From NCBI RefSeq assembly GCF_025854375.1, contig NZ_CP107575.1, positions 1-64,000 on the forward strand: a DNA stretch of 64,000 bases. The letters are read 5' to 3'. Below the pieces are notes generated by a model, which worked only from the letters and a program-made list of their open reading frames with translations, was not told the DNA's origin and did not search any database. The translations under genes were made by a program, and so were the position numbers. Positions 1 through 64,000 of the stretch are shown piece by piece (the first letter of the stretch is position 1; each line of letters opens with the position of its first letter). Source of the stretch: Glutamicibacter sp. JL.03c (GTDB lineage Bacteria > Actinomycetota > Actinomycetes > Actinomycetales > Micrococcaceae).

Positions 1-1437
1 GTGAGCAGCGACGAGACCAATAGCATTGGTAGCTCCTGGCGTCAGGTCATTCGCAAGATCGAGGACGATGATCGAGTCAAAGCGCGCTACCGTGCCTTCG
101 TGTCGTTGGCCAAGCCTCAGGGGCTGATCGGTACGACCCTGCTCGTGGCAGTCCCCAACGACCTGACCCGTGACATTTTGCAGACCCAGCTACGTGAACC
201 GCTGGATGAAGCGTTGCGCGAAGTATTCCAGGATGACATTCGCTGTGCTGTGAGTGTCGATCTGTCGCTCTCTGACGAAATGGATGAAGAAGTTCCGGAG
301 GCCAGCGCACCAGCACCGGCGGCCCCTGCGGTGACCGAAACTCCTGGCCCGCGGCCGCAGCCGGCTCCGCAGCCTACTCCCCCATCGAATTCCCAAGAAT
401 TCGGACGACTGAATCCAAAGTACATTTTCGATACGTTCGTGATTGGCTCGTCGAACCGTTTTGCTCACGCTGCCGCCGTCGCTGTCGCTGAAGCACCTGC
501 CAAGGCCTACAATCCACTATTCATCTACGGTGATTCCGGACTGGGCAAGACTCACTTGCTCCATGCCATCGGCCACTACGCGCGACACCTCTACAAAGGC
601 ATCCGCGTTCGCTACGTTAACTCTGAAGAATTCACCAACGACTTCATCAATTCCATCCGTGATGACGAGGGCGCCAGCTTCAAGCAGACCTATCGCAATG
701 TCGATATCCTGCTCATTGACGATATCCAGTTCTTGGCGAACAAGGACGCGACCCAGGAAGAGTTCTTCCATACCTTCAATGCGTTGCACAACCACAACAA
801 GCAGGTTGTGATCACTTCGGATCTGCCCCCGAAGCAGCTGCAAGGCTTCGAAGACCGTATGCGTTCGCGCTTCGAGTGGGGTCTGCTCACCGATATCCAA
901 CCGCCAGAGCTCGAAACGCGTATCGCCATTCTGCGCAAGAAGGCCGATGCGGAAAATCTCTCGGCTCCAGGCGACGTCATGGAGTACATCGCTTCACGCA
1001 TCTCCACCAACATCCGTGAACTCGAAGGCGCTTTGATCCGGGTCACCGCGTTCGCTTCCCTGAACAACCAGCCGGTTGATCTGGCCCTGGCCGAAACCGT
1101 GCTCAAGGACTTGATCAGCGAGGACGGCGCCCAGGAGATCACTCCGTCGACCATCATCAAGCAGACTGCCGAGTACTTCGGGCTGTCCATCGATGAGCTG
1201 AACAGCAAGTCGCGAACCCGGACCCTGGTCACGGCTCGCCAAATCGCCATGTACCTGCTGCGTGAGCTTACCGACATGTCGCTGCCGAAGATCGGTGCCG
1301 AGCTCGGTGGACGCGACCACACCACCGTGATTCACGCAGATCGCAAGATCCGTGAGCTCATGGCGGAACGTCGAGCGATTTTTAACCAAGTCACCGAGCT
1401 AACCAACCGCATCAAGCAGAGCCAGCGGGAACACTAA
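1..1437 (+). CDS. dnaA: Chromosomal replication initiator protein DnaA
   Basis: This is the AAA+ initiator that binds DnaA boxes in oriC, melts the origin and recruits the helicase. The 478-residue protein has the four usual domains: an N-terminal interaction domain (about 1-90), a Pro/Ala-rich linker (about 95-130), the AAA+ core with Walker A GDSGLGKT (177-184) and Walker B LLIDD (237-241), and the C-terminal DNA-binding domain with signature GGRDHTTVIHA (436-446). The start is a GTG at the first base of the window, so its promoter and RBS lie outside. It is followed by oriC and dnaN, the usual actinobacterial order. The length is normal and no key motif is missing. Confidence 0.98.
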   Translation: MSSDETNSIGSSWRQVIRKIEDDDRVKARYRAFVSLAKPQGLIGTTLLVAVPNDLTRDILQTQLREPLDEALREVFQDDIRCAVSVDLSLSDEMDEEVPEASAPAPAAPAVTETPGPRPQPAPQPTPPSNSQEFGRLNPKYIFDTFVIGSSNRFAHAAAVAVAEAPAKAYNPLFIYGDSGLGKTHLLHAIGHYARHLYKGIRVRYVNSEEFTNDFINSIRDDEGASFKQTYRNVDILLIDDIQFLANKDATQEEFFHTFNALHNHNKQVVITSDLPPKQLQGFEDRMRSRFEWGLLTDIQPPELETRIAILRKKADAENLSAPGDVMEYIASRISTNIRELEGALIRVTAFASLNNQPVDLALAETVLKDLISEDGAQEITPSTIIKQTAEYFGLSIDELNSKSRTRTLVTARQIAMYLLRELTDMSLPKIGAELGGRDHTTVIHADRKIRELMAERRAIFNQVTELTNRIKQSQREH

Positions 1438-1907
1438 ATAACAAGAAGCCACAGGTGTGGATAAATCTGTGGACGATCTGGTGACTACCTGCGGATAACG
1501 ATACTGCCCGTGTGGACGTTAATAATCGTGGAACTGAGTTTCAACAAGTCCTTGGAACTCGGTGTCAGCTTCAACCACAGATTGTTCACATGCACAATTG
1601 CCATCAGGTCTGGAGATTTAGGGCTTATCCACAGTATCAACAAGGGTTATTAACACTCCTCCTTTAAACACTTATTCATCCAAATAACGAGTCCACTCCT
1701 GACCCTCGAGCCAAACCTGTTCAAATCCTTTTCTTCCGCAGCTCTCTTCACCAGATGAGATTGAGGACTGACTTTGCATCTTCAGGACGTGGCAAGATTA
1801 AGATGGAGAGAACGTGCAACTACCTGCTCTATGCTTAAGAACTTGGCGAGGGAACAACCTTCTTGGCCTGACTTAAGACTCAAGGGTGTCCGAAAGGCGG
1901 AATTTTC
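1438..1907. other. oriC: Chromosomal origin oriC (dnaA-dnaN intergenic region)
   Basis: This 470-bp gap between dnaA and dnaN holds no credible gene and carries DnaA boxes. Exact boxes are TGTGGATAA at 1456-1464 (minus) and TTATCCACA at 1625-1633 (plus). Weaker matches are TGCGGATAA 1490-1498, TGTGGACGA 1470-1478, TGTGGACGT 1511-1519 and TTGTTCACA 1582-1590. An AT-richer stretch follows at about 1640-1695 and includes GGTTATTAACA at 1645-1655. The position is that of oriC in most actinobacteria. The dnaN promoter must also lie here, but I cannot pick it with confidence. Confidence 0.9.
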
Positions 1908-3035
1908 GTGAAGTTCAGCGTTGAAAAGGATGTATTGGCAGAAGCCGTATCCTGGACCGCCCGGTCCCTGGCACAACGCCCACCCTCACCAGTACTTGCT
2001 GGCATTTTGATCACTACCCATGAAGGCCTGGTTCGCCTCGAGGGGTTTGATTATGAGATTTCCTCGCACATTGAGATTCCTGCAGATATCTCTGAGCAAG
2101 GTTCGATCTTGGTCTCCGGCAAGCTCTTGGCTGAGATCACTCGTTCATTGCCTAATTCCACGGTGACCTTGGAAACCGATGGTTCAAAGATTTCGTTGAC
2201 CTGTGGTCGCTCGCGATTCCACCTGGCCACCATGCCAGTTGATGAATACCCGACGCTGCCAGAGCTTCCAGCCATTGCCGGCACCCTCGACGGCCAGGCC
2301 TTCGCTGCTGCGGTATCACAGGTCATCGTCGCGGCGTCCAAGGATGACACCCTTCCGGTGCTCACCGGCATCAAGGTTGAGATTGAAAACGATCTGATCA
2401 CCTTCTTGGCTACCGACCGCTACCGTTTGGCGCTGCGTGAACTGAACTGGACTCCGAACTCTTCGGAGATCTCGACTTCGTTCCTGATCAAGGCAAAGAC
2501 CCTGAGCGAAGTCGCGAAGACCCTTTCCGGTGCGGGCGAATTGAAACTGGCTATCAGTGAGAAGGGTGACATGGTTGGCTTCGAAAGCTCCAACCGACGC
2601 ACTACCTCATTGCTGATCAATGGCGAATATCCAAAGATCCGCTCGCTATTCCCAAGCGACACACCGATCCATGCAACGGTGCGCACCAGCGAGCTGATGG
2701 AAGCCGTCCGCCGCGTATCGGTTGTTGCTGAACGCAATACCCCAGTACGCATGGCTTTCACTGACGGACAGCTGACCTTGGACGCAGGCACCGGCGAAGA
2801 CGCCCAGGCTGAGGAAGCCATCGTTGCTTCCCTGCGTGGCGAAGATATCGTAGTTGCCTTCAACCCGACCTTCTTGTCCGAAGGCTTGAACTCCTTCACT
2901 ACTGACTTCGTGCGCTTCTCCTTCACCAGCGCGCCGAAGCCGGCAATGCTCACCGGGCAGAAGCAGCTGGACGAAGCCGACCAGGATCAGTACCGCTACC
3001 TCGTGATGCCCGTACGCTTGCCAAACTCGAACTAA
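1908..3035 (+). CDS. dnaN: DNA polymerase III beta subunit (sliding clamp)
   Basis: The product is the ring-shaped processivity clamp that tethers the replicative polymerase to DNA. The 375-residue protein shows three clamp repeats of about 120 residues and ends in YRYLVMPVRLPNSN, typical of the DnaN C-terminus (MPVRL). The GTG start at 1908 follows the purine-rich RBS AAAGGCGG by about 7 bases. It lies downstream of oriC and upstream of recF, and a strong hairpin after the stop separates it from recF. Normal length and conserved synteny make the call secure. Confidence 0.97.
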   Translation: MKFSVEKDVLAEAVSWTARSLAQRPPSPVLAGILITTHEGLVRLEGFDYEISSHIEIPADISEQGSILVSGKLLAEITRSLPNSTVTLETDGSKISLTCGRSRFHLATMPVDEYPTLPELPAIAGTLDGQAFAAAVSQVIVAASKDDTLPVLTGIKVEIENDLITFLATDRYRLALRELNWTPNSSEISTSFLIKAKTLSEVAKTLSGAGELKLAISEKGDMVGFESSNRRTTSLLINGEYPKIRSLFPSDTPIHATVRTSELMEAVRRVSVVAERNTPVRMAFTDGQLTLDAGTGEDAQAEEAIVASLRGEDIVVAFNPTFLSEGLNSFTTDFVRFSFTSAPKPAMLTGQKQLDEADQDQYRYLVMPVRLPNSN

Positions 3036-3044
3036 ACCAATTGC

Positions 3045-3071
3045 GTGGTGGATGGATTCTTCATCCACCAC
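3045..3071 (+). terminator. Hairpin between dnaN and recF
   Basis: GTGGTGGATG (3045-3054) pairs perfectly with CATCCACCAC (3062-3071) around a 7-base loop and is followed by a short T-containing stretch. It looks like an attenuator or terminator of the dnaN transcript. It also argues against starting recF at the GTG at 3045, which would lie inside the stem. Confidence 0.6.
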
Positions 3072-3092
3072 CTCGTTTCTGTCAGGACCCCG

Positions 3093-4256
3093 GTGTATAT
3101 ATCGCAGCTTTCCCTCACGAGCTTCCGCTCGTATGCGCAGGCCGACGTGCACCTGGCTCCTGGCATCAACGTGCTTATTGGACCCAACGGCGTGGGCAAA
3201 ACCAACATCGTTGAATCCATTGGCTACCTGGCGAATTTGGCGTCCCATCGAGTCAGCAATGATGCCCCGCTGCTGAATTTCGGCGCTGAAAGAGCGCTCA
3301 TCCGCGGCACTTTGCATCGAGGCAGCCAAAAAACCACGCTGGAAGTCGAAATCACCAGCGGCAAGCTCAACCGAGCTCGCATCAACCGGGCCAATCCTGT
3401 GCGCGCTCGAGAGATTCTCGGCATGGTGCGCACCGTGCTCTTCGCTCCCGAGGACCTGGCGCTGGTCAAGGGCGATCCTTCGCACCGGCGGAAGTTCCTG
3501 GACGAGCTGCTTGTCGCCTTGCGTCCGATCGAAGCAGGGACAAAGAACGACTACGAACGAATCGTGAAACAGCGCAATGCGCTGCTCAAGTCGATCCGTG
3601 GAAAATCCAACCTCACTTCCTCGCAGGAGAACACGCTTAAGGCCTGGGACCTGCAGCTGGCCACCTGCGGCGCCCGGCTCATTCGTGGCCGCCTCGATGT
3701 TCTTATGCTGATCAGGCCATATATGCAGGCGGCCTATGCTGATCTTGCCGACGGCGCCAAAGACGCCAAGGCGATCTACCGCTCGTCGTTGGAAAGTGAA
3801 GCCGACGAAAACACCGTTGAGGCCATCTCGCTCGAGGACCTGAGCCAAGGCGAAATCCAGGATCTGCTGCTGAGCGCCATTGAGGCCAACCGCAATCGGG
3901 AACTGGACCGCGGCATTTCCCTGTTTGGCCCGCACCGCGACGATTTGACCTTGATTTTGGGTCCCACGCCGGCCAAGGGCTACGCCTCCCACGGCGAAAC
4001 CTGGTCTTTTGCCCTGGCACTTCGCCTTGCGGCCTATCGGGTCTTTGGCGACGATGATCCTCGCCCGGGTTCGGGACCGATCTTGATCCTTGACGATGTT
4101 TTCGCCGAACTGGACGCGACTCGTCGCGACCGGCTGGCCCATATTGTTGCCGGTGCCGAGCAGGTCCTGGTGACCGCGGCTGTTGTGGAAGATGTCCCCG
4201 AAGCGCTGAAGGGACATTTCTTCCAGGTATCCCCTGGCCAGGTCGTCGATGCGTGA
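3093..4256 (+). CDS. recF: DNA replication and repair protein RecF
   Basis: RecF is an SMC-like ATPase that helps load RecA at single-strand gaps. From the chosen GTG start the 387-residue protein begins MYISQLSLTSFRSY, the canonical RecF N-terminus. It has Walker A GPNGVGKT (30-37) and a C-terminal Walker B/signature region ILILDDVFAELD. The reading frame is open back to a GTG at 3045, but that start lies in a perfect hairpin and adds 16 residues absent from family members. The start at 3093 has AGGA about 6 bases upstream. Its 3' end overlaps the next gene by 8 bases, suggesting translational coupling. Confidence 0.95.
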   Translation: MYISQLSLTSFRSYAQADVHLAPGINVLIGPNGVGKTNIVESIGYLANLASHRVSNDAPLLNFGAERALIRGTLHRGSQKTTLEVEITSGKLNRARINRANPVRAREILGMVRTVLFAPEDLALVKGDPSHRRKFLDELLVALRPIEAGTKNDYERIVKQRNALLKSIRGKSNLTSSQENTLKAWDLQLATCGARLIRGRLDVLMLIRPYMQAAYADLADGAKDAKAIYRSSLESEADENTVEAISLEDLSQGEIQDLLLSAIEANRNRELDRGISLFGPHRDDLTLILGPTPAKGYASHGETWSFALALRLAAYRVFGDDDPRPGSGPILILDDVFAELDATRRDRLAHIVAGAEQVLVTAAVVEDVPEALKGHFFQVSPGQVVDA

Positions 4257-4806
4257 ACCTGAAGAACGCGACGAACATCGTTTTGATCCGGAGCTCGATG
4301 CCGCTAAGGCCCTGCTGAACCGGATGCGCAAGCTCGCTGAAGAACGCGGCGAGCGGCGCGTTGATGCGGCACGCATGGAAAAAGTCCGCAAACGCCAAGC
4401 AGCCCGGCGCGGCTTCATGGACAAGGGCGGGTCACCTGAGCCCGGTGCGATCCGGGACCCTCGAGCCATTGGCGAAGTGGTTGCCCGCCTGTCCAAGGCA
4501 CGCGGCTGGAATACCCAAGTGGCCGTGGGATCGGTGCTGGGTCGTTGGAACGATATGGTCGGCGAGGATATCGCCGCGCACTGCAAACCTGAATCCTTTG
4601 AGGACACCGTGGTGATCGTGCGCTGCGATTCCACCTCATGGGCAACACAGTTGCGCTTACTCAGCCATCAATTATTGAAGAAATTTGATGCCGAACTAGG
4701 CCCGGGAATCGTGACCGTGATCAGGGTGCTCGGTCCTAATGCCCCTTCATGGCGCCATGGCATGCGTTCGGTGGCGGGGCGGGGTCCCCGGGACACCTAT
4801 GGATAA
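4249..4806 (+). CDS. DUF721 family protein (DciA-like)
   Basis: This 185-residue protein has a charged N-terminal third (about 1-75) and a C-terminal DUF721 domain (about 80-165) that includes GRWNDMVGEDIAAHCKPESF and WATQLRLLSHQLLKK. DUF721 proteins include DciA, the helicase-loading partner of DnaB in bacteria lacking DnaC; that role here rests on family and position. It overlaps recF by 8 bases and precedes gyrB, the standard actinobacterial order. The following 284 bases (4807-5090) hold no gene I can support and presumably carry the gyrB promoter. Confidence 0.9.
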   Translation: MREPEERDEHRFDPELDAAKALLNRMRKLAEERGERRVDAARMEKVRKRQAARRGFMDKGGSPEPGAIRDPRAIGEVVARLSKARGWNTQVAVGSVLGRWNDMVGEDIAAHCKPESFEDTVVIVRCDSTSWATQLRLLSHQLLKKFDAELGPGIVTVIRVLGPNAPSWRHGMRSVAGRGPRDTYG

Positions 4807-5090
4807 GAATTGCTGATACGGCATATGGCGCGCTAACGGACCCGGAGGATGGATCCCCCCTCACTTGAGCTCCGCAACTGCCTCAGATGGTCAATTACTA
4901 GCTTTATGTGGCTGATTTAGGCCACAGAAGCACCGATTATTTTGCTCAACGCGGTAGAATTAGAGGTAGTGAAATGACTTTAGCGCGGGCTAAGCCCTGC
5001 GATGGGGTCCCTCCAGACCAAGATCGCCAAAAATGCCCCACTGGGCGCCAACGGTGATCGCGCGCCAAATTCGAGGAGTTCGTAGCACCC

Positions 5091-7154
<2,064 letters not shown>

Positions 7155-7209
7155 TCAGCCGTGCCGATCGAATATCCACCGAAGACTTTTTGACTTATAA
7201 GGGAAAAAA

Positions 7210-9837
7210 TTGAGCGACGAGCAAACCCCTGAGAACGAACCCATGGACGGCGAGGTCCTCGAGCCGGTCCATGACGGCGGGCGCATCGACCAGATCGACC
7301 TGCAGACCGAAATGCAGCGGTCCTACTTGGACTACGCCATGGCCGTGATCGTCGGCCGCGCGCTGCCCGATGTGCGCGATGGCCTCAAGCCGGTGCACCG
7401 CCGCGTGCTCTACGCGATGTATGACGGCGGCTACCGCCCCGAGCGCGCCTACAACAAGTGCGCCCGCGTGGTCGGTGAAGTCATGGGCCAGTACCACCCG
7501 CACGGCGACACCGCGATCTACGATGCGCTGGTCCGCCTGATCCAGGACTGGGTCATGCGCTACCCGCTGGCCCTGGGCCAGGGCAACTTCGGCTCGCCGG
7601 GCAACGATGGCGCCGCCGCCCAGCGTTACACTGAAACCAAGATGGCCCCGCTGGCCATGGAAATGGTCCGCGACATCAACGAGAACACCGTTGATTTCCA
7701 GGACAACTACGACGGCAAGAACCAGGAGCCAACGGTTCTGCCGGCGCGTTTCCCGAACCTTCTGGTCAATGGCTCCTCCGGCATCGCAGTGGGCATGGCC
7801 ACGAATATTCCGCCGCACAACCTGCGCGAAGTCGCCGAGGGCGTGCAGTGGTATCTGAAGAACCCTGAGGCAAGCCGCGAAGAGCTGCTCGCCGAGCTGA
7901 TGCTGCGCGTGAAGGGCCCGGACTTCCCCTCCGGTGCGATGATCCTTGGCACCAAGGGCATCGCCGATGCCTACCGCACCGGCCGTGGTTCGATCACCAT
8001 GCGTGCAGTGGTCAACGTCGAGGAAATCCAGGGCCGCACCTGCCTGGTGGTCACCGAGCTGCCATATATGGCCAACCCGGATAACCTCGCAGTGAAGATC
8101 GCCGAGCTGGTGCGCGACGGCAAGATCGCCGGCATCGCCGACATGCGCGACGAGACCTCCGGCCGCACCGGCCAGCGCCTGGTCATCGTGCTCAAGCGCG
8201 ACGCCGTGGCCAAGGTCGTGCTGAACAACCTGTACAAGCACACCGAGCTGCAGAGCAACTTCTCGGCCAATATGCTTGCGATCGTCGACGGGGTGCCACG
8301 TACCCTGCCGCTGGACGGGTTCATCCGCCACTGGGTTACCCACCAGATCGAAGTGATCGTGCGCCGCACCCAGTTCCGCTTGAAGAAGGCCGAAGAGGAG
8401 GCCCACATCCTGCGCGGCCTGCTCAAGGCCCTGGATGCCCTGGACGAGGTCATCGCGCTGATCCGCCGTTCGGCCACCACCGAGGCGGCCCGTGACGGGT
8501 TGATGGAACTGCTGAGCATCGACGAGGACCAGGCCCGCGCCATCCTGGACATGCAGCTGCGCCGCCTGGCCGCCCTCGAGCGCCAGAAGATCCAGGACCG
8601 CCACGCCGAGCTCGAGCGCATGATCGCCGAATTCCAGACCATCATCGCCTCCCCTGATCGCCAGCGCGAGATCGTCTCCGAGGAACTGCAGGAAATCGTC
8701 GACAAGCACGGCGATGACCGCCGCACCAAGGTCCTCATGGGCTACGACGGCGACATGAGCGTCGAAGACCTGATCCCTGAAGAGGAAATGGTCGTCACCA
8801 TCACCCGCGGCGGCTACGTCAAGCGCACCCGCATCGACAACTACCGCTCGCAGGCCCGCGGCGGCAAGGGCATCAAGGGTGCCAACCTGCGCGGTGACGA
8901 CGTGGTGGAGCACTTCTTCGTCACGTCGACCCACAACTGGCTGCTGTTCTTCACCAACCACGGCCGCGTCTACCGCACCAAGTGCTACGAGCTGGCCGAG
9001 GCCGGCCGCGACGCCAAGGGGCAGCACGTGGCCAACGTGATGGCTTTCCAGCCGGACGAGCACATCGCCCAGGTATTGGATCTGCGCACTTACCAGGACG
9101 CGCAGTACCTGATGCTGGCGACCCGCAACGGCCTGGTGAAGAAGACCCGGCTGGAGGACTACGACACCAACCGCACCGCTGGCGTGATCGCCATCAACCT
9201 GCGTGATGATGACGAACTCGTCTCCGCGCAGCTGGTGAGCGAATCCGATGATGTGATGCTCGTCTCGCGCAAGGGCCAGTCGGTCCGCTTTACCGCTACC
9301 GACACCGCATTGCGTCCGATGGGCCGCGCGACCTCCGGTGTGACCGGCATGAAGTTCCGCGAGGGCGACGAGCTGCTGGCCGCGGATGTGGTCCGCGAGG
9401 GCGCCTTCGTCTTCACGGTGACCAACGAGGGCTACGCGAAGCGTACCGACGTGGCTGAATACCGCGTTCAATCCCGTGGTGGCTTGGGCATTAAGGTTGC
9501 CAAGCTGAACGAGGAACGTGGTGAATTGGTCGGCGCGATGATCGTCGACGAGACCGATGAGGTGCTCGTGGTGATGGGCTCGGGCAAGGTCGTCCGCTCG
9601 GCCGCCGCCCAGGTCCCAGCCAAGGGCCGCGACACCATGGGTGTCATCTTCGCCAAGCCGGATAAGAAGGACCACATTATTGCGGTGGCCAAGAACTCCG
9701 AGACGCAGCTCGAGGAGAACTTGGAGGAAGATGCCGTAACGTTGGACGCAGAAAACACGATCGATCAGTCATCCACCGCGCCGGAAACCGAATCGGACGC
9801 CCAGGAAGATGACACCACTAACGGAGGTAACGCATGA
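7210..9837 (+). CDS. gyrA: DNA gyrase subunit A
   Basis: GyrA is the DNA-cleaving subunit of gyrase. The 875-residue protein carries the breakage-reunion domain with catalytic Tyr140 in AAQRYTETK, the quinolone-determining segment [10 protein letters not shown] (about 96-105), and a C-terminal beta-pinwheel with the GyrA box [10 protein letters not shown] near residue 548. The TTG start at 7210 follows AAGGGA by about 6 bases and gives an N-terminus typical of the group. The residue at the E. coli Ser83 position is Thr101. The stop overlaps the next start by 4 bases (ATGA). Confidence 0.97.
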
Positions 9838-10433
9838 GCACGCCCTCGACGCCACGCCCCAGCGGCAGTGCCCCGAAGAGCGAAGCGCCGCGACCTACCC
9901 AGGTAAAGCGTCCGGCATCAACTGGCACCGGTAGCCGCCCAGCCGCCGCAGGTGCCAAGCAGGCCGCCGGCCAGGCTCGTCCTGCAGGTTCCCGCCCGGC
10001 CGGCCAGCGGCCAACCGGCGCCCAGCGTCCGGCTAATGGCCAGGAGCGCCTGGTCCGCCCGGCTCCCAAGGCCAAGGTGCGCAAGGCCCGCTTGCTGGTT
10101 TCCAAGGTTGAGCCATTCTCTGTCTTGAAGCTGGCCTTCCTGCTGTCGGTAGCCTTCGGTGTGATCACCGTGGTCGCGGCCGTTGGCATCTGGGCCCTGC
10201 TGGACCTGATGGGTACGTTCGACGCATTCAACCAGCTGATCCAGGACGCGGTGGCTGAAGGCGGCTTCGACCTTCGCCAGAGCATGTCCCTTGGCCAGGT
10301 GGCTTCCTACGCGACGATCATCGCCGTGGTGAACGTCGTGGTCATTTCCGTCATCTCGATGCTGGGTGCGGTGCTGTACAACATTGCTGCTTCGCTGGTT
10401 GGCGGCGTCGGAGTGACCCTCACCGACGACTAG
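9834..10433 (+). CDS. DUF3566 domain membrane protein
   Basis: The 199-residue protein has a long Pro/Ala/Gly/Lys-rich disordered N-terminus (about 1-85), then the DUF3566 domain beginning near [21 protein letters not shown], with two membrane segments (about 97-122 and 158-190). DUF3566 genes lie just downstream of gyrA in many actinobacteria; the function is unknown. It overlaps gyrA by 4 bases and RBS GGAGGTAACGC precedes the ATG. It is probably translated from the gyrase message. Confidence 0.92.
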
Positions 10434-10445
10434 AAACACCCCTAG

Positions 10446-10494
10446 TCGAGCCCGGGTTTCATGCTGTGATGCATGACACCCGGGCTCGATTTGT
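10446..10494 (+). terminator. Terminator of the gyrase operon
   Basis: TCGAGCCCGGGT (10446-10457) pairs perfectly with ACCCGGGCTCGA (10478-10489); the loop contains a second small inverted repeat (TCATGC/GCATGA). ATTTGT follows. It sits 13 bases after the DUF3566 stop. Confidence 0.8.
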
Positions 10495-10553
10495 ATCTTC
10501 TGGAAATCCCCGGTAGAGTTTTATTTCGTTCCAAAGGGAACAAACAAAAGCAA

Positions 10554-10627
10554 GGGCGTATAGCTCAGGCGGTTAGAGCGCTTCGCTGATAACGAAGAGG
10601 TCCCAAGTTCAAGTCTTGGTACGCCCA
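10554..10627 (+). tRNA. tRNA-Ile (anticodon GAT)
   Basis: This is a complete cloverleaf: acceptor GGGCGTA/TACGCCC with discriminator A at 10627, anticodon stem CTTCG/CGAAG with loop CTGATAA (anticodon GAT at 10588-10590), and a T arm with GTTCAAG. The 3' CCA is not encoded. tRNA-Ile next to tRNA-Ala after gyrA is standard in actinobacteria. Confidence 0.97.
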
Positions 10628-10658
10628 CGGAAACCTTGCTGGAGAGAAAGAGGAAGTA

Positions 10659-10778
10659 ATGAAAAAATTCCTGGTTCTCGCAACGATTGCGACTGCTGCG
10701 GTAGTCTTGGTCAAGAAAGCGAAGGCTTCTTCGGAAACAAAGGAAACCTGGCATCAGGTAGCCGATAAAGTTTCCTAA
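10659..10778 (+). CDS. DLW-39 family small membrane peptide
   Basis: A 39-residue reading frame lies wholly between tRNA-Ile and the first tRNA-Ala. It starts MKKFLVLATIATAAVVLVKK, a hydrophobic N-terminal segment ended by lysines, followed by a polar tail ending in ETWHQVADKVS. AGAGGAAG sits about 5 bases before the ATG. Length, hydrophobic start, tail with a conserved Trp and exact location match the actinobacterial DLW-39 family, named for its 39-residue length and a DLW motif; here that motif reads ETW. Function is unknown. It could be cotranscribed with the tRNAs. Confidence 0.8.
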   Translation: MKKFLVLATIATAAVVLVKKAKASSETKETWHQVADKVS

Positions 10779-10785
10779 AGCTTTT

Positions 10786-10858
<73 letters not shown>

Positions 10859-10870
10859 CAAAAGAGAGTG

Positions 10871-10903
10871 GCGGAAAGCATCAGCTTTCCGCTAATTCTT
10901 TTT
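10871..10903 (+). terminator. Terminator after first tRNA-Ala
   Basis: GCGGAAAGC (10871-10879) and GCTTTCCGC (10884-10892) form a perfect 9-bp stem with a 4-base loop. A T-run follows at 10899-10903. Confidence 0.9.
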
Positions 10904-10953
10904 GATTGATCCGCAATGGATCGGTCGGTGTGGAACACCAGATAAACAAATAC

Positions 10954-11026
<73 letters not shown>

Positions 11027-11031
11027 CAGTC

Positions 11032-11064
11032 AAAGGACGGAAAGCTTATGCTTTCCGTCCTTTT
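11032..11064. terminator. Bidirectional terminator
   Basis: AAAGGACGGAAAGC (11032-11045) pairs perfectly with GCTTTCCGTCCTTT (11050-11063) around TTAT. The A/T ends provide a T tract on both strands. It lies between tRNA-Ala copy 2 and the convergent glycosyltransferase gene. Confidence 0.88.
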
Positions 11065-11086
11065 CGATCCCCAGGCTCTGGCGCTG

Positions 11087-12229
11087 CTAGCGGCTGCTCC
11101 AAGCCATCCGCACATCCTGGTAGTGAGCCAAGAGCTGTTCGCCAATGCTGAACCATGAACGATCCTGCACGCTGCGCAAGGCAGCGCTGGCAAAGGCCAC
11201 GCGCTTCGCGTCGTCGTAGGCCAGGTCGCTGACCCGGCTGCGCAGTTCATTGAGGTTTCCCGGCTGGTACAGCCACCCCGTGCGCGAAGAATCAACCAGA
11301 TCTAGCGGCCCTCCGCGGCCCACGGCAACCACAGGCACGCCGCAAGCCATGGCTTCTTGAATGGTCTGGCAGAACGTCTCCGAGGCTCCCGGATGGACAA
11401 ATACATCCATCGAGGCCATGACCTCGGCCAGGCGCTCTCCCGAAAGGAATCCGGTGAAGTGGGCGGTAGGCAGCAAAGCCCGTAGTTCGCTCTCTAACGG
11501 ACCAGAACCCACGATGACAAGCCTGGTGTTCTTCAGATCCGCCAAGGCCTTCAGGTCGGCGACCTGCTTCTCTGCGGCCAGGCGCCCTACATAGCCGATG
11601 ACCACCTCGCCATTCGGGGCCACCGCCGACCTGAACTGCTCGCTGCGGCGGCTCGGGGTGAACTGCGCGGTATCTACTCCCCTGCCCGAGATCTTCAATC
11701 GGTCAATGCCCAGATCCTGCAGCTGGCGGTACGAGAAAGTGCTAGGGACCAGCGAAAGGTCAGCTGCCGTATGGATTGCCCGGACATGATCCCAGAGACG
11801 CTGAGTCAGCCACGGCATCTTATAGCGCTCGGCATAGCTTGGCACTTCGGTCTGGTAGAGCGCTACGGTAGGGAGGTTCAATTCCTGGGCGGCGCGCAGT
11901 CCCTGCCAGCCCAGGATGAATGGGCTGGCCATATGGACGACATCTACGCGTTCGCGGGCCAGGATCTTGCGCAAGCGCCCGACACTGGTGGTGGCCACCC
12001 GGACTTCCGGATAACTCGCCAGGGGCATTGATGGCACCGTATGGATCGCGAAGCCCTTGTACTGACGGGGAACGCCGTGCCCCGTCAGTTCACCAGCTAA
12101 GGAACCTGCTGGCGTGATGACCACCGCGTCGTGCCCGGTAAGCGCCAAGTGGTCCAGCGTCTTGAGAATAGAGTTGGTAACCCCATTGAAGTGGGGAAGG
12201 AACGATTCAGCAACGATAGCAACCTTCAC
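11087..12229 (-). CDS. GT4 family glycosyltransferase (mannosyltransferase-like)
   Basis: The 380-residue protein has the GT-B fold of family GT4. Its N-terminus MKVAIVAESFLPHFNGVTNS is the glycine-rich start common to MgtA/PimB-type mannosyltransferases. The C-terminal half has SGRGVDTAQFTP and an EX7E-type motif within ASETFCQTIQEAMACG. By family it would use a nucleotide-sugar donor, possibly GDP-mannose, at the cytoplasmic face of the membrane to build lipoglycan or polyprenyl-linked glycan. Donor and acceptor cannot be fixed from sequence. It is transcribed alone toward the tRNA-Ala terminator. Confidence 0.85.
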   Translation of the reverse strand: MKVAIVAESFLPHFNGVTNSILKTLDHLALTGHDAVVITPAGSLAGELTGHGVPRQYKGFAIHTVPSMPLASYPEVRVATTSVGRLRKILARERVDVVHMASPFILGWQGLRAAQELNLPTVALYQTEVPSYAERYKMPWLTQRLWDHVRAIHTAADLSLVPSTFSYRQLQDLGIDRLKISGRGVDTAQFTPSRRSEQFRSAVAPNGEVVIGYVGRLAAEKQVADLKALADLKNTRLVIVGSGPLESELRALLPTAHFTGFLSGERLAEVMASMDVFVHPGASETFCQTIQEAMACGVPVVAVGRGGPLDLVDSSRTGWLYQPGNLNELRSRVSDLAYDDAKRVAFASAALRSVQDRSWFSIGEQLLAHYQDVRMAWSSR

Positions 12230-12340
12230 CCTTTCAGCATGGGGATCAACAGTGACATCAAAGTAAATATGACTGGGTCAGTTCATTAACTTCTGTCTTC
12301 CCATTTTCGGTAAGCAGCCATTGGTGGCAAGATACCGTAG

Positions 12341-13324
12341 GTGTTGAACGATAATTCCAGCGAGGTCCGCGGCGCAGCTGACACCGCAAAAATTGAAAAA
12401 GACTCGCGCATTGCCGTACTGCTCTTCCCCGCGCTGATCCTGCTCGGCGGGTTGTGCGGCATGCTGCTCCCCCAGACCTTCCTCGGCTTCGCAGGATGGA
12501 TCAATCCCCTGCTGATGGTAATCATGTTCTGCATGGGGCTGACCCTGACCTTGCCGGACTTCGCACTGGTTGTGAAGAACCCGTTGCCGGTCCTTGGCGG
12601 CGTGGTTGCCCAGTTCGTGGTGATGCCGATAATGGGCTGGCTTGTTGCCAAGCTCCTTCATCTGGACCCAGCGCTTGCCGCCGGCCTGATTCTGGTCGGC
12701 TGCGCACCGGGTGGTACCGCATCCAACGTCGTGTCGTACCTGGCTCGAGGCAACGTCGCTCTCTCGGTGGCGATGACCTCGGTTTCAACATTGATCGCTC
12801 CGGCGCTCACTCCGCTCCTGGCCCTGTGGCTGGCCGGCCAGTACATGCCGGTAGATGCCGGGTCCATGGCGGTCAGCGTCGTGCAGATCGTGCTGATTCC
12901 GGTCATCCTGGGTCTCGTGCTCCGCATGCTGCTCAACCGGCTGGTCCTGAAGGTGACCGGGGTGCTCCCGTGGATCTCGGTCATCGCCATTACCTTCGTC
13001 GTGACCATCATCGTTGCCGGCAGCGCCCAGGCGATCCTGACTGCCGGATTGCTTGTGCTGGCCGCAGTGATCCTGCACAACGGCCTTGGCCTGCTGCTGG
13101 GTTATGGAGTCGGTGTCTTGATGCGCGTGCCCGAGGATGCACGGCGCACGATGGCTATCGAAGTCGGCATGCAGAATTCCGGTTTGGCTGGCGGACTGGC
13201 CAAGCAATACTTCACTCCGGAGGCGGCTTTGCCCGCTGCTGTATTCTCGGTCTGGCATAACTTGTCCGGAGCGCTGGTTGCTGCCTACTGGCGCCGCAAG
13301 AAGCCTCAGAAGACCGGAATCTAG
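12341..13324 (+). CDS. Bile acid:sodium symporter (BASS) family transporter
   Basis: The 327-residue integral membrane protein has nine to ten hydrophobic segments. It carries typical BASS features: INPLLMVIMFCMGLTL in the N-terminal half and LVGCAPGGTASNVVSYLARGN, a conserved discontinuous-helix region, near residues 120-140. Members move organic anions such as bile acids, pyruvate or pantothenate with sodium; the substrate here is unknown. A GTG at 12341 or TTG at 12344 could be the start. It stands as a single gene before a DMT exporter. Confidence 0.87.
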   Translation: MLNDNSSEVRGAADTAKIEKDSRIAVLLFPALILLGGLCGMLLPQTFLGFAGWINPLLMVIMFCMGLTLTLPDFALVVKNPLPVLGGVVAQFVVMPIMGWLVAKLLHLDPALAAGLILVGCAPGGTASNVVSYLARGNVALSVAMTSVSTLIAPALTPLLALWLAGQYMPVDAGSMAVSVVQIVLIPVILGLVLRMLLNRLVLKVTGVLPWISVIAITFVVTIIVAGSAQAILTAGLLVLAAVILHNGLGLLLGYGVGVLMRVPEDARRTMAIEVGMQNSGLAGGLAKQYFTPEAALPAAVFSVWHNLSGALVAAYWRRKKPQKTGI

Positions 13325-13337
13325 CAGATGCAACGAT

Positions 13338-13357
13338 ATATTCCTTATATGGAATAT
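13338..13357. promoter_or_regulatory. Inverted repeat upstream of DMT exporter
   Basis: ATATTCC (13338-13344) and GGAATAT (13351-13357) flank TTATAT, an AT-rich 20-bp dyad in the gap between the BASS gene and the DMT gene. It could be an operator or a weak hairpin. No regulator gene is adjacent. Confidence 0.3.
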
Positions 13358-13444
13358 TATGATCCTTGGAGGAATGCAGCACCCTGGGCCTACGTGATGA
13401 GGCCACTGGGAAAACAGGGTGCCAACCACCGGTAATCTAAGTCA

Positions 13445-14314
13445 GTGACGTTACTACTTGCCCTGGTCGGGATCATCGGCATCTCGGCTTCCGGGCCGAT
13501 TATCGCCGCGTTCCCCGGCGTTCCTGTTTTATCAATGGCGTTCTGGCGCAATGGAGCCGCCGCGGCCGTGCTCAGTGTGCCCGCCCTGAGGAAGAACCCC
13601 CGCGTCTATCTTTCGATGACCCGGCGCGAATGGTTCTTCACCGGCATTGCCGGACTGGCCTTGGCTTTGCACTTCGTGTGCTTCATGTACTCGATGCGTC
13701 TGACCAGCGTGGCAGCTGGAACCGCCTTGGTCTGTATCCAAGGGGTATGGATCGCCGTCTTCCAGGTGATCCGTGGCGTGCAATACCGGACTCCGGTATT
13801 CATTGGCATGGCTGTATCGCTCGGCGGGGCGATCCTGATTACCGGGTTCGATATGGGGCTGAGTTCACAGGCGCTGCTCGGAGACCTCTTGGCGCTGGCT
13901 GGCGGCTTGCTGGCCGCGGTGTACACGCTGGCAGGTTCGATGGCGCGGCGGACGATGGCGACGGCGACCTACACCTCGAGCTGCTATGCGATTACGGCCC
14001 TGGCGCTATTGGTTCTTTGCCTGGCCACGGGCATGCCCATTTGGGGGTTTGACGCCCAAGGCTGGTGGGCCATCATCCTGCTGACGTTGTGCGCGCAGAT
14101 CTTCGGGCATACAGCGATGAATCACTTGCTCAATGTGCTGGGGCCTTTGACGGTTTCCACGCTGATCCTCTTGGAGATCCCGGGCGCAGCCCTTCTGGCG
14201 GCATTGTTCCTGGGGCAGGTGGTTTCATTGGCTACCTACGCCGGACTGCTGGTGATACTCGTTGGGCTTGCCCTCGTGATCCGAGGACAAGCCCAACCGA
14301 AAACTCGGGAGTAA
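13445..14314 (+). CDS. EamA/DMT family transporter
   Basis: This 289-residue protein has ten predicted membrane segments arranged as two EamA repeats (about 1-140 and 150-285), the drug/metabolite transporter layout. The first segment reads LLLALVGIIGISASGP, and a charged FWRN motif follows the second. Such proteins usually export metabolites such as amino acids or purines; the substrate cannot be predicted. The GTG start at 13445 lies about 120 bases after the BASS gene. It converges on a small membrane-protein gene with only 7 bases between stops. Confidence 0.87.
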   Translation: MTLLLALVGIIGISASGPIIAAFPGVPVLSMAFWRNGAAAAVLSVPALRKNPRVYLSMTRREWFFTGIAGLALALHFVCFMYSMRLTSVAAGTALVCIQGVWIAVFQVIRGVQYRTPVFIGMAVSLGGAILITGFDMGLSSQALLGDLLALAGGLLAAVYTLAGSMARRTMATATYTSSCYAITALALLVLCLATGMPIWGFDAQGWWAIILLTLCAQIFGHTAMNHLLNVLGPLTVSTLILLEIPGAALLAALFLGQVVSLATYAGLLVILVGLALVIRGQAQPKTRE

Positions 14315-14321
14315 CTAGAAT

Positions 14322-14528
14322 TTATTTGTCATCTTCGATGATCTCGCGGATTTCTTCGACGCTTGCTTCGCGAGACTCAACGGGCTGCTGAGGCTGTGCT
14401 GGCTCGGGTTCATTTTCCCACGGATCTTCGATGGGTTTTGAGGCCTTCCATACAGCCACCAGTAGCGCGACTATGCCAGCAATCAAGCCTACGGCTAGTA
14501 CTTTTCCTGCTTTGCTCTTCTTGCTCAT
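14322..14528 (-). CDS. Small single-pass membrane protein, unknown function
   Basis: The 68-residue protein has a basic N-terminus MSKKSKAGK, one membrane helix (VLAVGLIAGIVALLVAVW, about 10-27) and an acidic tail of about 38 residues with the motif PIEDPWENE. The frame is open 15 codons further upstream, but the ATG at 14528 has GGAG about 7 bases before it and a clean N-terminus. The layout resembles the DLW-39-like peptide at 10.7 kb, with a longer tail. I do not recognise a named family. Confidence 0.7.
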   Translation of the reverse strand: MSKKSKAGKVLAVGLIAGIVALLVAVWKASKPIEDPWENEPEPAQPQQPVESREASVEEIREIIEDDK

Positions 14529-14699
14529 GCATTGCTCCAGACTGACAGATGATCCAGCTCTCCGACAGCTCAAGCTTATGCAGTTACAGCGCCTCAGACC
14601 AGTGTTTATCGGCCAGCCACCAGAGATTGTTCTAAATTTTCACTCAACGCGTACGTCAGTTTTTAGCGGCTCGCGCCCTGATCATGGAACAATGTAGGC

Positions 14700-15245
14700 A
14701 TGACCGCAAACGCAACTCATAAAGCCACGATTCACACTACCTTGGGCGATATCGTTGTCGATCTCTTCGGCAACCACGCACCTAAGACCGTAAAGAACTT
14801 CGTCGGCCTGTCGACCGGTGAGCAGGAGTGGGTACACCCAGAGTCCGGTGACAAGAAAACCAACACCTCGCTGTACAGCGGAACCATTTTCCACCGCATC
14901 ATCTCTGACTTCATGATTCAGGGTGGCGACCCGCTGGGCCAGGGCTTCGGCGGCCCAGGCTACCAGTTCGATGATGAGATCCACCCGGAACTGAACTTCA
15001 ACGAGCCTTACAAGCTGGCCATGGCCAACGCGGGTATCCGCATGGGCCGTGGAACCAACGGTTCGCAGTTCTTCATCACCACCGTTCCAACCACCTGGCT
15101 GCAGGGCAAGCACACCATCTTCGGTGAAGTTGTCGATGCAGACTCCCGCAAGGTCGTTGACGCACTGAACGCTGTAGCAACCGATGGCCGTGACAAGCCA
15201 CTGGAAGACGTCGTCATCAACTCGGTCGATATCGAGACCCTGTAA
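14700..15245 (+). CDS. ppiA: Cyclophilin-type peptidyl-prolyl cis-trans isomerase
   Basis: The enzyme catalyses cis-trans isomerisation of Xaa-Pro bonds and assists folding. The 181-residue protein is a complete cyclophilin domain with catalytic segment FHRIISDFMIQGGD (about 63-76) and NGSQFFITT (about 120-128). No signal peptide is seen, so it is cytoplasmic. The position just after the gyrase region matches ppiA of mycobacteria and relatives. The C-terminus has the family-typical VVDALNAVAT and DVVINSVDIETL. Confidence 0.95.
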   Translation: MTANATHKATIHTTLGDIVVDLFGNHAPKTVKNFVGLSTGEQEWVHPESGDKKTNTSLYSGTIFHRIISDFMIQGGDPLGQGFGGPGYQFDDEIHPELNFNEPYKLAMANAGIRMGRGTNGSQFFITTVPTTWLQGKHTIFGEVVDADSRKVVDALNAVATDGRDKPLEDVVINSVDIETL

Positions 15246-15262
15246 CTCACCGACGCAATACT

Positions 15263-15306
15263 TCGAGGCCCCGACGATCCACCCAATGGTGTTGTCGGGG
15301 CCTCGA
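15263..15306 (+). terminator. Hairpin after ppiA
   Basis: TCGAGGCCCCGAC (15263-15275) pairs perfectly with GTCGGGGCCTCGA (15294-15306). The tail GCTTTAAGC is only weakly T-rich, so it may terminate incompletely and allow read-through into the rhomboid gene. Confidence 0.65.
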
Positions 15307-15343
15307 GCTTTAAGCACTTTCCCACTACACAAGGCAGGTACCG

Positions 15344-16198
15344 ATGTCCTACGGGCAGGTAAACCCACAGGGCCAAGCAACTCCGACATGCTATCGACAC
15401 CCACAGACGGTGTCCTATGTATCGTGTCATCGATGCGGGCGTCCGATCTGCCCTGAATGCCAGGTGTCCGCTCCGGTGGGTGTGCAATGCGTCGACTGCG
15501 TGGCCCAAGCCAATAGGGCTATCCCCCAGCAGAAGACCGAGTTTGGCGGCCGGCTTCGTGCCGGAGCACCGGTCATTACCTATGCGGTGATCGCACTCAA
15601 CGTCATGGTCTATGCCCTTCAGTGGATTATCCCTGGATTCACCAATTCCTTGGTCTTGGCCCCGGCTATCGCGGCCTATGAGCCGTGGAGGCTGATCACC
15701 AGCGCGTTTGCGCATTCCATGGGATCGTTCCTGCACCTGGCCATGAACATGTACGGCATTTATATCTTCGGCACCCTGCTAGAAACCAAGCTGGGCAGGC
15801 TGCGTTTTGCCTGGCTGTATTTGATCAGCGCGATCGGTGGTTCACTTGGCATCTTGCTCCTGAGTGCGCCGTTGAGCGCCACCCTCGGAGCATCAGGTGC
15901 CTTGGCTGGCCTGTTCTTGGCCACCTTTGTTGTCTACCGCTCCAACAAGCAGGCTCTACGCCAAATGGGCATCATTCTGGTGCTGAACATCGTCTTGGGC
16001 TTTGTGGTTTCCGGAATCTCATGGCAGGGCCATTTGGGTGGTGCCATTCTGGGCATTCTGGGCGCCTGCTGCATTGTGTTGATACCCAGAAGTAATCCAC
16101 AACGTGCCCGAACGCAGATCCTGCTTTTGGCTGCTCTTTCAGCGCTGCTTCTAGGAGCGGTTTATCTTGTCGCGCAGGCCGTGAAGTTCACTGGCTGA
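15344..16198 (+). CDS. Rhomboid family intramembrane serine protease
   Basis: Rhomboids cleave membrane-spanning substrates within the bilayer. The 284-residue protein has an N-terminal cysteine-rich zinc-binding-like region (Cys16, His19, Cys28, Cys31, Cys36, Cys39, Cys49, Cys52), then about six to seven membrane helices. The catalytic dyad is visible as Ser184 in LGASGALAG and His230 in SWQGHLGG. The HxxxN motif occurs in FLHLAMNMYGIYIFG. The zinc-finger-rhomboid layout is common in actinobacteria. Substrates are unknown. The gene is followed directly by a dense DnaA-box cluster. Confidence 0.93.
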   Translation: MSYGQVNPQGQATPTCYRHPQTVSYVSCHRCGRPICPECQVSAPVGVQCVDCVAQANRAIPQQKTEFGGRLRAGAPVITYAVIALNVMVYALQWIIPGFTNSLVLAPAIAAYEPWRLITSAFAHSMGSFLHLAMNMYGIYIFGTLLETKLGRLRFAWLYLISAIGGSLGILLLSAPLSATLGASGALAGLFLATFVVYRSNKQALRQMGIILVLNIVLGFVVSGISWQGHLGGAILGILGACCIVLIPRSNPQRARTQILLLAALSALLLGAVYLVAQAVKFTG

Positions 16199-16683
16199 CC
16201 GTTCGAAAACATCTCCACCGGTTATCCACACGGGATATCCACACTGTTAATAACTTACATCCGTGTAACTTGGTGGCACGTGGAGATATTAACAGGCGCC
16301 AATTCCCGTGATATCAAGGGTATTCCGGCCGTGTTACCCAATACTCACAACCTTGTCCCCAGTTGTGGATAACTTTTTAACAACCCCTGTAGATAGTGCA
16401 TATACGAACCGTCGGCTTGTTAATAACTTAAGGTTCGAAAGTTTAACCGATAGCACAGAACTCCGCTCAATAGGTGTGAATACAGCCTTTATCCACAGCC
16501 TGGATCCACAGTGTTAATAACTTACACGCATGTGATTCGCCCCTGGGAAATACTTATTGACTTGGCCATTCTGCGAAATTACCCGTACTTTGCAGTGAAT
16601 ATCCCCACCTGTGGATAAGTTTGTGAACAACTGTTTATAGAAATTATGCACACTGCATGTGGATAACGAGCTCTACCTGTGGA
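16199..16683. other. Gene-free DnaA-box cluster, origin-like or DnaA-titrating locus
   Basis: This 485-bp stretch between rhomboid and lysE has no credible gene. Exact DnaA boxes lie at 16222-16230, 16364-16372, 16489-16497, 16610-16618 and 16658-16666 (the first and third on plus, the others on minus). One-mismatch boxes are ATATCCACA 16235-16243, TTATGCACA 16644-16652 and TGTGGATTA 16678-16686; GGATCCACA 16502-16510 has two mismatches. TGTTAATAACTTA occurs exactly three times (16245-16257, 16418-16430, 16512-16524). The cluster is denser in exact boxes than the dnaA-dnaN gap. Function is inferred: extra origin module, datA-like sink or regulatory cluster. Confidence 0.85.
16245..16524 (+). 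repeat. Three copies of 13-mer TGTTAATAACTTA
   Basis: Identical 13-mers lie at 16245-16257, 16418-16430 and 16512-16524, interspersed with DnaA boxes. Each contains GTTAATAAC, an interrupted palindrome (GTTA-A-TAAC). The reverse complement GTTATTAAC also occurs in oriC at 1646-1654. They may bind a second origin factor or serve as AT-rich melting elements. Confidence 0.75.
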
Positions 16684-17301
16684 TTACTTCGTGAAAACTG
16701 GCCAAATCAGCAACACGGCAAAGAAGAGCATCATGAGCCCGATGATGAAGTCCAGAATCTGCCAGGCCTTAGGTCTCGCGAAGAGCGGAGCAAGGAATCG
16801 AGCGGCGTAGGCCAACGCGAAAAACCACAGGAAACTTGCGGCAATGGCTCCGACGGCAAACCAGCCCGCGCCAGCGCCCTGCGCAACGGCCACCGAGCCC
16901 AAGAGCAGTACCGTGTCGATATAGACGTGCGGGTTAAGCCAAGTGAGCGCCAGAGCGGTTCCGATCAGCGATAAAGCGGTCGTCGTCCGGGTGGTGCCCG
17001 AAACCTTCAGGGATTCAGGTTTAATCGCCCTTCGGAAAGCGAATATGGCGTAGGAGGCCAAAAACAGGAATCCGCCAACCCGTGCGACGATCAGCAGCCA
17101 AGGTACCTGCTCCACCAAGACGCCCATGCCGTTGACCCCAGCAAAGATCAGCACTGCATCTGACAGGCAGCACACGAGTGCGGTGATGAAAACATGTTCT
17201 TTTCTGATGCCCTGGCGCAGCACAAACGCATTTTGTGCGCCGATGGCCACGATCAGTGACAGTCCGGTGGTCAGTCCGAAGAAAAATGGTGCTGGGGTCA
17301 T
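16684..17301 (-). CDS. lysE: LysE family basic amino acid exporter
   Basis: The product exports L-lysine and/or L-arginine from the cytoplasm. The 205-residue protein has six hydrophobic segments and the LysE family N-terminal motif IGAQNAFVLRQG (about 21-32), with CCLSDAVLIFAGVNGMG following. It is divergent from a LysG/ArgP-type LysR regulator, the same arrangement as lysEG in corynebacteria, which supports lysine/arginine as substrate. Its stop codon overlaps the last near-match DnaA box of the cluster at 16678-16686. Confidence 0.92.
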   Translation of the reverse strand: MTPAPFFFGLTTGLSLIVAIGAQNAFVLRQGIRKEHVFITALVCCLSDAVLIFAGVNGMGVLVEQVPWLLIVARVGGFLFLASYAIFAFRRAIKPESLKVSGTTRTTTALSLIGTALALTWLNPHVYIDTVLLLGSVAVAQGAGAGWFAVGAIAASFLWFFALAYAARFLAPLFARPKAWQILDFIIGLMMLFFAVLLIWPVFTK

Positions 17302-17371
17302 GGGAAAACCGTATGAGATTGATTTTTCTTAGTCGAACTTAACTTTCTGAATCTAGATTAGAGTTCCTAAT

Positions 17372-18256
17372 GTGAATATCGATGTTGAGCAACTCGAGAC
17401 GCTTTTGGCCATCGTCGACGCGGGAAGCTTCGACGATGCCTCCATTGATCTGGGGATTACGCCCTCCGCCGTCAGCCAGCGGATCAAAGCCCTGGAAAAC
17501 CGCATGGGTGCAATTCTTGTCGTCCGCAGCCGCCCGGTCGTGCCAACAGAACAGGGTTACAAGGTACTGCGCTATGCCCGGCAAATGTCGCTGTTGAGTG
17601 CGGAATTCGCCCGCGAGCTCGCAGCGGATAAGCCATTGTCCATAGCCCTGGGGGTCAACTCCGATTCGCTCTCCACCTGGTTCGGCCCGGTTTTTGAACA
17701 GCTAGCAGAGATTGATGACCTGTCGGTCGAGATACTGCGCACCGACGAAAACAGGGGACTGGAGCTGCTGCGCACCGGGCGCGTCAGCGCAGTGGTGACC
17801 GCAACCCCGGAACCGCTCCAAGGGTGCCTCAGCAAAAAGCTGGGTGCCATGCGCTACCGGGCGGCCGCCTCGCCGCGAATCATCAAACGGTATCTGCACC
17901 ACAAAAGCCCGGAAGAACTGGCAACAACGCCCATGGTGGTTTTTGACCGGGAAGATCCTCTGCAATACGACATGCTCGAGCGGGTGGCAGGCGCAGGACG
18001 CCGTCCGTCCGGAACAGTGCACCATATTCCGGATTCCCTCAAGTACGTCAGTGCCGTCGAAGCCGGCATGGGCTGGGGCATGATTCCTGAATTGCAATTG
18101 CCACAGGCAGCCGGAATCCAGACGATTCACGACCAATGGTTTGCCGACGTTCCCCTGTACTTGCAACGCTGGGCCGTGGACTCGAGCCTGCTCAAGAAGA
18201 TCGAAGGCATCTTGGTCACAGCAGCCCGCCGCAGTGGCCTGAATTTGATAGCCTGA
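17372..18256 (+). CDS. lysG: LysR family regulator, LysG/ArgP type
   Basis: The 294-residue protein has an N-terminal winged helix (about 2-60) with the LysR core ITPSAVSQRIKALENRMG and a C-terminal effector-binding domain. NIDVEQLETLLAIVDAGSFDDAS is the typical ArgP/LysG opening, though paraphrased here only as a family resemblance. By family it senses lysine, arginine or histidine and activates lysE. The 70-bp gap shared with divergent lysE should hold both promoters and its binding site. The GTG at 17372 is used as start. Confidence 0.92.
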   Translation: MNIDVEQLETLLAIVDAGSFDDASIDLGITPSAVSQRIKALENRMGAILVVRSRPVVPTEQGYKVLRYARQMSLLSAEFARELAADKPLSIALGVNSDSLSTWFGPVFEQLAEIDDLSVEILRTDENRGLELLRTGRVSAVVTATPEPLQGCLSKKLGAMRYRAAASPRIIKRYLHHKSPEELATTPMVVFDREDPLQYDMLERVAGAGRRPSGTVHHIPDSLKYVSAVEAGMGWGMIPELQLPQAAGIQTIHDQWFADVPLYLQRWAVDSSLLKKIEGILVTAARRSGLNLIA

Positions 18257-18283
18257 GCATGTTGCAGGCCATGAATGCCTGAA

Positions 18284-18324
18284 CCCGGACGAGGGAGCCG
18301 TACCCGGAGAGCGACAAGACGGCC
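18284..18324 (+). promoter_or_regulatory. Guanidine-III (ykkC-III) riboswitch
   Basis: The segment contains CCGGACGAGG (18285-18294), then GCCGTACCCGG (18297-18307), then GACAAGACGGC (18313-18323), the conserved blocks of the guanidine-III class in the right order and spacing. The class fold is visible: CCGG (18285-18288) pairs with CCGG (18304-18307), and GCCGT (18297-18301) pairs with ACGGC (18319-18323) as a pseudoknot. It ends 17 bases before the ATG of a Gdx-type exporter, with RBS AGAAGGG right after the 3' strand. Guanidinium binding would be expected to expose the RBS. Confidence 0.9.
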
Positions 18325-18341
18325 AGAGAAGGGAATCTGGC

Positions 18342-18659
18342 ATGTATTGGGCCGTTCTGATTATTTCTGGTGTTTTCGAAGCCATCTGGGCTGTCGCTTT
18401 GGGCATGAGCGAAGGACTATCGAAGATTGTCCCGTCCATCGTCTTCGTTGCTGGCCTGATCGTTTCCATGGCGGGCCTGGCGTACGCGATGAAGGAAATC
18501 CCTGTGGGTACCGCCTACGCGATTTGGGTCGGAATCGGAGCCGCGCTCGCGGTGATTTACTCCATGGCCACCGGGCAGGAAGCCTTTTCGGTGCTGAAGA
18601 TGGTCTTCATCTTGGGACTGGTAGGCTGCGTCATTGGCCTGAAGGCCGTCAGCCACTAG
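18342..18659 (+). CDS. gdx: SMR family guanidinium exporter Gdx
   Basis: This 105-residue protein has four membrane helices, the small multidrug resistance layout. It carries the essential Glu13 in SGVFEAIWAVAL and the Gdx/SugE-type segments IVSMAGLAYAMKEIPVGTAYAIW and GLKAVSH, described here by position (about 42-63 and 99-105). The guanidine-III riboswitch directly upstream supports proton-coupled export of guanidinium rather than broad drug efflux. There is no second SMR gene alongside, so it probably works as an antiparallel homodimer. Confidence 0.93.
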   Translation: MYWAVLIISGVFEAIWAVALGMSEGLSKIVPSIVFVAGLIVSMAGLAYAMKEIPVGTAYAIWVGIGAALAVIYSMATGQEAFSVLKMVFILGLVGCVIGLKAVSH

Positions 18660-18678
18660 CAACAACACTCTTAAAAGA

Positions 18679-18711
18679 GATTTCGCCGGTCCCAATGGGA
18701 CCGGCGAAATC
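18679..18711. terminator. Bidirectional terminator between gdx and crgA
   Basis: GATTTCGCCGGTCCC (18679-18693) pairs perfectly with GGGACCGGCGAAATC (18697-18711) around AAT. It sits between two convergent genes, one base before the crgA stop codon. Confidence 0.88.
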
Positions 18712-18712
18712 G

Positions 18713-18970
18713 CTATTTCCAGCCTGTTGTCATGAAGAATCCGACCATTGCGATGCCGAATCCAATCACGATGTTCCAGCCGCCAATGTTGGGGATGGGG
18801 AACAGGGTCTGGGAAATGTAGTACACGATGATCCACAACAGGCCCAAGAGCATGAGGCCAAACATCACCGGCTTGTACCATCCGGGCATTGGCTTATCGA
18901 TAGCGTGGGCGCTTTGGCGCTCGGATCGGGCCTGTGTTGTGTTCTTGCGTCGTGGTTTTGACTCCGGCAC
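18713..18970 (-). CDS. crgA: Cell division protein CrgA
   Basis: CrgA is a small actinobacterial membrane protein that takes part in divisome and septal peptidoglycan assembly. The 85-residue protein has a basic N-terminus (about 1-25), the motif PMPGWYKPVMFGLMLLGLLW leading into helix 1, and a second helix WNIVIGFGIAMVGFFMTTGW at the C-terminus. The GTG start at 18970 has GAGGGAG about 9 bases upstream. Location upstream of trpG and the pknB operon matches mycobacteria. Confidence 0.95.
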   Translation of the reverse strand: MPESKPRRKNTTQARSERQSAHAIDKPMPGWYKPVMFGLMLLGLLWIIVYYISQTLFPIPNIGGWNIVIGFGIAMVGFFMTTGWK

Positions 18971-19190
18971 TCGAATGCTCCCTCGGCTTCATCTGCTTAA
19001 TGTAGAAAATGTGGGAGACATGAACGTCTTCCCGGTAGGCTTGGGTACAAGAATGCTGAGAACTGCTTGCTGCATTCCTACGTTGCTTCCATCCTAGCCG
19101 CAATCCGCGGTAACTCCCGGGTTTTGGGCTGGGTCAGAGTACGTTGATTGACAGATCGCTATCTACGAATCCCCAAAGGAGCCGAGAGCT

Positions 19191-19985
19191 GTGAACCGAT
19201 CCGCCACAGTGCAAGGTCGCCGCATGGAGCGCCGGCCACGGTCTGCGGGAAATGTCATCGCGGGATTCCTTGGCGAGCTGTTCATTACCCTGGGCATTAT
19301 CTTGATGCTCTACGTGGTGTGGGAACTGTGGTGGACCAATATCGACTCCGCCCAGGCCCAGAAACAGGCCACACAGGGACTGGTGCAGGAATTAGGCGAC
19401 GTCGTCATCCCGGACGATTCCGATGAGCCGTCCGAGGAACAGGAAAAGGCCGAAGAAAAAGACTACGGGCCGGCGCCAGTGACAAAGATCGATCCGGGGG
19501 AGACTTTCGGGATCATGTACTTCCCGCGCTTTGGCAGCCATGGCTCGCATCACCCGGTCACCAGCGGCGTTGACGACTGGGTCATCGACAACCTGGGCAT
19601 CGGGCACTACCCGACAACCCAGCAGCCGGGCGAGCTGGGCAATTTTGCGGTCGCAGCCCACCGCCAGACCCATGGCCAGGTCTTCTGGGACATCGACAAG
19701 CTCCAGAAGGGCGACAAGATCTACCTGCAAACAGCTGAAGGCTATTACACCTACACCTGGTACGCCACAGAAGTTGTTGATCCTTCCAACGGCGACGTCT
19801 TGTTGCCGACCCCGCATCAATGGGGCGTGGAACCGACAAAATCGATCTTGACCATGACCACCTGCCACCCGAAGTACACGACCCAACAACGCATGATCGC
19901 CTATTCCGAACTCACGGATTGGCGCCCCTTGGATGCAGGCCCACCCAAGGAAATCCGCGACATGGTTATCGACGCAACGAGCTAG
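19191..19985 (+). CDS. Class E sortase
   Basis: Sortases anchor secreted proteins to the cell wall by transpeptidation; class E enzymes, found in high-GC actinobacteria, usually recognise LAXTG. The 264-residue protein has an N-terminal membrane anchor (about 24-48), an acidic linker and a catalytic domain with His157 (AAHRQTHG), Cys225 (MTTCHP) and Arg234 (QQRMIAYSEL). The GTG start at 19191 is preceded by AAAGGA. It is followed by a small membrane-protein gene and trpG with almost no gaps. Confidence 0.93.
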   Translation: MNRSATVQGRRMERRPRSAGNVIAGFLGELFITLGIILMLYVVWELWWTNIDSAQAQKQATQGLVQELGDVVIPDDSDEPSEEQEKAEEKDYGPAPVTKIDPGETFGIMYFPRFGSHGSHHPVTSGVDDWVIDNLGIGHYPTTQQPGELGNFAVAAHRQTHGQVFWDIDKLQKGDKIYLQTAEGYYTYTWYATEVVDPSNGDVLLPTPHQWGVEPTKSILTMTTCHPKYTTQQRMIAYSELTDWRPLDAGPPKEIRDMVIDATS

Positions 19986-19993
19986 GAGGAAAA

Positions 19994-20164
19994 ATGTACG
20001 CCTGGATTTTCAGGAATCTCCCCGGTCCATTGTGGCTTCGCATTTTTGAAGCATTGATTCTCATAGCTGCCATCGTGCTATTACTGATGGTGTATGTTTT
20101 CCCGTGGCTGAACCAGTACATCAGCCCCTTCACCGATTCAACGATTGGCCAGAGTACCTCGTGA
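19994..20164 (+). CDS. Small membrane protein downstream of sortase
   Basis: The frame encodes 56 residues: MYAWIFRNLPGPLWLRIFEAL leading into a single hydrophobic helix ending MVYVFPWLNQY, then a short polar tail. A strong RBS GAGGAAAA precedes the ATG. Its stop overlaps the trpG GTG start (GTGA), so translation is likely coupled. Similar short proteins occur between sortase and trpG in related actinobacteria, as far as I recall; the function is unknown. Confidence 0.8.
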   Translation: MYAWIFRNLPGPLWLRIFEALILIAAIVLLLMVYVFPWLNQYISPFTDSTIGQSTS

Positions 20165-20805
20165 GCAGCACCAAGATTTTAGTGATCGACAACTACGACA
20201 GCTTTGTCTACACCCTCGTGGGCTATCTCCAAGAGCTGGGCGCTGAGACGGCGGTATACCGCAATGATGATTTGAGCGTCCAGGAAGCTATCGAGCTGGC
20301 CGCCGATTACGACGGTGTGCTGATTTCTCCGGGCCCCGGTGACCCGGCCGGCGCGGGCGTCAGCATTGATCTGATCAAGTGGTGCGGTGGGCAGCGCAAG
20401 CCGATGCTGGGTGTCTGCCTTGGACACCAGGCGCTCGCCGAGGCCTATGGGGGAACGGTGACCCATGCTGAAGAGCTGATGCATGGCAAGACATCGCTGG
20501 TTAATCACGATAACCACCCGGTGTTCAATAACGTTGCCAACCCATTCACCGCAACGCGCTACCATTCGCTGGCCGCCGTGCGCGAGAGCATCCCGGACGA
20601 GCTGGAAATCATTGCCCAGACCGCCGGGGGAGTCATCATGGCCCTGGCCCACCGGGACGCACCGTTGTGGGGCCTGCAGTACCATCCGGAGTCGGTCTTG
20701 ACCGAGCAGGGCTACCAGATGCTGGGGAACTGGCTGGAATTCCTGGGCCTGCAGGGGGCAGCCGAGAAGGCTGCCACCCTGAGCCCGCTATTCAGCGGAG
20801 AATAA
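20161..20805 (+). CDS. pabA: Glutamine amidotransferase, anthranilate/aminodeoxychorismate synthase component II
   Basis: The 214-residue class I glutamine amidotransferase supplies ammonia to a chorismate-using partner (TrpE or PabB). It has the triad Cys86 in GVCLGHQ, His175 and Glu177 in YHPES, and the opening KILVIDNYDSFVYTLVGYL typical of the family. In mycobacteria the equivalent gene beside pknB is called trpG. No trpE or pabB lies nearby, so tryptophan and folate roles cannot be told apart. The GTG start at 20161 overlaps the upstream stop by 4 bases. Confidence 0.93.
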   Translation: MSSTKILVIDNYDSFVYTLVGYLQELGAETAVYRNDDLSVQEAIELAADYDGVLISPGPGDPAGAGVSIDLIKWCGGQRKPMLGVCLGHQALAEAYGGTVTHAEELMHGKTSLVNHDNHPVFNNVANPFTATRYHSLAAVRESIPDELEIIAQTAGGVIMALAHRDAPLWGLQYHPESVLTEQGYQMLGNWLEFLGLQGAAEKAATLSPLFSGE

Positions 20806-20816
20806 TCGCTCGCTGA

Positions 20817-22733
20817 TTAATTGCCCTCACCGGGTTGTGCCGGTGGGGGCAATTTTCCGCGTCGAGTCGTGCTTGGCGTCGGGGAAGGGGTCTCGCTCGG
20901 CGATTCACTGGCAGTGGAATCATCCGAAGACTCGCTTTCGGATGGGGTTTCAGAGGGGGTCTCGGACGGGGTCGGTTCCGCTGGCGCTTCAGCCAGGACA
21001 TAGGTAATGGTGCCACCCTGTTCCATGGTGCCCGGGGCGCTGGGAGTTTGGCTCACGATAGTGCCCGGCGCGAATTCGTCGGTCACTTCGGTGTCCGAGC
21101 TGGCGCTGAGCGAGAGCTTTTCCAGGCCCTGGTCCTTGAGGATCTCTTCAGCCTCATCGGGAGTCTTCCCGGAGAGATCAGGGACCTCGACCTTGCCGGT
21201 GGAAAGGATCAGATCGATCTCGCTGCCGGCCTTGACCTTGGAGCCCGGATCCGGGCTCGTGCCAACGACCCAGTCTGTCGGAATGGTCGCTGAATCCTCG
21301 CGGGTGACCTCGCCTACCTCCAGGCCAGCCTGGCGCAAGGCATCGCGCGCGGCAGCCTCGGACTGGTTGGCCAAATCCTCGGGGATGACCCGCTGCTCGG
21401 AGCCCTCGGAGATGTACAAGGTCACCGTGGATTCCTTGGCCACCTTGGTGCCCGATGCAGGATCGGTACGAGCTGCCTTGTTCTCATCCACGTCCTCATT
21501 GAACTCACGCTCAACGCGGACGTTGAAGGTCGCATCGCGCAGCAGGCTGCTGGCGTCATCTTCCGACAGGTTCTTCACGTCGGGGACGGCCACCGGGGCG
21601 CGCTTTTCGGCATCGGCCTGGATCGAGCGGATCACCAGGAAGCTGGCAATGGCCACGGCCACGACGGCGATCAACGACAACAGCACGATCAGCCCGCGGT
21701 TGGAGCGATGACCGGTGGTTTCCACCGGTTCATCGTGTGTCGTGAAGACCGGATGCTCCGTGGTCATCGCGGCCTCGTGGGCCGCGAAACCAGGTTCGGT
21801 GGAATCGTGGGTGCCGTAGATCGGCAACGTGTAGGTTGCCGGCGTGGACTGGTCCTCATGGAATTCAATCCCGTTCAGGGCGTTTTCCAAAGCCAGCGCG
21901 AACGCTCCGGCGGACTGGAACCGGTCATCACGTTCCTTGGACAGCACCTTGGCCACGACCGGGTCGAAGATCGGATCGACATCCTGCGCGACCTCGCTCG
22001 GGGCAGGGGGGATCTCGCCCACATGCTGATAGGCCACGGAGACCGGGGAATCGCCGGTGAACGGCGGCGTGCCGGTGATCAGCTCGTAGAACAGGCACCC
22101 GGCCGAATAGATATCGGAGCGGAAATCCACTTGTTCGCCACGAGCCTGCTCGGGGGAGAAGTACTGCGCGGTGCCCACCACTGCAGCGGTCTGCGTCATG
22201 GTGGCTGAGTTATCCGTGGCCCTCGCGATGCCGAAGTCCATCAGCTTCACGTGCCCGGAGCCGGTCACCATGACATTGGCCGGCTTGACGTCGCGGTGCA
22301 CCACATTATTGGCGTGCGAATGATCCAGCGCCTCGGATACGCCACGGATCAGGGAGACCGCGAACGGGGCATCGATCCGGTCCTGCGAAATCACCTGCTT
22401 GAGGGTTTTCCCGGTGACATACTCCATGACCATGAAGGGCAGTCGTTCGTGCTGCTGATCGGTGGCTGGAAGCTCGCCGGTGTCGTAGACAGCGACGATA
22501 TTCGGGTGGCTCAGGGCCGCAACCGCTTTGGCCTCGCGACGGAACCGGTTGACCACCATGGGATTGCTGGCGGTGTCCGGGCGCAGGACCTTCACGGCCA
22601 CCTTGCGCGAGAGCACATGGTCCAGCGCGAGATAGACGTCGGCCATGCCGCCGCGGCCAATGAGCGATTGGATCTCATATCGGTCGCTGATCATCCGCGG
22701 CAGGCCAGGCGGCAATGCTTCGACTTCGCTCAT
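20817..22733 (-). CDS. pknB: Ser/Thr protein kinase PknB with PASTA repeats
   Basis: This is a transmembrane Ser/Thr kinase that senses peptidoglycan or lipid II and controls growth and division. The 638-residue protein has a kinase domain (about 19-285) with GRGGMADVY (26-34), Lys48, HRDVKPANV (146-154) and DFG (166-168). One membrane helix (about 348-370) follows, then three extracellular PASTA repeats and a Ser/Thr/Pro/Glu-rich tail. It is last in the seven-gene operon and overlaps pknA by 4 bases. Only three PASTA repeats are visible, against four in mycobacterial PknB. Confidence 0.95.
20819..20856 (+). terminator. Terminator of pabA/trpG, inside the 3' end of pknB
   Basis: A 15-bp stem joins 20819-20833 (AATTGCCCTCACCGG) to 20840-20854 (CCGGTGGGGGCAATT), with one G-U pair, and TT follows. 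It ends the plus-strand transcript. The same bases encode the last codons of pknB on the minus strand, so one element serves both genes. Confidence 0.8.
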
Positions 22734-24550
22734 GGTGCTTTGCTCTGGTCCGTTTCCGAGGCAGTGGGCGAGGAAGCGGGAGTCGGCGTGGCCGTCGGGG
22801 TTTCGGATTCTTCGGGGTCTTCTTCAGGGCCGGTCGAAAGATCCAGGGTGACGGTGGTACCAGGGTCTACGTCGCTGCCGGCGGAGACGTCCTGGGACAG
22901 GACGGTGCCGGCGACCGAGGAGTCGCTGCGCTCTTCGCCCCTTGCGGCAGCCAGGCCAGCATCCTGGATCCGCTTCTGCGCCGCCTCGAAGCTCATGCCG
23001 GTGACCTCGGGAACCTCAACTGTTTCCGGTGCCATGGCGTAGGTGACCGTCACGGTCTCGCCGACCTCGACATTGCCGGTGGGGTTCAGCGAAATGACCT
23101 CACGTGGCTCGGCCTCATCGGTTTCCTGCGGTACCGCATCAACCTGCAGGCCCTTGCCTTCAAGCTCGGCGGTGACCGTGTCGATGTCCTGGCCGATGAG
23201 CGAGGAGGAGACCTCGACGTACTCAGGGCTCTCGCTTTCGCTCTCTGAAGGGGACTCGGAGGTCTCGGAAGGCTCCGAGGTTTCCTCCGATGGCTCGGTG
23301 GTTTCTTCGGTCGGCTCGCTGGACTCAGGCGATCCGGAGCTGCTTTCGGTGACCGTCGCGGTGGGCTGGTCGTCGTTGTTGCTGCTCATGGCAGGGATCA
23401 GCCAGGCCAAGAGCGCAATGACCACGGCCAGGACGATGATGGCGATCAGCGGGATCAGCCAGGGGCTGCGCTTCGAGTCGTCAGGCTGAGCATCCTGGGC
23501 ATCGGCATCTTCGTCATCAAAGCCGTTGGCACCCTGGCTGCTGGCCGCGGTGAAACCGCTGGCGGTCCGCGCCGGCTCCACTACGGTTGGCATGGCATTG
23601 GTCATCGTCGGGGCGGAATCCTGGCGGGTCATCGCCTGGGTGGCGTCCTCGCCCATATTCAGCGCCTGCGTGGCATCTTCGGAAATGCCGGTGGCCAGCA
23701 TGCCGGGCACCGCCATGGTGGCGGTGTTCGTGTCGCCGGCGCGCAGGGCATCGGCGGCCTTGGCAAGGGCCGTGGCATCCTTGGGGCGGTCGGCAGGGTT
23801 CTTGGCCAGCATCGACATGATCAGCTGGCGTACCGGCGCGGGGATGGTGTCAGGCAGCGCCGGGGGAGCGTCATTGACTTGCGCCAAGGCGATGGCGATC
23901 TGCGACTCCCCGGTGAACGGACGGCGCCCGGCAAGGCATTCGTAGCCGATCACGCCCAGCGCGTAGATATCCGAGCTTCCGGTGGCGTTCTGCCCCGTAG
24001 CCTGCTCCGGAGCCAGGTACTGGGCGGTGCCCATCACCTGTCCGGTGGCGGTCAGCGGGACCTGGTCGGCCAGGCGGGCGATGCCGAAGTCGGTAATCTT
24101 CACGACGCCCGATGGCATGACCAGGATGTTGCCCGGCTTCACATCGCGGTGCACCAGGCCGTGCTCGTGGGCGGCGGCCAGCGCGCGTGCGGTCTGCGCG
24201 ATCAGCGAGAGGGTGCGATCCACCTCGAGCTTGCGTTCGCGCTCGATGATGGTGGACAGCGGCGGGCCGGGGACCAGTTCCATGACCAGGTAGGCGGATC
24301 CCTGTTCCTCGCCGTAGTCGAAGACGCCAGCGATGCCCGGGTGGTTGAGCAGGGCGGTGTGGCGGGCTTCCACGCGGAAGCGCGTCAGGAAGCTCTCGTT
24401 GTCGGTGTATTCCTCCTTGAGGATCTTGATCGCTACGAGGCGTCCGAGGACCTGGTCGCGAGCCTTCCAAACTTCGCCCATGCCACCGATCGCAATGCGG
24501 TCAGTGAGCTTGTAACGACCGCCCAAGGTGGTGCCGGTTACTGGCCTCAC
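22730..24550 (-). CDS. pknA: Ser/Thr protein kinase PknA-like with two PASTA repeats
   Basis: The 606-residue kinase begins [20 protein letters not shown] with the nucleotide loop, Lys42, HRDVKPGN (134-141) and DFG (154-156). A long acidic/Ser-rich juxtamembrane region, one membrane helix (about 365-388), a Ser/Glu-rich linker and two PASTA repeats (about 435-570) follow. Position in the operon corresponds to pknA. Mycobacterial PknA lacks PASTA repeats, so this copy has an extracellular sensor there absent. It overlaps pbpA and pknB by 4 bases each. Confidence 0.93.
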
Positions 24551-26007
24551 TTGTTGAACACCGCCTTTAACATCGTCTTCATCAGTGCACCGGTCGTATT
24601 GTGACCAGTGTTGTAATCTACGTTTTGCAAGGTGACCGTAATGGCCACCTGCGGGTCATCCGCCGGGGCGAAGCCGGTCATCCACGAATTCACGTAGGCG
24701 ATGCCGTCTTCGGTGCCCAGCTGAGCCGTGCCGGTCTTGGCTCTGAAGTCCACGCCAGGTACCGCCGCATTCATGGCGGTACCGCTCTTGACCGGGCCTT
24801 CCATCAACTCGGTGAGCTGCTCGGCGATCTCCGGGCTGGTGGCCGTGGAGAACTTCTCCGGCTTCGGTTCTTCGATCACGCGAAGATCCGGGGCGATCAC
24901 CTTGTCGATCATGTTCGGCTTCATGATCACGCCGTCGTTGGCGATGGCCATGGCAGCCATGTTCATCTGCAGCGGGGTGACCTGGTTGTTGCCTTGGCCG
25001 ATGGCCATGCGCGCCAATTCTGCGGCGTCGGCTTCGGCGGTCGGGAACTTGCTTGGAACAACGTTCTGCGGAATGCTCAGCTGCTGGCCATAACCGAAGC
25101 GCTCGGTCACATCGGCGAATTCTTCCTTGCCGACGGTCTGGCTGATTTCCATGAATGGGGTGTTGCAGCTCTGCGCGAAGATGAAGACCAGGCGGGCGCG
25201 TGGTTCACGGGCGCAGATGCCTTCCTCGAAGTTGCGCATTGGCGTCGTGGAGTTCGGGTAGTTCACCGAGGTCGGATTGTCGATCACGGTGTCCAGATCA
25301 TACTTTCCGGACTCCAAGGCGGCGACCGTGCTGAGGATCTTGAACGAGGACCCCGGGAAGCTCAGATTGTTGATGGCTGGGTTCTGATACGGGCTCAGTC
25401 CCTCAATGTCGCTGACCTTCTTCAGGTTCTGCGCGGCCTTGGAGGTCGAATGCACCGCCAGGTCGTTGGTGTCGTAGCTCGGCTTGGACGCCATCGCCAG
25501 AATGTCGCCGGTCTTCGGATCGGTGACGATGATGGTCGCCTTCACGCCATCGGGGATGGCGTTGAAGGCAGTCTTTTGCAGGTCGCCATCGATGGTCAGC
25601 TCCACCGAAGCGCCTTCGGCCTTCTTTCCGGTGAACATCGCCAGCAGGCGGTCATAGAGCAGATCCGAGCTGGTGCCGGTGAGCCAATCATTGAGCGAGG
25701 ACTCCAGCTGGGTGGTGCCGTTAGCCAGCGAGTAGTATCCGGTCAGGTGCGCGTAGGTTTCCGGATCGGTGTACTTTCGCTGGTACTCGAACTGGCCGTC
25801 ATCGGTGGGAACCGATTCGGCGATGGGCTTGCCGTCAACCAGGATGGCGCCGCGCGGCAGATCGAATTCGCGGTACAGCTGGCGCTTGTTCAGGGCGTTG
25901 TCGGAGAGCTGGTCAGCGTCGAAGAACTGGATGTAGCTCAACCCGCCGAGGCAGATCACGAAGAGCAGGGTCAATGCTACCCAGACTCGCTTGATGGCCT
26001 GATTCAC
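24547..26007 (-). CDS. pbpA: Penicillin-binding protein 2 (PbpA-type transpeptidase)
   Basis: This class B penicillin-binding protein cross-links peptidoglycan outside the membrane. The 486-residue protein has one N-terminal membrane helix (about 8-28), a dimerisation domain with [14 protein letters not shown], and the transpeptidase domain with SSFK (Ser220-Lys223), SCN (280-282) and KTG (424-426). It works with the adjacent RodA glycosyltransferase. It overlaps rodA and pknA by 4 bases, so the operon is tightly coupled. Confidence 0.96.
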
Positions 26008-27401
26008 TTGCTCTTCACCACCTTGGTGCTGGTCGTTGGGGCTTTGCTGGGTGTTGCAATTTCATCGGTGGGTCCTGAGACGCCGGACTTCGGCCGGCGC
26101 GAGTTGTGCGAAATCAAGAGCAGGAGGGCGATGATGATCCAGTTGGCCAGCAGCGAGGAACCGCCAGCGGCCATGAACGGGGTGGCCAAACCGGTCAGCG
26201 GAATGAGCCGGGTGACTCCGCCGATGATAACCACGCACTGCAGGCCCAGCGTGAAGGACAGCCCGGCGGCCAGCAGCTTGCCGAAGGTGTCGCGGGAACC
26301 GAGGGCCGCGCGCAGGCCACGGGAGACCAGCAGCATGTAGAGCAGGATGATGGCGGTCAGGCCAATCAGGCCGATCTCTTCGCCGAAGGAGGCGATGATC
26401 ATGTCCGAGTTGGCCAGCGGCACCCGGTAGGGGGATCCGGCACCCAGACCGGTGCCGAACAGGCCGCCGTCAGCCATGCCGAACAGGCCTTCGACGATCT
26501 GCATGCTGCCGCCTTTGGCCTGGTAGATGGCGGGGTCGAAGGCGTTGAGCCACACATCCAGACGCCGGGTCACGTGGCTCATGGTCAGCCCTGCGACTAG
26601 ACCGCCGGCAACCACCATGAGCAGGCCAATGAGCACCCAGGAGATGCGCGCGGTGGCCACATAGACCATCACGATGAACAGGCCGAAGAACAGGATTGCC
26701 GAACCGAGGTCACGCTGGACCACCAGAACACCGATGGACAGCAACCAGGCGATGACCATTGGCGCCATATCGCGCAGACGCGGCAGCTGCAGCGGGCCGA
26801 ACTTGTGCCCGGCCAGCAGGATCAGGTCGCGGTTGGACGATAAATACCCGGCGAAGAAGATCGACAGGGTGATTTTGGCAAGCTCACCAGGTTGCAGAGA
26901 GAAAGAGCCGACGCGAATCCAAATGCGTGCACCGTTGATGGTCACGCCGAGATGCGGAATCAAGGGCAGCAGAAGCAACACGATAGATGCCAAGAGGGCA
27001 ATGTAAGTGAAGCGGCGCAATATCCGGTGGTCTTTCACAGCCCAGAGAACCGCCGCGGCAATGACGATGGCGATGGCTGTCCAAAGCAGCTGCCGAGCTG
27101 ACTGCGAACTGCCTTTAGCCAAGTCAATGCGGTGAATCATGGCCAAGCCCAGGGAATTCAGGGCAATCGTGATTGGAAGTATTACTGGATCGGCATATTT
27201 CGCGAAGATGCGCAGCAATACGTGGACAGCCAGGGCGAGTACCGCCATGATGCTCATCTGGACATAGAAGTCGGTATTGTCGACATCCTCGGTGGTGCTG
27301 CCCACCAGGAAGAATGCTGCGCCGCCGACGCACAATGCCAAGACAATCAGCAGCAGCTCGAGATTGCGCCGTGGTACCGGTGCGGTCTGCACTTCGGTCA
27401 T
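26004..27401 (-). CDS. rodA: FtsW/RodA/SpoVE family peptidoglycan glycosyltransferase
   Basis: RodA polymerises glycan strands from lipid II. The 465-residue protein has about ten to twelve membrane helices and SEDS-family landmarks: GARIWIRVGSFSLQPGELAKI (family usually QPSE), VQRDLGSAILFFGLF and GVTRLIPLTGLATPFMAAGGSS. The last 25 residues are a cytoplasmic Thr/Lys-rich tail. It is paired with pbpA, the standard SEDS-bPBP partnership. It overlaps pstP by 4 bases. Confidence 0.95.
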   Translation of the reverse strand: MTEVQTAPVPRRNLELLLIVLALCVGGAAFFLVGSTTEDVDNTDFYVQMSIMAVLALAVHVLLRIFAKYADPVILPITIALNSLGLAMIHRIDLAKGSSQSARQLLWTAIAIVIAAAVLWAVKDHRILRRFTYIALLASIVLLLLPLIPHLGVTINGARIWIRVGSFSLQPGELAKITLSIFFAGYLSSNRDLILLAGHKFGPLQLPRLRDMAPMVIAWLLSIGVLVVQRDLGSAILFFGLFIVMVYVATARISWVLIGLLMVVAGGLVAGLTMSHVTRRLDVWLNAFDPAIYQAKGGSMQIVEGLFGMADGGLFGTGLGAGSPYRVPLANSDMIIASFGEEIGLIGLTAIILLYMLLVSRGLRAALGSRDTFGKLLAAGLSFTLGLQCVVIIGGVTRLIPLTGLATPFMAAGGSSLLANWIIIALLLLISHNSRRPKSGVSGPTDEIATPSKAPTTSTKVVKSK

Positions 27402-28798
27402 TGCATGATCTCCTGACAGTAGGCTGGCAGCTGGGTTTGGCTGTTGCTTGTTGATTCCTTGGATCCGGGAACTTGCACCGGACAGTTCTGTTTGGCGGTG
27501 ACCAGCAGTTCCTGGATGATCATTTGTGCATGTTCCCGGTTATCCGCCGAGATGGTCGCTTCAACGCGTTGGCGCGAGTATTCCGGCAGGGCTTCGAGCG
27601 GAACCTTGCTGACGGTATCAACCTCGGAGAGCGAAATCGGTCCAAGCTCCTGCGGGACGCCCTTGTAGATGGCGACCTTGTTGTCCACGGTGCCAACGAA
27701 GTACTGGGTCTGTGTCCACATGTAGCCCCAGACGGCCAGGGCCACCACGACGAAGGACGCCAAGGTGAGCAGGATCGGCATCATCCAGCGCCGGTGGGCG
27801 GTCGGGCTTTCCAGCGGATCGAGGATCTGGCCGGCAGCCGGTGAGCGGTGGGTGAGCAGCGCAGCCGCGCGGCGTTCGCCGGTGTGCTGGGTGACCACCG
27901 GAATCTGGCCAGTCTGCGTAGCCAACTGGGCCGCGCCGACCAGCAGGTGCGGGCGCTGGGAAATCTCGTGGCGCAGCAAGGAGGCGCTGGCTTCGACGTC
28001 GCCTTCTGCGGCAATGGCCAGCTGCGCGGTATCCGGAGCTGGTTCCTGGACAGATGGCTCACTGAATTCGTCCGCGTCATCCTCGATGACCTCGAACATC
28101 ACCACGGTGACGTTATCCGGCGCGCCGTTTTTCAAGGTGGTGGCCACCAGGTCGTTGACGGCTTCATCCATGTCGGCGGTAGTGCGGATGATCTGCTCGA
28201 TGATCGCCAGCGGGACCGCATCGGTCAGGCCGTCGGAGCACAGCATCCAGCGTTCCCCGGGCTCGGCGTCGATCTGCTGGACATCGAGTTCCGGGGAGGC
28301 GTCGGAGTCGCCGAGGACGCGCAAAAGCACGTTCTTGTGCGGATGGACTTCGGCTTCGGCTGGCTTGATCCGTCCCTCGTCGACCAGGCGTTGCACGAAG
28401 GTGTGGTCGCGGCTGATCTGCTCAAAATTGTTGTGCTTGAGCCGGTAGGCGCGGGAGTCGCCGATGTGGGCCATGTGCAAGGTGCTGCCTGAGAGCAGCA
28501 GGGATGTCACCGTGGTTCCCATTCCCGACAGTTTCGGGTTGGCGCCTACGAGTTCATTCAATACCAGATTTGCGGCCTGGATTTCATCGGGCAGGGCGTT
28601 CTGCGGATCGTCGATATCTGCATGGTCCAGGTGCACCAGGTCCAAGACGGTGGACGCGGAAGCCACATCGCCACCAACGTGGCCACCCATGCCATCGGCC
28701 AGCACGGCAAGGTATTCACCGGCGTAGGCGGAGTCGTCGTTCTTTTTGCGAATCCGGCCAACGTCGGATTTCGCGGCGAATTTGAGTTTGAGGGCCAT
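27398..28798 (-). CDS. pstP: PP2C-type Ser/Thr phosphatase PstP
   Basis: PstP removes phosphate from PknA/PknB substrates and from the kinases. The 466-residue protein has an N-terminal PP2C domain (about 1-235) with RKKNDDSAY, LADGMGGHVGGD, HIGDSRAY and GAPDNVTVV, the metal-binding signatures. A disordered linker, one membrane helix (about 328-350) and an extracellular domain of about 115 residues with two cysteines follow. It lies between fhaB and rodA, 3 bases after the fhaB stop. Confidence 0.95.
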   Translation of the reverse strand: MALKLKFAAKSDVGRIRKKNDDSAYAGEYLAVLADGMGGHVGGDVASASTVLDLVHLDHADIDDPQNALPDEIQAANLVLNELVGANPKLSGMGTTVTSLLLSGSTLHMAHIGDSRAYRLKHNNFEQISRDHTFVQRLVDEGRIKPAEAEVHPHKNVLLRVLGDSDASPELDVQQIDAEPGERWMLCSDGLTDAVPLAIIEQIIRTTADMDEAVNDLVATTLKNGAPDNVTVVMFEVIEDDADEFSEPSVQEPAPDTAQLAIAAEGDVEASASLLRHEISQRPHLLVGAAQLATQTGQIPVVTQHTGERRAAALLTHRSPAAGQILDPLESPTAHRRWMMPILLTLASFVVVALAVWGYMWTQTQYFVGTVDNKVAIYKGVPQELGPISLSEVDTVSKVPLEALPEYSRQRVEATISADNREHAQMIIQELLVTAKQNCPVQVPGSKESTSNSQTQLPAYCQEIMQ

Positions 28799-28801
28799 AG
28801 G

Positions 28802-29281
28802 CTAGGCCTTCAATTCCAGGACAGTCTTTCCGATGCGGATCCGCTGCCCTGGCTCCACTGGTTGCGCACGGGTCAGCTGGCTATCGCCGACGAAGGTCCC
28901 GTTGGTGGAACCGAGATCTTCGATGAACCAGCGTGATCCCTGGGGGAACAGGCGAGCGTGGCGTCCTGATGCATAGTCGTCGTCCAGTACTACGGTGGCG
29001 TCCTGTGCGCGGCCGAACATGATCGGCTGTCCGCTCAGCGGGATGCTGTTGCCGGCCAGGGGGCCTTCGACAATAGCCAGGGAGGTTGCGGCCTTGCGCG
29101 CTGGCGCTTCTGGTTCTGCCAGTTCAGGGTTCTTTTTCAATGCGCGCTTGCTGGGCTTGCCCGTGCGGGCTCGTGATCCCACGGCCAAATCACGGCGCAT
29201 CGATCCGACAACGCTCAAGACGAGCAGCCAGATGAGTACTAGGAAGCCCAGTCGGAACAGGCTTAGAACCAGATCGTTCAT
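28802..29281 (-). CDS. fhaB: FHA domain protein FhaB (FipA-like)
   Basis: The 159-residue protein has an N-terminal membrane helix (LVLSLFRLGFLVLIWLLVLS, about 4-23), a basic linker and a C-terminal FHA domain (about 75-155) with MFGRAQDATVVLDDDYASGR and DLGSTNGTFVGD. FHA domains bind phosphothreonine, here presumably on PknA/PknB or their targets. It overlaps fhaA by 4 bases and precedes pstP, the conserved order. Confidence 0.95.
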   Translation of the reverse strand: MNDLVLSLFRLGFLVLIWLLVLSVVGSMRRDLAVGSRARTGKPSKRALKKNPELAEPEAPARKAATSLAIVEGPLAGNSIPLSGQPIMFGRAQDATVVLDDDYASGRHARLFPQGSRWFIEDLGSTNGTFVGDSQLTRAQPVEPGQRIRIGKTVLELKA

Positions 29282-30090
29282 GCGCGGCCTCCGTTGTTCG
29301 AGGTGATTAGCCGAAAGACTATCTTGGTCTGTCCAATGGTGATGATCGAACCGTCAAAAATAGGGGTTTCGGCAGAAATCTTCTTGCCGTCGACGTAGGT
29401 GCCATTGGTTGAACCCAAATCGGACACCACAAAATTGGTCTTGCCACGAGTCTCAACGCGGATGTGCTGGCGTGAAACGCCGGAATCATCCACCGGGATA
29501 TCGGTGCTCGCCGAGCGGCCCAGGACGACCGAGCGGTGGTTCAGGGCGAAACGCTGGCCGGCAACTTCGAGGATGGCCTGCTTCTGCGTTGGCACCTTGG
29601 GGATCTCATTGACCGGGCGGACGTTAGGGCGCGGCTGCGCAGTGGTGCGCGGCGATGACTGGTCCACGGGGCGTGCGGTCGGCGTCTTCACCGGTGCCGA
29701 AGCCACAACATGGGAGCTGGTTTCCTTGACGGTGCCGTTGATTTCCATTTCCCCAGGCTTGAAGTCCTGCTGGGAGACGAAGTGGATCATGACATCACCA
29801 TGGACGGAGTAGTCCTGGTTGGTGGCGTGCTCTGCGGTGACCTTAGCCATCTCATTAACGACTGCTCGCCCCCAGCTTTTAGCGGTTTCGAAGTCTTTGG
29901 TGCTCAACGAGACGACAAAGTCGTTCGGAGCGAGGCTACGTCCTTCGCTAATTGGCAGAATCCCGCGGTCCATTTCATTGCGCAGGGCGGTAGTCAGTTC
30001 TACCGGCTTGAGGTCTGCGGTGCTGGTTCCACGAAAGAAGCTTGTGACGACCTTCTCTAAGCCGCGTTCGACATTGTCGAGAAAGCCCAT
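29278..30090 (-). CDS. fhaA: FhaA protein (DUF3662 and FHA domains)
   Basis: This is the first gene of the operon. The 270-residue protein has an N-terminal DUF3662 domain (about 1-120, starting MGFLDNVERGLEKVVTSFF), a Thr/Pro linker, and a C-terminal FHA domain (about 175-262) with VLGRSASTDIPVDDSGVSRQ and DLGSTNGTYVDGK. In mycobacteria FhaA binds phosphorylated MviN and regulates lipid II flipping. AGGAAGGAGC lies just before the ATG. The operon promoter should lie in the 281 bases between this gene and tRNA-Leu. Confidence 0.95.
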   Translation of the reverse strand: MGFLDNVERGLEKVVTSFFRGTSTADLKPVELTTALRNEMDRGILPISEGRSLAPNDFVVSLSTKDFETAKSWGRAVVNEMAKVTAEHATNQDYSVHGDVMIHFVSQQDFKPGEMEINGTVKETSSHVVASAPVKTPTARPVDQSSPRTTAQPRPNVRPVNEIPKVPTQKQAILEVAGQRFALNHRSVVLGRSASTDIPVDDSGVSRQHIRVETRGKTNFVVSDLGSTNGTYVDGKKISAETPIFDGSIITIGQTKIVFRLITSNNGGRA

Positions 30091-30332
30091 TATTCGTGCT
30101 CCTTCCTCAAGGGTCCATTGTTTGTCTTAGTGTCCCGCATTCGCGCTAAAAAGCAGTGAACACAGAACTTCATATTCGATCTTACTGTTTTCAGCTGTGC
30201 AAATGCCGAAAAATCCTTGGGTGATCCACAGAGATCAGCCTTACCGACATAGAGGTCAGGGCGCGAACGCTGTGTCTCTGGCCACATAGACGGGTTTCGA
30301 TTAGGTGAACTGAAAATGTGTGTGTAAGCTAT

Positions 30333-30363
30333 TTCTTGTTGCAAAAGCACGAAGCAACAAGAA
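30333..30363. repeat. Perfect 10-bp inverted repeat before tRNA-Leu
   Basis: TTCTTGTTGC (30333-30342) and GCAACAAGAA (30354-30363) are exact reverse complements around 11 bases. The repeat ends 8 bases before tRNA-Leu. It could be an operator, a hairpin removed in tRNA processing, or part of the divergent tRNA-Leu/fhaA promoter region. Confidence 0.6.
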
Positions 30364-30371
30364 TTACATAT

Positions 30372-30455
<84 letters not shown>

Positions 30456-30462
30456 CAAAATG

Positions 30463-30508
30463 AAAATAGCCTCTGAAATGAACTGAAGTTCAGATCAGGG
30501 GTTATTTT
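30463..30508 (+). terminator. Terminator after tRNA-Leu
   Basis: AAAATAGCCTCTGA (30463-30476) pairs with TCAGGGGTTATTTT (30495-30508) with one mismatch and ends in TTTT. The arms bracket a smaller inverted repeat (GAACTGAAGTTC). Confidence 0.85.
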
Positions 30509-30550
30509 CTGTTTAAGTCCGCCGTCGCCAGATCTGCATCTTTTTGATAA

Positions 30551-31006
30551 CTATTGCCCGCGGCGAGTCGAAACGGAGAATCCGCGCCGCTTGAGCAGGG
30601 CCGCCAGCACCCCGTCGCCTTCGACCAAAGTTCCACTGTGCGATCCATCGTAGATGGCTCCGCAGCCGCAGGAAGGGCTGCGATCTTGCAAAATGGCTTC
30701 GGTGATCCCGCTCTCGGCAGCCAGATCCGCGACCTTTTGAGCCCCTGAGATAAAGGCCTGGGTCAGATCTTCACCGTTGATGGTGAGTACCTTGGCGTTT
30801 CCTTCAAGGACATCGTTCCCGTCTCCTCCCAGGATTTCGGCAGGTGGACGAGGAGTTGGCAGATCGCCGAGAACTTCAGCGCAGGCTGCGATCGCAGCGC
30901 CCGAGGCGACGGCTTCAACAATTTGCGGATCGCTTTTGGCCTTGCCGTTATAACGGCAGGGAACGCCTGCGAGGCAGGAGCTGACCAGTAATGGGACCTC
31001 ACGCAT
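30551..31006 (-). CDS. DUF523 family protein
   Basis: The 151-residue protein opens MREVPLLVSSCLAGVPCRYNG and has the DUF523 hallmarks: CPE-like region AACAEVLGDLPTPRPPAEI, and LQDRSPSCGCGAIYDGSHSG near the C-terminus. Conserved cysteines suggest a metal or metal-cluster site; the function is unknown. Two in-frame ATGs exist at 31015 and 31006. The second has AGGA 8 bases before it, while the first has no spaced RBS, so 31006 is chosen. Confidence 0.88.
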   Translation of the reverse strand: MREVPLLVSSCLAGVPCRYNGKAKSDPQIVEAVASGAAIAACAEVLGDLPTPRPPAEILGGDGNDVLEGNAKVLTINGEDLTQAFISGAQKVADLAAESGITEAILQDRSPSCGCGAIYDGSHSGTLVEGDGVLAALLKRRGFSVSTRRGQ

Positions 31007-31082
31007 AACTTTCATCCTAGTACTGTGTTGGCACCCTGGGGCTGGACTAGACTTCCATTGACGATTTGAAAGGCAGGACATC

Positions 31083-31619
31083 GTGGCGGCATCCAAAGAA
31101 CCGTTCGAAATTCGCGGAACCCTCGACCTGGTCAACGGCCACAGGATCCTCCGCCTCGAGCAGGAATCCAGCGACCAGCTCTCCAGCCGGGGCCAAGTGG
31201 CGCTCGAGCTTCTCGGGGAATTTTCCGGCCGGACCGTGGTGATTGATCCCGATGGACGTCGCGGGCACTGGCTGGATCTGCACGCCGAACAGGCACCGGA
31301 ACTCGAAGGCGAGATAGGCCAGCAATTCCAGCTATCGGTGCTGCCGAGTTCCAGCTGGCCGGAAACCGCAGTGCCCGCTGACCTGGCCGAAGCGCTGGGC
31401 GATGCCAGCGATCTGGACGAGACGTGGGTTGGCTTGACTCCGATGGCTCGTTGGGAATGGGTCCGCTGGGTCGGTTCCACCAAGAACCCGGACACCCGTC
31501 AGCGGCGCGTCGAGGTCAGCATTTCCAAGCTCCGCGACGGCAAGCGCCGCCCCTGCTGTTTCGACCTGTCCTCCTGCACCAATCCGGAACTGTCCAAGAG
31601 CGGAAAACTTATCCAGTAG
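31083..31619 (+). CDS. YdeI/OmdA-like family protein
   Basis: The 178-residue protein has a DUF1905-like N-terminal half and a C-terminal segment with LTPMARWEWVRWVGSTKNPD then TRQRRVEVSISKLRDGKRRP, the signature of the YdeI/bacteriocin-protection family. It ends in a Cys-rich CCFDLSSCTNPELSKSG. The biochemical role of the family is unclear. It starts with GTG at 31083 and is divergent from DUF523. Confidence 0.8.
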   Translation: MAASKEPFEIRGTLDLVNGHRILRLEQESSDQLSSRGQVALELLGEFSGRTVVIDPDGRRGHWLDLHAEQAPELEGEIGQQFQLSVLPSSSWPETAVPADLAEALGDASDLDETWVGLTPMARWEWVRWVGSTKNPDTRQRRVEVSISKLRDGKRRPCCFDLSSCTNPELSKSGKLIQ

Positions 31620-31642
31620 GCCGCAGCACCCCACAGCCTGGG

Positions 31643-32692
31643 CTAGTGCTCCCCGCCGATCACGGTGGAGCCGCGGACAACCAATGAGCTAGGCAGCATG
31701 CTCTGCAGCGGCTCGGGGTCCTTGCCCTCGAGCAAGGCGCGCAGCTTCAAAGCGGCCAGCCGCCCTCCTTCCTGCGCATTCAGCTGCACCGAAGTAATGG
31801 AGGGATTGGAGGTGGCCGAGTATGGCAGATCGTCAAACCCCGCTACGGCGAGCTGATCCGGTATGCGGATCCCCAGGCCTCGGGCTGCATGCAGTACGCC
31901 GAAGGCGTGGTTATCGGTGGCGCAGCCCAGGGCGGTCACTCCTGCTTCCTGCCAGGTGGCCCACTGCTCGCTGAAGGCCGCGGATGCGGCATTGACATCG
32001 ATCATCGAGGTGGCCACGGAAGACGGCAGCACCTCGATGCCGTAATCGCCGGCCGCCTGCAGGAAGGCTTCACGACGCACCGCGAGGGTTTCGGTTCCGG
32101 TGATGGCATCCAGGTACGCGGCCTTGGTGTGCCCCTGGACGGCAAAATGCGCCACCACATCTCGGGCGCCTTGGGCGACATCCATATTAACCGCCGGGAA
32201 CTTCGGGCTGATGCCGGGAGCGTCGAGGGCGACCATGGGCAGGTTGCCGCCAATCTCATCGAGGAATTCCTGGCTTGGCGCGTGCACTAGAAGGCCGGCC
32301 GGGCGCAGGCCCAGGATCTTGCGGGTTTCGCTGGCGCTGGGGGAGACGCCGGCATCGGTGACCGAGAGCATGAGCTGGTAGTCGCTGGCCAAGACCGAGC
32401 GAACGCCGGCGATGACCTTGGCGAAGAACGGGTTGGAGATATCCGGGGCGACCAGGATGACCAGGGAACTGACGCCCTTGGCCAATGAGCTGCCGATGCT
32501 GTCGACAAAATAGCCGAGCTCGCGAATCGCTTCGCGCACACGCTCCTCGTTCTTGGCCGAGACCCTTCCGGAAGACTTGCCGTTGGCGACCAACGAGACC
32601 GTGGCCGTGGATACGCCTGCATGAGCAGCGACCATGGCTGCGGTGACCCGGCGTGGTTCGCGGGTATTTCCGGTCTTCTCAGCAATCGTCAT
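31643..32692 (-). CDS. LacI family transcriptional regulator (nucleoside hydrolase linked)
   Basis: The 349-residue protein has a LacI helix-turn-helix near residues 18-38 (VTAAMVAAHAGVSTATVSLV), a hinge helix and a periplasmic-binding-protein-like effector domain with SSLVILVAPDISNPFFAKV. The frame extends 11 codons upstream, but the ATG at 32692 leaves a usual short N-terminus. It is divergent from a nucleoside hydrolase, whose promoter region holds the palindrome GTTAAGCGCTTGAC. It likely represses that gene; the ligand may be a nucleoside. Confidence 0.88.
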   Translation of the reverse strand: MTIAEKTGNTREPRRVTAAMVAAHAGVSTATVSLVANGKSSGRVSAKNEERVREAIRELGYFVDSIGSSLAKGVSSLVILVAPDISNPFFAKVIAGVRSVLASDYQLMLSVTDAGVSPSASETRKILGLRPAGLLVHAPSQEFLDEIGGNLPMVALDAPGISPKFPAVNMDVAQGARDVVAHFAVQGHTKAAYLDAITGTETLAVRREAFLQAAGDYGIEVLPSSVATSMIDVNAASAAFSEQWATWQEAGVTALGCATDNHAFGVLHAARGLGIRIPDQLAVAGFDDLPYSATSNPSITSVQLNAQEGGRLAALKLRALLEGKDPEPLQSMLPSSLVVRGSTVIGGEH

Positions 32693-32732
32693 GGCTCCAT
32701 CGTAGTCGCTTGCTATCCCGGCCAACTCCTAA

Positions 32733-32770
32733 GTTAAGCGCTTGACGTAAACTGGAGAACAGGAAAGAAT
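32733..32770 (+). promoter_or_regulatory. LacI-type operator and promoter of nucleoside hydrolase
   Basis: GTTAAGCGCTTGAC (32733-32746) is a palindrome with one mismatched pair and the classic LacI-family core AAGCGCTT. It overlaps TTGACG (32742-32747), a good -35 box, with AAGAAT (32765-32770) 17 bases later as -10. A further perfect palindrome GAAGATCTTC follows at 32781-32790. Repressor bound here would block polymerase. Confidence 0.65.
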
Positions 32771-32841
32771 TGCCTAGGATGAAGATCTTCGCATCTCGAT
32801 CAATGACCGGCCGCCCGCCGGAGGAATAAAAGGATGGCACC

Positions 32842-33813
32842 ATGGCCCAGGACAGCGCAACGCCCCGCAAGATCATTCTGGACTGCGATCCGGGGCACGA
32901 TGACGCGGTCGCCATGATCCTGGCGCACGGAAGCCCGGCCATCGACTTGCTGGCCGTCACCACCGTCGCCGGAAACCAGATCCTGGAGAAGGTCACCGCC
33001 AATGCGTTGGCCGTGGGCACCATTGCCGGCATCACCGGAATTCCCTTTGCCGCAGGCTGCGCCCGCCCCTTGGTGCGCGAGGTGGAAACCGCGGCAGAAG
33101 TCCACGGCGACTCGGGCATGGACGGGCCCCAGCAGCCAGAGTCCGCCATCGAACTGGACCCCCGCCATGCCGTGGACGTGATCATCGATCTGGTGATGAG
33201 CCACGAGCCGGGGGAAATCACCCTGGTGCCCACCGGTGCCCTGACCAATATCGCGCTGGCCGTGCGCAAGGAACCGCGCATCGTCTCCCGGGTTCGCGAA
33301 GTCGTGCTCATGGGCGGCGGCTACCACACCGGCAACTGGAGCGCCGTCGCCGAATTCAATATCAAGGTAGACCCGGAAGCCGCGCACATCGTCTTCAATG
33401 AAAGCTGGCCGGTAGTCATGGTCGGCCTGGATCTGACCCACCAAGCCCTGGCCACTACCGAGGTGGTGCAGAGCATCGAGAAGATCGGCACCGGCCCGGC
33501 GAAATTCGTGCGCGAGCTCATGGACTTCTTCGCCCAGGCCTACCGCGACCACCAGGGTTTCGATGCCCCGCCGGTCCACGACCCCTGCGCGGTCGCCTAC
33601 GTCATCGACCCGCAGATCGTGCGCACCGTGAAGGCTCCGGTCAACGTGGAACTGCGAGGGGATTTGACCCTGGGCATGACGGTCACCGACTTCCGTGCCC
33701 CCGCCAGCGAGCAGTGCAACACCTCGGTGGCCGTGGACCTGGACCACGACGGCTTCTGGAATCTGGTGACCGACGCGCTGCAGCGCATCGGCGAAGTCAC
33801 ACCCGCCAAATGA
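32842..33813 (+). CDS. Nucleoside hydrolase (inosine-uridine preferring type)
   Basis: The enzyme hydrolyses the N-glycosidic bond of ribonucleosides to base and ribose. The 323-residue protein opens with the calcium-binding motif DCDPGHDDA (about 14-22), and has HGDSGMDG, VPTGALTNIALAV and VHDPCAVAYVI, all standard for the family. It is cytoplasmic. An adjacent divergent LacI regulator and operator point to control by nucleosides or a breakdown product. Substrate preference cannot be read from sequence. Confidence 0.93.
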   Translation: MAQDSATPRKIILDCDPGHDDAVAMILAHGSPAIDLLAVTTVAGNQILEKVTANALAVGTIAGITGIPFAAGCARPLVREVETAAEVHGDSGMDGPQQPESAIELDPRHAVDVIIDLVMSHEPGEITLVPTGALTNIALAVRKEPRIVSRVREVVLMGGGYHTGNWSAVAEFNIKVDPEAAHIVFNESWPVVMVGLDLTHQALATTEVVQSIEKIGTGPAKFVRELMDFFAQAYRDHQGFDAPPVHDPCAVAYVIDPQIVRTVKAPVNVELRGDLTLGMTVTDFRAPASEQCNTSVAVDLDHDGFWNLVTDALQRIGEVTPAK

Positions 33814-33899
33814 ACAACATCTGACTAATGTGGGGCACATCAATGCCAATTAGGCTCAGACCTGCATAAACTGGGATCACACGAAGATCAGGAGGCGCA

Positions 33900-34598
33900 A
33901 TGGCAGGAAAAACCCCGCACCAGAACGTGACGTTCCCATCCTCGGGTGCGCAAGCACACGGCTACCTGGCTGTGCCTGAAGCAGGAAAGGGCCCCGGGGT
34001 CATCGTGATCCAGGAATGGTGGGGCCTGACCGACCACATTCGAGATATCGCCGATCGCCTCGCGGCCCTCGGCTTTGTCGCCCTCGCCCCGGATCTCTAC
34101 GGCGGATCCATCACCCACGACGGTGAGGAAGCCGGGCAGATGATGGCCGAGCTACCCGAAGCCAAGGGTGCCCAGCTTCTGGCTGGCGCCGTGGACTACC
34201 TGCTGGCCAATGAACATGTCACCAGCGAGAAGCTGGGCGTCATCGGCTTCTGCATGGGTGGCGGCTTCGTGCTGCAGCTGGCCGCGCAGCAGGGAGAGAA
34301 GATCGCCGCTGCCGTTCCGTTCTACGGAGTCGGCCAGGGCGTGCCCAATGACTTCTCGGGAATCCGCGCCGATATCCAGGGCCACTACGCCAACTTCGAC
34401 GAGATGTACCCGCCTGGGCAGGCCCGCGCCCAGGAGGAGCAAATCCGCGAGCAATCCGGCGCCAACGTGAAGTACTACTTCTACGACGCCAAGCATGCCT
34501 TCCATAATGACGAAAACACCGCCGGAAATTACGACCCTGAGCAGGCAGTTATCGCTTGGGAACGCGCCGTCGGCTTTTTACAGGATAAAGTGGCCTGA
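33900..34598 (+). CDS. Dienelactone hydrolase family protein
   Basis: The 232-residue alpha/beta hydrolase has the DLH layout: Glu39 in VIQEWWGL, nucleophile Cys118 in GFCMGGGF, an Asp near 167 and His202 in HAFHND. Dienelactone hydrolase opens the lactone in chlorocatechol degradation, but most chromosomal paralogues act on unknown esters. No aromatic-degradation genes are nearby. RBS AGGAGGCGC precedes the ATG. It is likely monocistronic. Confidence 0.9.
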   Translation: MAGKTPHQNVTFPSSGAQAHGYLAVPEAGKGPGVIVIQEWWGLTDHIRDIADRLAALGFVALAPDLYGGSITHDGEEAGQMMAELPEAKGAQLLAGAVDYLLANEHVTSEKLGVIGFCMGGGFVLQLAAQQGEKIAAAVPFYGVGQGVPNDFSGIRADIQGHYANFDEMYPPGQARAQEEQIREQSGANVKYYFYDAKHAFHNDENTAGNYDPEQAVIAWERAVGFLQDKVA

Positions 34599-34655
34599 AG
34601 GCCATAAGGTGTTATACATCACTTAATAGCATCACTTACCAATAAGGAGAGCAAT

Positions 34656-35087
34656 ATGTCAGAAACCATCATCGTAGGTGTCGACGGTTCGGAAACCGCA
34701 CAGCGAGCAGCTCGCCGTGCCGCGGAATTGGCATTGAAGATCGACGCCGAATTGGTGGTCGTCACCGCTCACGCATCGGACAACACCGAGGTCGTATCCA
34801 TCGGTTCCGATACCTGGATCCTGGACGACGCAGAGCAGGCTCGCAAGCTGGCCCAGCGCGTTGCCAACGACGTGAAGAACGCTGTCCCAGGCGTGAAGAT
34901 CACCGCAGCAGCGGGCCACGGCAAGCCAGGCGACGTTCTGATCTCCGACGCTGAAGACCGCAAGGCTTCGCTGATCGTCGTGGGTAACGTCGGCATGAAG
35001 GGCCTGGGCCGCGTACTGGGTTCGGTTGCCTCCTCGGTAGCCCACTCGGCACCATGCGACGTATTGGTTGTGAAGACCGACAAGTAA
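34656..35087 (+). CDS. Universal stress protein (UspA family)
   Basis: The 143-residue single-domain protein opens IIVGVDGSETAQRAARRA and ends with an ATP-binding G2XG9GS type motif (GNVGMKGLGRVLGS, about 111-124) and CDVLVVKT. Members bind ATP and accumulate under stress. The RBS AAGGAGAG lies before the ATG. A long hairpin follows the stop. Confidence 0.93.
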   Translation: MSETIIVGVDGSETAQRAARRAAELALKIDAELVVVTAHASDNTEVVSIGSDTWILDDAEQARKLAQRVANDVKNAVPGVKITAAAGHGKPGDVLISDAEDRKASLIVVGNVGMKGLGRVLGSVASSVAHSAPCDVLVVKTDK

Positions 35088-35105
35088 GCCCAGCGCTTCT
35101 ACTGA

Positions 35106-35136
35106 CAGGCGGGTACCGTTCAACGGTGCCCGCCTG
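35106..35136 (+). terminator. Hairpin after universal stress gene
   Basis: CAGGCGGGTACCGT (35106-35119) pairs with ACGGTGCCCGCCTG (35123-35136), with one G-U pair and a 3-base loop. No T-run follows, so it may act as a Rho-independent stop only weakly or as an mRNA stabiliser. Confidence 0.6.
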
Positions 35137-35170
35137 CAGCATTCCACCCGGCACAGCGTAGGCTTAACCC

Positions 35171-35917
35171 GTGCAAACTCTTCGAATCGCCTACGCTACC
35201 GGCGTGACCCCCGGCAAATGGATGGACCGCTTCAAGGAGCGCTATCCGAAGGTTGAGCTCCAGGCATGGCGCCACGATGAAAGCGGAATCCTCGACCTGC
35301 TGGCCGAGGACCAGGCCGACGCGGTGTTCGTGCGCTACGTCGGCGAATCACCCAAGGACTCCACCCGCCACGTGATCCCGCTGTACGAGGAACTGGAAGT
35401 GGTCTGCGCCGCCAAAGACCACGAAATCGAATACTACGACGAATCGGTGCCAGCCGATGTCGCCGCAGGCTTCCCGCAACTGGACCTGGCTGATTACCCG
35501 GAAGACGCCGGAGGCATCGGCGTGGCCATGGAGGTCGTGGCCTCCGGCGCCCAGGTGCTGCGCGTGCCGCAGAGCATCGCCCGGCTGTTCGCCCGCAAGG
35601 ACGTGATCTCCCGCTTCGTCGAGGACGGCGCGCCAACCCAGGTGGGCATCGCCTGGGCGACCTCCATGGAAGACGCCACGCTCTTGGAGGAATTCATCGG
35701 GATTGTGCGCGGCCGCAGCGCGAATTCCTCCCGCCAAGCCTCGGTGCGCAACCATGAGCAGAAGGCCAAGCGCATCAACGACAAGGCGAAGTCCGAAGCC
35801 AAGGCCAAATCCCTGGCCGCAGCCAAGCGCCAAAAGGAGCTGGCCAAGAAGCAGGCGCGCAGCAATGGGGGCAAGCCCGGCAAGCCAGGCGGTTCCAAGG
35901 GGCGCAAGAAACGCTAG
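35171..35917 (+). CDS. LysR substrate-binding-domain protein without a DNA-binding domain
   Basis: Residues 1-180 resemble the effector domain of LysR regulators (LRIAYATGVTPGKWMDRF, DAVFVRYVGESP, IPLYEELEVVCAAKDH). No helix-turn-helix precedes it: the GTG start is the first codon of the domain and the upstream 80 bases are a hairpin and non-coding. The last 60 residues are very rich in Lys, Arg and Ala (AKSEAKAKSLAAAKRQKELA), probably a flexible nucleic-acid-binding or disordered tail. Stand-alone versions exist in actinobacteria; the role is unknown. Confidence 0.8.
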   Translation: MQTLRIAYATGVTPGKWMDRFKERYPKVELQAWRHDESGILDLLAEDQADAVFVRYVGESPKDSTRHVIPLYEELEVVCAAKDHEIEYYDESVPADVAAGFPQLDLADYPEDAGGIGVAMEVVASGAQVLRVPQSIARLFARKDVISRFVEDGAPTQVGIAWATSMEDATLLEEFIGIVRGRSANSSRQASVRNHEQKAKRINDKAKSEAKAKSLAAAKRQKELAKKQARSNGGKPGKPGGSKGRKKR

Positions 35918-35949
35918 AACCGGCCAGATCCCATGGGTAGAGTGAAGCC

Positions 35950-36738
35950 ATGAAGCAATTTGATACGCTCGCCCTGTCCTCGCGGGGCCCAGCACTGGTC
36001 CTGACCATCAACCAGCCGAAATCGCTGAACGCGCTGGCCCAGGAGGTCGTCAATGACCTCGAAGCCTTCATCGACTGGTTTGAAACCACCGGATTCGAAT
36101 ACCGCGGAGTCATCATCACCGGAGCAGGGGAGAAATCCTTTGTGGCCGGTGCGAACATCGTGCAGATGAACGCCATGGACTCCCAGGCCGCCCTGGCCTA
36201 CGGTCGCCAGATGCACGCGGTGACCGAACGGCTGGAATCCCTGCAGGTTCCGGTCATCGCAGCGGTCAACGGCTTCGCGCTGGGTGGCGGCTGCGAAATC
36301 GCCCTGGCCTGCGACTTCATTTACGCCTCCGAGAATGCCAGCTTCGGCCAGCCCGAAGTCAACCTGGGCCTGGTGCCCGGCTTCGGCGGTTCGGTCCGCC
36401 TGCCGCGCCGCGTCGGCAATGCGCTGGCCCGCGAACTGATCTTCACCGGACGCCGGATCAAGTCCGCCGAAGCGCTGCGGATCGGTCTGGCCAACCGGGT
36501 GGTCCCCGCCGAGGAGCTGATCGATCAGGCAGTGGCCACCATCGAGGAGATCGCCGCCGTTTCGCCCACCGCGGTGGCCAACGCCAAATCCGCGCTGGTG
36601 CAGATGGATGCGCTGAACACCCATGACGCGCTGCTGGTGGAGGCGGACTCCTTCCAGCGGGCCTTTGCCACCAATGATTCGGTGGAAGGCCGGGCCGCCT
36701 TCGTGGAAAAGCGCTCGCCGAACTTCCCAGGCAACTAG
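35950..36738 (+). CDS. Enoyl-CoA hydratase/isomerase family protein
   Basis: The 262-residue crotonase-fold protein hydrates 2-enoyl-CoA in fatty-acid or short-chain catabolism. Both catalytic glutamates of true hydratases are present: Glu116 in LGGGCEIALACD and Glu136 in GQPEVNLGLVPGFGG. The oxyanion-hole segment GEKSFVAGANI is also present. The stop abuts an alpha/beta-hydrolase gene. The sequence is closest to short-chain enoyl-CoA hydratases; the exact substrate is not known. Confidence 0.92.
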   Translation: MKQFDTLALSSRGPALVLTINQPKSLNALAQEVVNDLEAFIDWFETTGFEYRGVIITGAGEKSFVAGANIVQMNAMDSQAALAYGRQMHAVTERLESLQVPVIAAVNGFALGGGCEIALACDFIYASENASFGQPEVNLGLVPGFGGSVRLPRRVGNALARELIFTGRRIKSAEALRIGLANRVVPAEELIDQAVATIEEIAAVSPTAVANAKSALVQMDALNTHDALLVEADSFQRAFATNDSVEGRAAFVEKRSPNFPGN

Positions 36739-36740
36739 TG

Positions 36741-37406
36741 ATGCACTACGGGGCCCACCCGGACCAGCACCTCCAGTTCTTCGAACCCGAGCAGAGCACG
36801 GCCCGCGGCGCGGTGATGATCATCCACGGCGGCTACTGGCGCGAGAAATACACTGCGCAGCTCGGCGTCCCGCTGGCCGAGGATCTGGCGGCCCGCGGGA
36901 TTCCGGCCTACAACCTGGAATACCGGCGGGGGACCGGCAGCGCCGCGGCGATGCTCGCCGACGCCCGGCTGGCTCTGGGACTGATCAAGGAGGATGGGCC
37001 GATTACGCTGATCGGCCACTCCGCCGGAGCGCAGCTGGCCTGCGTGGTGGCGGCCAATGACCCGCGGGTCACCCAGGTGATCAGCCAGGCCGGACTGCTG
37101 GACTTGGAGTATGCGCGCAGGCAGGCGCTCAGCGATTCCGCAGTGGATCTGCTGCTCGACGGGGCGCCGCTGGCTGCCTATAGTCCGGTGGAATTATGGC
37201 CGATGCCCGCCCGTGTCGTAATCTTTCATGGTCGCGAGGACGCCGACGTTCCGTTGAAAATCGCCCAGCGGGCGGTCCACAAGGCAGCAGCCCTCGGACA
37301 GGACTACCGCTTCGCGTTGTTTCCGGGCGATCATTACACTTGGATTGACCCGCGCAGCAGCCAATGGGCCGCCTGCGTGCGTGCCCTGTCCCCTGTGCAC
37401 TATTAA
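36741..37406 (+). CDS. Alpha/beta hydrolase (kynurenine formamidase/BD-FAE-like)
   Basis: The 221-residue protein has the esterase motif HGGYWREKY (about 29-37) and nucleophile Ser in GHSAGAQLA (about 94-102), with an acid and His near the C-terminus (FHGREDADVP, GDHYTWID). HGGYW and the overall layout match the kynurenine formamidase-like/BD-FAE branch, which hydrolyses formamides or feruloyl-type esters. A GTG at 36738 overlapping the previous stop is an alternative start. It is probably cotranscribed with the hydratase. Confidence 0.82.
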   Translation: MHYGAHPDQHLQFFEPEQSTARGAVMIIHGGYWREKYTAQLGVPLAEDLAARGIPAYNLEYRRGTGSAAAMLADARLALGLIKEDGPITLIGHSAGAQLACVVAANDPRVTQVISQAGLLDLEYARRQALSDSAVDLLLDGAPLAAYSPVELWPMPARVVIFHGREDADVPLKIAQRAVHKAAALGQDYRFALFPGDHYTWIDPRSSQWAACVRALSPVHY

Positions 37407-37415
37407 AGGAGCAGC

Positions 37416-38315
37416 ATGAACCCGACCGTGATCGGCGAAGCCCTCGTTGACGTCCTGGCCTCAGGCATTGCCCCAGCCCAGGAATTTGTTGGCGGCAGCC
37501 CGCTGAACGTCGCGGTCTCACTGGCTCGCCTGGGTTATCCCGGAACCCTGATTTCCCGTTGGGGCGCCGACGACAAGGGCGCGAAGATCGAGGATTACCT
37601 CAAGGACAACAACGTCAAGTATCTGGGCGGCGCCGATGACGAGGCGACCGTGATCGCCCACGGCATCCTCGACCCTGCCGGCGGTGCGGCCTTCGCCTTC
37701 AATGCCTTCTGGCAGATGCCGACCATCGGCCCGGAGCTGCCGCAGGACGTGGAATTGGTGCACACCGGCTCCATCGCCACGCTGTTCAGCCCGGAAGAGC
37801 TGTTGCCGCTGCTCTCCGCGGCGCGCACGCATGCGACCATCAGCTATGACCCGAACCTGCGCCCATCGCTGGTCACCAATCATGCCCAGACGGTGGCCGA
37901 GGTGGAACGCTTTGTCGGCCAGGCCGACGTCGTGCGTGTCTCGGGCATCGACCTGAAATGGATGTACCCGATGCGTTCGGTGCATGAGTCGGCCCGGGCC
38001 TGGCTGGATATGGGCCCGGCCATCGTCGTGTCCACCGCCGGATCACGTGGCTCCTGGGGCGTGGTGCGCGCCGGGGATGCAGAATTCATCGCACCGTCGG
38101 TGGAAGTGACCGACACCGTGGGCGCCGGCGATACCTTCACGGCGGCCTTGCTGTGCTGGCTGGCCGAGCACGACATGATTGGCGCTGCCAACCGCGAGAA
38201 GCTGGGCCAGCTGCAGACCAGCGAACTGTCCCAGGCCCTGGAATTTGCCGCCAAGGCGGCAGCCGTGACCGTTCAGCGTGCCGGTGCCAACCCGCCACGG
38301 CGCGAGGAGCTCTAG
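37416..38315 (+). CDS. PfkB family carbohydrate kinase (fructokinase-like)
   Basis: The 299-residue ribokinase-fold enzyme phosphorylates a sugar with ATP. It has the N-terminal GGSPLNVAVSLARLG and the C-terminal PfkB signature DTVGAGDTF with catalytic Asp239. Features such as FVGGSPLNVA and FNAFWQMP resemble bacterial fructokinases, but substrate specificity is not certain. AAAGGAG precedes the ATG. It is followed by a HAD phosphatase and GDPD with little spacing, so 35.9-39.8 kb may be one operon. Confidence 0.88.
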   Translation: MNPTVIGEALVDVLASGIAPAQEFVGGSPLNVAVSLARLGYPGTLISRWGADDKGAKIEDYLKDNNVKYLGGADDEATVIAHGILDPAGGAAFAFNAFWQMPTIGPELPQDVELVHTGSIATLFSPEELLPLLSAARTHATISYDPNLRPSLVTNHAQTVAEVERFVGQADVVRVSGIDLKWMYPMRSVHESARAWLDMGPAIVVSTAGSRGSWGVVRAGDAEFIAPSVEVTDTVGAGDTFTAALLCWLAEHDMIGAANREKLGQLQTSELSQALEFAAKAAAVTVQRAGANPPRREEL

Positions 38316-38316
38316 C

Positions 38317-39111
38317 GTGATCAAGCTGATCGCCTCGGACCTGGATGGGACCATTGTCGCCCCGGACGGGACGATATCCGCGCGTACCCGCCAGGCGTTT
38401 CTGGATGCCCGCCAGGCCGGGATCCAGATCGTTTTTGTCACCGGGCGCCCGTTTCGCTGGCTGACCCCGGTGATCGAGGCCTTTGGCGGCCTGGGTACCG
38501 TCATCTGCTCCAACGGCGCGGTGCTCTATGATCTGGAGCGCGACGAGGTGATCTGGTCCCGGACGCTGAGCGCCGCCACGGCACGCGAAGCCGCGCAGAT
38601 CATCACCGCAGTGGAACCGGAGGCGACCTTTGCCGCGGAGACCACCAAGGGCCTGCACCTTGGCGAGGGTTTCGCCGACCGGCACCATAATTTCGGTGTG
38701 CAGGCGGTGATGGACCTGTCCTCGGATGCCATGGACCGCGAGGGCATCGTGAAATTCCTTGCGCGCTCCCAGCACCTGGCGATCGATGATTTTTATGCTG
38801 CCGTGAGACCCAAGCTCAGCCATCTGGTGTCCATCACCCACTCGGCTTTTGACGTGTCGCTGTTGGAGATGGCCCACGTGGACATCCACAAGGCGCGGAC
38901 CCTGAACGAATACTGCCAGCGCTTGGACATCACCCCGGAAGAAGTGATGGCTTTCGGGGATATGCCCAACGATATCCAGATGCTCGAATTTGCCGGCCAC
39001 GGCTACGCCATGGCCTCGGGGCACCCCACCACCCTGGCCACGGCCCGCTACTGTGCCCCGTCCTTGGCCGAAGACGGCGTCGCCCAGGTCATCGAGGACT
39101 TGCTGAAATGA
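38317..39111 (+). CDS. Cof-type HAD family phosphatase
   Basis: The 264-residue HAD hydrolase opens IKLIASDLDGTIVAPDG with nucleophile Asp8 and Asp10. Motif II is FVTGRP and motif IV is MAFGDMPNDIQML, with a C2-type cap between. Such enzymes dephosphorylate sugar phosphates, FMN or other small molecules. The frame is open upstream into the previous gene, but the GTG at 38317 has GAGGAG just before it and places the HAD motif at the usual distance. It overlaps the next gene by 4 bases. Confidence 0.9.
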   Translation: MIKLIASDLDGTIVAPDGTISARTRQAFLDARQAGIQIVFVTGRPFRWLTPVIEAFGGLGTVICSNGAVLYDLERDEVIWSRTLSAATAREAAQIITAVEPEATFAAETTKGLHLGEGFADRHHNFGVQAVMDLSSDAMDREGIVKFLARSQHLAIDDFYAAVRPKLSHLVSITHSAFDVSLLEMAHVDIHKARTLNEYCQRLDITPEEVMAFGDMPNDIQMLEFAGHGYAMASGHPTTLATARYCAPSLAEDGVAQVIEDLLK

Positions 39112-39830
39112 CGTATGCTTTCACGCACCGCGGGGTGCGCCATGCCGACGAAGAGAATACGCTGGTGGCCTTCCAGCGTGCCGTGGATCTCGGAGTGCTC
39201 CATCTGGAATCCGACGTGCACGCCTCGGCTGATGGCACGGTCTACCTGTTCCATGATGAGACCTTGGACCGGGTGACCGAGGCCAGCGGAAAATTCAATG
39301 AGCGCACCGACGATGAGCTCGCGCAGATCACCGCCGGCGGAGAGCCGCTGTGCACCCTCGACCAGTTGCTCGAGGCCTTCCCGCAGGCGCAGGTCGTGAA
39401 CCTCGATGTCAAAGACGAACACGTCATTGGCCCGTTGGCCGAGCTGATCGAGCGGCGCGGGGCGCATCAGCAGATCGCCTTGGCTTCATTCTCCAGCGCC
39501 CGCAGCCATGCGGTGCGCCACCTTCTGTCGGCGCCGATCAGGCGCTCGCCGGGACAGCGTGAAATCATCTTGATTTGGCTCTGCGCCCACCTTCTTGGCT
39601 GGGTTCCCAAGAAGCTGGTCAAGGATTTCTGGGCGGTGCAGGTCCCTTTTAAGCAGGGCTGGCTGCCCGTGGCCACCGGTCGTTTCACCCGGTCCGTCCA
39701 ACGTGCTGGCGCGCAGGTGCACGTGTGGGTGGTCAATGACGAGCCGACCATGAAACTGCTCAAGGATCGCAAAGTCGACGCGATCATGAGCGATGACGCG
39801 GAGTTATTGATGAAGGTGCTGGGATCCTAG
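39108..39830 (+). CDS. Glycerophosphodiester phosphodiesterase family protein
   Basis: The 240-residue TIM-barrel enzyme cleaves glycerophosphodiesters to glycerol-3-phosphate and an alcohol. Catalytic His7-Arg8 are in FTHRGVRH, and metal ligands are in HLESDVH and NLDVKDE. No signal peptide is present, so it is cytoplasmic. It ends in VNDEPTMKLLKDRKVDAIMSDD, normal for the family. It overlaps the HAD gene by 4 bases and its 3' end overlaps the convergent enolase-superfamily gene by 4 bases. Confidence 0.9.
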   Translation: MTYAFTHRGVRHADEENTLVAFQRAVDLGVLHLESDVHASADGTVYLFHDETLDRVTEASGKFNERTDDELAQITAGGEPLCTLDQLLEAFPQAQVVNLDVKDEHVIGPLAELIERRGAHQQIALASFSSARSHAVRHLLSAPIRRSPGQREIILIWLCAHLLGWVPKKLVKDFWAVQVPFKQGWLPVATGRFTRSVQRAGAQVHVWVVNDEPTMKLLKDRKVDAIMSDDAELLMKVLGS

Positions 39831-41035
39831 CTTGCGCCTAACGCGCTGTATTTGATGGTGTATTGATCCACGACGGCTTCGTCCGGGGCGAATCCAAGGC
39901 CCGGTGTGCTCGGCAGTGGCACGATGCCCTCGGAATCCATGAGGCTTTGATGCGGCGCGTGCCAGGGATGCAGCTGCACCTCCCAATTCAAGAACGGGAT
40001 TTCCAGTTCCGGGCGGAGATTGCCGTCTGCCAGTTGCACCGGGGGATCCAGGGCAATGAGTTGCGCGCTGGCCAGCAGCGCGGGGCCGTAGTAGAAGCAA
40101 TGCGGGATCACGTGCGCGCCGAGACAATGGCCGGCTTCGCGCACTTGCAGCATTGCGCTGATGCCGCCGATTTTTCCCACACTTGGTTGCGCGAATTCAA
40201 GGGCTCCTCGCTCCATGTCATGGATCAGGCCTTGGACTCCCGAGTGGTTTTCGCCACCGGAGACATTCTTGAAGACGGAATTCAGCTCGTGCAAGGACCG
40301 CGAGTCGTCGGGCGGGAAGACCGGTTCTTCGATCCACAGCAGATTCAAGTCAGCCAAGTCTGCGAAGGCCGAGCGGGCCTGGGCCGCATCCCATTTGCAG
40401 TTCACATCGACCATCAGCGGGAGAGTTCCAACGGTGCCCCGCGCGGCACTAATCGCCGGCTTGAGGGATTCATGCAGCTTGAAAGCCTTGAATCCGCGGG
40501 ATCTGGCGCGTTCGAGGTGGAACGAGACCTCGTGCGGATCCTCTGCATAATGCACCAGGGACGCGTAGGCGTGGACTTCGTGGCGTGCCTGGGCATTGAT
40601 GAATTCCCGAAGCGTCTTGTTGGCATGCTTGGCTGCGATGTCCCAAAGAGCGATGTCGATAGCTGACAGGGCGTAATGGATCGGGCCCGTGCGTCCGAAG
40701 GCATGGAAAGCATACTGCGCCGCGGGGAGGCAGTCATTCAGATCGGTTGTGCGCCCCAGGAAAAATGGAGCGACGATGTCTTCCAAAGCCGCCCATGTGG
40801 CGGGATTCGCCTTGTGCCCGAATCCCTCGCCCCAGCCGACCAGTCCTTGGGCCGTGGTGATTTTGACGATCAATGATTCCATCTCGGTGAAAGTTCTTGA
40901 TGATGCATTGAAAGTATCGATTGATTCCACATTGGAATCTTCCGCTTCTCTGCGTGCCGCATCAAAGGGCAGTGAAACTAGATAGAGTTCTATGGACTCG
41001 ATAGTGTCATTAAATCCGGATCTGACCTGTGCCAA
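39827..41035 (-). CDS. Mandelate racemase/muconate lactonizing (enolase superfamily) enzyme
   Basis: The 402-residue protein has the enolase-superfamily capping domain and barrel. Metal ligands appear as Asp in LMVDVNCKWD, Glu in LLWIEEPV and Glu in SGGENH; a candidate base is the Lys pair in FKAFKLHES. The superfamily abstracts a proton alpha to a carboxylate, often sugar-acid dehydration. The TTG start at 41035 follows AAAGGAAAGG. It diverges from the ABC permease operon across a LacI-type operator, which links it to that locus, presumably acting on an aldonate. Confidence 0.88.
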   Translation of the reverse strand: MAQVRSGFNDTIESIELYLVSLPFDAARREAEDSNVESIDTFNASSRTFTEMESLIVKITTAQGLVGWGEGFGHKANPATWAALEDIVAPFFLGRTTDLNDCLPAAQYAFHAFGRTGPIHYALSAIDIALWDIAAKHANKTLREFINAQARHEVHAYASLVHYAEDPHEVSFHLERARSRGFKAFKLHESLKPAISAARGTVGTLPLMVDVNCKWDAAQARSAFADLADLNLLWIEEPVFPPDDSRSLHELNSVFKNVSGGENHSGVQGLIHDMERGALEFAQPSVGKIGGISAMLQVREAGHCLGAHVIPHCFYYGPALLASAQLIALDPPVQLADGNLRPELEIPFLNWEVQLHPWHAPHQSLMDSEGIVPLPSTPGLGFAPDEAVVDQYTIKYSALGAS

Positions 41036-41145
41036 TTGGCCTTTCCTTTCGAAGGTTCTTGGTGCGCCGAGGTGATGTCATTTCGCCTGTGTCCGCGACT
41101 GTCCTGCCGGTGATGCTGTTGCGATTATTCATCTGGCCAATGTGG

Positions 41146-41206
41146 TTGACCTCACGTTGCTCTTTAGTTTAGCGTTGTGGAATAGAGATTGGAAAGCGCA
41201 TTCCAA
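41146..41206 (+). promoter_or_regulatory. Promoter and LacI-type operator of ABC permease operon
   Basis: TTGGAAAGCGCATTCCAA (41189-41206) is an 18-bp palindrome with one mismatched central pair. It matches operators at 52265 and 53478. Upstream lie TTGACC (41146-41151) and a second possible -35 TTGCTC (41157-41162), with AT-rich -10 candidates at 41169-41174 and 41181-41186. The gap is shared by the divergent enolase-superfamily gene, which may be controlled by the same site. Confidence 0.75.
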
Positions 41207-41305
41207 AGCATGTTGGCGAAGCAGTTCTTGAAGCAAGGAGTCAGTCATGTCGGTCCCGATTCGCAAGGGGCACCTTAGCGTTCTGATGAAAGGAGGTGAT
41301 GGCCA

Positions 41306-42232
41306 GTGAGTGCCATTGCCGAGTTGCAAAGCCTGAGTAAGACCAAGGGTCGGAAGGTTTCTGCAAAAGACAATAAGGCCGCTCATATCTTCCTGATTCC
41401 GTGGACGATTGGGCTCTTTCTGGTTACCTTGGGACCGATGGCGATGTCCTTGTACCTGGCCTTCACGGATTACAACCTGTTGCAGTCGCCGGAATTCTCC
41501 GGCTTGGACAACATCCAGCGGATGCTCGAGGACCAGCGACTGCACAATTCGCTGCGAGTGACCTTCACTTACGTATTGGTTGGCGTCCCGCTTCAGCTGG
41601 CTGTAGCACTGGGTGTAGCCATCCTGCTGGACCGGGGCATGCGCGGACTCTCGTTCTACCGTTCGGTTTTCTACCTGCCCTCAATGCTCGGATCCTCCGT
41701 AGCTATTGCAGTGCTGTGGAAGCAGATCTTCGGCACCACCGGCCTGGTCAATCAGATGCTGGAACTTATAGGAATACAAGGCATCGGCTGGATTTCGGAT
41801 CCGAATACATCGCTTGGAAGCCTGATCCTGCTCAACGTCTGGACCTTCGGATCACCTATGGTGATCTTCCTGGCGGGACTGCGTCAGGTGCCGGCCATGT
41901 ACTACGAAGCCGCGTCCATTGACGGCGCTACGAAATGGCGCCAGTTCCGCAGCATCACCCTTCCGATGATCAGCCCGATCATCTTCTTCAACCTCGTGCT
42001 GCAGATCATCGGCGCATTCCAGAACTTCACCCAAGCCTTCATCGTTTCCAATGGTTCGGGAGGGCCGGCGGACTCCACGATGTTCTTCACTCTGTATCTG
42101 TACCAGCAAGGCTTCAAGCAATTCGACATGGGTTATGCCTCGGCCATGGCCTGGCTCCTGGTCCTCATAGTCGGCGCTTTCACCGCCGTGAACTTCTTAG
42201 TTTCAAAGTATTGGGTGTTCTACGATGACTAA
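41306..42232 (+). CDS. Sugar ABC transporter permease (CUT1, MalF type)
   Basis: The 308-residue protein has six membrane helices and the EAA loop YEAASIDGATKWRQFRSITL that contacts the ATPase. FLIPWTIGLFLVTLGPMAMSLYLAF is the typical start of CUT1 permeases (described by position 32-56). A near-perfect RBS AAAGGAGGTGA (41289-41299) precedes the GTG start by 6 bases, implying strong translation. It overlaps the second permease by 8 bases. No ATPase gene is in the window; a shared MsmK/UgpC-type ATPase elsewhere is likely. Confidence 0.94.
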   Translation: MSAIAELQSLSKTKGRKVSAKDNKAAHIFLIPWTIGLFLVTLGPMAMSLYLAFTDYNLLQSPEFSGLDNIQRMLEDQRLHNSLRVTFTYVLVGVPLQLAVALGVAILLDRGMRGLSFYRSVFYLPSMLGSSVAIAVLWKQIFGTTGLVNQMLELIGIQGIGWISDPNTSLGSLILLNVWTFGSPMVIFLAGLRQVPAMYYEAASIDGATKWRQFRSITLPMISPIIFFNLVLQIIGAFQNFTQAFIVSNGSGGPADSTMFFTLYLYQQGFKQFDMGYASAMAWLLVLIVGAFTAVNFLVSKYWVFYDD

Positions 42233-43205
42233 TCAAACTTCGGTACCGCAATCAGCAGATCTTGACCAGGCACGGCAGGATCAGGTTCTCGACGAGGAGA
42301 AAATGCTGGGCCAGAAACCACCGGCGGGTGGAACCGACTCCAAGGGCCGCAGGGTCAAGGGGCACAAACCCAAGATGCGTACGCCACTGCGTTCAGTCGT
42401 AAAGCATGCCCTGCTGATCCTGGCAGCCGGCGTGATGATCTACCCGCTGCTGTGGATGGTAGCAAGCTCCTTCAGGCCCAATGACCTGATCTTCCGTGAA
42501 GCGGGCCTGGTCATTTCCGAGGTGGACTGGACCAACTACCCCAACGGGTGGGACGCCTTGTCAGAGCCATTCAGCAAGTACCTGATGAACTCCGCCATCC
42601 TGGTTTTGGGCTGCATCATCGGAAATCTGGTCTCCTGCTCCATGGCGGCATACGCTTTCGCCCGGCTTGAGTTCAAGTTCAAGAAGATCATGTTCGTTCT
42701 CATGCTCATGACGATCATGCTTCCGATTCACGTGATCATCGTTCCGCAGTACGTCATGTTCTCCCAGATCGGATGGGTCAACACCTTCTGGCCGATTATT
42801 GTCCCCAAGCTGCTGGCCACCGACGGGTTCTTCATCTTCCTGATGATCCAGTTCATCCGCGGTATTCCTAAGGATATGGACGAAGCCGCCCGTATCGATG
42901 GAGCAGGCCACCCGCGGATCTTCCTGCAGGTGATCCTGCCGCTGATGGTGCCGGCGTTGGCCACCACGGCGATCTTCACCTTCATCTGGACCTGGAGCGA
43001 CTTCTTCACCTCGCTGATCTACCTGACGAACCCGAGCAACTACACCGTGCAGGTAGCACTCAACGCGTTCATCGACTCCACCGGCGAATCGAATTGGGGC
43101 GCCCTGTTCGCGATGTCGATAGTCACCCTTATCCCGGTCTTCCTGGCCTTCCTCTTCGGCCAGAAGTATCTGGTCAAGGGCATCGCCACGACCGGCATCA
43201 AATAA
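42225..43205 (+). CDS. Sugar ABC transporter permease (CUT1, MalG type)
   Basis: The 326-residue partner permease has a long hydrophilic N-terminus (about 1-60), six membrane helices and the EAA loop MDEAARIDGAGHPRIFLQVI. It pairs with the preceding gene to form the membrane channel, with the lipoprotein encoded at 53.6 kb as a likely binding partner. It is in the second position of the operon, with an 8-base overlap. A hairpin at 43215-43245 follows, before the dehydrogenase gene. Confidence 0.94.
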   Translation: MTNQTSVPQSADLDQARQDQVLDEEKMLGQKPPAGGTDSKGRRVKGHKPKMRTPLRSVVKHALLILAAGVMIYPLLWMVASSFRPNDLIFREAGLVISEVDWTNYPNGWDALSEPFSKYLMNSAILVLGCIIGNLVSCSMAAYAFARLEFKFKKIMFVLMLMTIMLPIHVIIVPQYVMFSQIGWVNTFWPIIVPKLLATDGFFIFLMIQFIRGIPKDMDEAARIDGAGHPRIFLQVILPLMVPALATTAIFTFIWTWSDFFTSLIYLTNPSNYTVQVALNAFIDSTGESNWGALFAMSIVTLIPVFLAFLFGQKYLVKGIATTGIK

Positions 43206-43214
43206 CCAAGTGCG

Positions 43215-43245
43215 AATGGCCCGGAGAATTAGAACCCGGGCCATT
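43215..43245 (+). terminator. Intra-operon hairpin
   Basis: AATGGCCCGG (43215-43224) pairs with CCGGGCCATT (43236-43245). No T-run follows. It may stabilise the permease message or lower expression of the following dehydrogenase and SDR genes. Confidence 0.55.
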
Positions 43246-43301
43246 GGCATGTCTGAAACTGACCCAATGGCCGCGGCCCTTAGCTAAGGAGAAAACAACA
43301 C

Positions 43302-44657
43302 ATGGGAACAACAACACGCACGCGCTATGTGCTGATCGGAGCCGGCAACAGGTGCGAAATGTACATCACCTCCATGCTCGGCGATCACAGCAGCGTCGCT
43401 GAACTGGTTGCCTTGGCGGATACCAACCCAGGCCGCATCGAGTACTACCAGGATGTCGTCGAGCAGACCTTCGGCCAAAGGCTGGGGTCCTTTGACCCTG
43501 AAGACCTTGAAGCGTACATCCGCGAGAACGCGATTGATCGGGTCATCATCACGACGCCGGACTATACCCACGCCTCCTTGATTTGCACCTCCATGTACGC
43601 AGGCGCTGATGTCATTGTGGAAAAGCCGCTGACTATCGATGCCGCGAGCACCGCGCGCATTGCCCAGGCGGTTGCCGAGACCGGACGTGAAGTCATCGTG
43701 GCCTTCAATTATCGCTACTCACCGCGCAATACGGCACTGAAAAAGGCCATTGACGACGGGCTGATCGGCCAGGTCACCTCCGTTGATTTCAATTGGATGC
43801 TCGACACCGTCCATGGCGCCGACTACTTCCGCCGCTGGCACCGTCTCAAGGAGAATTCCGGCGGCCTGCTCATCCACAAATCGAGCCACCATTTTGACCT
43901 CGTCAACTGGTGGCTTGATGACTCGCCGCACAGCGTATTCGCCGCCGGAGGCCTGAAGTTCTATGGCCCGAAGAACGCCGAAGCCAGGGGCTTCGCGACC
44001 CACGAACGCGGCACGCACGATACCAGCGACCAAGAGCCATTCGATCTTGATCTGCGCAGCGATGAACGACTGGAAAAACTGTACCTGGCTAATGAGCATT
44101 TTGATGGGTACCGTCGCGACCAAGGCGTCTTCAACGGCCAGATTTCCATCGAAGACAATCTGAGCCTGACAGTTCAATACGACAAAGGCCCGATTCTTTC
44201 CTACTCGCTCAACGCGCACAGCCCCTGGGAAGGCTACCGGGTGGCCATTAACGGAACCGAAGGCCGACTGGAACTCGACGTGGTCGAGCGCGCTGCAGTT
44301 CTGCCGGCATCTGGCGGGAGGCCAGTGGATCCCTCCTACAGCGACGACGGGCAGAGCAGCAACGTCCGTTCCAAGGGTGAACGCCTTGTGGTTCAGCGCC
44401 ACTGGCAAGGGGCCGAAGAAATCCCGATCATCAATTCGGAAGGATCGCACGGAGGGGGCGACAGGCTGCTTTTGGAAGAACTCTTCGAAGGGCGCCAAGC
44501 AGACGCCTACTCACGCCAAGCCGGGTTCCTCGACGGCGTCCGCGCCATTGCCGTAGGAATCTGCGGGAACAAATCCCTGGACACCGGCGCCCTCATCGAT
44601 GTTGCATCGGCCGGACTAGGGGTTAATCTGTCATTGCATCAACAGGTTCAGGTGTGA
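43302..44657 (+). CDS. Gfo/Idh/MocA family oxidoreductase
   Basis: The 451-residue protein has the N-terminal NAD(P)-binding fold with IGAGNRCEMY (about 12-21) and VIVEKPLTID (about 106-115), which includes the family EKP motif. The C-terminal half has GGLLIHKSSHHFDLVNWWLDD with catalytic-type histidines (described at 187-207). Enzymes of this family oxidise a sugar or polyol hydroxyl. RBS AAGGAGAAAAC precedes the ATG. It follows the permeases and is coupled to the SDR gene, so it likely acts early on the imported sugar. Confidence 0.92.
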   Translation: MGTTTRTRYVLIGAGNRCEMYITSMLGDHSSVAELVALADTNPGRIEYYQDVVEQTFGQRLGSFDPEDLEAYIRENAIDRVIITTPDYTHASLICTSMYAGADVIVEKPLTIDAASTARIAQAVAETGREVIVAFNYRYSPRNTALKKAIDDGLIGQVTSVDFNWMLDTVHGADYFRRWHRLKENSGGLLIHKSSHHFDLVNWWLDDSPHSVFAAGGLKFYGPKNAEARGFATHERGTHDTSDQEPFDLDLRSDERLEKLYLANEHFDGYRRDQGVFNGQISIEDNLSLTVQYDKGPILSYSLNAHSPWEGYRVAINGTEGRLELDVVERAAVLPASGGRPVDPSYSDDGQSSNVRSKGERLVVQRHWQGAEEIPIINSEGSHGGGDRLLLEELFEGRQADAYSRQAGFLDGVRAIAVGICGNKSLDTGALIDVASAGLGVNLSLHQQVQV

Positions 44658-45574
44658 TTGATTCCATGAGCGAAAAAGTCATTATCACCGGCGGCTCTGG
44701 CCGCTTGGGACGTGCAGTGGTCGATGGCTTCGCAGCGGCCGGACACGAGGTCGTCTCGCTGGACCGGGAGTTGCCCAAGCAGCGCGTTCGCGGCGTTGAC
44801 TACCGCAGCCTTGATTTGATGGATGCCGAAGCTACCCACACGGCATTCAAGGAAATCTCCCCGCAAGCAGTGGTTTCCCTAGCCGCGATGGCTGTGCCTT
44901 TCATGGCTCCCGAGGAAGTTCTGCTGAAGACCAACGCGACAATCGCGCACAACGTCACCTCGGCCGCCGTCGAGTCCGGCGCGACGCGCGTGGTGCTGGC
45001 CTCCAGCCCATCCATCATGGGCTACGGATCTCCGGGCGGCTGGGTTCCCGAGAAGCTTCCCTTGGACGAAGACGAAACCCCACGCCCCTGGCACGCCTAT
45101 GGGCTGTCAAAATATGTCGCTGAACAGATCGCTGCCATGTTCGCGGCAAAGATGGGTCCCAGCAGCCCGGTGAAGTTCGCTTCATTCCGTCCCTGCTTCG
45201 TGATTGCCGAAGAAGAATGGGACGGAGCTCCAACGCAGCAAGGACACACGGTGGCCGAGCGCCTGAAGGATCCTGGGCTCTCAGCCCCGGCACTATTCAA
45301 CTATGTGGATGCACGCGATGTCGCTGACTTCCTTTTGCTGCTCCTAGGGCGATTTGATCGAGTTGAGAACGGCTCGGTATTTTTCGTCGGAGCCAAGGAT
45401 GCCATGGCAACCCGGCCGCTCTCGGAAATCATTCCGGAAATCTACCCAGAACTCGCATCGCTGGCAACCGGTCTGACGGGGGACCGCCCGGCCTTCAGCA
45501 TCGACAAGGCGAGGGAAACCATCGGTTGGGAACCCAAGCGAAGCTGGAGAACGGAGCTCAAAGCAAAGGTCTGA
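44654..45574 (+). CDS. NAD-dependent epimerase/dehydratase (extended SDR)
   Basis: The 306-residue protein opens VIITGGSGRLGRAVVDGF with the TGxxGxxG cofactor loop and has the catalytic YGLSK (YxxxK) near residues 149-153. It resembles sugar-nucleotide or uronate dehydrogenases of the extended SDR class. The GTG at 44654 overlaps the upstream stop (GTGA); an ATG at 44666 is an alternative. It is last in the permease operon, ending at a large terminator. Uronate or aldose dehydrogenation would fit the neighbours but is not shown. Confidence 0.88.
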   Translation: MIDSMSEKVIITGGSGRLGRAVVDGFAAAGHEVVSLDRELPKQRVRGVDYRSLDLMDAEATHTAFKEISPQAVVSLAAMAVPFMAPEEVLLKTNATIAHNVTSAAVESGATRVVLASSPSIMGYGSPGGWVPEKLPLDEDETPRPWHAYGLSKYVAEQIAAMFAAKMGPSSPVKFASFRPCFVIAEEEWDGAPTQQGHTVAERLKDPGLSAPALFNYVDARDVADFLLLLLGRFDRVENGSVFFVGAKDAMATRPLSEIIPEIYPELASLATGLTGDRPAFSIDKARETIGWEPKRSWRTELKAKV

Positions 45575-45590
45575 GCCTTGAGGCAAAAAC

Positions 45591-45633
45591 CCGGTGGAAG
45601 CGAGGAAAATATACCTCGCATCCACCGGATTTT
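45591..45633. terminator. Terminator between convergent operons
   Basis: CCGGTGGA (45591-45598) pairs with TCCACCGG (45621-45628), and GCGAGG (45600-45605) pairs with CCTCGC (45614-45619), separated by one mismatch. ATTTT follows on the plus strand and an A-run precedes on the left, so it can terminate both operons. Confidence 0.88.
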
Positions 45634-45644
45634 GTGTTGGACGC

Positions 45645-46739
45645 CTATCGCTGCAGGACTTGGGGCCGAGGCAAGCCGTTCACCATGATCGCCGGCCAGC
45701 GCGGATCCATGCTGAGAACTTCGATAGTGCCGGACTCGGTCAAGAGCATGGTGTCTTCGACCTTGAAAGTCAGCCCATTGCGTTGCGCGCTCGGGTTGAA
45801 CGCGAACGCTTGATTGACCTGGAAGCGGTCAGTCGCTCCGGGAGCCAGCCGCGGATCCCTGCCGTTATACCCGGCAATTCCGCCCTGGTGATGCCGCGTC
45901 CACTCCTGCTCGTCAAAACCGTGGGCCGGATAGGCCTGTTGGATCCGAGACAAAAGATCGCCAAGCATCGTGCCCGCGCAAATGCCGGAAAGGATCTCCG
46001 CCTCGACGCCGAGAATGTCTGATTCCCCGGAGGTTTCCTGCTCCGTGGCTGGTTCAAAACGCACCCACCGGGTGAGATTGGCAATCAGCCCGTGTCTCCG
46101 GACGCACAGCACTGCCATGGCCTTGCGCCCCAGCGGAACACTCGTCGGCAGGGGATGCCGGTAGCCGCCACGCGCAGCCGAACTAACGAGCGCAACGAGC
46201 ACCTCACCACCTAGCTCCATGGCGCTGGCAGAGAGCTTGGCTGCGACGGAAAATTCGCTGTCCTCGCTGGAGACGACAGACAAGACCTCGGTCATGATCT
46301 CAGCCGTGTCCTGGCATAGCTGGCGATAACGCTCGATTTCCACCGCGGATAATGCGGTGCGCAAGGCACGCAATTCCGGCTCGATCTCAGATTCGTCGAG
46401 AATCTCCCATGCAGCGGCTTGTCCAAACCACGAGCCAACGTCATCGAGGGACTCGTACCACGCGGTGACGTGGATGTTGATCTGATCCGAGGCATTGAGT
46501 TCCTCGTTTTGCAGGCGCTGCGCCTCACTGACGGACGTCGCCAGTTCGCAGCCATCGGCATGAACCAGGACCCTGGCAATTGGCGGTGCGGCGAGGGACA
46601 CATGGGTCCGGGCGCCACCAAGGAACCAAGCCAAGGACGCGGGGGTGGAGAGCATGATGGCCTGGGCTCCACGTGACTGGAGGAGCTCAATGAGCTGGGC
46701 ATGCTTTGTTGAATACTCAATAGTGGCGGCAGAAGACAT
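45645..46739 (-). CDS. M24/creatinase-fold protein with lost metal ligands
   Basis: The 364-residue protein has the two-domain M24 (pita-bread) layout: creatinase N-terminal domain (about 1-150) and catalytic fold (about 155-364). Where metallopeptidases have two Asp metal ligands, this reads AVLCVRRHGLIANLTRWV, with neither Asp; the His segment is RHHQGGIAGYN and the last Glu is in FKVEDTMLL. Loss of metal ligands is seen in creatinase, which cleaves a C-N bond without metal. It is the last gene of the minus-strand operon. Function unknown. Confidence 0.8.
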   Translation of the reverse strand: MSSAATIEYSTKHAQLIELLQSRGAQAIMLSTPASLAWFLGGARTHVSLAAPPIARVLVHADGCELATSVSEAQRLQNEELNASDQINIHVTAWYESLDDVGSWFGQAAAWEILDESEIEPELRALRTALSAVEIERYRQLCQDTAEIMTEVLSVVSSEDSEFSVAAKLSASAMELGGEVLVALVSSAARGGYRHPLPTSVPLGRKAMAVLCVRRHGLIANLTRWVRFEPATEQETSGESDILGVEAEILSGICAGTMLGDLLSRIQQAYPAHGFDEQEWTRHHQGGIAGYNGRDPRLAPGATDRFQVNQAFAFNPSAQRNGLTFKVEDTMLLTESGTIEVLSMDPRWPAIMVNGLPRPQVLQR

Positions 46740-46750
46740 GAGGCGGCGTC

Positions 46751-48871
46751 CTAATGGTGGGAACCGAATTCTTGGAAGAGCGCCGACACTGCGGAGCGAT
46801 CCCAGTGGCCATCAGCCACCAGCACCCGCACACGACGGGTCAATGCGGCTCCGGGATCCAAGACGACCGGGGCATCCCATGCCAGCGAGCTTCCCACACC
46901 CGGATAGCCGGAACTGCGGACGAACCATGGGTCACTGTCGCCACTGCAGAAAATGAGGGTCGCCGCGCCGTGGCCGGTGCTTCGTTGCGCCAAGCTGACA
47001 GCTTCCGAGGCGAAGTCGGAGCTGAATGCCATCCATGGGCTGCGGGAGCCGTGGACTTGTTCCTCACCCAAGAGGGTGTCGGTGAATATCCGCGTGTTTT
47101 CGGCTTTGGGCAGTCTCCAGAAGAATCCGCCATAACCGCCGTTGACCCGTCCGTTGGATCCTGGGGAGCCGATGGATACGTATTCTTCCCGTGCCCGCAG
47201 GCTGAAAGCGAAATCCATGATCCAGCCTGTTGCCGAGGTGGGCTGGTGGGTGAAGGCGGTGAAATCAATGGTGCGGTGCTCGTCCAGCAGCACCCGCTGC
47301 TGATGTCCGACCCACTCCAGTTCGGAACGCACTGAACTTCCGTTCGGGGCAAAGGAATTGGCCACTGTGCGGATGTGCCCGTGGTCTTGGCGCCATACAT
47401 ACCGCGAGTCGGCACGGGTGTAGGTCCTCCCGCCCCAGAAGTTGTTTCCATTCACGTCCTGCAGGGCCACCGAGACCCCAAGATGCCATGTGTGGTCCAG
47501 CGGCTGCTGGTCGCTGACGTGCACGCCGCCCATGGTGGTCAGTTGATCCAAGAAGGGTCGCGGCGAGTTCGTGATGGAAATATCCTGGCCCGTGCGCAGC
47601 CTCGCGATGACTTGTTTTTGGGCGTTGGACGGATTCTCCAATGCGAATGTTCCGCTGGTCTCCGGTTCGCTGGCCCACGGTGCGCCAAGCGAGGAAAAAT
47701 CGGACTGCGCGGCCACGGAACGGTTGATGAAATGCTCGATATCGGGGATGACCGGATGGAACTGATCGCCGCGGTCGGTGGAGATCACGTAGTCCGCCGG
47801 AATATCCATGGGCTCGGCACCGGTGCGGATCTGTTCCAGGACCCGCATGAACGCGCCGGCCGATTCCAGCGAGCTCAGCAGCTCGGGCGCGCGACCGGCA
47901 CGGACGTCTACGAGATTCTCCAGCAGGTTCACGCGACCGAAGACCTGGGATGACTCGGGCTTGCCGAATTCTGGATTGGGGCGGATCACCAATTCATCGC
48001 GCGTGTAGTACAAGATGGCCGAGCCCTCGGTCCCATAGATGGTGATCCACGGATCCTGCTGATCGGCCGCGCAAACGGTCAAGGCCGCGGTGACCGGGAT
48101 GCCGCTGTTTGTCTGCATCCTCACCACGGACGTATCGTCGGCCTCGATTCGATGAGCATGGTACAAATCCGTGGCTACCGAGAGAATATCACCAGCACGC
48201 TGGGCACCGGCGATCCGCAGTGCGCTGGCAACCGCATGGGCCAGCGGGTTGGTGACCACGCCGTCGGCGATATCCACGCCGTTGAGCTGGCGATGGCCCG
48301 CCCATGGAGATCGGTTGTAGTAGCCCGTGGTGCGCAGCCAGTTTCCGCTGGCACCGACCGCTCGTAGCGCCCCGATGGGAGAGTTCTCAGCGCCCTCTTC
48401 AAAGAACCCGGCCACCGCTGTCAGAGCCAGCGACCCCAGGGCCTGGAACCCAACCTGGACGTTAACGCCAGCTGCCTGGGCGGCACTGAGCAGGGTCTCG
48501 TATTGCTCCAGCGTGGCCGTTGGCGGCTTTTCCAGATACAGGTCCGCGCCGGTATCCAGAGCTTTCATGGCCAAATCGGCGTGGGTGCTGATCGGGGTCG
48601 AAATGATGATGATATCCGGTTTCAGCCCGGATTCGAGGAACTCATCGAGGGTGGTGAATATTCGCGTGTTGTCCCCGGGAACCAGGCTGCCCGGATCTTC
48701 AGGATCGATGCCGGCGAGGAAACTGATCTTGTCCTCGCTGGCCAAGCGCTGGATGTTGCTCAGATGCTGGCGTCCGAAGCCATTGAGGCCAACCAGCACC
48801 ACCGTTGGCGCTGATGACGGCGCAACGGAACTGTCGTCTTTGGCAGTCGCTGCGGTGGATTGCTGGTTCAT
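46751..48871 (-). CDS. Gfo/Idh oxidoreductase fused to PmoA-like (DUF6807) domain
   Basis: The 706-residue protein has an N-terminal Gfo/Idh domain (about 20-370) with VGLNGFGRQHLSNI and LYLEKPPTATLEQYE, including the EKP motif. The C-terminal domain (about 420-706) has GGVHVSDQQPLDHTWHLGVS, WGGRTYTR and FAFSLRAREEYVSIGSP, matching the PmoA/DUF6807 family. DUF6807 domains are often found near sugar catabolic genes and their activity is not established. One polypeptide may carry two consecutive steps. It lies 30 bases after the TIM-barrel gene. Confidence 0.85.
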   Translation of the reverse strand: MNQQSTAATAKDDSSVAPSSAPTVVLVGLNGFGRQHLSNIQRLASEDKISFLAGIDPEDPGSLVPGDNTRIFTTLDEFLESGLKPDIIIISTPISTHADLAMKALDTGADLYLEKPPTATLEQYETLLSAAQAAGVNVQVGFQALGSLALTAVAGFFEEGAENSPIGALRAVGASGNWLRTTGYYNRSPWAGHRQLNGVDIADGVVTNPLAHAVASALRIAGAQRAGDILSVATDLYHAHRIEADDTSVVRMQTNSGIPVTAALTVCAADQQDPWITIYGTEGSAILYYTRDELVIRPNPEFGKPESSQVFGRVNLLENLVDVRAGRAPELLSSLESAGAFMRVLEQIRTGAEPMDIPADYVISTDRGDQFHPVIPDIEHFINRSVAAQSDFSSLGAPWASEPETSGTFALENPSNAQKQVIARLRTGQDISITNSPRPFLDQLTTMGGVHVSDQQPLDHTWHLGVSVALQDVNGNNFWGGRTYTRADSRYVWRQDHGHIRTVANSFAPNGSSVRSELEWVGHQQRVLLDEHRTIDFTAFTHQPTSATGWIMDFAFSLRAREEYVSIGSPGSNGRVNGGYGGFFWRLPKAENTRIFTDTLLGEEQVHGSRSPWMAFSSDFASEAVSLAQRSTGHGAATLIFCSGDSDPWFVRSSGYPGVGSSLAWDAPVVLDPGAALTRRVRVLVADGHWDRSAVSALFQEFGSHH

Positions 48872-48901
48872 AGTGCCCTTCTTGGAATCGTTGAAGTCAG
48901 A

Positions 48902-49810
48902 TCAGTTTATTGCGCTCGCCGGCTGGATGCCCGCAGCTTGTTCAAGATGAGGCAAAACAAGCGACTGATAACGCTCAGACATGGCCGCCAAGGTCAGATC
49001 GGCATCCTGGCTATTGATCTCGTCGTTAAAGATCTCGACTTCCACCGGGCCTCGATAACCGGCCTTCGCCACCCAGCGGGAGATGGAAGTGAAATCAATA
49101 TGCCCGTCGCCCATCATGCCGCGCGATTGCAGGGCGTTGCTGGCAATGGGCAGATTGAAATCGCAGATTTGGTAACTGGCCAATCGGCGCTCATGCCCGG
49201 CTCGCTGGATCTGCTGCTGCAACTGCGGGTCCCAGAAGACGTGGAAGGTATCGACAACAACACCGACGGCTTCGGAAGGGTGCGCGGTGGCCAAATCCAG
49301 GGCTTGGCCCAAGGTCGAGAGCACCGCCCGGTCAGCGGCATACATGGGGTGCAGCGCTTCGAGAACCAGGCAAACCCCATGATCCAACGCAACAGGCACC
49401 AGCTGGTCCAGTGCACGCGCGACTCGGTCGCGAGCTCCGACGATGTCCTTATCCTGCGGATCTCCGGTGCCTCCGAGAACGTGCGCGGCTGACGGCAATC
49501 CGCCGACGACCATGATCAGATTTCCTGCCCCGATGGTGGCCGCTTCCTCGATGGCATTCCTATTGGAATCGAAAGCATCCTTCTGCGCCTCTTTGGAAGT
49601 TGCCGTCAGGAATCCGCCACGGCACAGGGTGCTTGCCTGCAGTCCGCCTTCCTTGATGATGTCCGCTGCGCGTTGCGCCCCTCCCGCTTCTTCGAGCAAG
49701 TGGCGCCAAGGGCCGATATGGGTCAATTCAGCGCGGGCTGCCGCTTCGACCGCCTCGTGCAGGTTGAGGTGGGGGGTGGTGCCGGTGTTCAGTGATAATT
49801 CGAAGCTCAT
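48902..49810 (-). CDS. Sugar phosphate isomerase/epimerase (xylose isomerase-like TIM barrel)
   Basis: The 302-residue protein has the AP-endonuclease-2/xylose-isomerase-like barrel. Metal ligands are visible as Glu in LVLEALHPMY, Asp in VVVDTFHVFW, Asp/His in MMGDGHIDF and Glu in GPVEVEIFND. Members interconvert keto sugars, inosose or 3-keto sugars. It overlaps the DUF993 gene by 4 bases. With two or more Gfo/Idh dehydrogenases beside it, it may act on an oxidised sugar. Confidence 0.9.
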   Translation of the reverse strand: MSFELSLNTGTTPHLNLHEAVEAAARAELTHIGPWRHLLEEAGGAQRAADIIKEGGLQASTLCRGGFLTATSKEAQKDAFDSNRNAIEEAATIGAGNLIMVVGGLPSAAHVLGGTGDPQDKDIVGARDRVARALDQLVPVALDHGVCLVLEALHPMYAADRAVLSTLGQALDLATAHPSEAVGVVVDTFHVFWDPQLQQQIQRAGHERRLASYQICDFNLPIASNALQSRGMMGDGHIDFTSISRWVAKAGYRGPVEVEIFNDEINSQDADLTLAAMSERYQSLVLPHLEQAAGIQPASAIN

Positions 49811-51060
49811 GACACTCCTGTCAGTGATCGGTTGGCTGCCTTGATTCCATAGACCGCAAGGAGCTGTTCCATGCGCTCAGCGGCCAAGCCCGGGTTCAAG
49901 ATCAAACCGGCGGAATCCGCCAGAATAAAGGTTCGGATCAGGTGGGGCAGCGAGCGCCCAGCGTGCAGCCCGCCCACCATCTGGAAGCCGCTTTGATGGC
50001 CGTTTAGCCAGGAAAGGAAGGCGATACCCGTCTTGTAGTAGAAGGTCGGGGCACTGAAGATATGCAGTCCCAGCTCCCGGGTAGAGTCCAAGATGGCCCG
50101 TCCCCGCACCGAATCCGCGGCATCGAACGCCTGCAGCGCTGTCGAGGCGGCGGGGTAGATGGCGGCGAATATTCCCAGCAGGGCATCTGAATGAAGTTCG
50201 CCGTCACCGTCGATGAGCTCGGGGTAGTTGAAGTCGTCTCCGGTGTAGAGCCTGATCCCTGAGGGAAGGGCCGAGCGGAGTTGTTTCTCATGCTCTGCGT
50301 TGAGCAGGGAAACTTTCACCCCGTCGATCTTCTGCGAGTACTTTTCCAAGATGGACCGGAATACCGAGGTCGCTTCGGAAAGATCGGTGGTTCCCCAATA
50401 GCCGGCAAGCTGCGGATCAAACATCTCGCCCAGCCAGTGCAGGATCACCGGTTGCTGGGCTGCTTCCAGCAGGTCGCCGTAAACCTGGAGGTAATCCTCG
50501 GGAGTCCGCGCGGCCTTGGCCAACGCGCGCGAGCACATCAGGATGGACTTCGCGCCGGAGGCCTCGACAAGGCGCAGCATTTCCAGATAGGCGTCAGCGA
50601 CTTTCTGCAGCTGGCCCGGTTCAACGGATTCGATGGTGAGCTGGTCGGTTCCCACGCCGCAGGCGACAATATCGCGCACCGTCATCCCGGTGAGCGCGGG
50701 GTAGCGGTTTTCCGAGATGACAGCTGCCGCCTCTTGAGCAGAGCGGTTGATGAGTTCGCAGGTCGCAGGGTAATCCAGGCCCATGCCGCGCTGCGCGGTG
50801 TCCATGGCATCGGCGACGCCGAGGCCGTAGGACCAGAGCTCGTGGCGATAGGCCATAGTGGCCTCCCAGTCGATCACCGCTGGCGCGCCGGGAGTATTGT
50901 CCGCCCCCATTTGAGGAATCACGTGGGCCGCGGCATAAACCTTGCGCGAGGTGATCGGCGAGGCGGGGCGGTGGAAGTCTCCGGGACCCTGCAACCGATA
51001 AGTGAAGGACTGGCCGTGCTCGTCGATCAGGGTTAGTTCCGGGAAATTGTTCTCGCTCAT
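49807..51060 (-). CDS. DUF993 family protein (DHDPS-like TIM barrel)
   Basis: The 417-residue protein opens MSENNFPELTLIDEHGQSF and includes RKVYAAAHVIPQMGADN, DWEATMAYRHELWSYGLGVA and VILHWLGEMFDPQL. These are typical of DUF993, related to dihydrodipicolinate synthase-like aldolases. The lysine in KIDGVKVSLL is a candidate Schiff-base residue. Function is not established. The frame extends upstream, but the ATG at 51060 is in the 4-base overlap with the Gfo/Idh stop. Confidence 0.87.
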   Translation of the reverse strand: MSENNFPELTLIDEHGQSFTYRLQGPGDFHRPASPITSRKVYAAAHVIPQMGADNTPGAPAVIDWEATMAYRHELWSYGLGVADAMDTAQRGMGLDYPATCELINRSAQEAAAVISENRYPALTGMTVRDIVACGVGTDQLTIESVEPGQLQKVADAYLEMLRLVEASGAKSILMCSRALAKAARTPEDYLQVYGDLLEAAQQPVILHWLGEMFDPQLAGYWGTTDLSEATSVFRSILEKYSQKIDGVKVSLLNAEHEKQLRSALPSGIRLYTGDDFNYPELIDGDGELHSDALLGIFAAIYPAASTALQAFDAADSVRGRAILDSTRELGLHIFSAPTFYYKTGIAFLSWLNGHQSGFQMVGGLHAGRSLPHLIRTFILADSAGLILNPGLAAERMEQLLAVYGIKAANRSLTGVS

Positions 51061-52223
51061 AGCGTGATCTCCGGGATGTCCAAGGTCCGGCGCTCTGCTG
51101 CGGACTGCAAGCCCAGGGACGCCAACTGCACGCCGCGCGCTGCCGAGAGCAGGCCGTACTTGTGTTCGTGTCCGGCGGCGACGTCTGCGAGGAAGTCTTC
51201 CCACTGCAGCTTGAAGCCGTTATCCAAATCCGCGTTGGCTGGAACTTCCAGCCACTGATCGCGGAAGGATTCGGTAACCGGCAGGTCAGGGTTCCAGACC
51301 GGCTTCGGGGTGTGGGCGCGTTGCTGGGCGACGCACTTGTTCAGGCCTGCAACGGCTGAGCCGTGGGTGCCATCGATCTGGAACTCGACCAGTTCGTCGC
51401 GGTACACGCGCACCGCCCAGGAGGAGTTGATCTGTGCGATCACCGGATCGCCTGAGGGGGTTTCGAGTTCGAAAATGCCGTAGGCCGCATCGTCTGCGGT
51501 AGCTTCATATGGTTTGCCCTGTTCATCCCAGCGGGTCGGGATGTGGGTGGCGGTTGTCGAGGTGACGCTCTTGACCTTGCCGATGATTCCTTCCAGAACG
51601 TAGTTCCAGTGGCAGTACATGTCGGTGGTCATCGAGCCGCCGTCGGCTAACCGGTAATTCCACGATGGGCGCTGTGCCTCCTGGATTTCGCCTTCGAAGA
51701 CCCAGTAGCCGAATTCTCCGCGCAGGGAGAGGATTCTTCCGAAAAAGCCTTCGTCGACGAGGCGGCGCAGCTTCACGAGTCCGGGCAGGTAGAGCTTGTC
51801 GTGCACGACGCCAGCGGTGATGCCCTTGGTTTTGGCCTGCCGGGCCAAGTCGATGGCATCGGTCAGTGTTTCAGCGGTCGGCTTTTCGGTGAAGATGTGC
51901 TTGCCGGCGGCGATGGCCTTGGACAGGGTGTCGTACCGCAGCGAAGTCATCGAGGCATCGAAAATGATGTCGATGCTCGGGTCGTCGATCAGCGAATCGA
52001 GGTCTGTGCTGTAGTGCTCTACCTGGTGCTTTTGCGCGAGCTCGCGCAATTTATCTTCATTGCGGCCGACAAGAATCGGCTCAACGGTGAGCTTGGTGCC
52101 GTCAGCCAGGGTGATGCCGCCCTGATCGCGGATGGGCAGGATCGAACGCAGCAGGTGTTGCCGATAGCCCATGCGGCCGGTAATGCCGTTCATGGCAATT
52201 CGGAGAACTTTGGTATTTGTCAC
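51057..52223 (-). CDS. Gfo/Idh/MocA family oxidoreductase
   Basis: The 388-residue dehydrogenase is the first gene of the minus-strand operon. It opens VLRIAMNGITGRMGYRQHLL, and has IFTEKPTAETL with the EKP motif and WNYRLADGGSMTTDMYCHW with a conserved His. The sugar substrate is unknown. The open frame extends 28 codons upstream, but GTG 52223 has GAGGAG 7 bases before it, and the upstream codons overlap the operator. It overlaps DUF993 by 4 bases. Confidence 0.92.
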   Translation of the reverse strand: MTNTKVLRIAMNGITGRMGYRQHLLRSILPIRDQGGITLADGTKLTVEPILVGRNEDKLRELAQKHQVEHYSTDLDSLIDDPSIDIIFDASMTSLRYDTLSKAIAAGKHIFTEKPTAETLTDAIDLARQAKTKGITAGVVHDKLYLPGLVKLRRLVDEGFFGRILSLRGEFGYWVFEGEIQEAQRPSWNYRLADGGSMTTDMYCHWNYVLEGIIGKVKSVTSTTATHIPTRWDEQGKPYEATADDAAYGIFELETPSGDPVIAQINSSWAVRVYRDELVEFQIDGTHGSAVAGLNKCVAQQRAHTPKPVWNPDLPVTESFRDQWLEVPANADLDNGFKLQWEDFLADVAAGHEHKYGLLSAARGVQLASLGLQSAAERRTLDIPEITL

Positions 52224-52264
52224 GAGAGACTCCTCGGCTGAAGTGAGAGAGGGAAATATTCTTG

Positions 52265-52307
52265 GGAATGCGCTTTCCACGATAGTGATGCAGAATTGGG
52301 GTGTCAA
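52265..52307 (-). promoter_or_regulatory. Promoter and LacI operator of the dehydrogenase-DUF993 operon
   Basis: On the minus strand TTGACA (52302-52307) is a perfect -35, followed 17 bases later by TATCGT (52279-52284) as -10. GGAATGCGCTTTCC (52265-52278), a palindrome with one central mismatch, starts right after the -10. A repressor there would block initiation. The gap is shared with the divergent lacI gene, which suggests autoregulation. Confidence 0.8.
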
Positions 52308-52367
52308 CCATCACGGGGATTGAAAGATAAGCTTGTCCCAGCTTGTAGTGGACGAAAAGGATTTCAG

Positions 52368-53390
52368 ATGGCTATTCGACTAACTGACGTCGCTAATGAA
52401 GCCGGAGTTTCATTGGCTACTGCCTCGCGTGTGCTCAACGGTTCCGCACGTAAACCAGCGGCCGAGATCTCCGATAAGGTCCGCGCGGCTGCGGAAAAAC
52501 TCGGATACTTTCCCAACGCGCAAGCGCAAGCGCTTGCCCGTGCATCGACTAAGCTCATTGGCCTTGTCGTCCGCGATATCGCCGACCCCTACTTCTCCAC
52601 GATTGCGCGCGGTGTCCAGCGTGGCCTGGGAGATAGCGGTACCCAGTTGCTCTTGGCCAGCACCGATTCCGAGCCGGAGCGGGAAATCGAGGCCGTCAGG
52701 GCCTTCATGTCGCAGCGGACAGATGCCATCATCTTGTCCGGCTCACGTGGTCAATCTGAAGATGACGGGCTGCTCAAGCTGATTGAGAACTACCAGGAGA
52801 ATGGCGGGCAGGTGGTTGTTATTGGCCAGCCGCTAGCCAGTACCGGCGGTATCCAGGTGGATAACGAAACCACCTCCGAGAATCTGGCCGGAGATCTGAT
52901 CCGTGCAGGTCATCGCAAGTTTATTGTGCTGGCAGGCGATGAAAATCTGCTGACTTCCCGCCATCGCGCCCAAGGCTTTCTCTCGAAGCTCAAGCGCACC
53001 GGTCTTGCCGCCGTCGAGGTTGTCCATGGGGCGTTTTCCCGGGAAGGTGCCTACATGGCCATGAGCGACTACCTCCAGGCGCGAAAGCCCGAAGGGGCGG
53101 GCCAGCAAGTATGCGTCTTCTGCGTATCCGATGTCATGGCCCTGGGTGCGATTCGCGCCATTAGGGAAAGCGGGTTGCGTGTACCCGAAGATATCGCTGT
53201 GGTGGGCTTTGACGATATTCCAACACTTGAGGACGTCACGCCTTCGGTTAGTACCGCTCGCCTTCCGCTGGAGGAAATCGGCCGCTGGGCTGGAGAAATG
53301 GTGCTCAGCCATGGTGATGCGCGCAAAATGGTGGTTACTGGCACCACTGTGCTGCGCGAATCGTCGCGATTGCGCGATGGGAATCGGTAG
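52368..53390 (+). CDS. LacI family transcriptional regulator of the carbohydrate locus
   Basis: The 340-residue protein has the LacI helix-turn-helix at residues 4-23 (RLTDVANEAGVSLATASRVL), a hinge helix and an effector domain with IGLVVRDIADPYFSTIARGV. The open frame extends upstream, but the ATG at 52368 gives the canonical N-terminus. It is divergent from the dehydrogenase operon and precedes the solute-binding protein gene. Three similar palindromes in the locus are its likely operators; a sugar or sugar derivative is the expected inducer. Confidence 0.92.
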   Translation: MAIRLTDVANEAGVSLATASRVLNGSARKPAAEISDKVRAAAEKLGYFPNAQAQALARASTKLIGLVVRDIADPYFSTIARGVQRGLGDSGTQLLLASTDSEPEREIEAVRAFMSQRTDAIILSGSRGQSEDDGLLKLIENYQENGGQVVVIGQPLASTGGIQVDNETTSENLAGDLIRAGHRKFIVLAGDENLLTSRHRAQGFLSKLKRTGLAAVEVVHGAFSREGAYMAMSDYLQARKPEGAGQQVCVFCVSDVMALGAIRAIRESGLRVPEDIAVVGFDDIPTLEDVTPSVSTARLPLEEIGRWAGEMVLSHGDARKMVVTGTTVLRESSRLRDGNR

Positions 53391-53446
53391 GACCTAGCGT
53401 GCGCGATGCCATGGCCAAAAGTTATTGACCTATTCAACTTTGCCTC

Positions 53447-53497
53447 TTGACTCGTGACTGGGGTCACAATTAGATTGTTTGGGAAGCGCTTTCCAAA
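53447..53497 (+). promoter_or_regulatory. Promoter and LacI operator of the solute-binding protein gene
   Basis: TTGACT (53447-53452) and TAGATT (53471-53476) are separated by 18 bases and form a good sigma-A type promoter. TTTGGGAAGCGCTTTCCAAA (53478-53497) begins one base after the -10 and covers the expected start site. It is a 20-bp palindrome with a single mismatched pair, the best of the three related operators. Confidence 0.85.
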
Positions 53498-53561
53498 AGA
53501 CTGAAAATCACGGCCAATTGTTGAAGCCTCGCACTCACCGGCCCACTCAAGGAGGAGACCC

Positions 53562-54878
53562 ATGGACCAGCAGGACATCTCAAGAAACAATCGAAAGAAG
53601 TTCGGTGCACGCCTGAGCAAGTCCGTAGCCATTGCCGCGGTTGCTGCCCTCGCGTTGACCGGTTGCGGAGGCAGCGGCGGCGCTGAGAGCGCCGACGGGA
53701 AGACCGTACTCCGGTTTTCATGGTGGGGTTCCGATTCGCGAGCCCAAGCCACCAACAAGATCATCGAAGCCTTTGAAGCCGAGAACCCGGACATCGACGT
53801 ACAGGGCGAGTACTCGGACTGGAGCGGGTACTGGGACAAGCTGGCTACCCAGGTTGCCTCCAATGATGCTCCCGATGTCATCCAGATGGACGACAAGTAC
53901 CTGCGTGAATATGCGGACCGCGGAGCGTTGCTCGATCTGACCGGCGTGGATGTCTCCAAGTTTGAAGAGGTATCCATCCAGAACGGCACCACCGATGACG
54001 GCCTGGTCGGAATCACCACGGGCATCAATTCCTTCACGCTGACTGCCAACCCGAAAGTCCTCGAGGAAGCCGGGCTGAAAATTCCCGATGACAAGACCTG
54101 GACCTGGGATGACTACCGGAAGATCACCGAAACCGTGAGCGAGAAGCTCGACGGCAAATACGGCGCCGAAGCCCCGAATGAACCTGCAGGCCTGCAGACC
54201 TGGCTACGTCAGGACGGCAAGCACCTGACCGGCAGCGACGGCGCCCTCGGGTTCACCGTCGAAGACCTCACCGGGTACTTCCAGCACCACCGGGACCTGC
54301 TCAGCGGCGGGTCATACCCTAAGGCTTCGGTGCTGGCAGAAAACCAGAACGCCGGACCAGACCGCTCGATGACCGGCACCGGAACCGCAGCCTTCGGCAT
54401 GTGGTGGAGCAACCAGCTCGGTGGCCTGTCGGCAGCCGTAGGATCTGATCTGGTTCCATTGCGCTTGCCAAGCAGCACCGGCAAGGCGCAGGACAATGGG
54501 CTGTGGTACAAATCTTCGATGATGATGTCCGGCTACGGCCGTACCAAGCACCCGGATGAGGTCAAGAAATTCATTGATTTCATGGTCAATTCGCAAGAGG
54601 CCGGCGCGCTGAACAAGATGGACCGCGGGTTGCCCGCCAACCTCGATGTCCGCAAGAGCGTCGTCGCCGACCTTGACTCGATTGAAACCGCCTCGGCAGA
54701 ATTCGTCACCAGCCTGGAACCGGAGCTGCAAGGAACTGAACCTATTCCGCCCATGGGATTCAGCGCCGTCCAGGACATCCTATACCGCTACGAAATGGAA
54801 GTCTTCTTTGACCGCCAGAGCGTGGCAGATGCCGCGCAGAACGCCTTCAAGGAAATCGAAACCGCTGTAGCGCAGTAG
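53562..54878 (+). CDS. Extracellular solute-binding lipoprotein (CUT1 sugar ABC transporter)
   Basis: The 438-residue protein has a lipoprotein signal with basic residues, a hydrophobic core and lipobox LTGC (Cys35), so it is anchored outside the membrane. The mature part opens LRFSWWGSDSRAQATNKIIEAF, a family 1 sugar-binding protein start. It probably feeds the two permeases encoded at 41.3-43.2 kb, under the same type of operator, although it is about 10 kb away from them. GGAGGAG precedes the ATG. Its ligand is unknown. Confidence 0.92.
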   Translation: MDQQDISRNNRKKFGARLSKSVAIAAVAALALTGCGGSGGAESADGKTVLRFSWWGSDSRAQATNKIIEAFEAENPDIDVQGEYSDWSGYWDKLATQVASNDAPDVIQMDDKYLREYADRGALLDLTGVDVSKFEEVSIQNGTTDDGLVGITTGINSFTLTANPKVLEEAGLKIPDDKTWTWDDYRKITETVSEKLDGKYGAEAPNEPAGLQTWLRQDGKHLTGSDGALGFTVEDLTGYFQHHRDLLSGGSYPKASVLAENQNAGPDRSMTGTGTAAFGMWWSNQLGGLSAAVGSDLVPLRLPSSTGKAQDNGLWYKSSMMMSGYGRTKHPDEVKKFIDFMVNSQEAGALNKMDRGLPANLDVRKSVVADLDSIETASAEFVTSLEPELQGTEPIPPMGFSAVQDILYRYEMEVFFDRQSVADAAQNAFKEIETAVAQ

Positions 54879-54890
54879 TCCATGCAAACT

Positions 54891-54932
54891 GAGGGACCCA
54901 GTTCATTCATTGAACTGGGTCCCTCGAATTTT
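54891..54932. terminator. Terminator after solute-binding protein gene
   Basis: GAGGGACCCAGTTCA (54891-54905) pairs perfectly with TGAACTGGGTCCCTC (54911-54925), followed by GAATTTT. It lies between two convergent genes. Confidence 0.92.
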
Positions 54933-54938
54933 CTACAG

Positions 54939-55916
54939 CTACTGAAGATCCAAGGTGGCAAGCACGCTCGGCGCGTTCTCGCGCAGATGCTCGTCGCTGG
55001 CATCCAACAGCAATCGCAGCCATGTTTCATGCTGGGATAGTGGAGCCACCAGGCAGGCTGGGCTGATCAGGTCATAGAGCTCATCCGGTGAGCCATAGGC
55101 TGCAAACTGTTCCAGATAAGCGAACAGCGACTGCATGACGCGCTCATCGCTGGTGTCACAATCCCATACCTCGGTCATGGCGGCCAGAGCGGTGTTCAGC
55201 GACGAGAAGGGGTGCGCCCAGTGGGCCGAGGATAGGTTCAGGATCCGCCCATGGGTACCGGATTCAGCCGGAACAACCACCTGGGAGAGATCAAAGTTTC
55301 CATGCTCCAGGCTCAGGGGAACAGAACCCTCATGCAACGTTGCGCAGGCCTTGGTCAGCTCGTCGATATGGGACGCTAGGTGATCGGCGTGGGCCCCGTC
55401 GATGTGCAGGGGATGCTCGGGCGGCAGGGATACATGCATCATCAACGCTTGCTCGAACTGTTCTGGCAGGAACTGCGGGTCGACAACGGTGACTCCGGCG
55501 TCGAAGAACTGGTCTTCCCGGCCCATTAAGGCCACCTGCAGTGAGCCAAGCGAGGCAAGGGCCAGTTCCCAGTTCTCTACCGAATCCCCGAGATCCGCCA
55601 TCGTATGTCCGAAGTCGGGGCTGAGCATGTAGCCGGCGCTGCGGTCCACCGCCAGAGGCATCACGAAACGCTCGGGAAGGATCTGGCCGGCTACCACGGT
55701 GGTGGCCGCTTCGGCTGCCAGCCCCGGGGCATTGGCGCTGAAGATCAGGTCCGCCGCGTCGGTTTGCACCGTTGCCTGGATCTGGTGCAATTGGGCGGGC
55801 CAGAAGTCGGGATCGGCGGTGCGCTGGATGCCGTACGCCTCGCAGGCCGCGTCGATCCATTCGGTGGTCGACTCACGCCAGTTATCGCTATTGAACAAAT
55901 CTATCCACTGTGCCAC
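54939..55916 (-). CDS. Aminoglycoside phosphotransferase-like (APH) family protein
   Basis: The 325-residue protein resembles the APH/choline kinase fold: VALMGREDQFFDAG and LEHGNFDLSQVVVPAES in the catalytic-loop position, and RILNLSSAHWAHPFSSL where active kinases have a DFG-like IDFE. The loop has HGN in place of HGD and the metal-binding Asp seems replaced by Asn, so activity is doubtful. GTG at 55916 is the start. It is divergent from the GH65 fusion gene. The call is by distant similarity of motif order. Confidence 0.65.
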   Translation of the reverse strand: MAQWIDLFNSDNWRESTTEWIDAACEAYGIQRTADPDFWPAQLHQIQATVQTDAADLIFSANAPGLAAEAATTVVAGQILPERFVMPLAVDRSAGYMLSPDFGHTMADLGDSVENWELALASLGSLQVALMGREDQFFDAGVTVVDPQFLPEQFEQALMMHVSLPPEHPLHIDGAHADHLASHIDELTKACATLHEGSVPLSLEHGNFDLSQVVVPAESGTHGRILNLSSAHWAHPFSSLNTALAAMTEVWDCDTSDERVMQSLFAYLEQFAAYGSPDELYDLISPACLVAPLSQHETWLRLLLDASDEHLRENAPSVLATLDLQ

Positions 55917-56008
55917 GTTCTTATCGTAGTATGTCGATGCAAACGCGTTCAGTTGCTACCGTATGGACTACGGCTAGTAATTTGCTCCTCTTTCGAAGGA
56001 TTTCGATC

Positions 56009-59000
56009 GTGAACGCTTATCGACCTGAGTACCGACACCGTGATTACAAAGCCGTCCTCTTCGATCTGGATGGTGTGATTACACCAACGGCACTGCTTCA
56101 CCGCAGGGCCTGGCATGAACTTTTCTCTTCCTATTTTGACCAATTCCCGGGCGTGGCCGGCTACACCGAGCAGGACTATTTCAACTTGCTCGACGGGCGT
56201 CCGCGCTATGACGCGGTGCAAGCCATTCTCGCCTCGCGGGGTCTCGAATTGCCATGGGGAAACGTCCAGGATCCTGCGGGCCAGGACACCATCTGCGCCC
56301 TGGGAAATATGAAAAACGATAAGTTCACCGAAGTGCTGCTGCGCGACGGCATCGAACCCTACGCGGGTTCCCTGGCCTACTTGCGCCAGGTCCTCGCAGC
56401 AGGGCTGGACGTAGCGGTAGTCTCCTCCTCCCGCAACGCCCGCATGGTGCTTTCTGCCGCGGGTCTGGAGGAGCACTTCCCGCTGGTGATGGGCGGGCAT
56501 GAAGCCGCCGCCCGCGGCTTGGCCGGCAAGCCGGCCCCGGACACCTTCCTGGCAGCCGCGGCGGATCTGGGCTGGCGCCCGGAAGAGTGCGTGGTCTTCG
56601 AGGACGCCACCAGCGGCGTGGCCGCAGCCCGTGCCGGAGGCTTCGGCGTGGTCGGCGTGGCTCGCGAGGAGAACGCGGCCGAGCTGATGGACGCCGGAGC
56701 GCATTTTGTCATCGAGGATCTTGCAGAACTCGTCTCCGGGGATTCAGTTCAGGCCTGGGAAATGGACTCCTGGTCCTTGCTGCGCGATGAGCACCGCGAC
56801 ACCGACGGCGCCCAGGACACCGTCTTCTCCCTGGGCAATGGTTTCCTCGGCGCCCGGGCCGCCCAGCTGGGCTTGGGCGACCAGAGCGGCGGAACATTCA
56901 TCAACGGCCTGCACGAGGCCTGGCAGATCCGCCACGCTGAAAGCGCGTTCGGCCTGGCCGAAACCGGGCAGACCATGATCAGCGCCCCGGATTTCAGGAC
57001 CTTGCGCGTCTTCATCAACGATGAAGCGCTGGAAGTCGGCCGCACTGAGATGCTGCGCGATGAACTGCGCCTGGACTTCCGCGACGGAACCTTGTGCGCG
57101 CGCACCCTGTGGCGGACCGCCGAAGGGCACCGCGTAGCCGTCATGGCCCGAACGATGATTTCCTTCACCGACCGGCACCTGGCCTTGCAGGACGTCCATG
57201 TGCGCCTGTTGGATGCCCCGGCCAGGGTGCTCGTGCAGTCTTCGGTCGTGGGCAACCGCTCAGCGCGCACGGTGGCATCGCCGGAGGAGACTGACGCCTC
57301 CGCCGCCGGGGTGGCCGATCCGCGCAAGAGCGAAGAAGCCAGCCAGAATCCGCTGCACCCGGCAGGGAACACGGTCAACGGCTCGCGCCTGGGGATCTCC
57401 TACGCGGTCCCGGGCTCCGGCATGTCCGTGGCGGCAATGGTCGAGCATCAGGTGAGCACCACCGGGGGCGCCGACCAGCAACTGCGCATCGATCGCAAGA
57501 CCTCCGATGAACGCGCCGACGAGGTCATCAGCGCACGCCTGGAGGCCGGGCAGGGCATCCGCGTCGCGAAGTACGCGGTCTACAACTGCTCGCGGCGCCA
57601 CCCCGCCCAGGAAATGCTGCAGCGCTCGGATCGCGCCCTGGACCACCTGGTCGAGCAGGGCATGGACGAGCACTTCCGCACCCAGCGCGACTTCATGGCC
57701 GACTTCTGGCAGCGCAGCGATGTGGTGGTGGACTGCGACGACGCCGGCTTGCAGCGCAAGATCCGCTGGAACCTGTTCCAGCTGGCCCAGGCCGCCGGCC
57801 GCGCCGACGGCTTGGGCATCAGCGCCAAGGGCGTGAGCGGCAACGGCTATTCGGGGCACTACTTCTGGGACACCGAAATCTATGTGATGCCGTTCTTGAC
57901 CTACACCAACCAGCAGTGGGCCCGTAATACCCTGCGCGCCAGGGTGGCGATGATCCCGGCGGCGACGCGGCGGGCGAGCATCATGAACGAGGCCGGCCTG
58001 CTCTTCCCATGGCGCACCATCAACGGCGAAGAGGCCAGTGCCTACTATCCGGCGGGCACCGCGCAGTATCACATCAACGCGGACGTCGTGTATTCGCTCA
58101 ACCGCTACCTGAGCGTGATGGAGGATGACGAGTTCCTGCTGGCCGGGGGCGCCGAGATCCTGGCGGGCACCGCGCGCATGTGGGCGTCGCTGGGCTTCTG
58201 GCGCGGCCAGGAAGGCCATGAGCGCTTCCACATCCATGGCGTGACCGGACCGGATGAATACACCGCAGTGGTCAACGACAACCTGTACACCAACGTCATG
58301 GCCCGCTTTAACCTGCGGCGCAGCGCCCAGCTGCTCACCGAGCTGGCCGGGCAGCACCCCGGGCCATACGCCAGCCTTGCCGCCAAATTGGAGTTGAGCG
58401 ACGAGGAAATCGCCCTGTGGCTCAAGGCCGCTGACTGCATGCATATTCCGTATTCGGAATCTGTGGGCATCCACCCGCAGGACGAGCACTTCCTGAACCG
58501 CGAGGTGTGGGATCTGGCCAATACCGGGCCGGATAAGCGCCCGCTGCTGCTGCACTACCATCCGCTGGTGATCTACCGCTTCCAGGTGATCAAGCAGGCC
58601 GACGCGGTGCTGGCCCTGTGGCTGCGCTCCAGCGATTTCACCGCCGAGCAGAAGCTCGCGGACTTCAACTACTACGATCCGCTGACCACCGGCGACTCGA
58701 CGCTCTCGGCCACGGTGCAGTCCATCTTGGCTGCCGAGGTCGGGTACCGCGAGCTGTCCTGGGAGTACTTCGAGCATGCGCTGAACGTCGATCTTGAGAA
58801 CCTGCACGGCAACACCGGCGACGGCGTCCACGTGGCTTCCACCGGCGGCGTCTGGTCCGGGCTGATCTACGGCTTCGCGGGCCTGCGTGATGACGACGAC
58901 CGGCTGTGCTTCGACCCGCGCCTGCCCGAGGCCTGGCGCTCGATCAGCTTCAGCCTGGCCTGGCACGGCATGCGGATCGCGGTCCGCCTGGAACGCGCCA

Positions 59001-59197
59001 GCATCACCTTCACCTTGGACGGCGCCCACTCGCGCCCGATCTGGGTACGCGGGGAGCAGGTGGATCTGGTTCCGGGAGAAAGCATCGTGGTTCCGCTGGC
59101 CGATCAGGGTCCGGTGCGCGAGGGGCGCCCGAGCCTGGACAAGGTCCTCGAGGTCCAAAGCGAGGCCGGGGTGGACGTGCCCCGCAAGGCCTGGTAG
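56009..59197 (+). CDS. Beta-phosphoglucomutase fused to GH65 disaccharide phosphorylase
   Basis: The 1062-residue protein joins two enzymes. Residues 1-250 are a HAD beta-phosphoglucomutase with LFDLDGVITP (Asp19, Asp21) and FEDATSGVAAARAGGF. Residues 265-1062 are a GH65 phosphorylase with VFSLGNGFLGARA and catalytic acid Glu750 in TGPDEYTAVVNDN. GH65 enzymes phosphorolyse maltose, trehalose or kojibiose to beta-glucose-1-phosphate, which the mutase converts to glucose-6-phosphate. The chosen GTG follows GAAGGA by 8 bases; upstream codons of the open frame are not conserved. A sugar transporter gene is adjacent. Confidence 0.92.
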   Translation: MNAYRPEYRHRDYKAVLFDLDGVITPTALLHRRAWHELFSSYFDQFPGVAGYTEQDYFNLLDGRPRYDAVQAILASRGLELPWGNVQDPAGQDTICALGNMKNDKFTEVLLRDGIEPYAGSLAYLRQVLAAGLDVAVVSSSRNARMVLSAAGLEEHFPLVMGGHEAAARGLAGKPAPDTFLAAAADLGWRPEECVVFEDATSGVAAARAGGFGVVGVAREENAAELMDAGAHFVIEDLAELVSGDSVQAWEMDSWSLLRDEHRDTDGAQDTVFSLGNGFLGARAAQLGLGDQSGGTFINGLHEAWQIRHAESAFGLAETGQTMISAPDFRTLRVFINDEALEVGRTEMLRDELRLDFRDGTLCARTLWRTAEGHRVAVMARTMISFTDRHLALQDVHVRLLDAPARVLVQSSVVGNRSARTVASPEETDASAAGVADPRKSEEASQNPLHPAGNTVNGSRLGISYAVPGSGMSVAAMVEHQVSTTGGADQQLRIDRKTSDERADEVISARLEAGQGIRVAKYAVYNCSRRHPAQEMLQRSDRALDHLVEQGMDEHFRTQRDFMADFWQRSDVVVDCDDAGLQRKIRWNLFQLAQAAGRADGLGISAKGVSGNGYSGHYFWDTEIYVMPFLTYTNQQWARNTLRARVAMIPAATRRASIMNEAGLLFPWRTINGEEASAYYPAGTAQYHINADVVYSLNRYLSVMEDDEFLLAGGAEILAGTARMWASLGFWRGQEGHERFHIHGVTGPDEYTAVVNDNLYTNVMARFNLRRSAQLLTELAGQHPGPYASLAAKLELSDEEIALWLKAADCMHIPYSESVGIHPQDEHFLNREVWDLANTGPDKRPLLLHYHPLVIYRFQVIKQADAVLALWLRSSDFTAEQKLADFNYYDPLTTGDSTLSATVQSILAAEVGYRELSWEYFEHALNVDLENLHGNTGDGVHVASTGGVWSGLIYGFAGLRDDDDRLCFDPRLPEAWRSISFSLAWHGMRIAVRLERASITFTLDGAHSRPIWVRGEQVDLVPGESIVVPLADQGPVREGRPSLDKVLEVQSEAGVDVPRKAW

Positions 59198-59233
59198 CTC
59201 CCGGCGGGGCTAAACGAGCCGGGGTTAAACAGT

Positions 59234-59270
59234 GGGGCGGTGCGGAACCGCAATGGTTCCGCACCGCCTC
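59234..59270. terminator. Terminator between GH65 fusion and MFS transporter
   Basis: GGCGGTGCGGAACC (59236-59249) pairs perfectly with GGTTCCGCACCGCC (59255-59268) and the stem extends by a G-T and a G-C pair. It lies between convergent genes. No long T-run is seen. Confidence 0.78.
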
Positions 59271-59299
59271 GTCCATGCCCAGCTAGGGGCGAGCCTGCT

Positions 59300-60706
59300 T
59301 TACAGCTTCATATCTTCCAGGGTGCGTCCCTTGGTTTCCTTGACCATGAAGATCACGAAGAGCAAGGAGAGCAGCGCGGCCACTGCGTAGATGCCGTAAG
59401 CCAGCGCCAGGCCTGCGTCGGCCAGGGCCGGGAAGGTGGTGGAGACGACGAAGTTGGCGATCCACTGCGCGGCGGCAGCCACACCGAGGGCCATGGCGCG
59501 GATGGAGTTCGGGAAGATCTCGCCGAGCAGCACCCATACGGCCGGGCCCCAGGTAGCACCGAAGCCGACCACGAACAGGTTGGCCGAGACCAGGGCGATG
59601 ATGCCCCAGCTGCCAGGCAGCGACACCGCGCCGTCGATGGTCTGCGACTGCGCGAAGGCCATGGCCATCATGCCCAGGGACAGGGTCATGATGGCCGAAC
59701 CGATGGTCAGCAGCAGCTTGCGTCCCAAGACGTCGATCAGCAATACTGCCACGATGGTGGCCACCACGTTGGTCACCGAGGTGATCAGCGAAATGGTGAA
59801 GGAATCCGATTCGGCGAAGCCCACGGACTTCCACAGGGTGGTGGAGTAGTAGAAGATCACGTTGATGCCGACGAACTGCTGGAAAACCGACAGCAGGATG
59901 CCTACCCACACCAGCGGGTGGAAGCCGAAGCGGCCCAGCAGGTCGCTGAACTTCTGGCGGCGTTCCACGTGCACGGTGGCACGGATTTCTTCGATCTTCT
60001 TCTCGGTCTCTTCGCCGGCGTTCATGCCCATGTCACGGGTCAGCACGGTCGCTGCTTCAACGTAGCGGCCGCGCTCGACCAGGTAGCGAGGGGATTCCGG
60101 AAGGCGCAGCGAGAGCGCGCCGTAGAGCACTGCTGGAACCAGCAGCGAGAGGTACATCCAGCGCCAGGCAGCCAGGCCGAACAGGCCGGTTGCATCTGCG
60201 GAGCCCATGACGAAGACCAGCAGCGCGCTGACCAGGAAGGCTACGAAGATGCCCAGCACGATGGCCATCTGCTGCATGGTGCCCAGGCGTCCACGATGGG
60301 CCGCTGGGGAGACCTCGGCGATGTAGGCAGGAGCGATCACCGAAGCGAAGCCCACGCCGATGCCGCCGACGATGCGCCATACGATGAGGTCGGCCGCGCT
60401 GAAGCACAGGCCGCAACCGATGGCCGAAATGGCAAGGAGGATGGAGGCGAAAAGCATGGTGCGTACGCGTCCCACGCGTTCGGAGACCATGCCTGCAATC
60501 CATGCGCCGAGAGCTGCACCGAGCAAGGCGCAGGAAACAGTGAAACCGATAGTCACCGCGTTGAGCCCGAATTCGTGCTCGACAGCGTCTACGGTGCCGT
60601 TAACGATTGATGAGTCATATCCAAAAACGAACCCACCCAACGCCGCCCCGAGGGCGATGAAGATGAGTCGTGCGGAGAGTTTTCCGTCTGATGTTGTCGC
60701 AGTCAC
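59300..60706 (-). CDS. Sugar porter family MFS transporter
   Basis: The 468-residue protein has 12 membrane helices and sugar porter signatures: GGFVFGYDSSIVNGTVDAV, ERVGRVRTML, LRLPESPRYLVERGR and FQQFVGINVIFYYS (the QQxxGIN-type motif). It probably imports a hexose or disaccharide with protons, perhaps a substrate of the adjacent GH65 fusion. The frame extends to a GTG at 60778, but the GTG at 60706 gives the usual short N-terminus before helix 1; neither has a clear RBS, so the start is uncertain. Confidence 0.93.
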   Translation of the reverse strand: MTATTSDGKLSARLIFIALGAALGGFVFGYDSSIVNGTVDAVEHEFGLNAVTIGFTVSCALLGAALGAWIAGMVSERVGRVRTMLFASILLAISAIGCGLCFSAADLIVWRIVGGIGVGFASVIAPAYIAEVSPAAHRGRLGTMQQMAIVLGIFVAFLVSALLVFVMGSADATGLFGLAAWRWMYLSLLVPAVLYGALSLRLPESPRYLVERGRYVEAATVLTRDMGMNAGEETEKKIEEIRATVHVERRQKFSDLLGRFGFHPLVWVGILLSVFQQFVGINVIFYYSTTLWKSVGFAESDSFTISLITSVTNVVATIVAVLLIDVLGRKLLLTIGSAIMTLSLGMMAMAFAQSQTIDGAVSLPGSWGIIALVSANLFVVGFGATWGPAVWVLLGEIFPNSIRAMALGVAAAAQWIANFVVSTTFPALADAGLALAYGIYAVAALLSLLFVIFMVKETKGRTLEDMKL

Positions 60707-60861
60707 AATCTGCCATGCTATCCGATTTGTCCGGGGTGGAAATCCGTAATTTTCAGATTTTGGTGGGAGAACAATCACATTTTGGAAGGAGTCCTTACAT
60801 GTTTCACCCAGGCTGTTGGTCTACCCCTGCGTCTCTTGCCTAACCAGCCGGGGATTGCATC

Positions 60862-60907
60862 AAAAAGCCGGCCGGTCTCGCGAATAACGTCGCAAAACCG
60901 GCCGGCT
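60862..60907 (-). terminator. Terminator of uracil permease gene
   Basis: AGCCGGCCGGT (60866-60876) pairs perfectly with ACCGGCCGGCT (60897-60907). Read on the minus strand it is followed by TTTTT (60862-60866), so it ends the uraA message. Confidence 0.9.
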
Positions 60908-60927
60908 GAAAAAATTCTTTTAAACTC

Positions 60928-62205
60928 TCAGGATTCTTTCGAATGATCCACGAGATCGTTGCCGCGCAGCGTGGCCACGGCACGCATCGAGTGGTAGACC
61001 ACCAAGGTGGCAATCGAACCCAGGGCGATGCCGCCGAGCTGGAACTGGCCGAAGCTGATATCGCTGGTGACGGCAATGGCGATAATCAATCCGGTGCCCG
61101 CGGTCATCAGGTTGATCGGGTTGCCGAAGTCGACCTTCGCCTCGATCCACAAGCGGGCGCCGACGATGCCGATCATGCCGTAAAGGACAATGCCCAACCC
61201 GCCGATGACACCCACCGGGATGGTGCCGACCAGGGCACCGAACTTCGGCAGGAAGGCCAGCGCCATCGCCACAATGGCCGCCACCCAGTAGGCGGCGGTG
61301 GAGTACACGCGGGAGGCGGCCATGACGCCGATATTCTCCGCATAGGTGGTGGTGGCAGAACCGCCGCCGAGACCGGCAACAACACTGGCGGCGCCATCGG
61401 CCATCAGGGCGCGGCCGTTGAACTTCGACAGGTCCCGCCCGGTCATCACGCCTACCGTGCGCACGTGCCCGATGTTCTCGGCAATCAGCACGAAGACGGC
61501 CGGCAGGAACATCAGCGCGGTATCAAAGTGGAAGCTCGGAGCGGTGAACTGCGGCAGGCCGACCCAGCTGGCCGACTGGACCGCGCTGAAATCCACTTGG
61601 CCCTGCGCCAACGCCGCCAAGTAGCCCAGAACCAAGCCGACAAGAATCGACAGGCGGCCCAGCAATCCCTTGAAGGCCACCGTGGCCAGCACCGTGAAAA
61701 TCACCGTCAGGAACGTGGTCAGCGGGACATCGGTCATCGGAGCGAGCGTCGCGCTGGCGAGGTTCAAGCCGATCAAGGCAACGATCGTGCCCATCACCAC
61801 CGGAGGCATCAGCGCATGGATCCAGCCGGTGCCGGTCACCTGAACAATCAGGCCCACCACGAAGAGCAGGGCGCCGGTCATCACGATGCCGCCCAGCGCG
61901 CCAGCCATGCTGTGCGACTGGGTGGTGGAGATGACCGGAGCGATCATCGCAAAGGAGGAGCCGAGGTAGCTGGGGACCTTGTTGTTGGTCATCAGCAGGA
62001 AGATGATGGTGGCCACGCCGGTGAACAGCAAGGTGGTGGTGACCGGGAAACCGGTCAAGGTGGGGACCAGGATGCTGGAGCCGAACATCGCCAGGATGTG
62101 CTGGGCGCCAATGGAAATGGTTTGCGGCCAGTGCAGCCGTTCCTCCGGGGTGACGACCTCGCCCGGGGTGATGGTCTTTCCGTTGCCGTGAATGCTCCAG
62201 CTCAT
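60928..62205 (-). CDS. uraA: Uracil permease (NCS2 family)
   Basis: The 425-residue protein has about 14 membrane segments and NCS2 signatures: GAQHILAMFGSSILVPTLTG, FLPAVFVLIAENIGHVRTVG and GLGGGSATTTYAENIGVMA (the QxEN/Ala-Glu-Asn region). It imports uracil with protons. The gene stands alone on the minus strand with its own terminator. No pyrimidine attenuator is visible in the short upstream gap. Confidence 0.93.
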   Translation of the reverse strand: MSWSIHGNGKTITPGEVVTPEERLHWPQTISIGAQHILAMFGSSILVPTLTGFPVTTTLLFTGVATIIFLLMTNNKVPSYLGSSFAMIAPVISTTQSHSMAGALGGIVMTGALLFVVGLIVQVTGTGWIHALMPPVVMGTIVALIGLNLASATLAPMTDVPLTTFLTVIFTVLATVAFKGLLGRLSILVGLVLGYLAALAQGQVDFSAVQSASWVGLPQFTAPSFHFDTALMFLPAVFVLIAENIGHVRTVGVMTGRDLSKFNGRALMADGAASVVAGLGGGSATTTYAENIGVMAASRVYSTAAYWVAAIVAMALAFLPKFGALVGTIPVGVIGGLGIVLYGMIGIVGARLWIEAKVDFGNPINLMTAGTGLIIAIAVTSDISFGQFQLGGIALGSIATLVVYHSMRAVATLRGNDLVDHSKES

Positions 62206-62234
62206 GCAATCCTCCAGATCGTGGCCCGCGCGTT

Positions 62235-63662
62235 TCAGGCCGTAGGAAATTCTACTCGGTTCTGCCGCGCCTGATCGAAGAAGGCCACTTCATGTTCTGA
62301 AGATCGCATGAATGCCACCCGCATCCGTTCGCGCAGCTCGGGATCAGCCTGCTTCCATGCTTCGCCCACCATGCTGATGGCGCGTTCGGTGGCGCGGTCG
62401 AATGCCTCGGACGCATAGGTCACCAGCCACTGCTTGTACGGGTGCCCCTGGTGGTTGGCCGAGGCCAGGCGCTGGCCGATGTCCTGGTAAAGCCAGTAGC
62501 ACGGAAGGATCGCGGCAATCAGCTCGGCATAGCTCGAGGCGGACGCGGCCAGATGATTCACGTAGTTCAGCGTGATGGCGCTGGGGTTCGCTCTGCCCTC
62601 GGCCAAATAGCTGCGATGCAGCTGCAACTCGCCTTCCAGGATCTCGCTGGCGGAATTCGCCCAGAAGCGCTGCGCCTCAAGATCCGGGGCCAAGGAGCTG
62701 GCCTCGGACAATACCTGGGCGTAGCGCTGCAGGTACAGGGCATCCTGGGCCAGATAGTATTCGAAGTCCGCCTTGGCCAGCGTGCCATCGGCCAGCTGGG
62801 TGATGAACTCCAGATTGTCGATCGAGTCGCGCAGCCCCTGGATCTGCTGCCACCAGCCATCCATCGGATCGGCGTCGCTGAAGAAGTCGGCAAAGTGGTT
62901 CACCGGACCGTGCCCGCTGCCGACGTTCAGTGCATCGGCCGCGCCGATCGCGCGGAACAAATACGCCTTGGCCTGTTCGAGGGCGCCGACCCAGTCGCCG
63001 GATGCCGCGAAAAGGGTGGCCAGGGCGCTGGAGAGGGTGCAGCCGGTGCCATGGGTGTTGTTGGTATCGAGGCGCGGGTTGCTGAACTCAGCCAGCACGC
63101 CCTCGCTCGAGACCAGTGCGTCGGGGCAGAGCTCTCCGTCCAGGTGCCCGCCCTTGGCCAGGACCAGTGCATCATGCTTGGCGGCCAGGCGTTGCGCTTG
63201 CTCCAGGGCCTGCGGCCAGCTGGCTGCTGCCGGTTCACCCAGCAGAGTGGCTAGCTCCAGCAGATTAGGCGTGATCACCGAGGCGCGGTCCAACAGCGAA
63301 TCGAGCACCGTTTCGTCCTCCAGGAGCCGGTCTCCGCTGGTGGCAACCATGACCGGGTCCAGGACCACGGGGGCATCGACCGTATCGAGCCATCCATTGA
63401 CTGCGCGAATCACCTCGGCGTTGGCCAGCATCCCGATCTTGATCGCATCGATCTGCACGTCGGCGCTGAGGGCCTCCAACTGGGCGAGCACGAACTCGCC
63501 GCCGATGGCCTGCACTGCGCTCACCCCTTGGGTATTCTGTGCGGTCAGCGCGGTGATCACGCACATGCCGTATCCGCCATTGGCGGCGATGGCTTTGAGA
63601 TCCGCCTGGATTCCGGCTCCGCCCGAGGGGTCAGAGCCGGCGATCGAGAGAATGTTTTTCAC
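62235..63662 (-). CDS. thiD: ThiD-TenA fusion (HMP-P kinase and thiaminase II-like)
   Basis: The 475-residue protein joins ThiD (about 1-255), with SIAGSDPSGGAGIQADLK and NTHGTGCTLSSALA, and a TenA-like domain (about 265-475) with LEFITQLADGTLAKADFEYYL described by position 284-304, and LPCYWLYQDIG with the conserved Cys. ThiD phosphorylates hydroxymethylpyrimidine phosphate; TenA salvages pyrimidine from degraded thiamine. The GTG start at 63662 overlaps the thiE stop by 4 bases, so they form one operon. Confidence 0.93.
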   Translation of the reverse strand: MKNILSIAGSDPSGGAGIQADLKAIAANGGYGMCVITALTAQNTQGVSAVQAIGGEFVLAQLEALSADVQIDAIKIGMLANAEVIRAVNGWLDTVDAPVVLDPVMVATSGDRLLEDETVLDSLLDRASVITPNLLELATLLGEPAAASWPQALEQAQRLAAKHDALVLAKGGHLDGELCPDALVSSEGVLAEFSNPRLDTNNTHGTGCTLSSALATLFAASGDWVGALEQAKAYLFRAIGAADALNVGSGHGPVNHFADFFSDADPMDGWWQQIQGLRDSIDNLEFITQLADGTLAKADFEYYLAQDALYLQRYAQVLSEASSLAPDLEAQRFWANSASEILEGELQLHRSYLAEGRANPSAITLNYVNHLAASASSYAELIAAILPCYWLYQDIGQRLASANHQGHPYKQWLVTYASEAFDRATERAISMVGEAWKQADPELRERMRVAFMRSSEHEVAFFDQARQNRVEFPTA

Positions 63663-64000
63663 TGGGCCGCCGCCCAGGCAGCGACCAGCTGTTCGCTGGC
63701 TTCTTGCGGGTTCTCGGCATTGCAGATGGCCCGGACTACTGCCAGCCCGGAGCCGCCACCGGCGCGGATGGCGCCGGCGTCTTCAGCGGTAATTGCGCCA
63801 ATGGCGACGCAGGGCAGCTCGGTCAGCGAGGCGGCACGCGCAAAACCATCCAGGCCCAACGGAGTGGGATGGTCCTTTTTGGTGGGGGTGGCGCGTACTG
63901 CGCCGACGCCGAGGTAGTCGATGGCCTCGGCATCAAGATTGGCCTGCGCCAGCTGTTCATCGGTGGAAGCGCTCAGGCCGATTATGCCTTCGCCGATGAT
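63659..64000 (-). CDS. thiE: Thiamine-phosphate synthase ThiE, partial (5' end beyond window)
   Basis: The open frame runs from its stop at 63659 off the window edge at 64000. The visible C-terminal 113 residues contain GLSASTDEQLAQANLDAEAI and YLGVGAVRATPTKKDH, the ThiE phosphate-binding segment, then LPCVAIGAITAEDAGAIRAG and GSGLAVVRAI. ThiE joins HMP-pyrophosphate with thiazole phosphate. It is upstream of and coupled to thiD-tenA. The start lies outside the window. Confidence 0.92.
   Translation of the reverse strand: MIGEGIIGLSASTDEQLAQANLDAEAIDYLGVGAVRATPTKKDHPTPLGLDGFARAASLTELPCVAIGAITAEDAGAIRAGGGSGLAVVRAICNAENPQEASEQLVAAWAAAQ

Follow-up and report, generated by a model that had tools for sequence, protein, structure and literature searches.

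A DnaA-box cluster near the origin of Glutamicibacter as the doubled form of a putative element conserved beside crgA

In Escherichia coli, the datA locus, where DnaA boxes outside oriC are accompanied by an IHF site, is described as repressing extra initiation, and a 2025 paper on the same organism argues for titration and for an enrichment of boxes near oriC (PMC12371093). A DnaA-box cluster near oriC of Streptomyces coelicolor is described as repressing untimely initiation, and the DnaA-box clusters of Bacillus subtilis (Okumura et al. 2012) are cited together with it in the same role (PMC4585315, PMC5742627). Here we describe a comparable locus in Glutamicibacter sp. JL.03c. The window (the whole stretch of DNA that was analyzed, 64 kb) lies at the start of the chromosome, a single contig of 3,586,856 bases. 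The rhomboid and lysE genes of the window are convergent, and the gap that lies 3' of both contains a cluster of five exact and three one-mismatch copies of the DnaA box TTATCCACA, spanning 16222-16686:

15344-16198, plus strand: rhomboid gene (PF01694), flanking the cluster
16199-16686, no strand: whole DnaA-box cluster (two modules and extra boxes) in the rhomboid-lysE gap
16222 (+), 16364 (-), 16489 (+), 16610 (-) and 16658 (-): exact TTATCCACA boxes
16235 (+), 16644 (+) and 16678 (-): one-mismatch boxes of the cluster
16684-17301, minus strand: lysE

The positions were recomputed, and the box counts given in a preliminary description of this DNA proved correct. The same description called the stretch gene-free, which holds for the rhomboid-lysE gap but not for the last box (16678-16686), which shares three bases with the 3' terminus of lysE. 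The dense cluster is confirmed as real. The window contains seven exact boxes where dinucleotide shuffles predict 0.17 (none of 100 shuffled sequences reached seven), and the whole 3.59-Mb chromosome holds 19, compared with 6 for the reversed control pattern; five of the 19 are in the cluster, two are in the dnaA-dnaN gap, two are at 3,538,332 and 3,538,592, and ten are scattered. When up to two mismatches to TTATCCACA or TTGTCCACA are allowed, the cluster contains 18 sites (mean of 2.66 and largest value of 8 in 200 base shuffles).

The cluster is built from two copies of an element of ~50 bp, each comprising three putative DnaA boxes and one palindrome in the order box, 4 bp, box, 1 bp, inverted box, 1 bp, palindrome. 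The two tandem boxes are 13 bp apart (start to start), the third box faces them across 1 bp, and a second facing pair is found some 60-85 bp past each palindrome (16353/16364 and 16599/16610). Scores in the following lines are those of R1, a sequence-only model of the element trained on 38 copies, including both from Glutamicibacter sp. JL.03c:

16222-16271, plus strand: element copy 1, with boxes at 16222-16230 (>), 16235-16243 (>) and 16245-16253 (<, TTATTAACA), then the palindrome; R1, 51.8 bits
16253-16270, no strand: palindrome of copy 1, matching AnTyACAnSSnTGTrAnT except for one or two outer letters
16353-16372, no strand: far arm of module 1, the facing pair TTGTCCCCA (16353, >) and TTATCCACA (16364, <)
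16418-16430, plus strand: third copy of TGTTAATAACTTA, without the tandem boxes
16489-16540, plus strand: element copy 2, with boxes at 16489-16497 (>), 16502-16510 (>, GGATCCACA) and 16512-16520 (<, TTATTAACA), then the palindrome; R1, 52.2 bits
16520-16537, no strand: palindrome of copy 2
16599-16618, no strand: far arm of module 2, the facing pair ATATCCCCA (16599, >) and TTATCCACA (16610, <)
16644-16686, no strand: extra boxes TTATGCACA (16644, >), TTATCCACA (16658, <) and TAATCCACA (16678, <)

Across the 38 aligned copies, mean mismatches at box positions +1, +14 and -24 are 0.5, 0.9 and 1.8, respectively, compared with 4-8 at most other offsets. The third box reads TTATTAACA in 21 of the 38 copies and TTGTCCACA in five, which argues that it is a degenerate box and not merely AT-rich sequence. 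The palindrome has the consensus AnTyACAnSSnTGTrAnT in 93 unique cores, with ACA and TGT preset by the search expression and the outer letters free. A reading of the palindrome as a hairpin or RNA was rejected: the wobble position shows no covariation (26 of the 93 unique cores have Watson-Crick pairs there, where 31.2 would be expected, and 19 have T-G or G-T, where 14.4 would be), and Rfam gave no match at the cluster at its gathering threshold. The absence of wobble covariation favors a protein site over a hairpin.

Within the genome of Glutamicibacter sp. JL.03c, the only two strong R1 matches (52.2 and 51.8 bits) are those in the cluster; the next best match scores 11.8 bits. R1 matches 147 of 149 genomes of the family and all 31 of its genera (E ≤ 0.001), and the two genomes that have no match belong to the same genus (g72). 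Forty loci from named relatives were compared; 38 of them carry one or more exact boxes at least 13.7 kb into the locus, near the homologous gap, and the remaining two (L027 and L034) are only 3.8 and 11.9 kb long and stop short of it. The two modules have an ordered layout. The alignment of the cluster comprised 35 sequences (L026, L027, L029, L031, L033 and L034 were left out). The boxes at 16364 and 16610 are kept in relatives, while counterparts of those at 16658 and 16678 are seen mainly in the closest ones. The pattern TTATCCACA-N95..125-TGTGGATAA occurs in 45 of 120 genomes of the family, and its reversed control in none; it thus detects less than R1. Loss of the boxes in relatives had been named beforehand as an outcome that would speak against the cluster; the comparison gave no such refutation, the cluster being kept. 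Two genomes of the family carry copies of the element on two contigs each (C9 and C11 in G119, C14 and C3 in G214), which suggests a second locus.

A separate, third DnaA-box cluster lies ~48 kb to the left of dnaA (G000, 3,538,257-3,538,756; L048:11401-11900). Two of its boxes are exact and several more are near matches, and R1 gives no strong match there; similar DNA is present in 10 of 12 other genomes of the genus and in none of six genomes of other families.

Beyond the family, R1 matches 139 of 196 genomes of the class, in 67 of 82 genera (E ≤ 0.01), a count not wholly independent of the training set; with the stricter filters of this search, the other 57 of the 196 gave no match at E ≤ 0.01. 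The position of these matches relative to crgA was compared for the 79 listed R1 best matches of genomes that were also searched for this gene, one of which has no crgA, leaving 78. Among these listed best matches, 67 of 78 are within 3 kb of the 3' end of crgA, at a median distance of 58 bp, and 11 are away from it (3 on another contig and 8 farther off). Seven of the 67 genomes had supplied training sequences to R1 (two in the family and five outside it). Near-crgA matches above 28 bits share one orientation in 28 of 29 cases; of those at or below 28 bits, 29 of 38 have the opposite orientation, and many match the box part of R1 only, so that the palindrome is not supported there. In Glutamicibacter sp. 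JL.03c, the lysE, lysG and SMR genes separate the cluster from crgA:

18716-18967, minus strand: crgA (PF06781 match)

A guanidine-III riboswitch (RF01763, 47.9 bits) is located at 18261-18327, just upstream of the SMR gene (18342-18659).

A hidden Markov model (HMM) seeded with 28 family copies only, and hence independent of the five outside-family contributors to R1, matches ten loci from other families (cutoff E ≤ 0.1; E = 3e-8 to 0.09; L078, L076, L069, L077, L072, L075, L066, L070, L067 and L080). In nine of the ten, all but L072, the match falls within the gap on the 3' side of crgA. We also counted exact TTRTCCACA boxes in 39 class genomes outside the family, 20 of which had been chosen mainly for lacking a near R1 match or for membership of family f19. 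At least one such box lies within 500 bp 3' of crgA in 29 of the 39 and none in 10; this interval holds 56 boxes (2.92 per kb), whereas the remainder of these loci holds 6 (0.015 per kb). Of the loci L061-L080, each of 16-20 kb, 14 of 20 also include dnaA, dnaN, recF, gyrB or gyrA.

At the level of the phylum, R1 matches 21 of 119 genomes (E ≤ 0.001), including 13 from other classes. Twelve of these 13 loci were inspected: crgA adjoins the match in one, sortase, pabA and/or pknB lie within ~1 kb in four, six have none of the query genes, and one (L115, family f47, of another class) was rejected as an element, being a box array upstream of dnaA. The array at that locus consists of four boxes (>><<), and its dnaA-dnaN gap holds 15 exact TTRTCCACA boxes (L115:7992-10715). 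Two genomes of family f44, which is also outside the class, have a pair of box-like sites with a palindrome on either side (L104:8001-8080 and L107:4900-4990), and none of the tested crgA-neighborhood genes is present in either stretch. As judged from these comparisons of sequence, the Glutamicibacter cluster is the doubled form of a putative element that is kept next to crgA across the class and, in part, in the wider phylum.

The cluster is 15 kb from the dnaA-dnaN gap and hence not beside dnaA or dnaN:

1438-1907, no strand: canonical dnaA-dnaN gap, probable oriC, with two exact boxes (1456-, 1625+) and an AT-rich tract near 1640-1700

The earlier statement that this gap has only two exact boxes is right as a count, but the gap is less bare than it implied, with 10 sites at up to two mismatches to TTATCCACA or TTGTCCACA (mean of 2.21 and largest value of 9 in 200 base shuffles). 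Ordered conserved boxes and an AT-rich tract are present in 34 aligned sequences, comprising the window and 33 of 40 relatives (L026, L027, L029, L031, L033, L034 and L036 were left out and nine sequences were trimmed). R1 gives no match to the dnaA-dnaN gap in its own genome up to E = 10, and the best dnaA-dnaN match noted for the family HMM in relatives' loci is 13.5 bits (L015). A Kocuria genome paper places its putative oriC between dnaA and dnaN (PMC12500396), and we likewise keep oriC of Glutamicibacter at dnaA-dnaN as its probable site.

Cumulative skew, calculated from -200 to +264 kb, has its GC and RY minima at 16608 and 16609, within the cluster, and its MK minimum at 10074, in neither gap. 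The place of the skew switch had been suggested as a check, but gene orientation confounds it: a run of mainly plus-strand genes up to rhomboid is followed by many minus-strand genes, which can give a skew minimum there wherever the origin is. At fourfold sites of 311 genes predicted by a simple ORF rule, coding-strand skew is -0.149 (plus genes) and -0.176 (minus genes) in the right replichore and -0.149 and -0.134, respectively, in the left. It is negative on both strands, with a difference of only 0.015-0.027 between leading and lagging genes. Plus genes between the two candidate origins have a pooled skew of -0.201 (per-gene mean -0.176, SEM 0.056, nine genes). Since the effect of orientation exceeds the leading-lagging difference, skew cannot place the origin within 15 kb, and the minimum at 16608 was rejected as a sign of the true origin.

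That the cluster is nonetheless the real or an alternative replication origin of the family, with dnaA-dnaN secondary, appears improbable to us. Its exact boxes outnumber those of dnaA-dnaN, its two modules are ordered, the GC and RY minima coincide with it, and within the family it is nearly as AT-rich as dnaA-dnaN (mean best 40-bp AT content of 0.67 vs 0.69 in 38 genomes; dnaA-dnaN higher in 21 and equal in 9). Gene orientation can, however, yield such minima, the MK minimum lies elsewhere, dnaA-dnaN retains its own conserved boxes and AT-rich tract, and dnaN, recF, gyrB and gyrA would all be head-on to replication from the cluster. Outside the family (L062-L080), the best 40-bp AT content in the 500 bp 3' of crgA is only 0.38-0.65; as four dnaA-dnaN gaps there give an overlapping 0.475-0.625, AT content is a weak argument against an origin. 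The proposal in the preliminary description that the cluster is the true initiation site is therefore not supported, and its bipartite origin finds no positive support for parts 15 kb apart. A helper role, in which the cluster would loop to dnaA-dnaN and aid orisome assembly there, is rather unlikely. Both sets of boxes are kept in relatives and bipartite origins are known, but those described flank a spacer gene and span no more than about 2000 bp (PMC4285127), compared with ~15 kb and many genes here.

Ordinary regulation, in which DnaA would control transcription of lysE, rhomboid or crgA, is highly improbable. DnaA is a known transcription factor and genes flank the cluster, but the gap is downstream of both of them, which argues against a promoter role; in addition, lysE is not the adjoining gene in many relatives, and most of the class genomes compared have the element on the 3' side of crgA. 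Regulation of the flanking genes was rejected on the position of the cluster 3' of rhomboid and lysE. A DARS-like site, which would promote ADP release and so reactivate DnaA, is unlikely, though less readily dismissed. A review describes a head-to-head pair plus box III as essential for DARS (PMC10380432). Read in reverse, the element has the order > < <, which is that of the three-box groups in two E. coli stretches. We take these stretches to be the DARS1 and DARS2 loci. Start-to-start spacing is 10 and 13 bp in the element, however, whereas each E. coli group has 14 and 12 bp; the second of these groups was chosen among overlapping ones for spacing equal to the first. A single close facing pair is present in the datA stretch of E. 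coli as well, so facing boxes alone are no mark of DARS.

We lean toward the cluster being a dedicated control site outside oriC, acting by titration of DnaA or by a switch of its nucleotide state. The preliminary description put forward three readings, of which a titrating element like datA or the Streptomyces cluster is the best fit, with DnaA binding and function being what we infer. DnaA would bind the boxes of the element cooperatively, a partner protein would bind the palindrome, and the complex of DnaA with the element would sequester DnaA or alter its ATP/ADP state. A site so near oriC would be duplicated soon after initiation, doubling its capacity and damping re-initiation; such early duplication suits titration. 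Titration or inactivation, as at datA, is the more likely direction than reactivation, as at DARS, although nothing in the sequence tells titration, inactivation and reactivation apart. A broader proposal, which we put forward tentatively as a fair possibility short of an expectation, is that the element is an ancient initiator-control element of the Actinomycetota, in which a three-box DnaA platform and a palindrome for a dedicated protein, placed beside crgA near the origin, would form a counterpart of datA and DARS.

Restraint of re-initiation in actinobacteria is poorly known. A defined 50-bp element with a near-constant place in most of the class, and present in other classes too, would offer a small experimental target; its palindrome points to a protein partner, and the element would make the Streptomyces observation a testable general mechanism. 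It also advises caution, in that such clusters, or a skew minimum beside them, are not to be read as origins. Clusters of DnaA boxes outside oriC are known. In the literature searched, the three-box-plus-palindrome element, its place at crgA and its spread appear to be new; the search, which covered few subscription papers, found no paper on DnaA boxes beside crgA.

The Glutamicibacter cluster resembles that of Streptomyces in having several boxes outside oriC yet close to it, with dnaA-dnaN taken as oriC. The S. coelicolor cluster is reportedly that of Smulczyk-Krawczyszyn et al. 2006, J Bacteriol 188:6184, and is said to have been found on cosmid H69 together with crgA. In all eight genomes compared from family f19, which we presume to be Streptomyces-like, the first 350 bp or so on the 3' side of crgA hold three or four exact TTRTCCACA boxes, and a ninth (L071) has three exact boxes 3' of the gene. 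Unlike the Glutamicibacter element, the f19 gap is not recognized by R1, and the two listed f19 best matches (G016 and G096) are more than 100 kb from crgA. The element may be the same locus as the 2006 cluster. Like datA, it combines boxes outside oriC with a candidate site for a second protein, here the palindrome; unlike datA, which lies by tRNA-Gly genes and uses IHF, the cluster is 15 kb from oriC, by rhomboid and crgA, and has a palindrome of its own. With DARS1 and DARS2 it shares three close boxes, of which I and II are head-to-head and III is in tandem behind II, and it differs from them in spacing (10/13 vs 14/12 bp) and in locus. Having the DARS order with another spacing, and a facing pair of the kind also present in datA, the element is filed as neither DARS nor datA.
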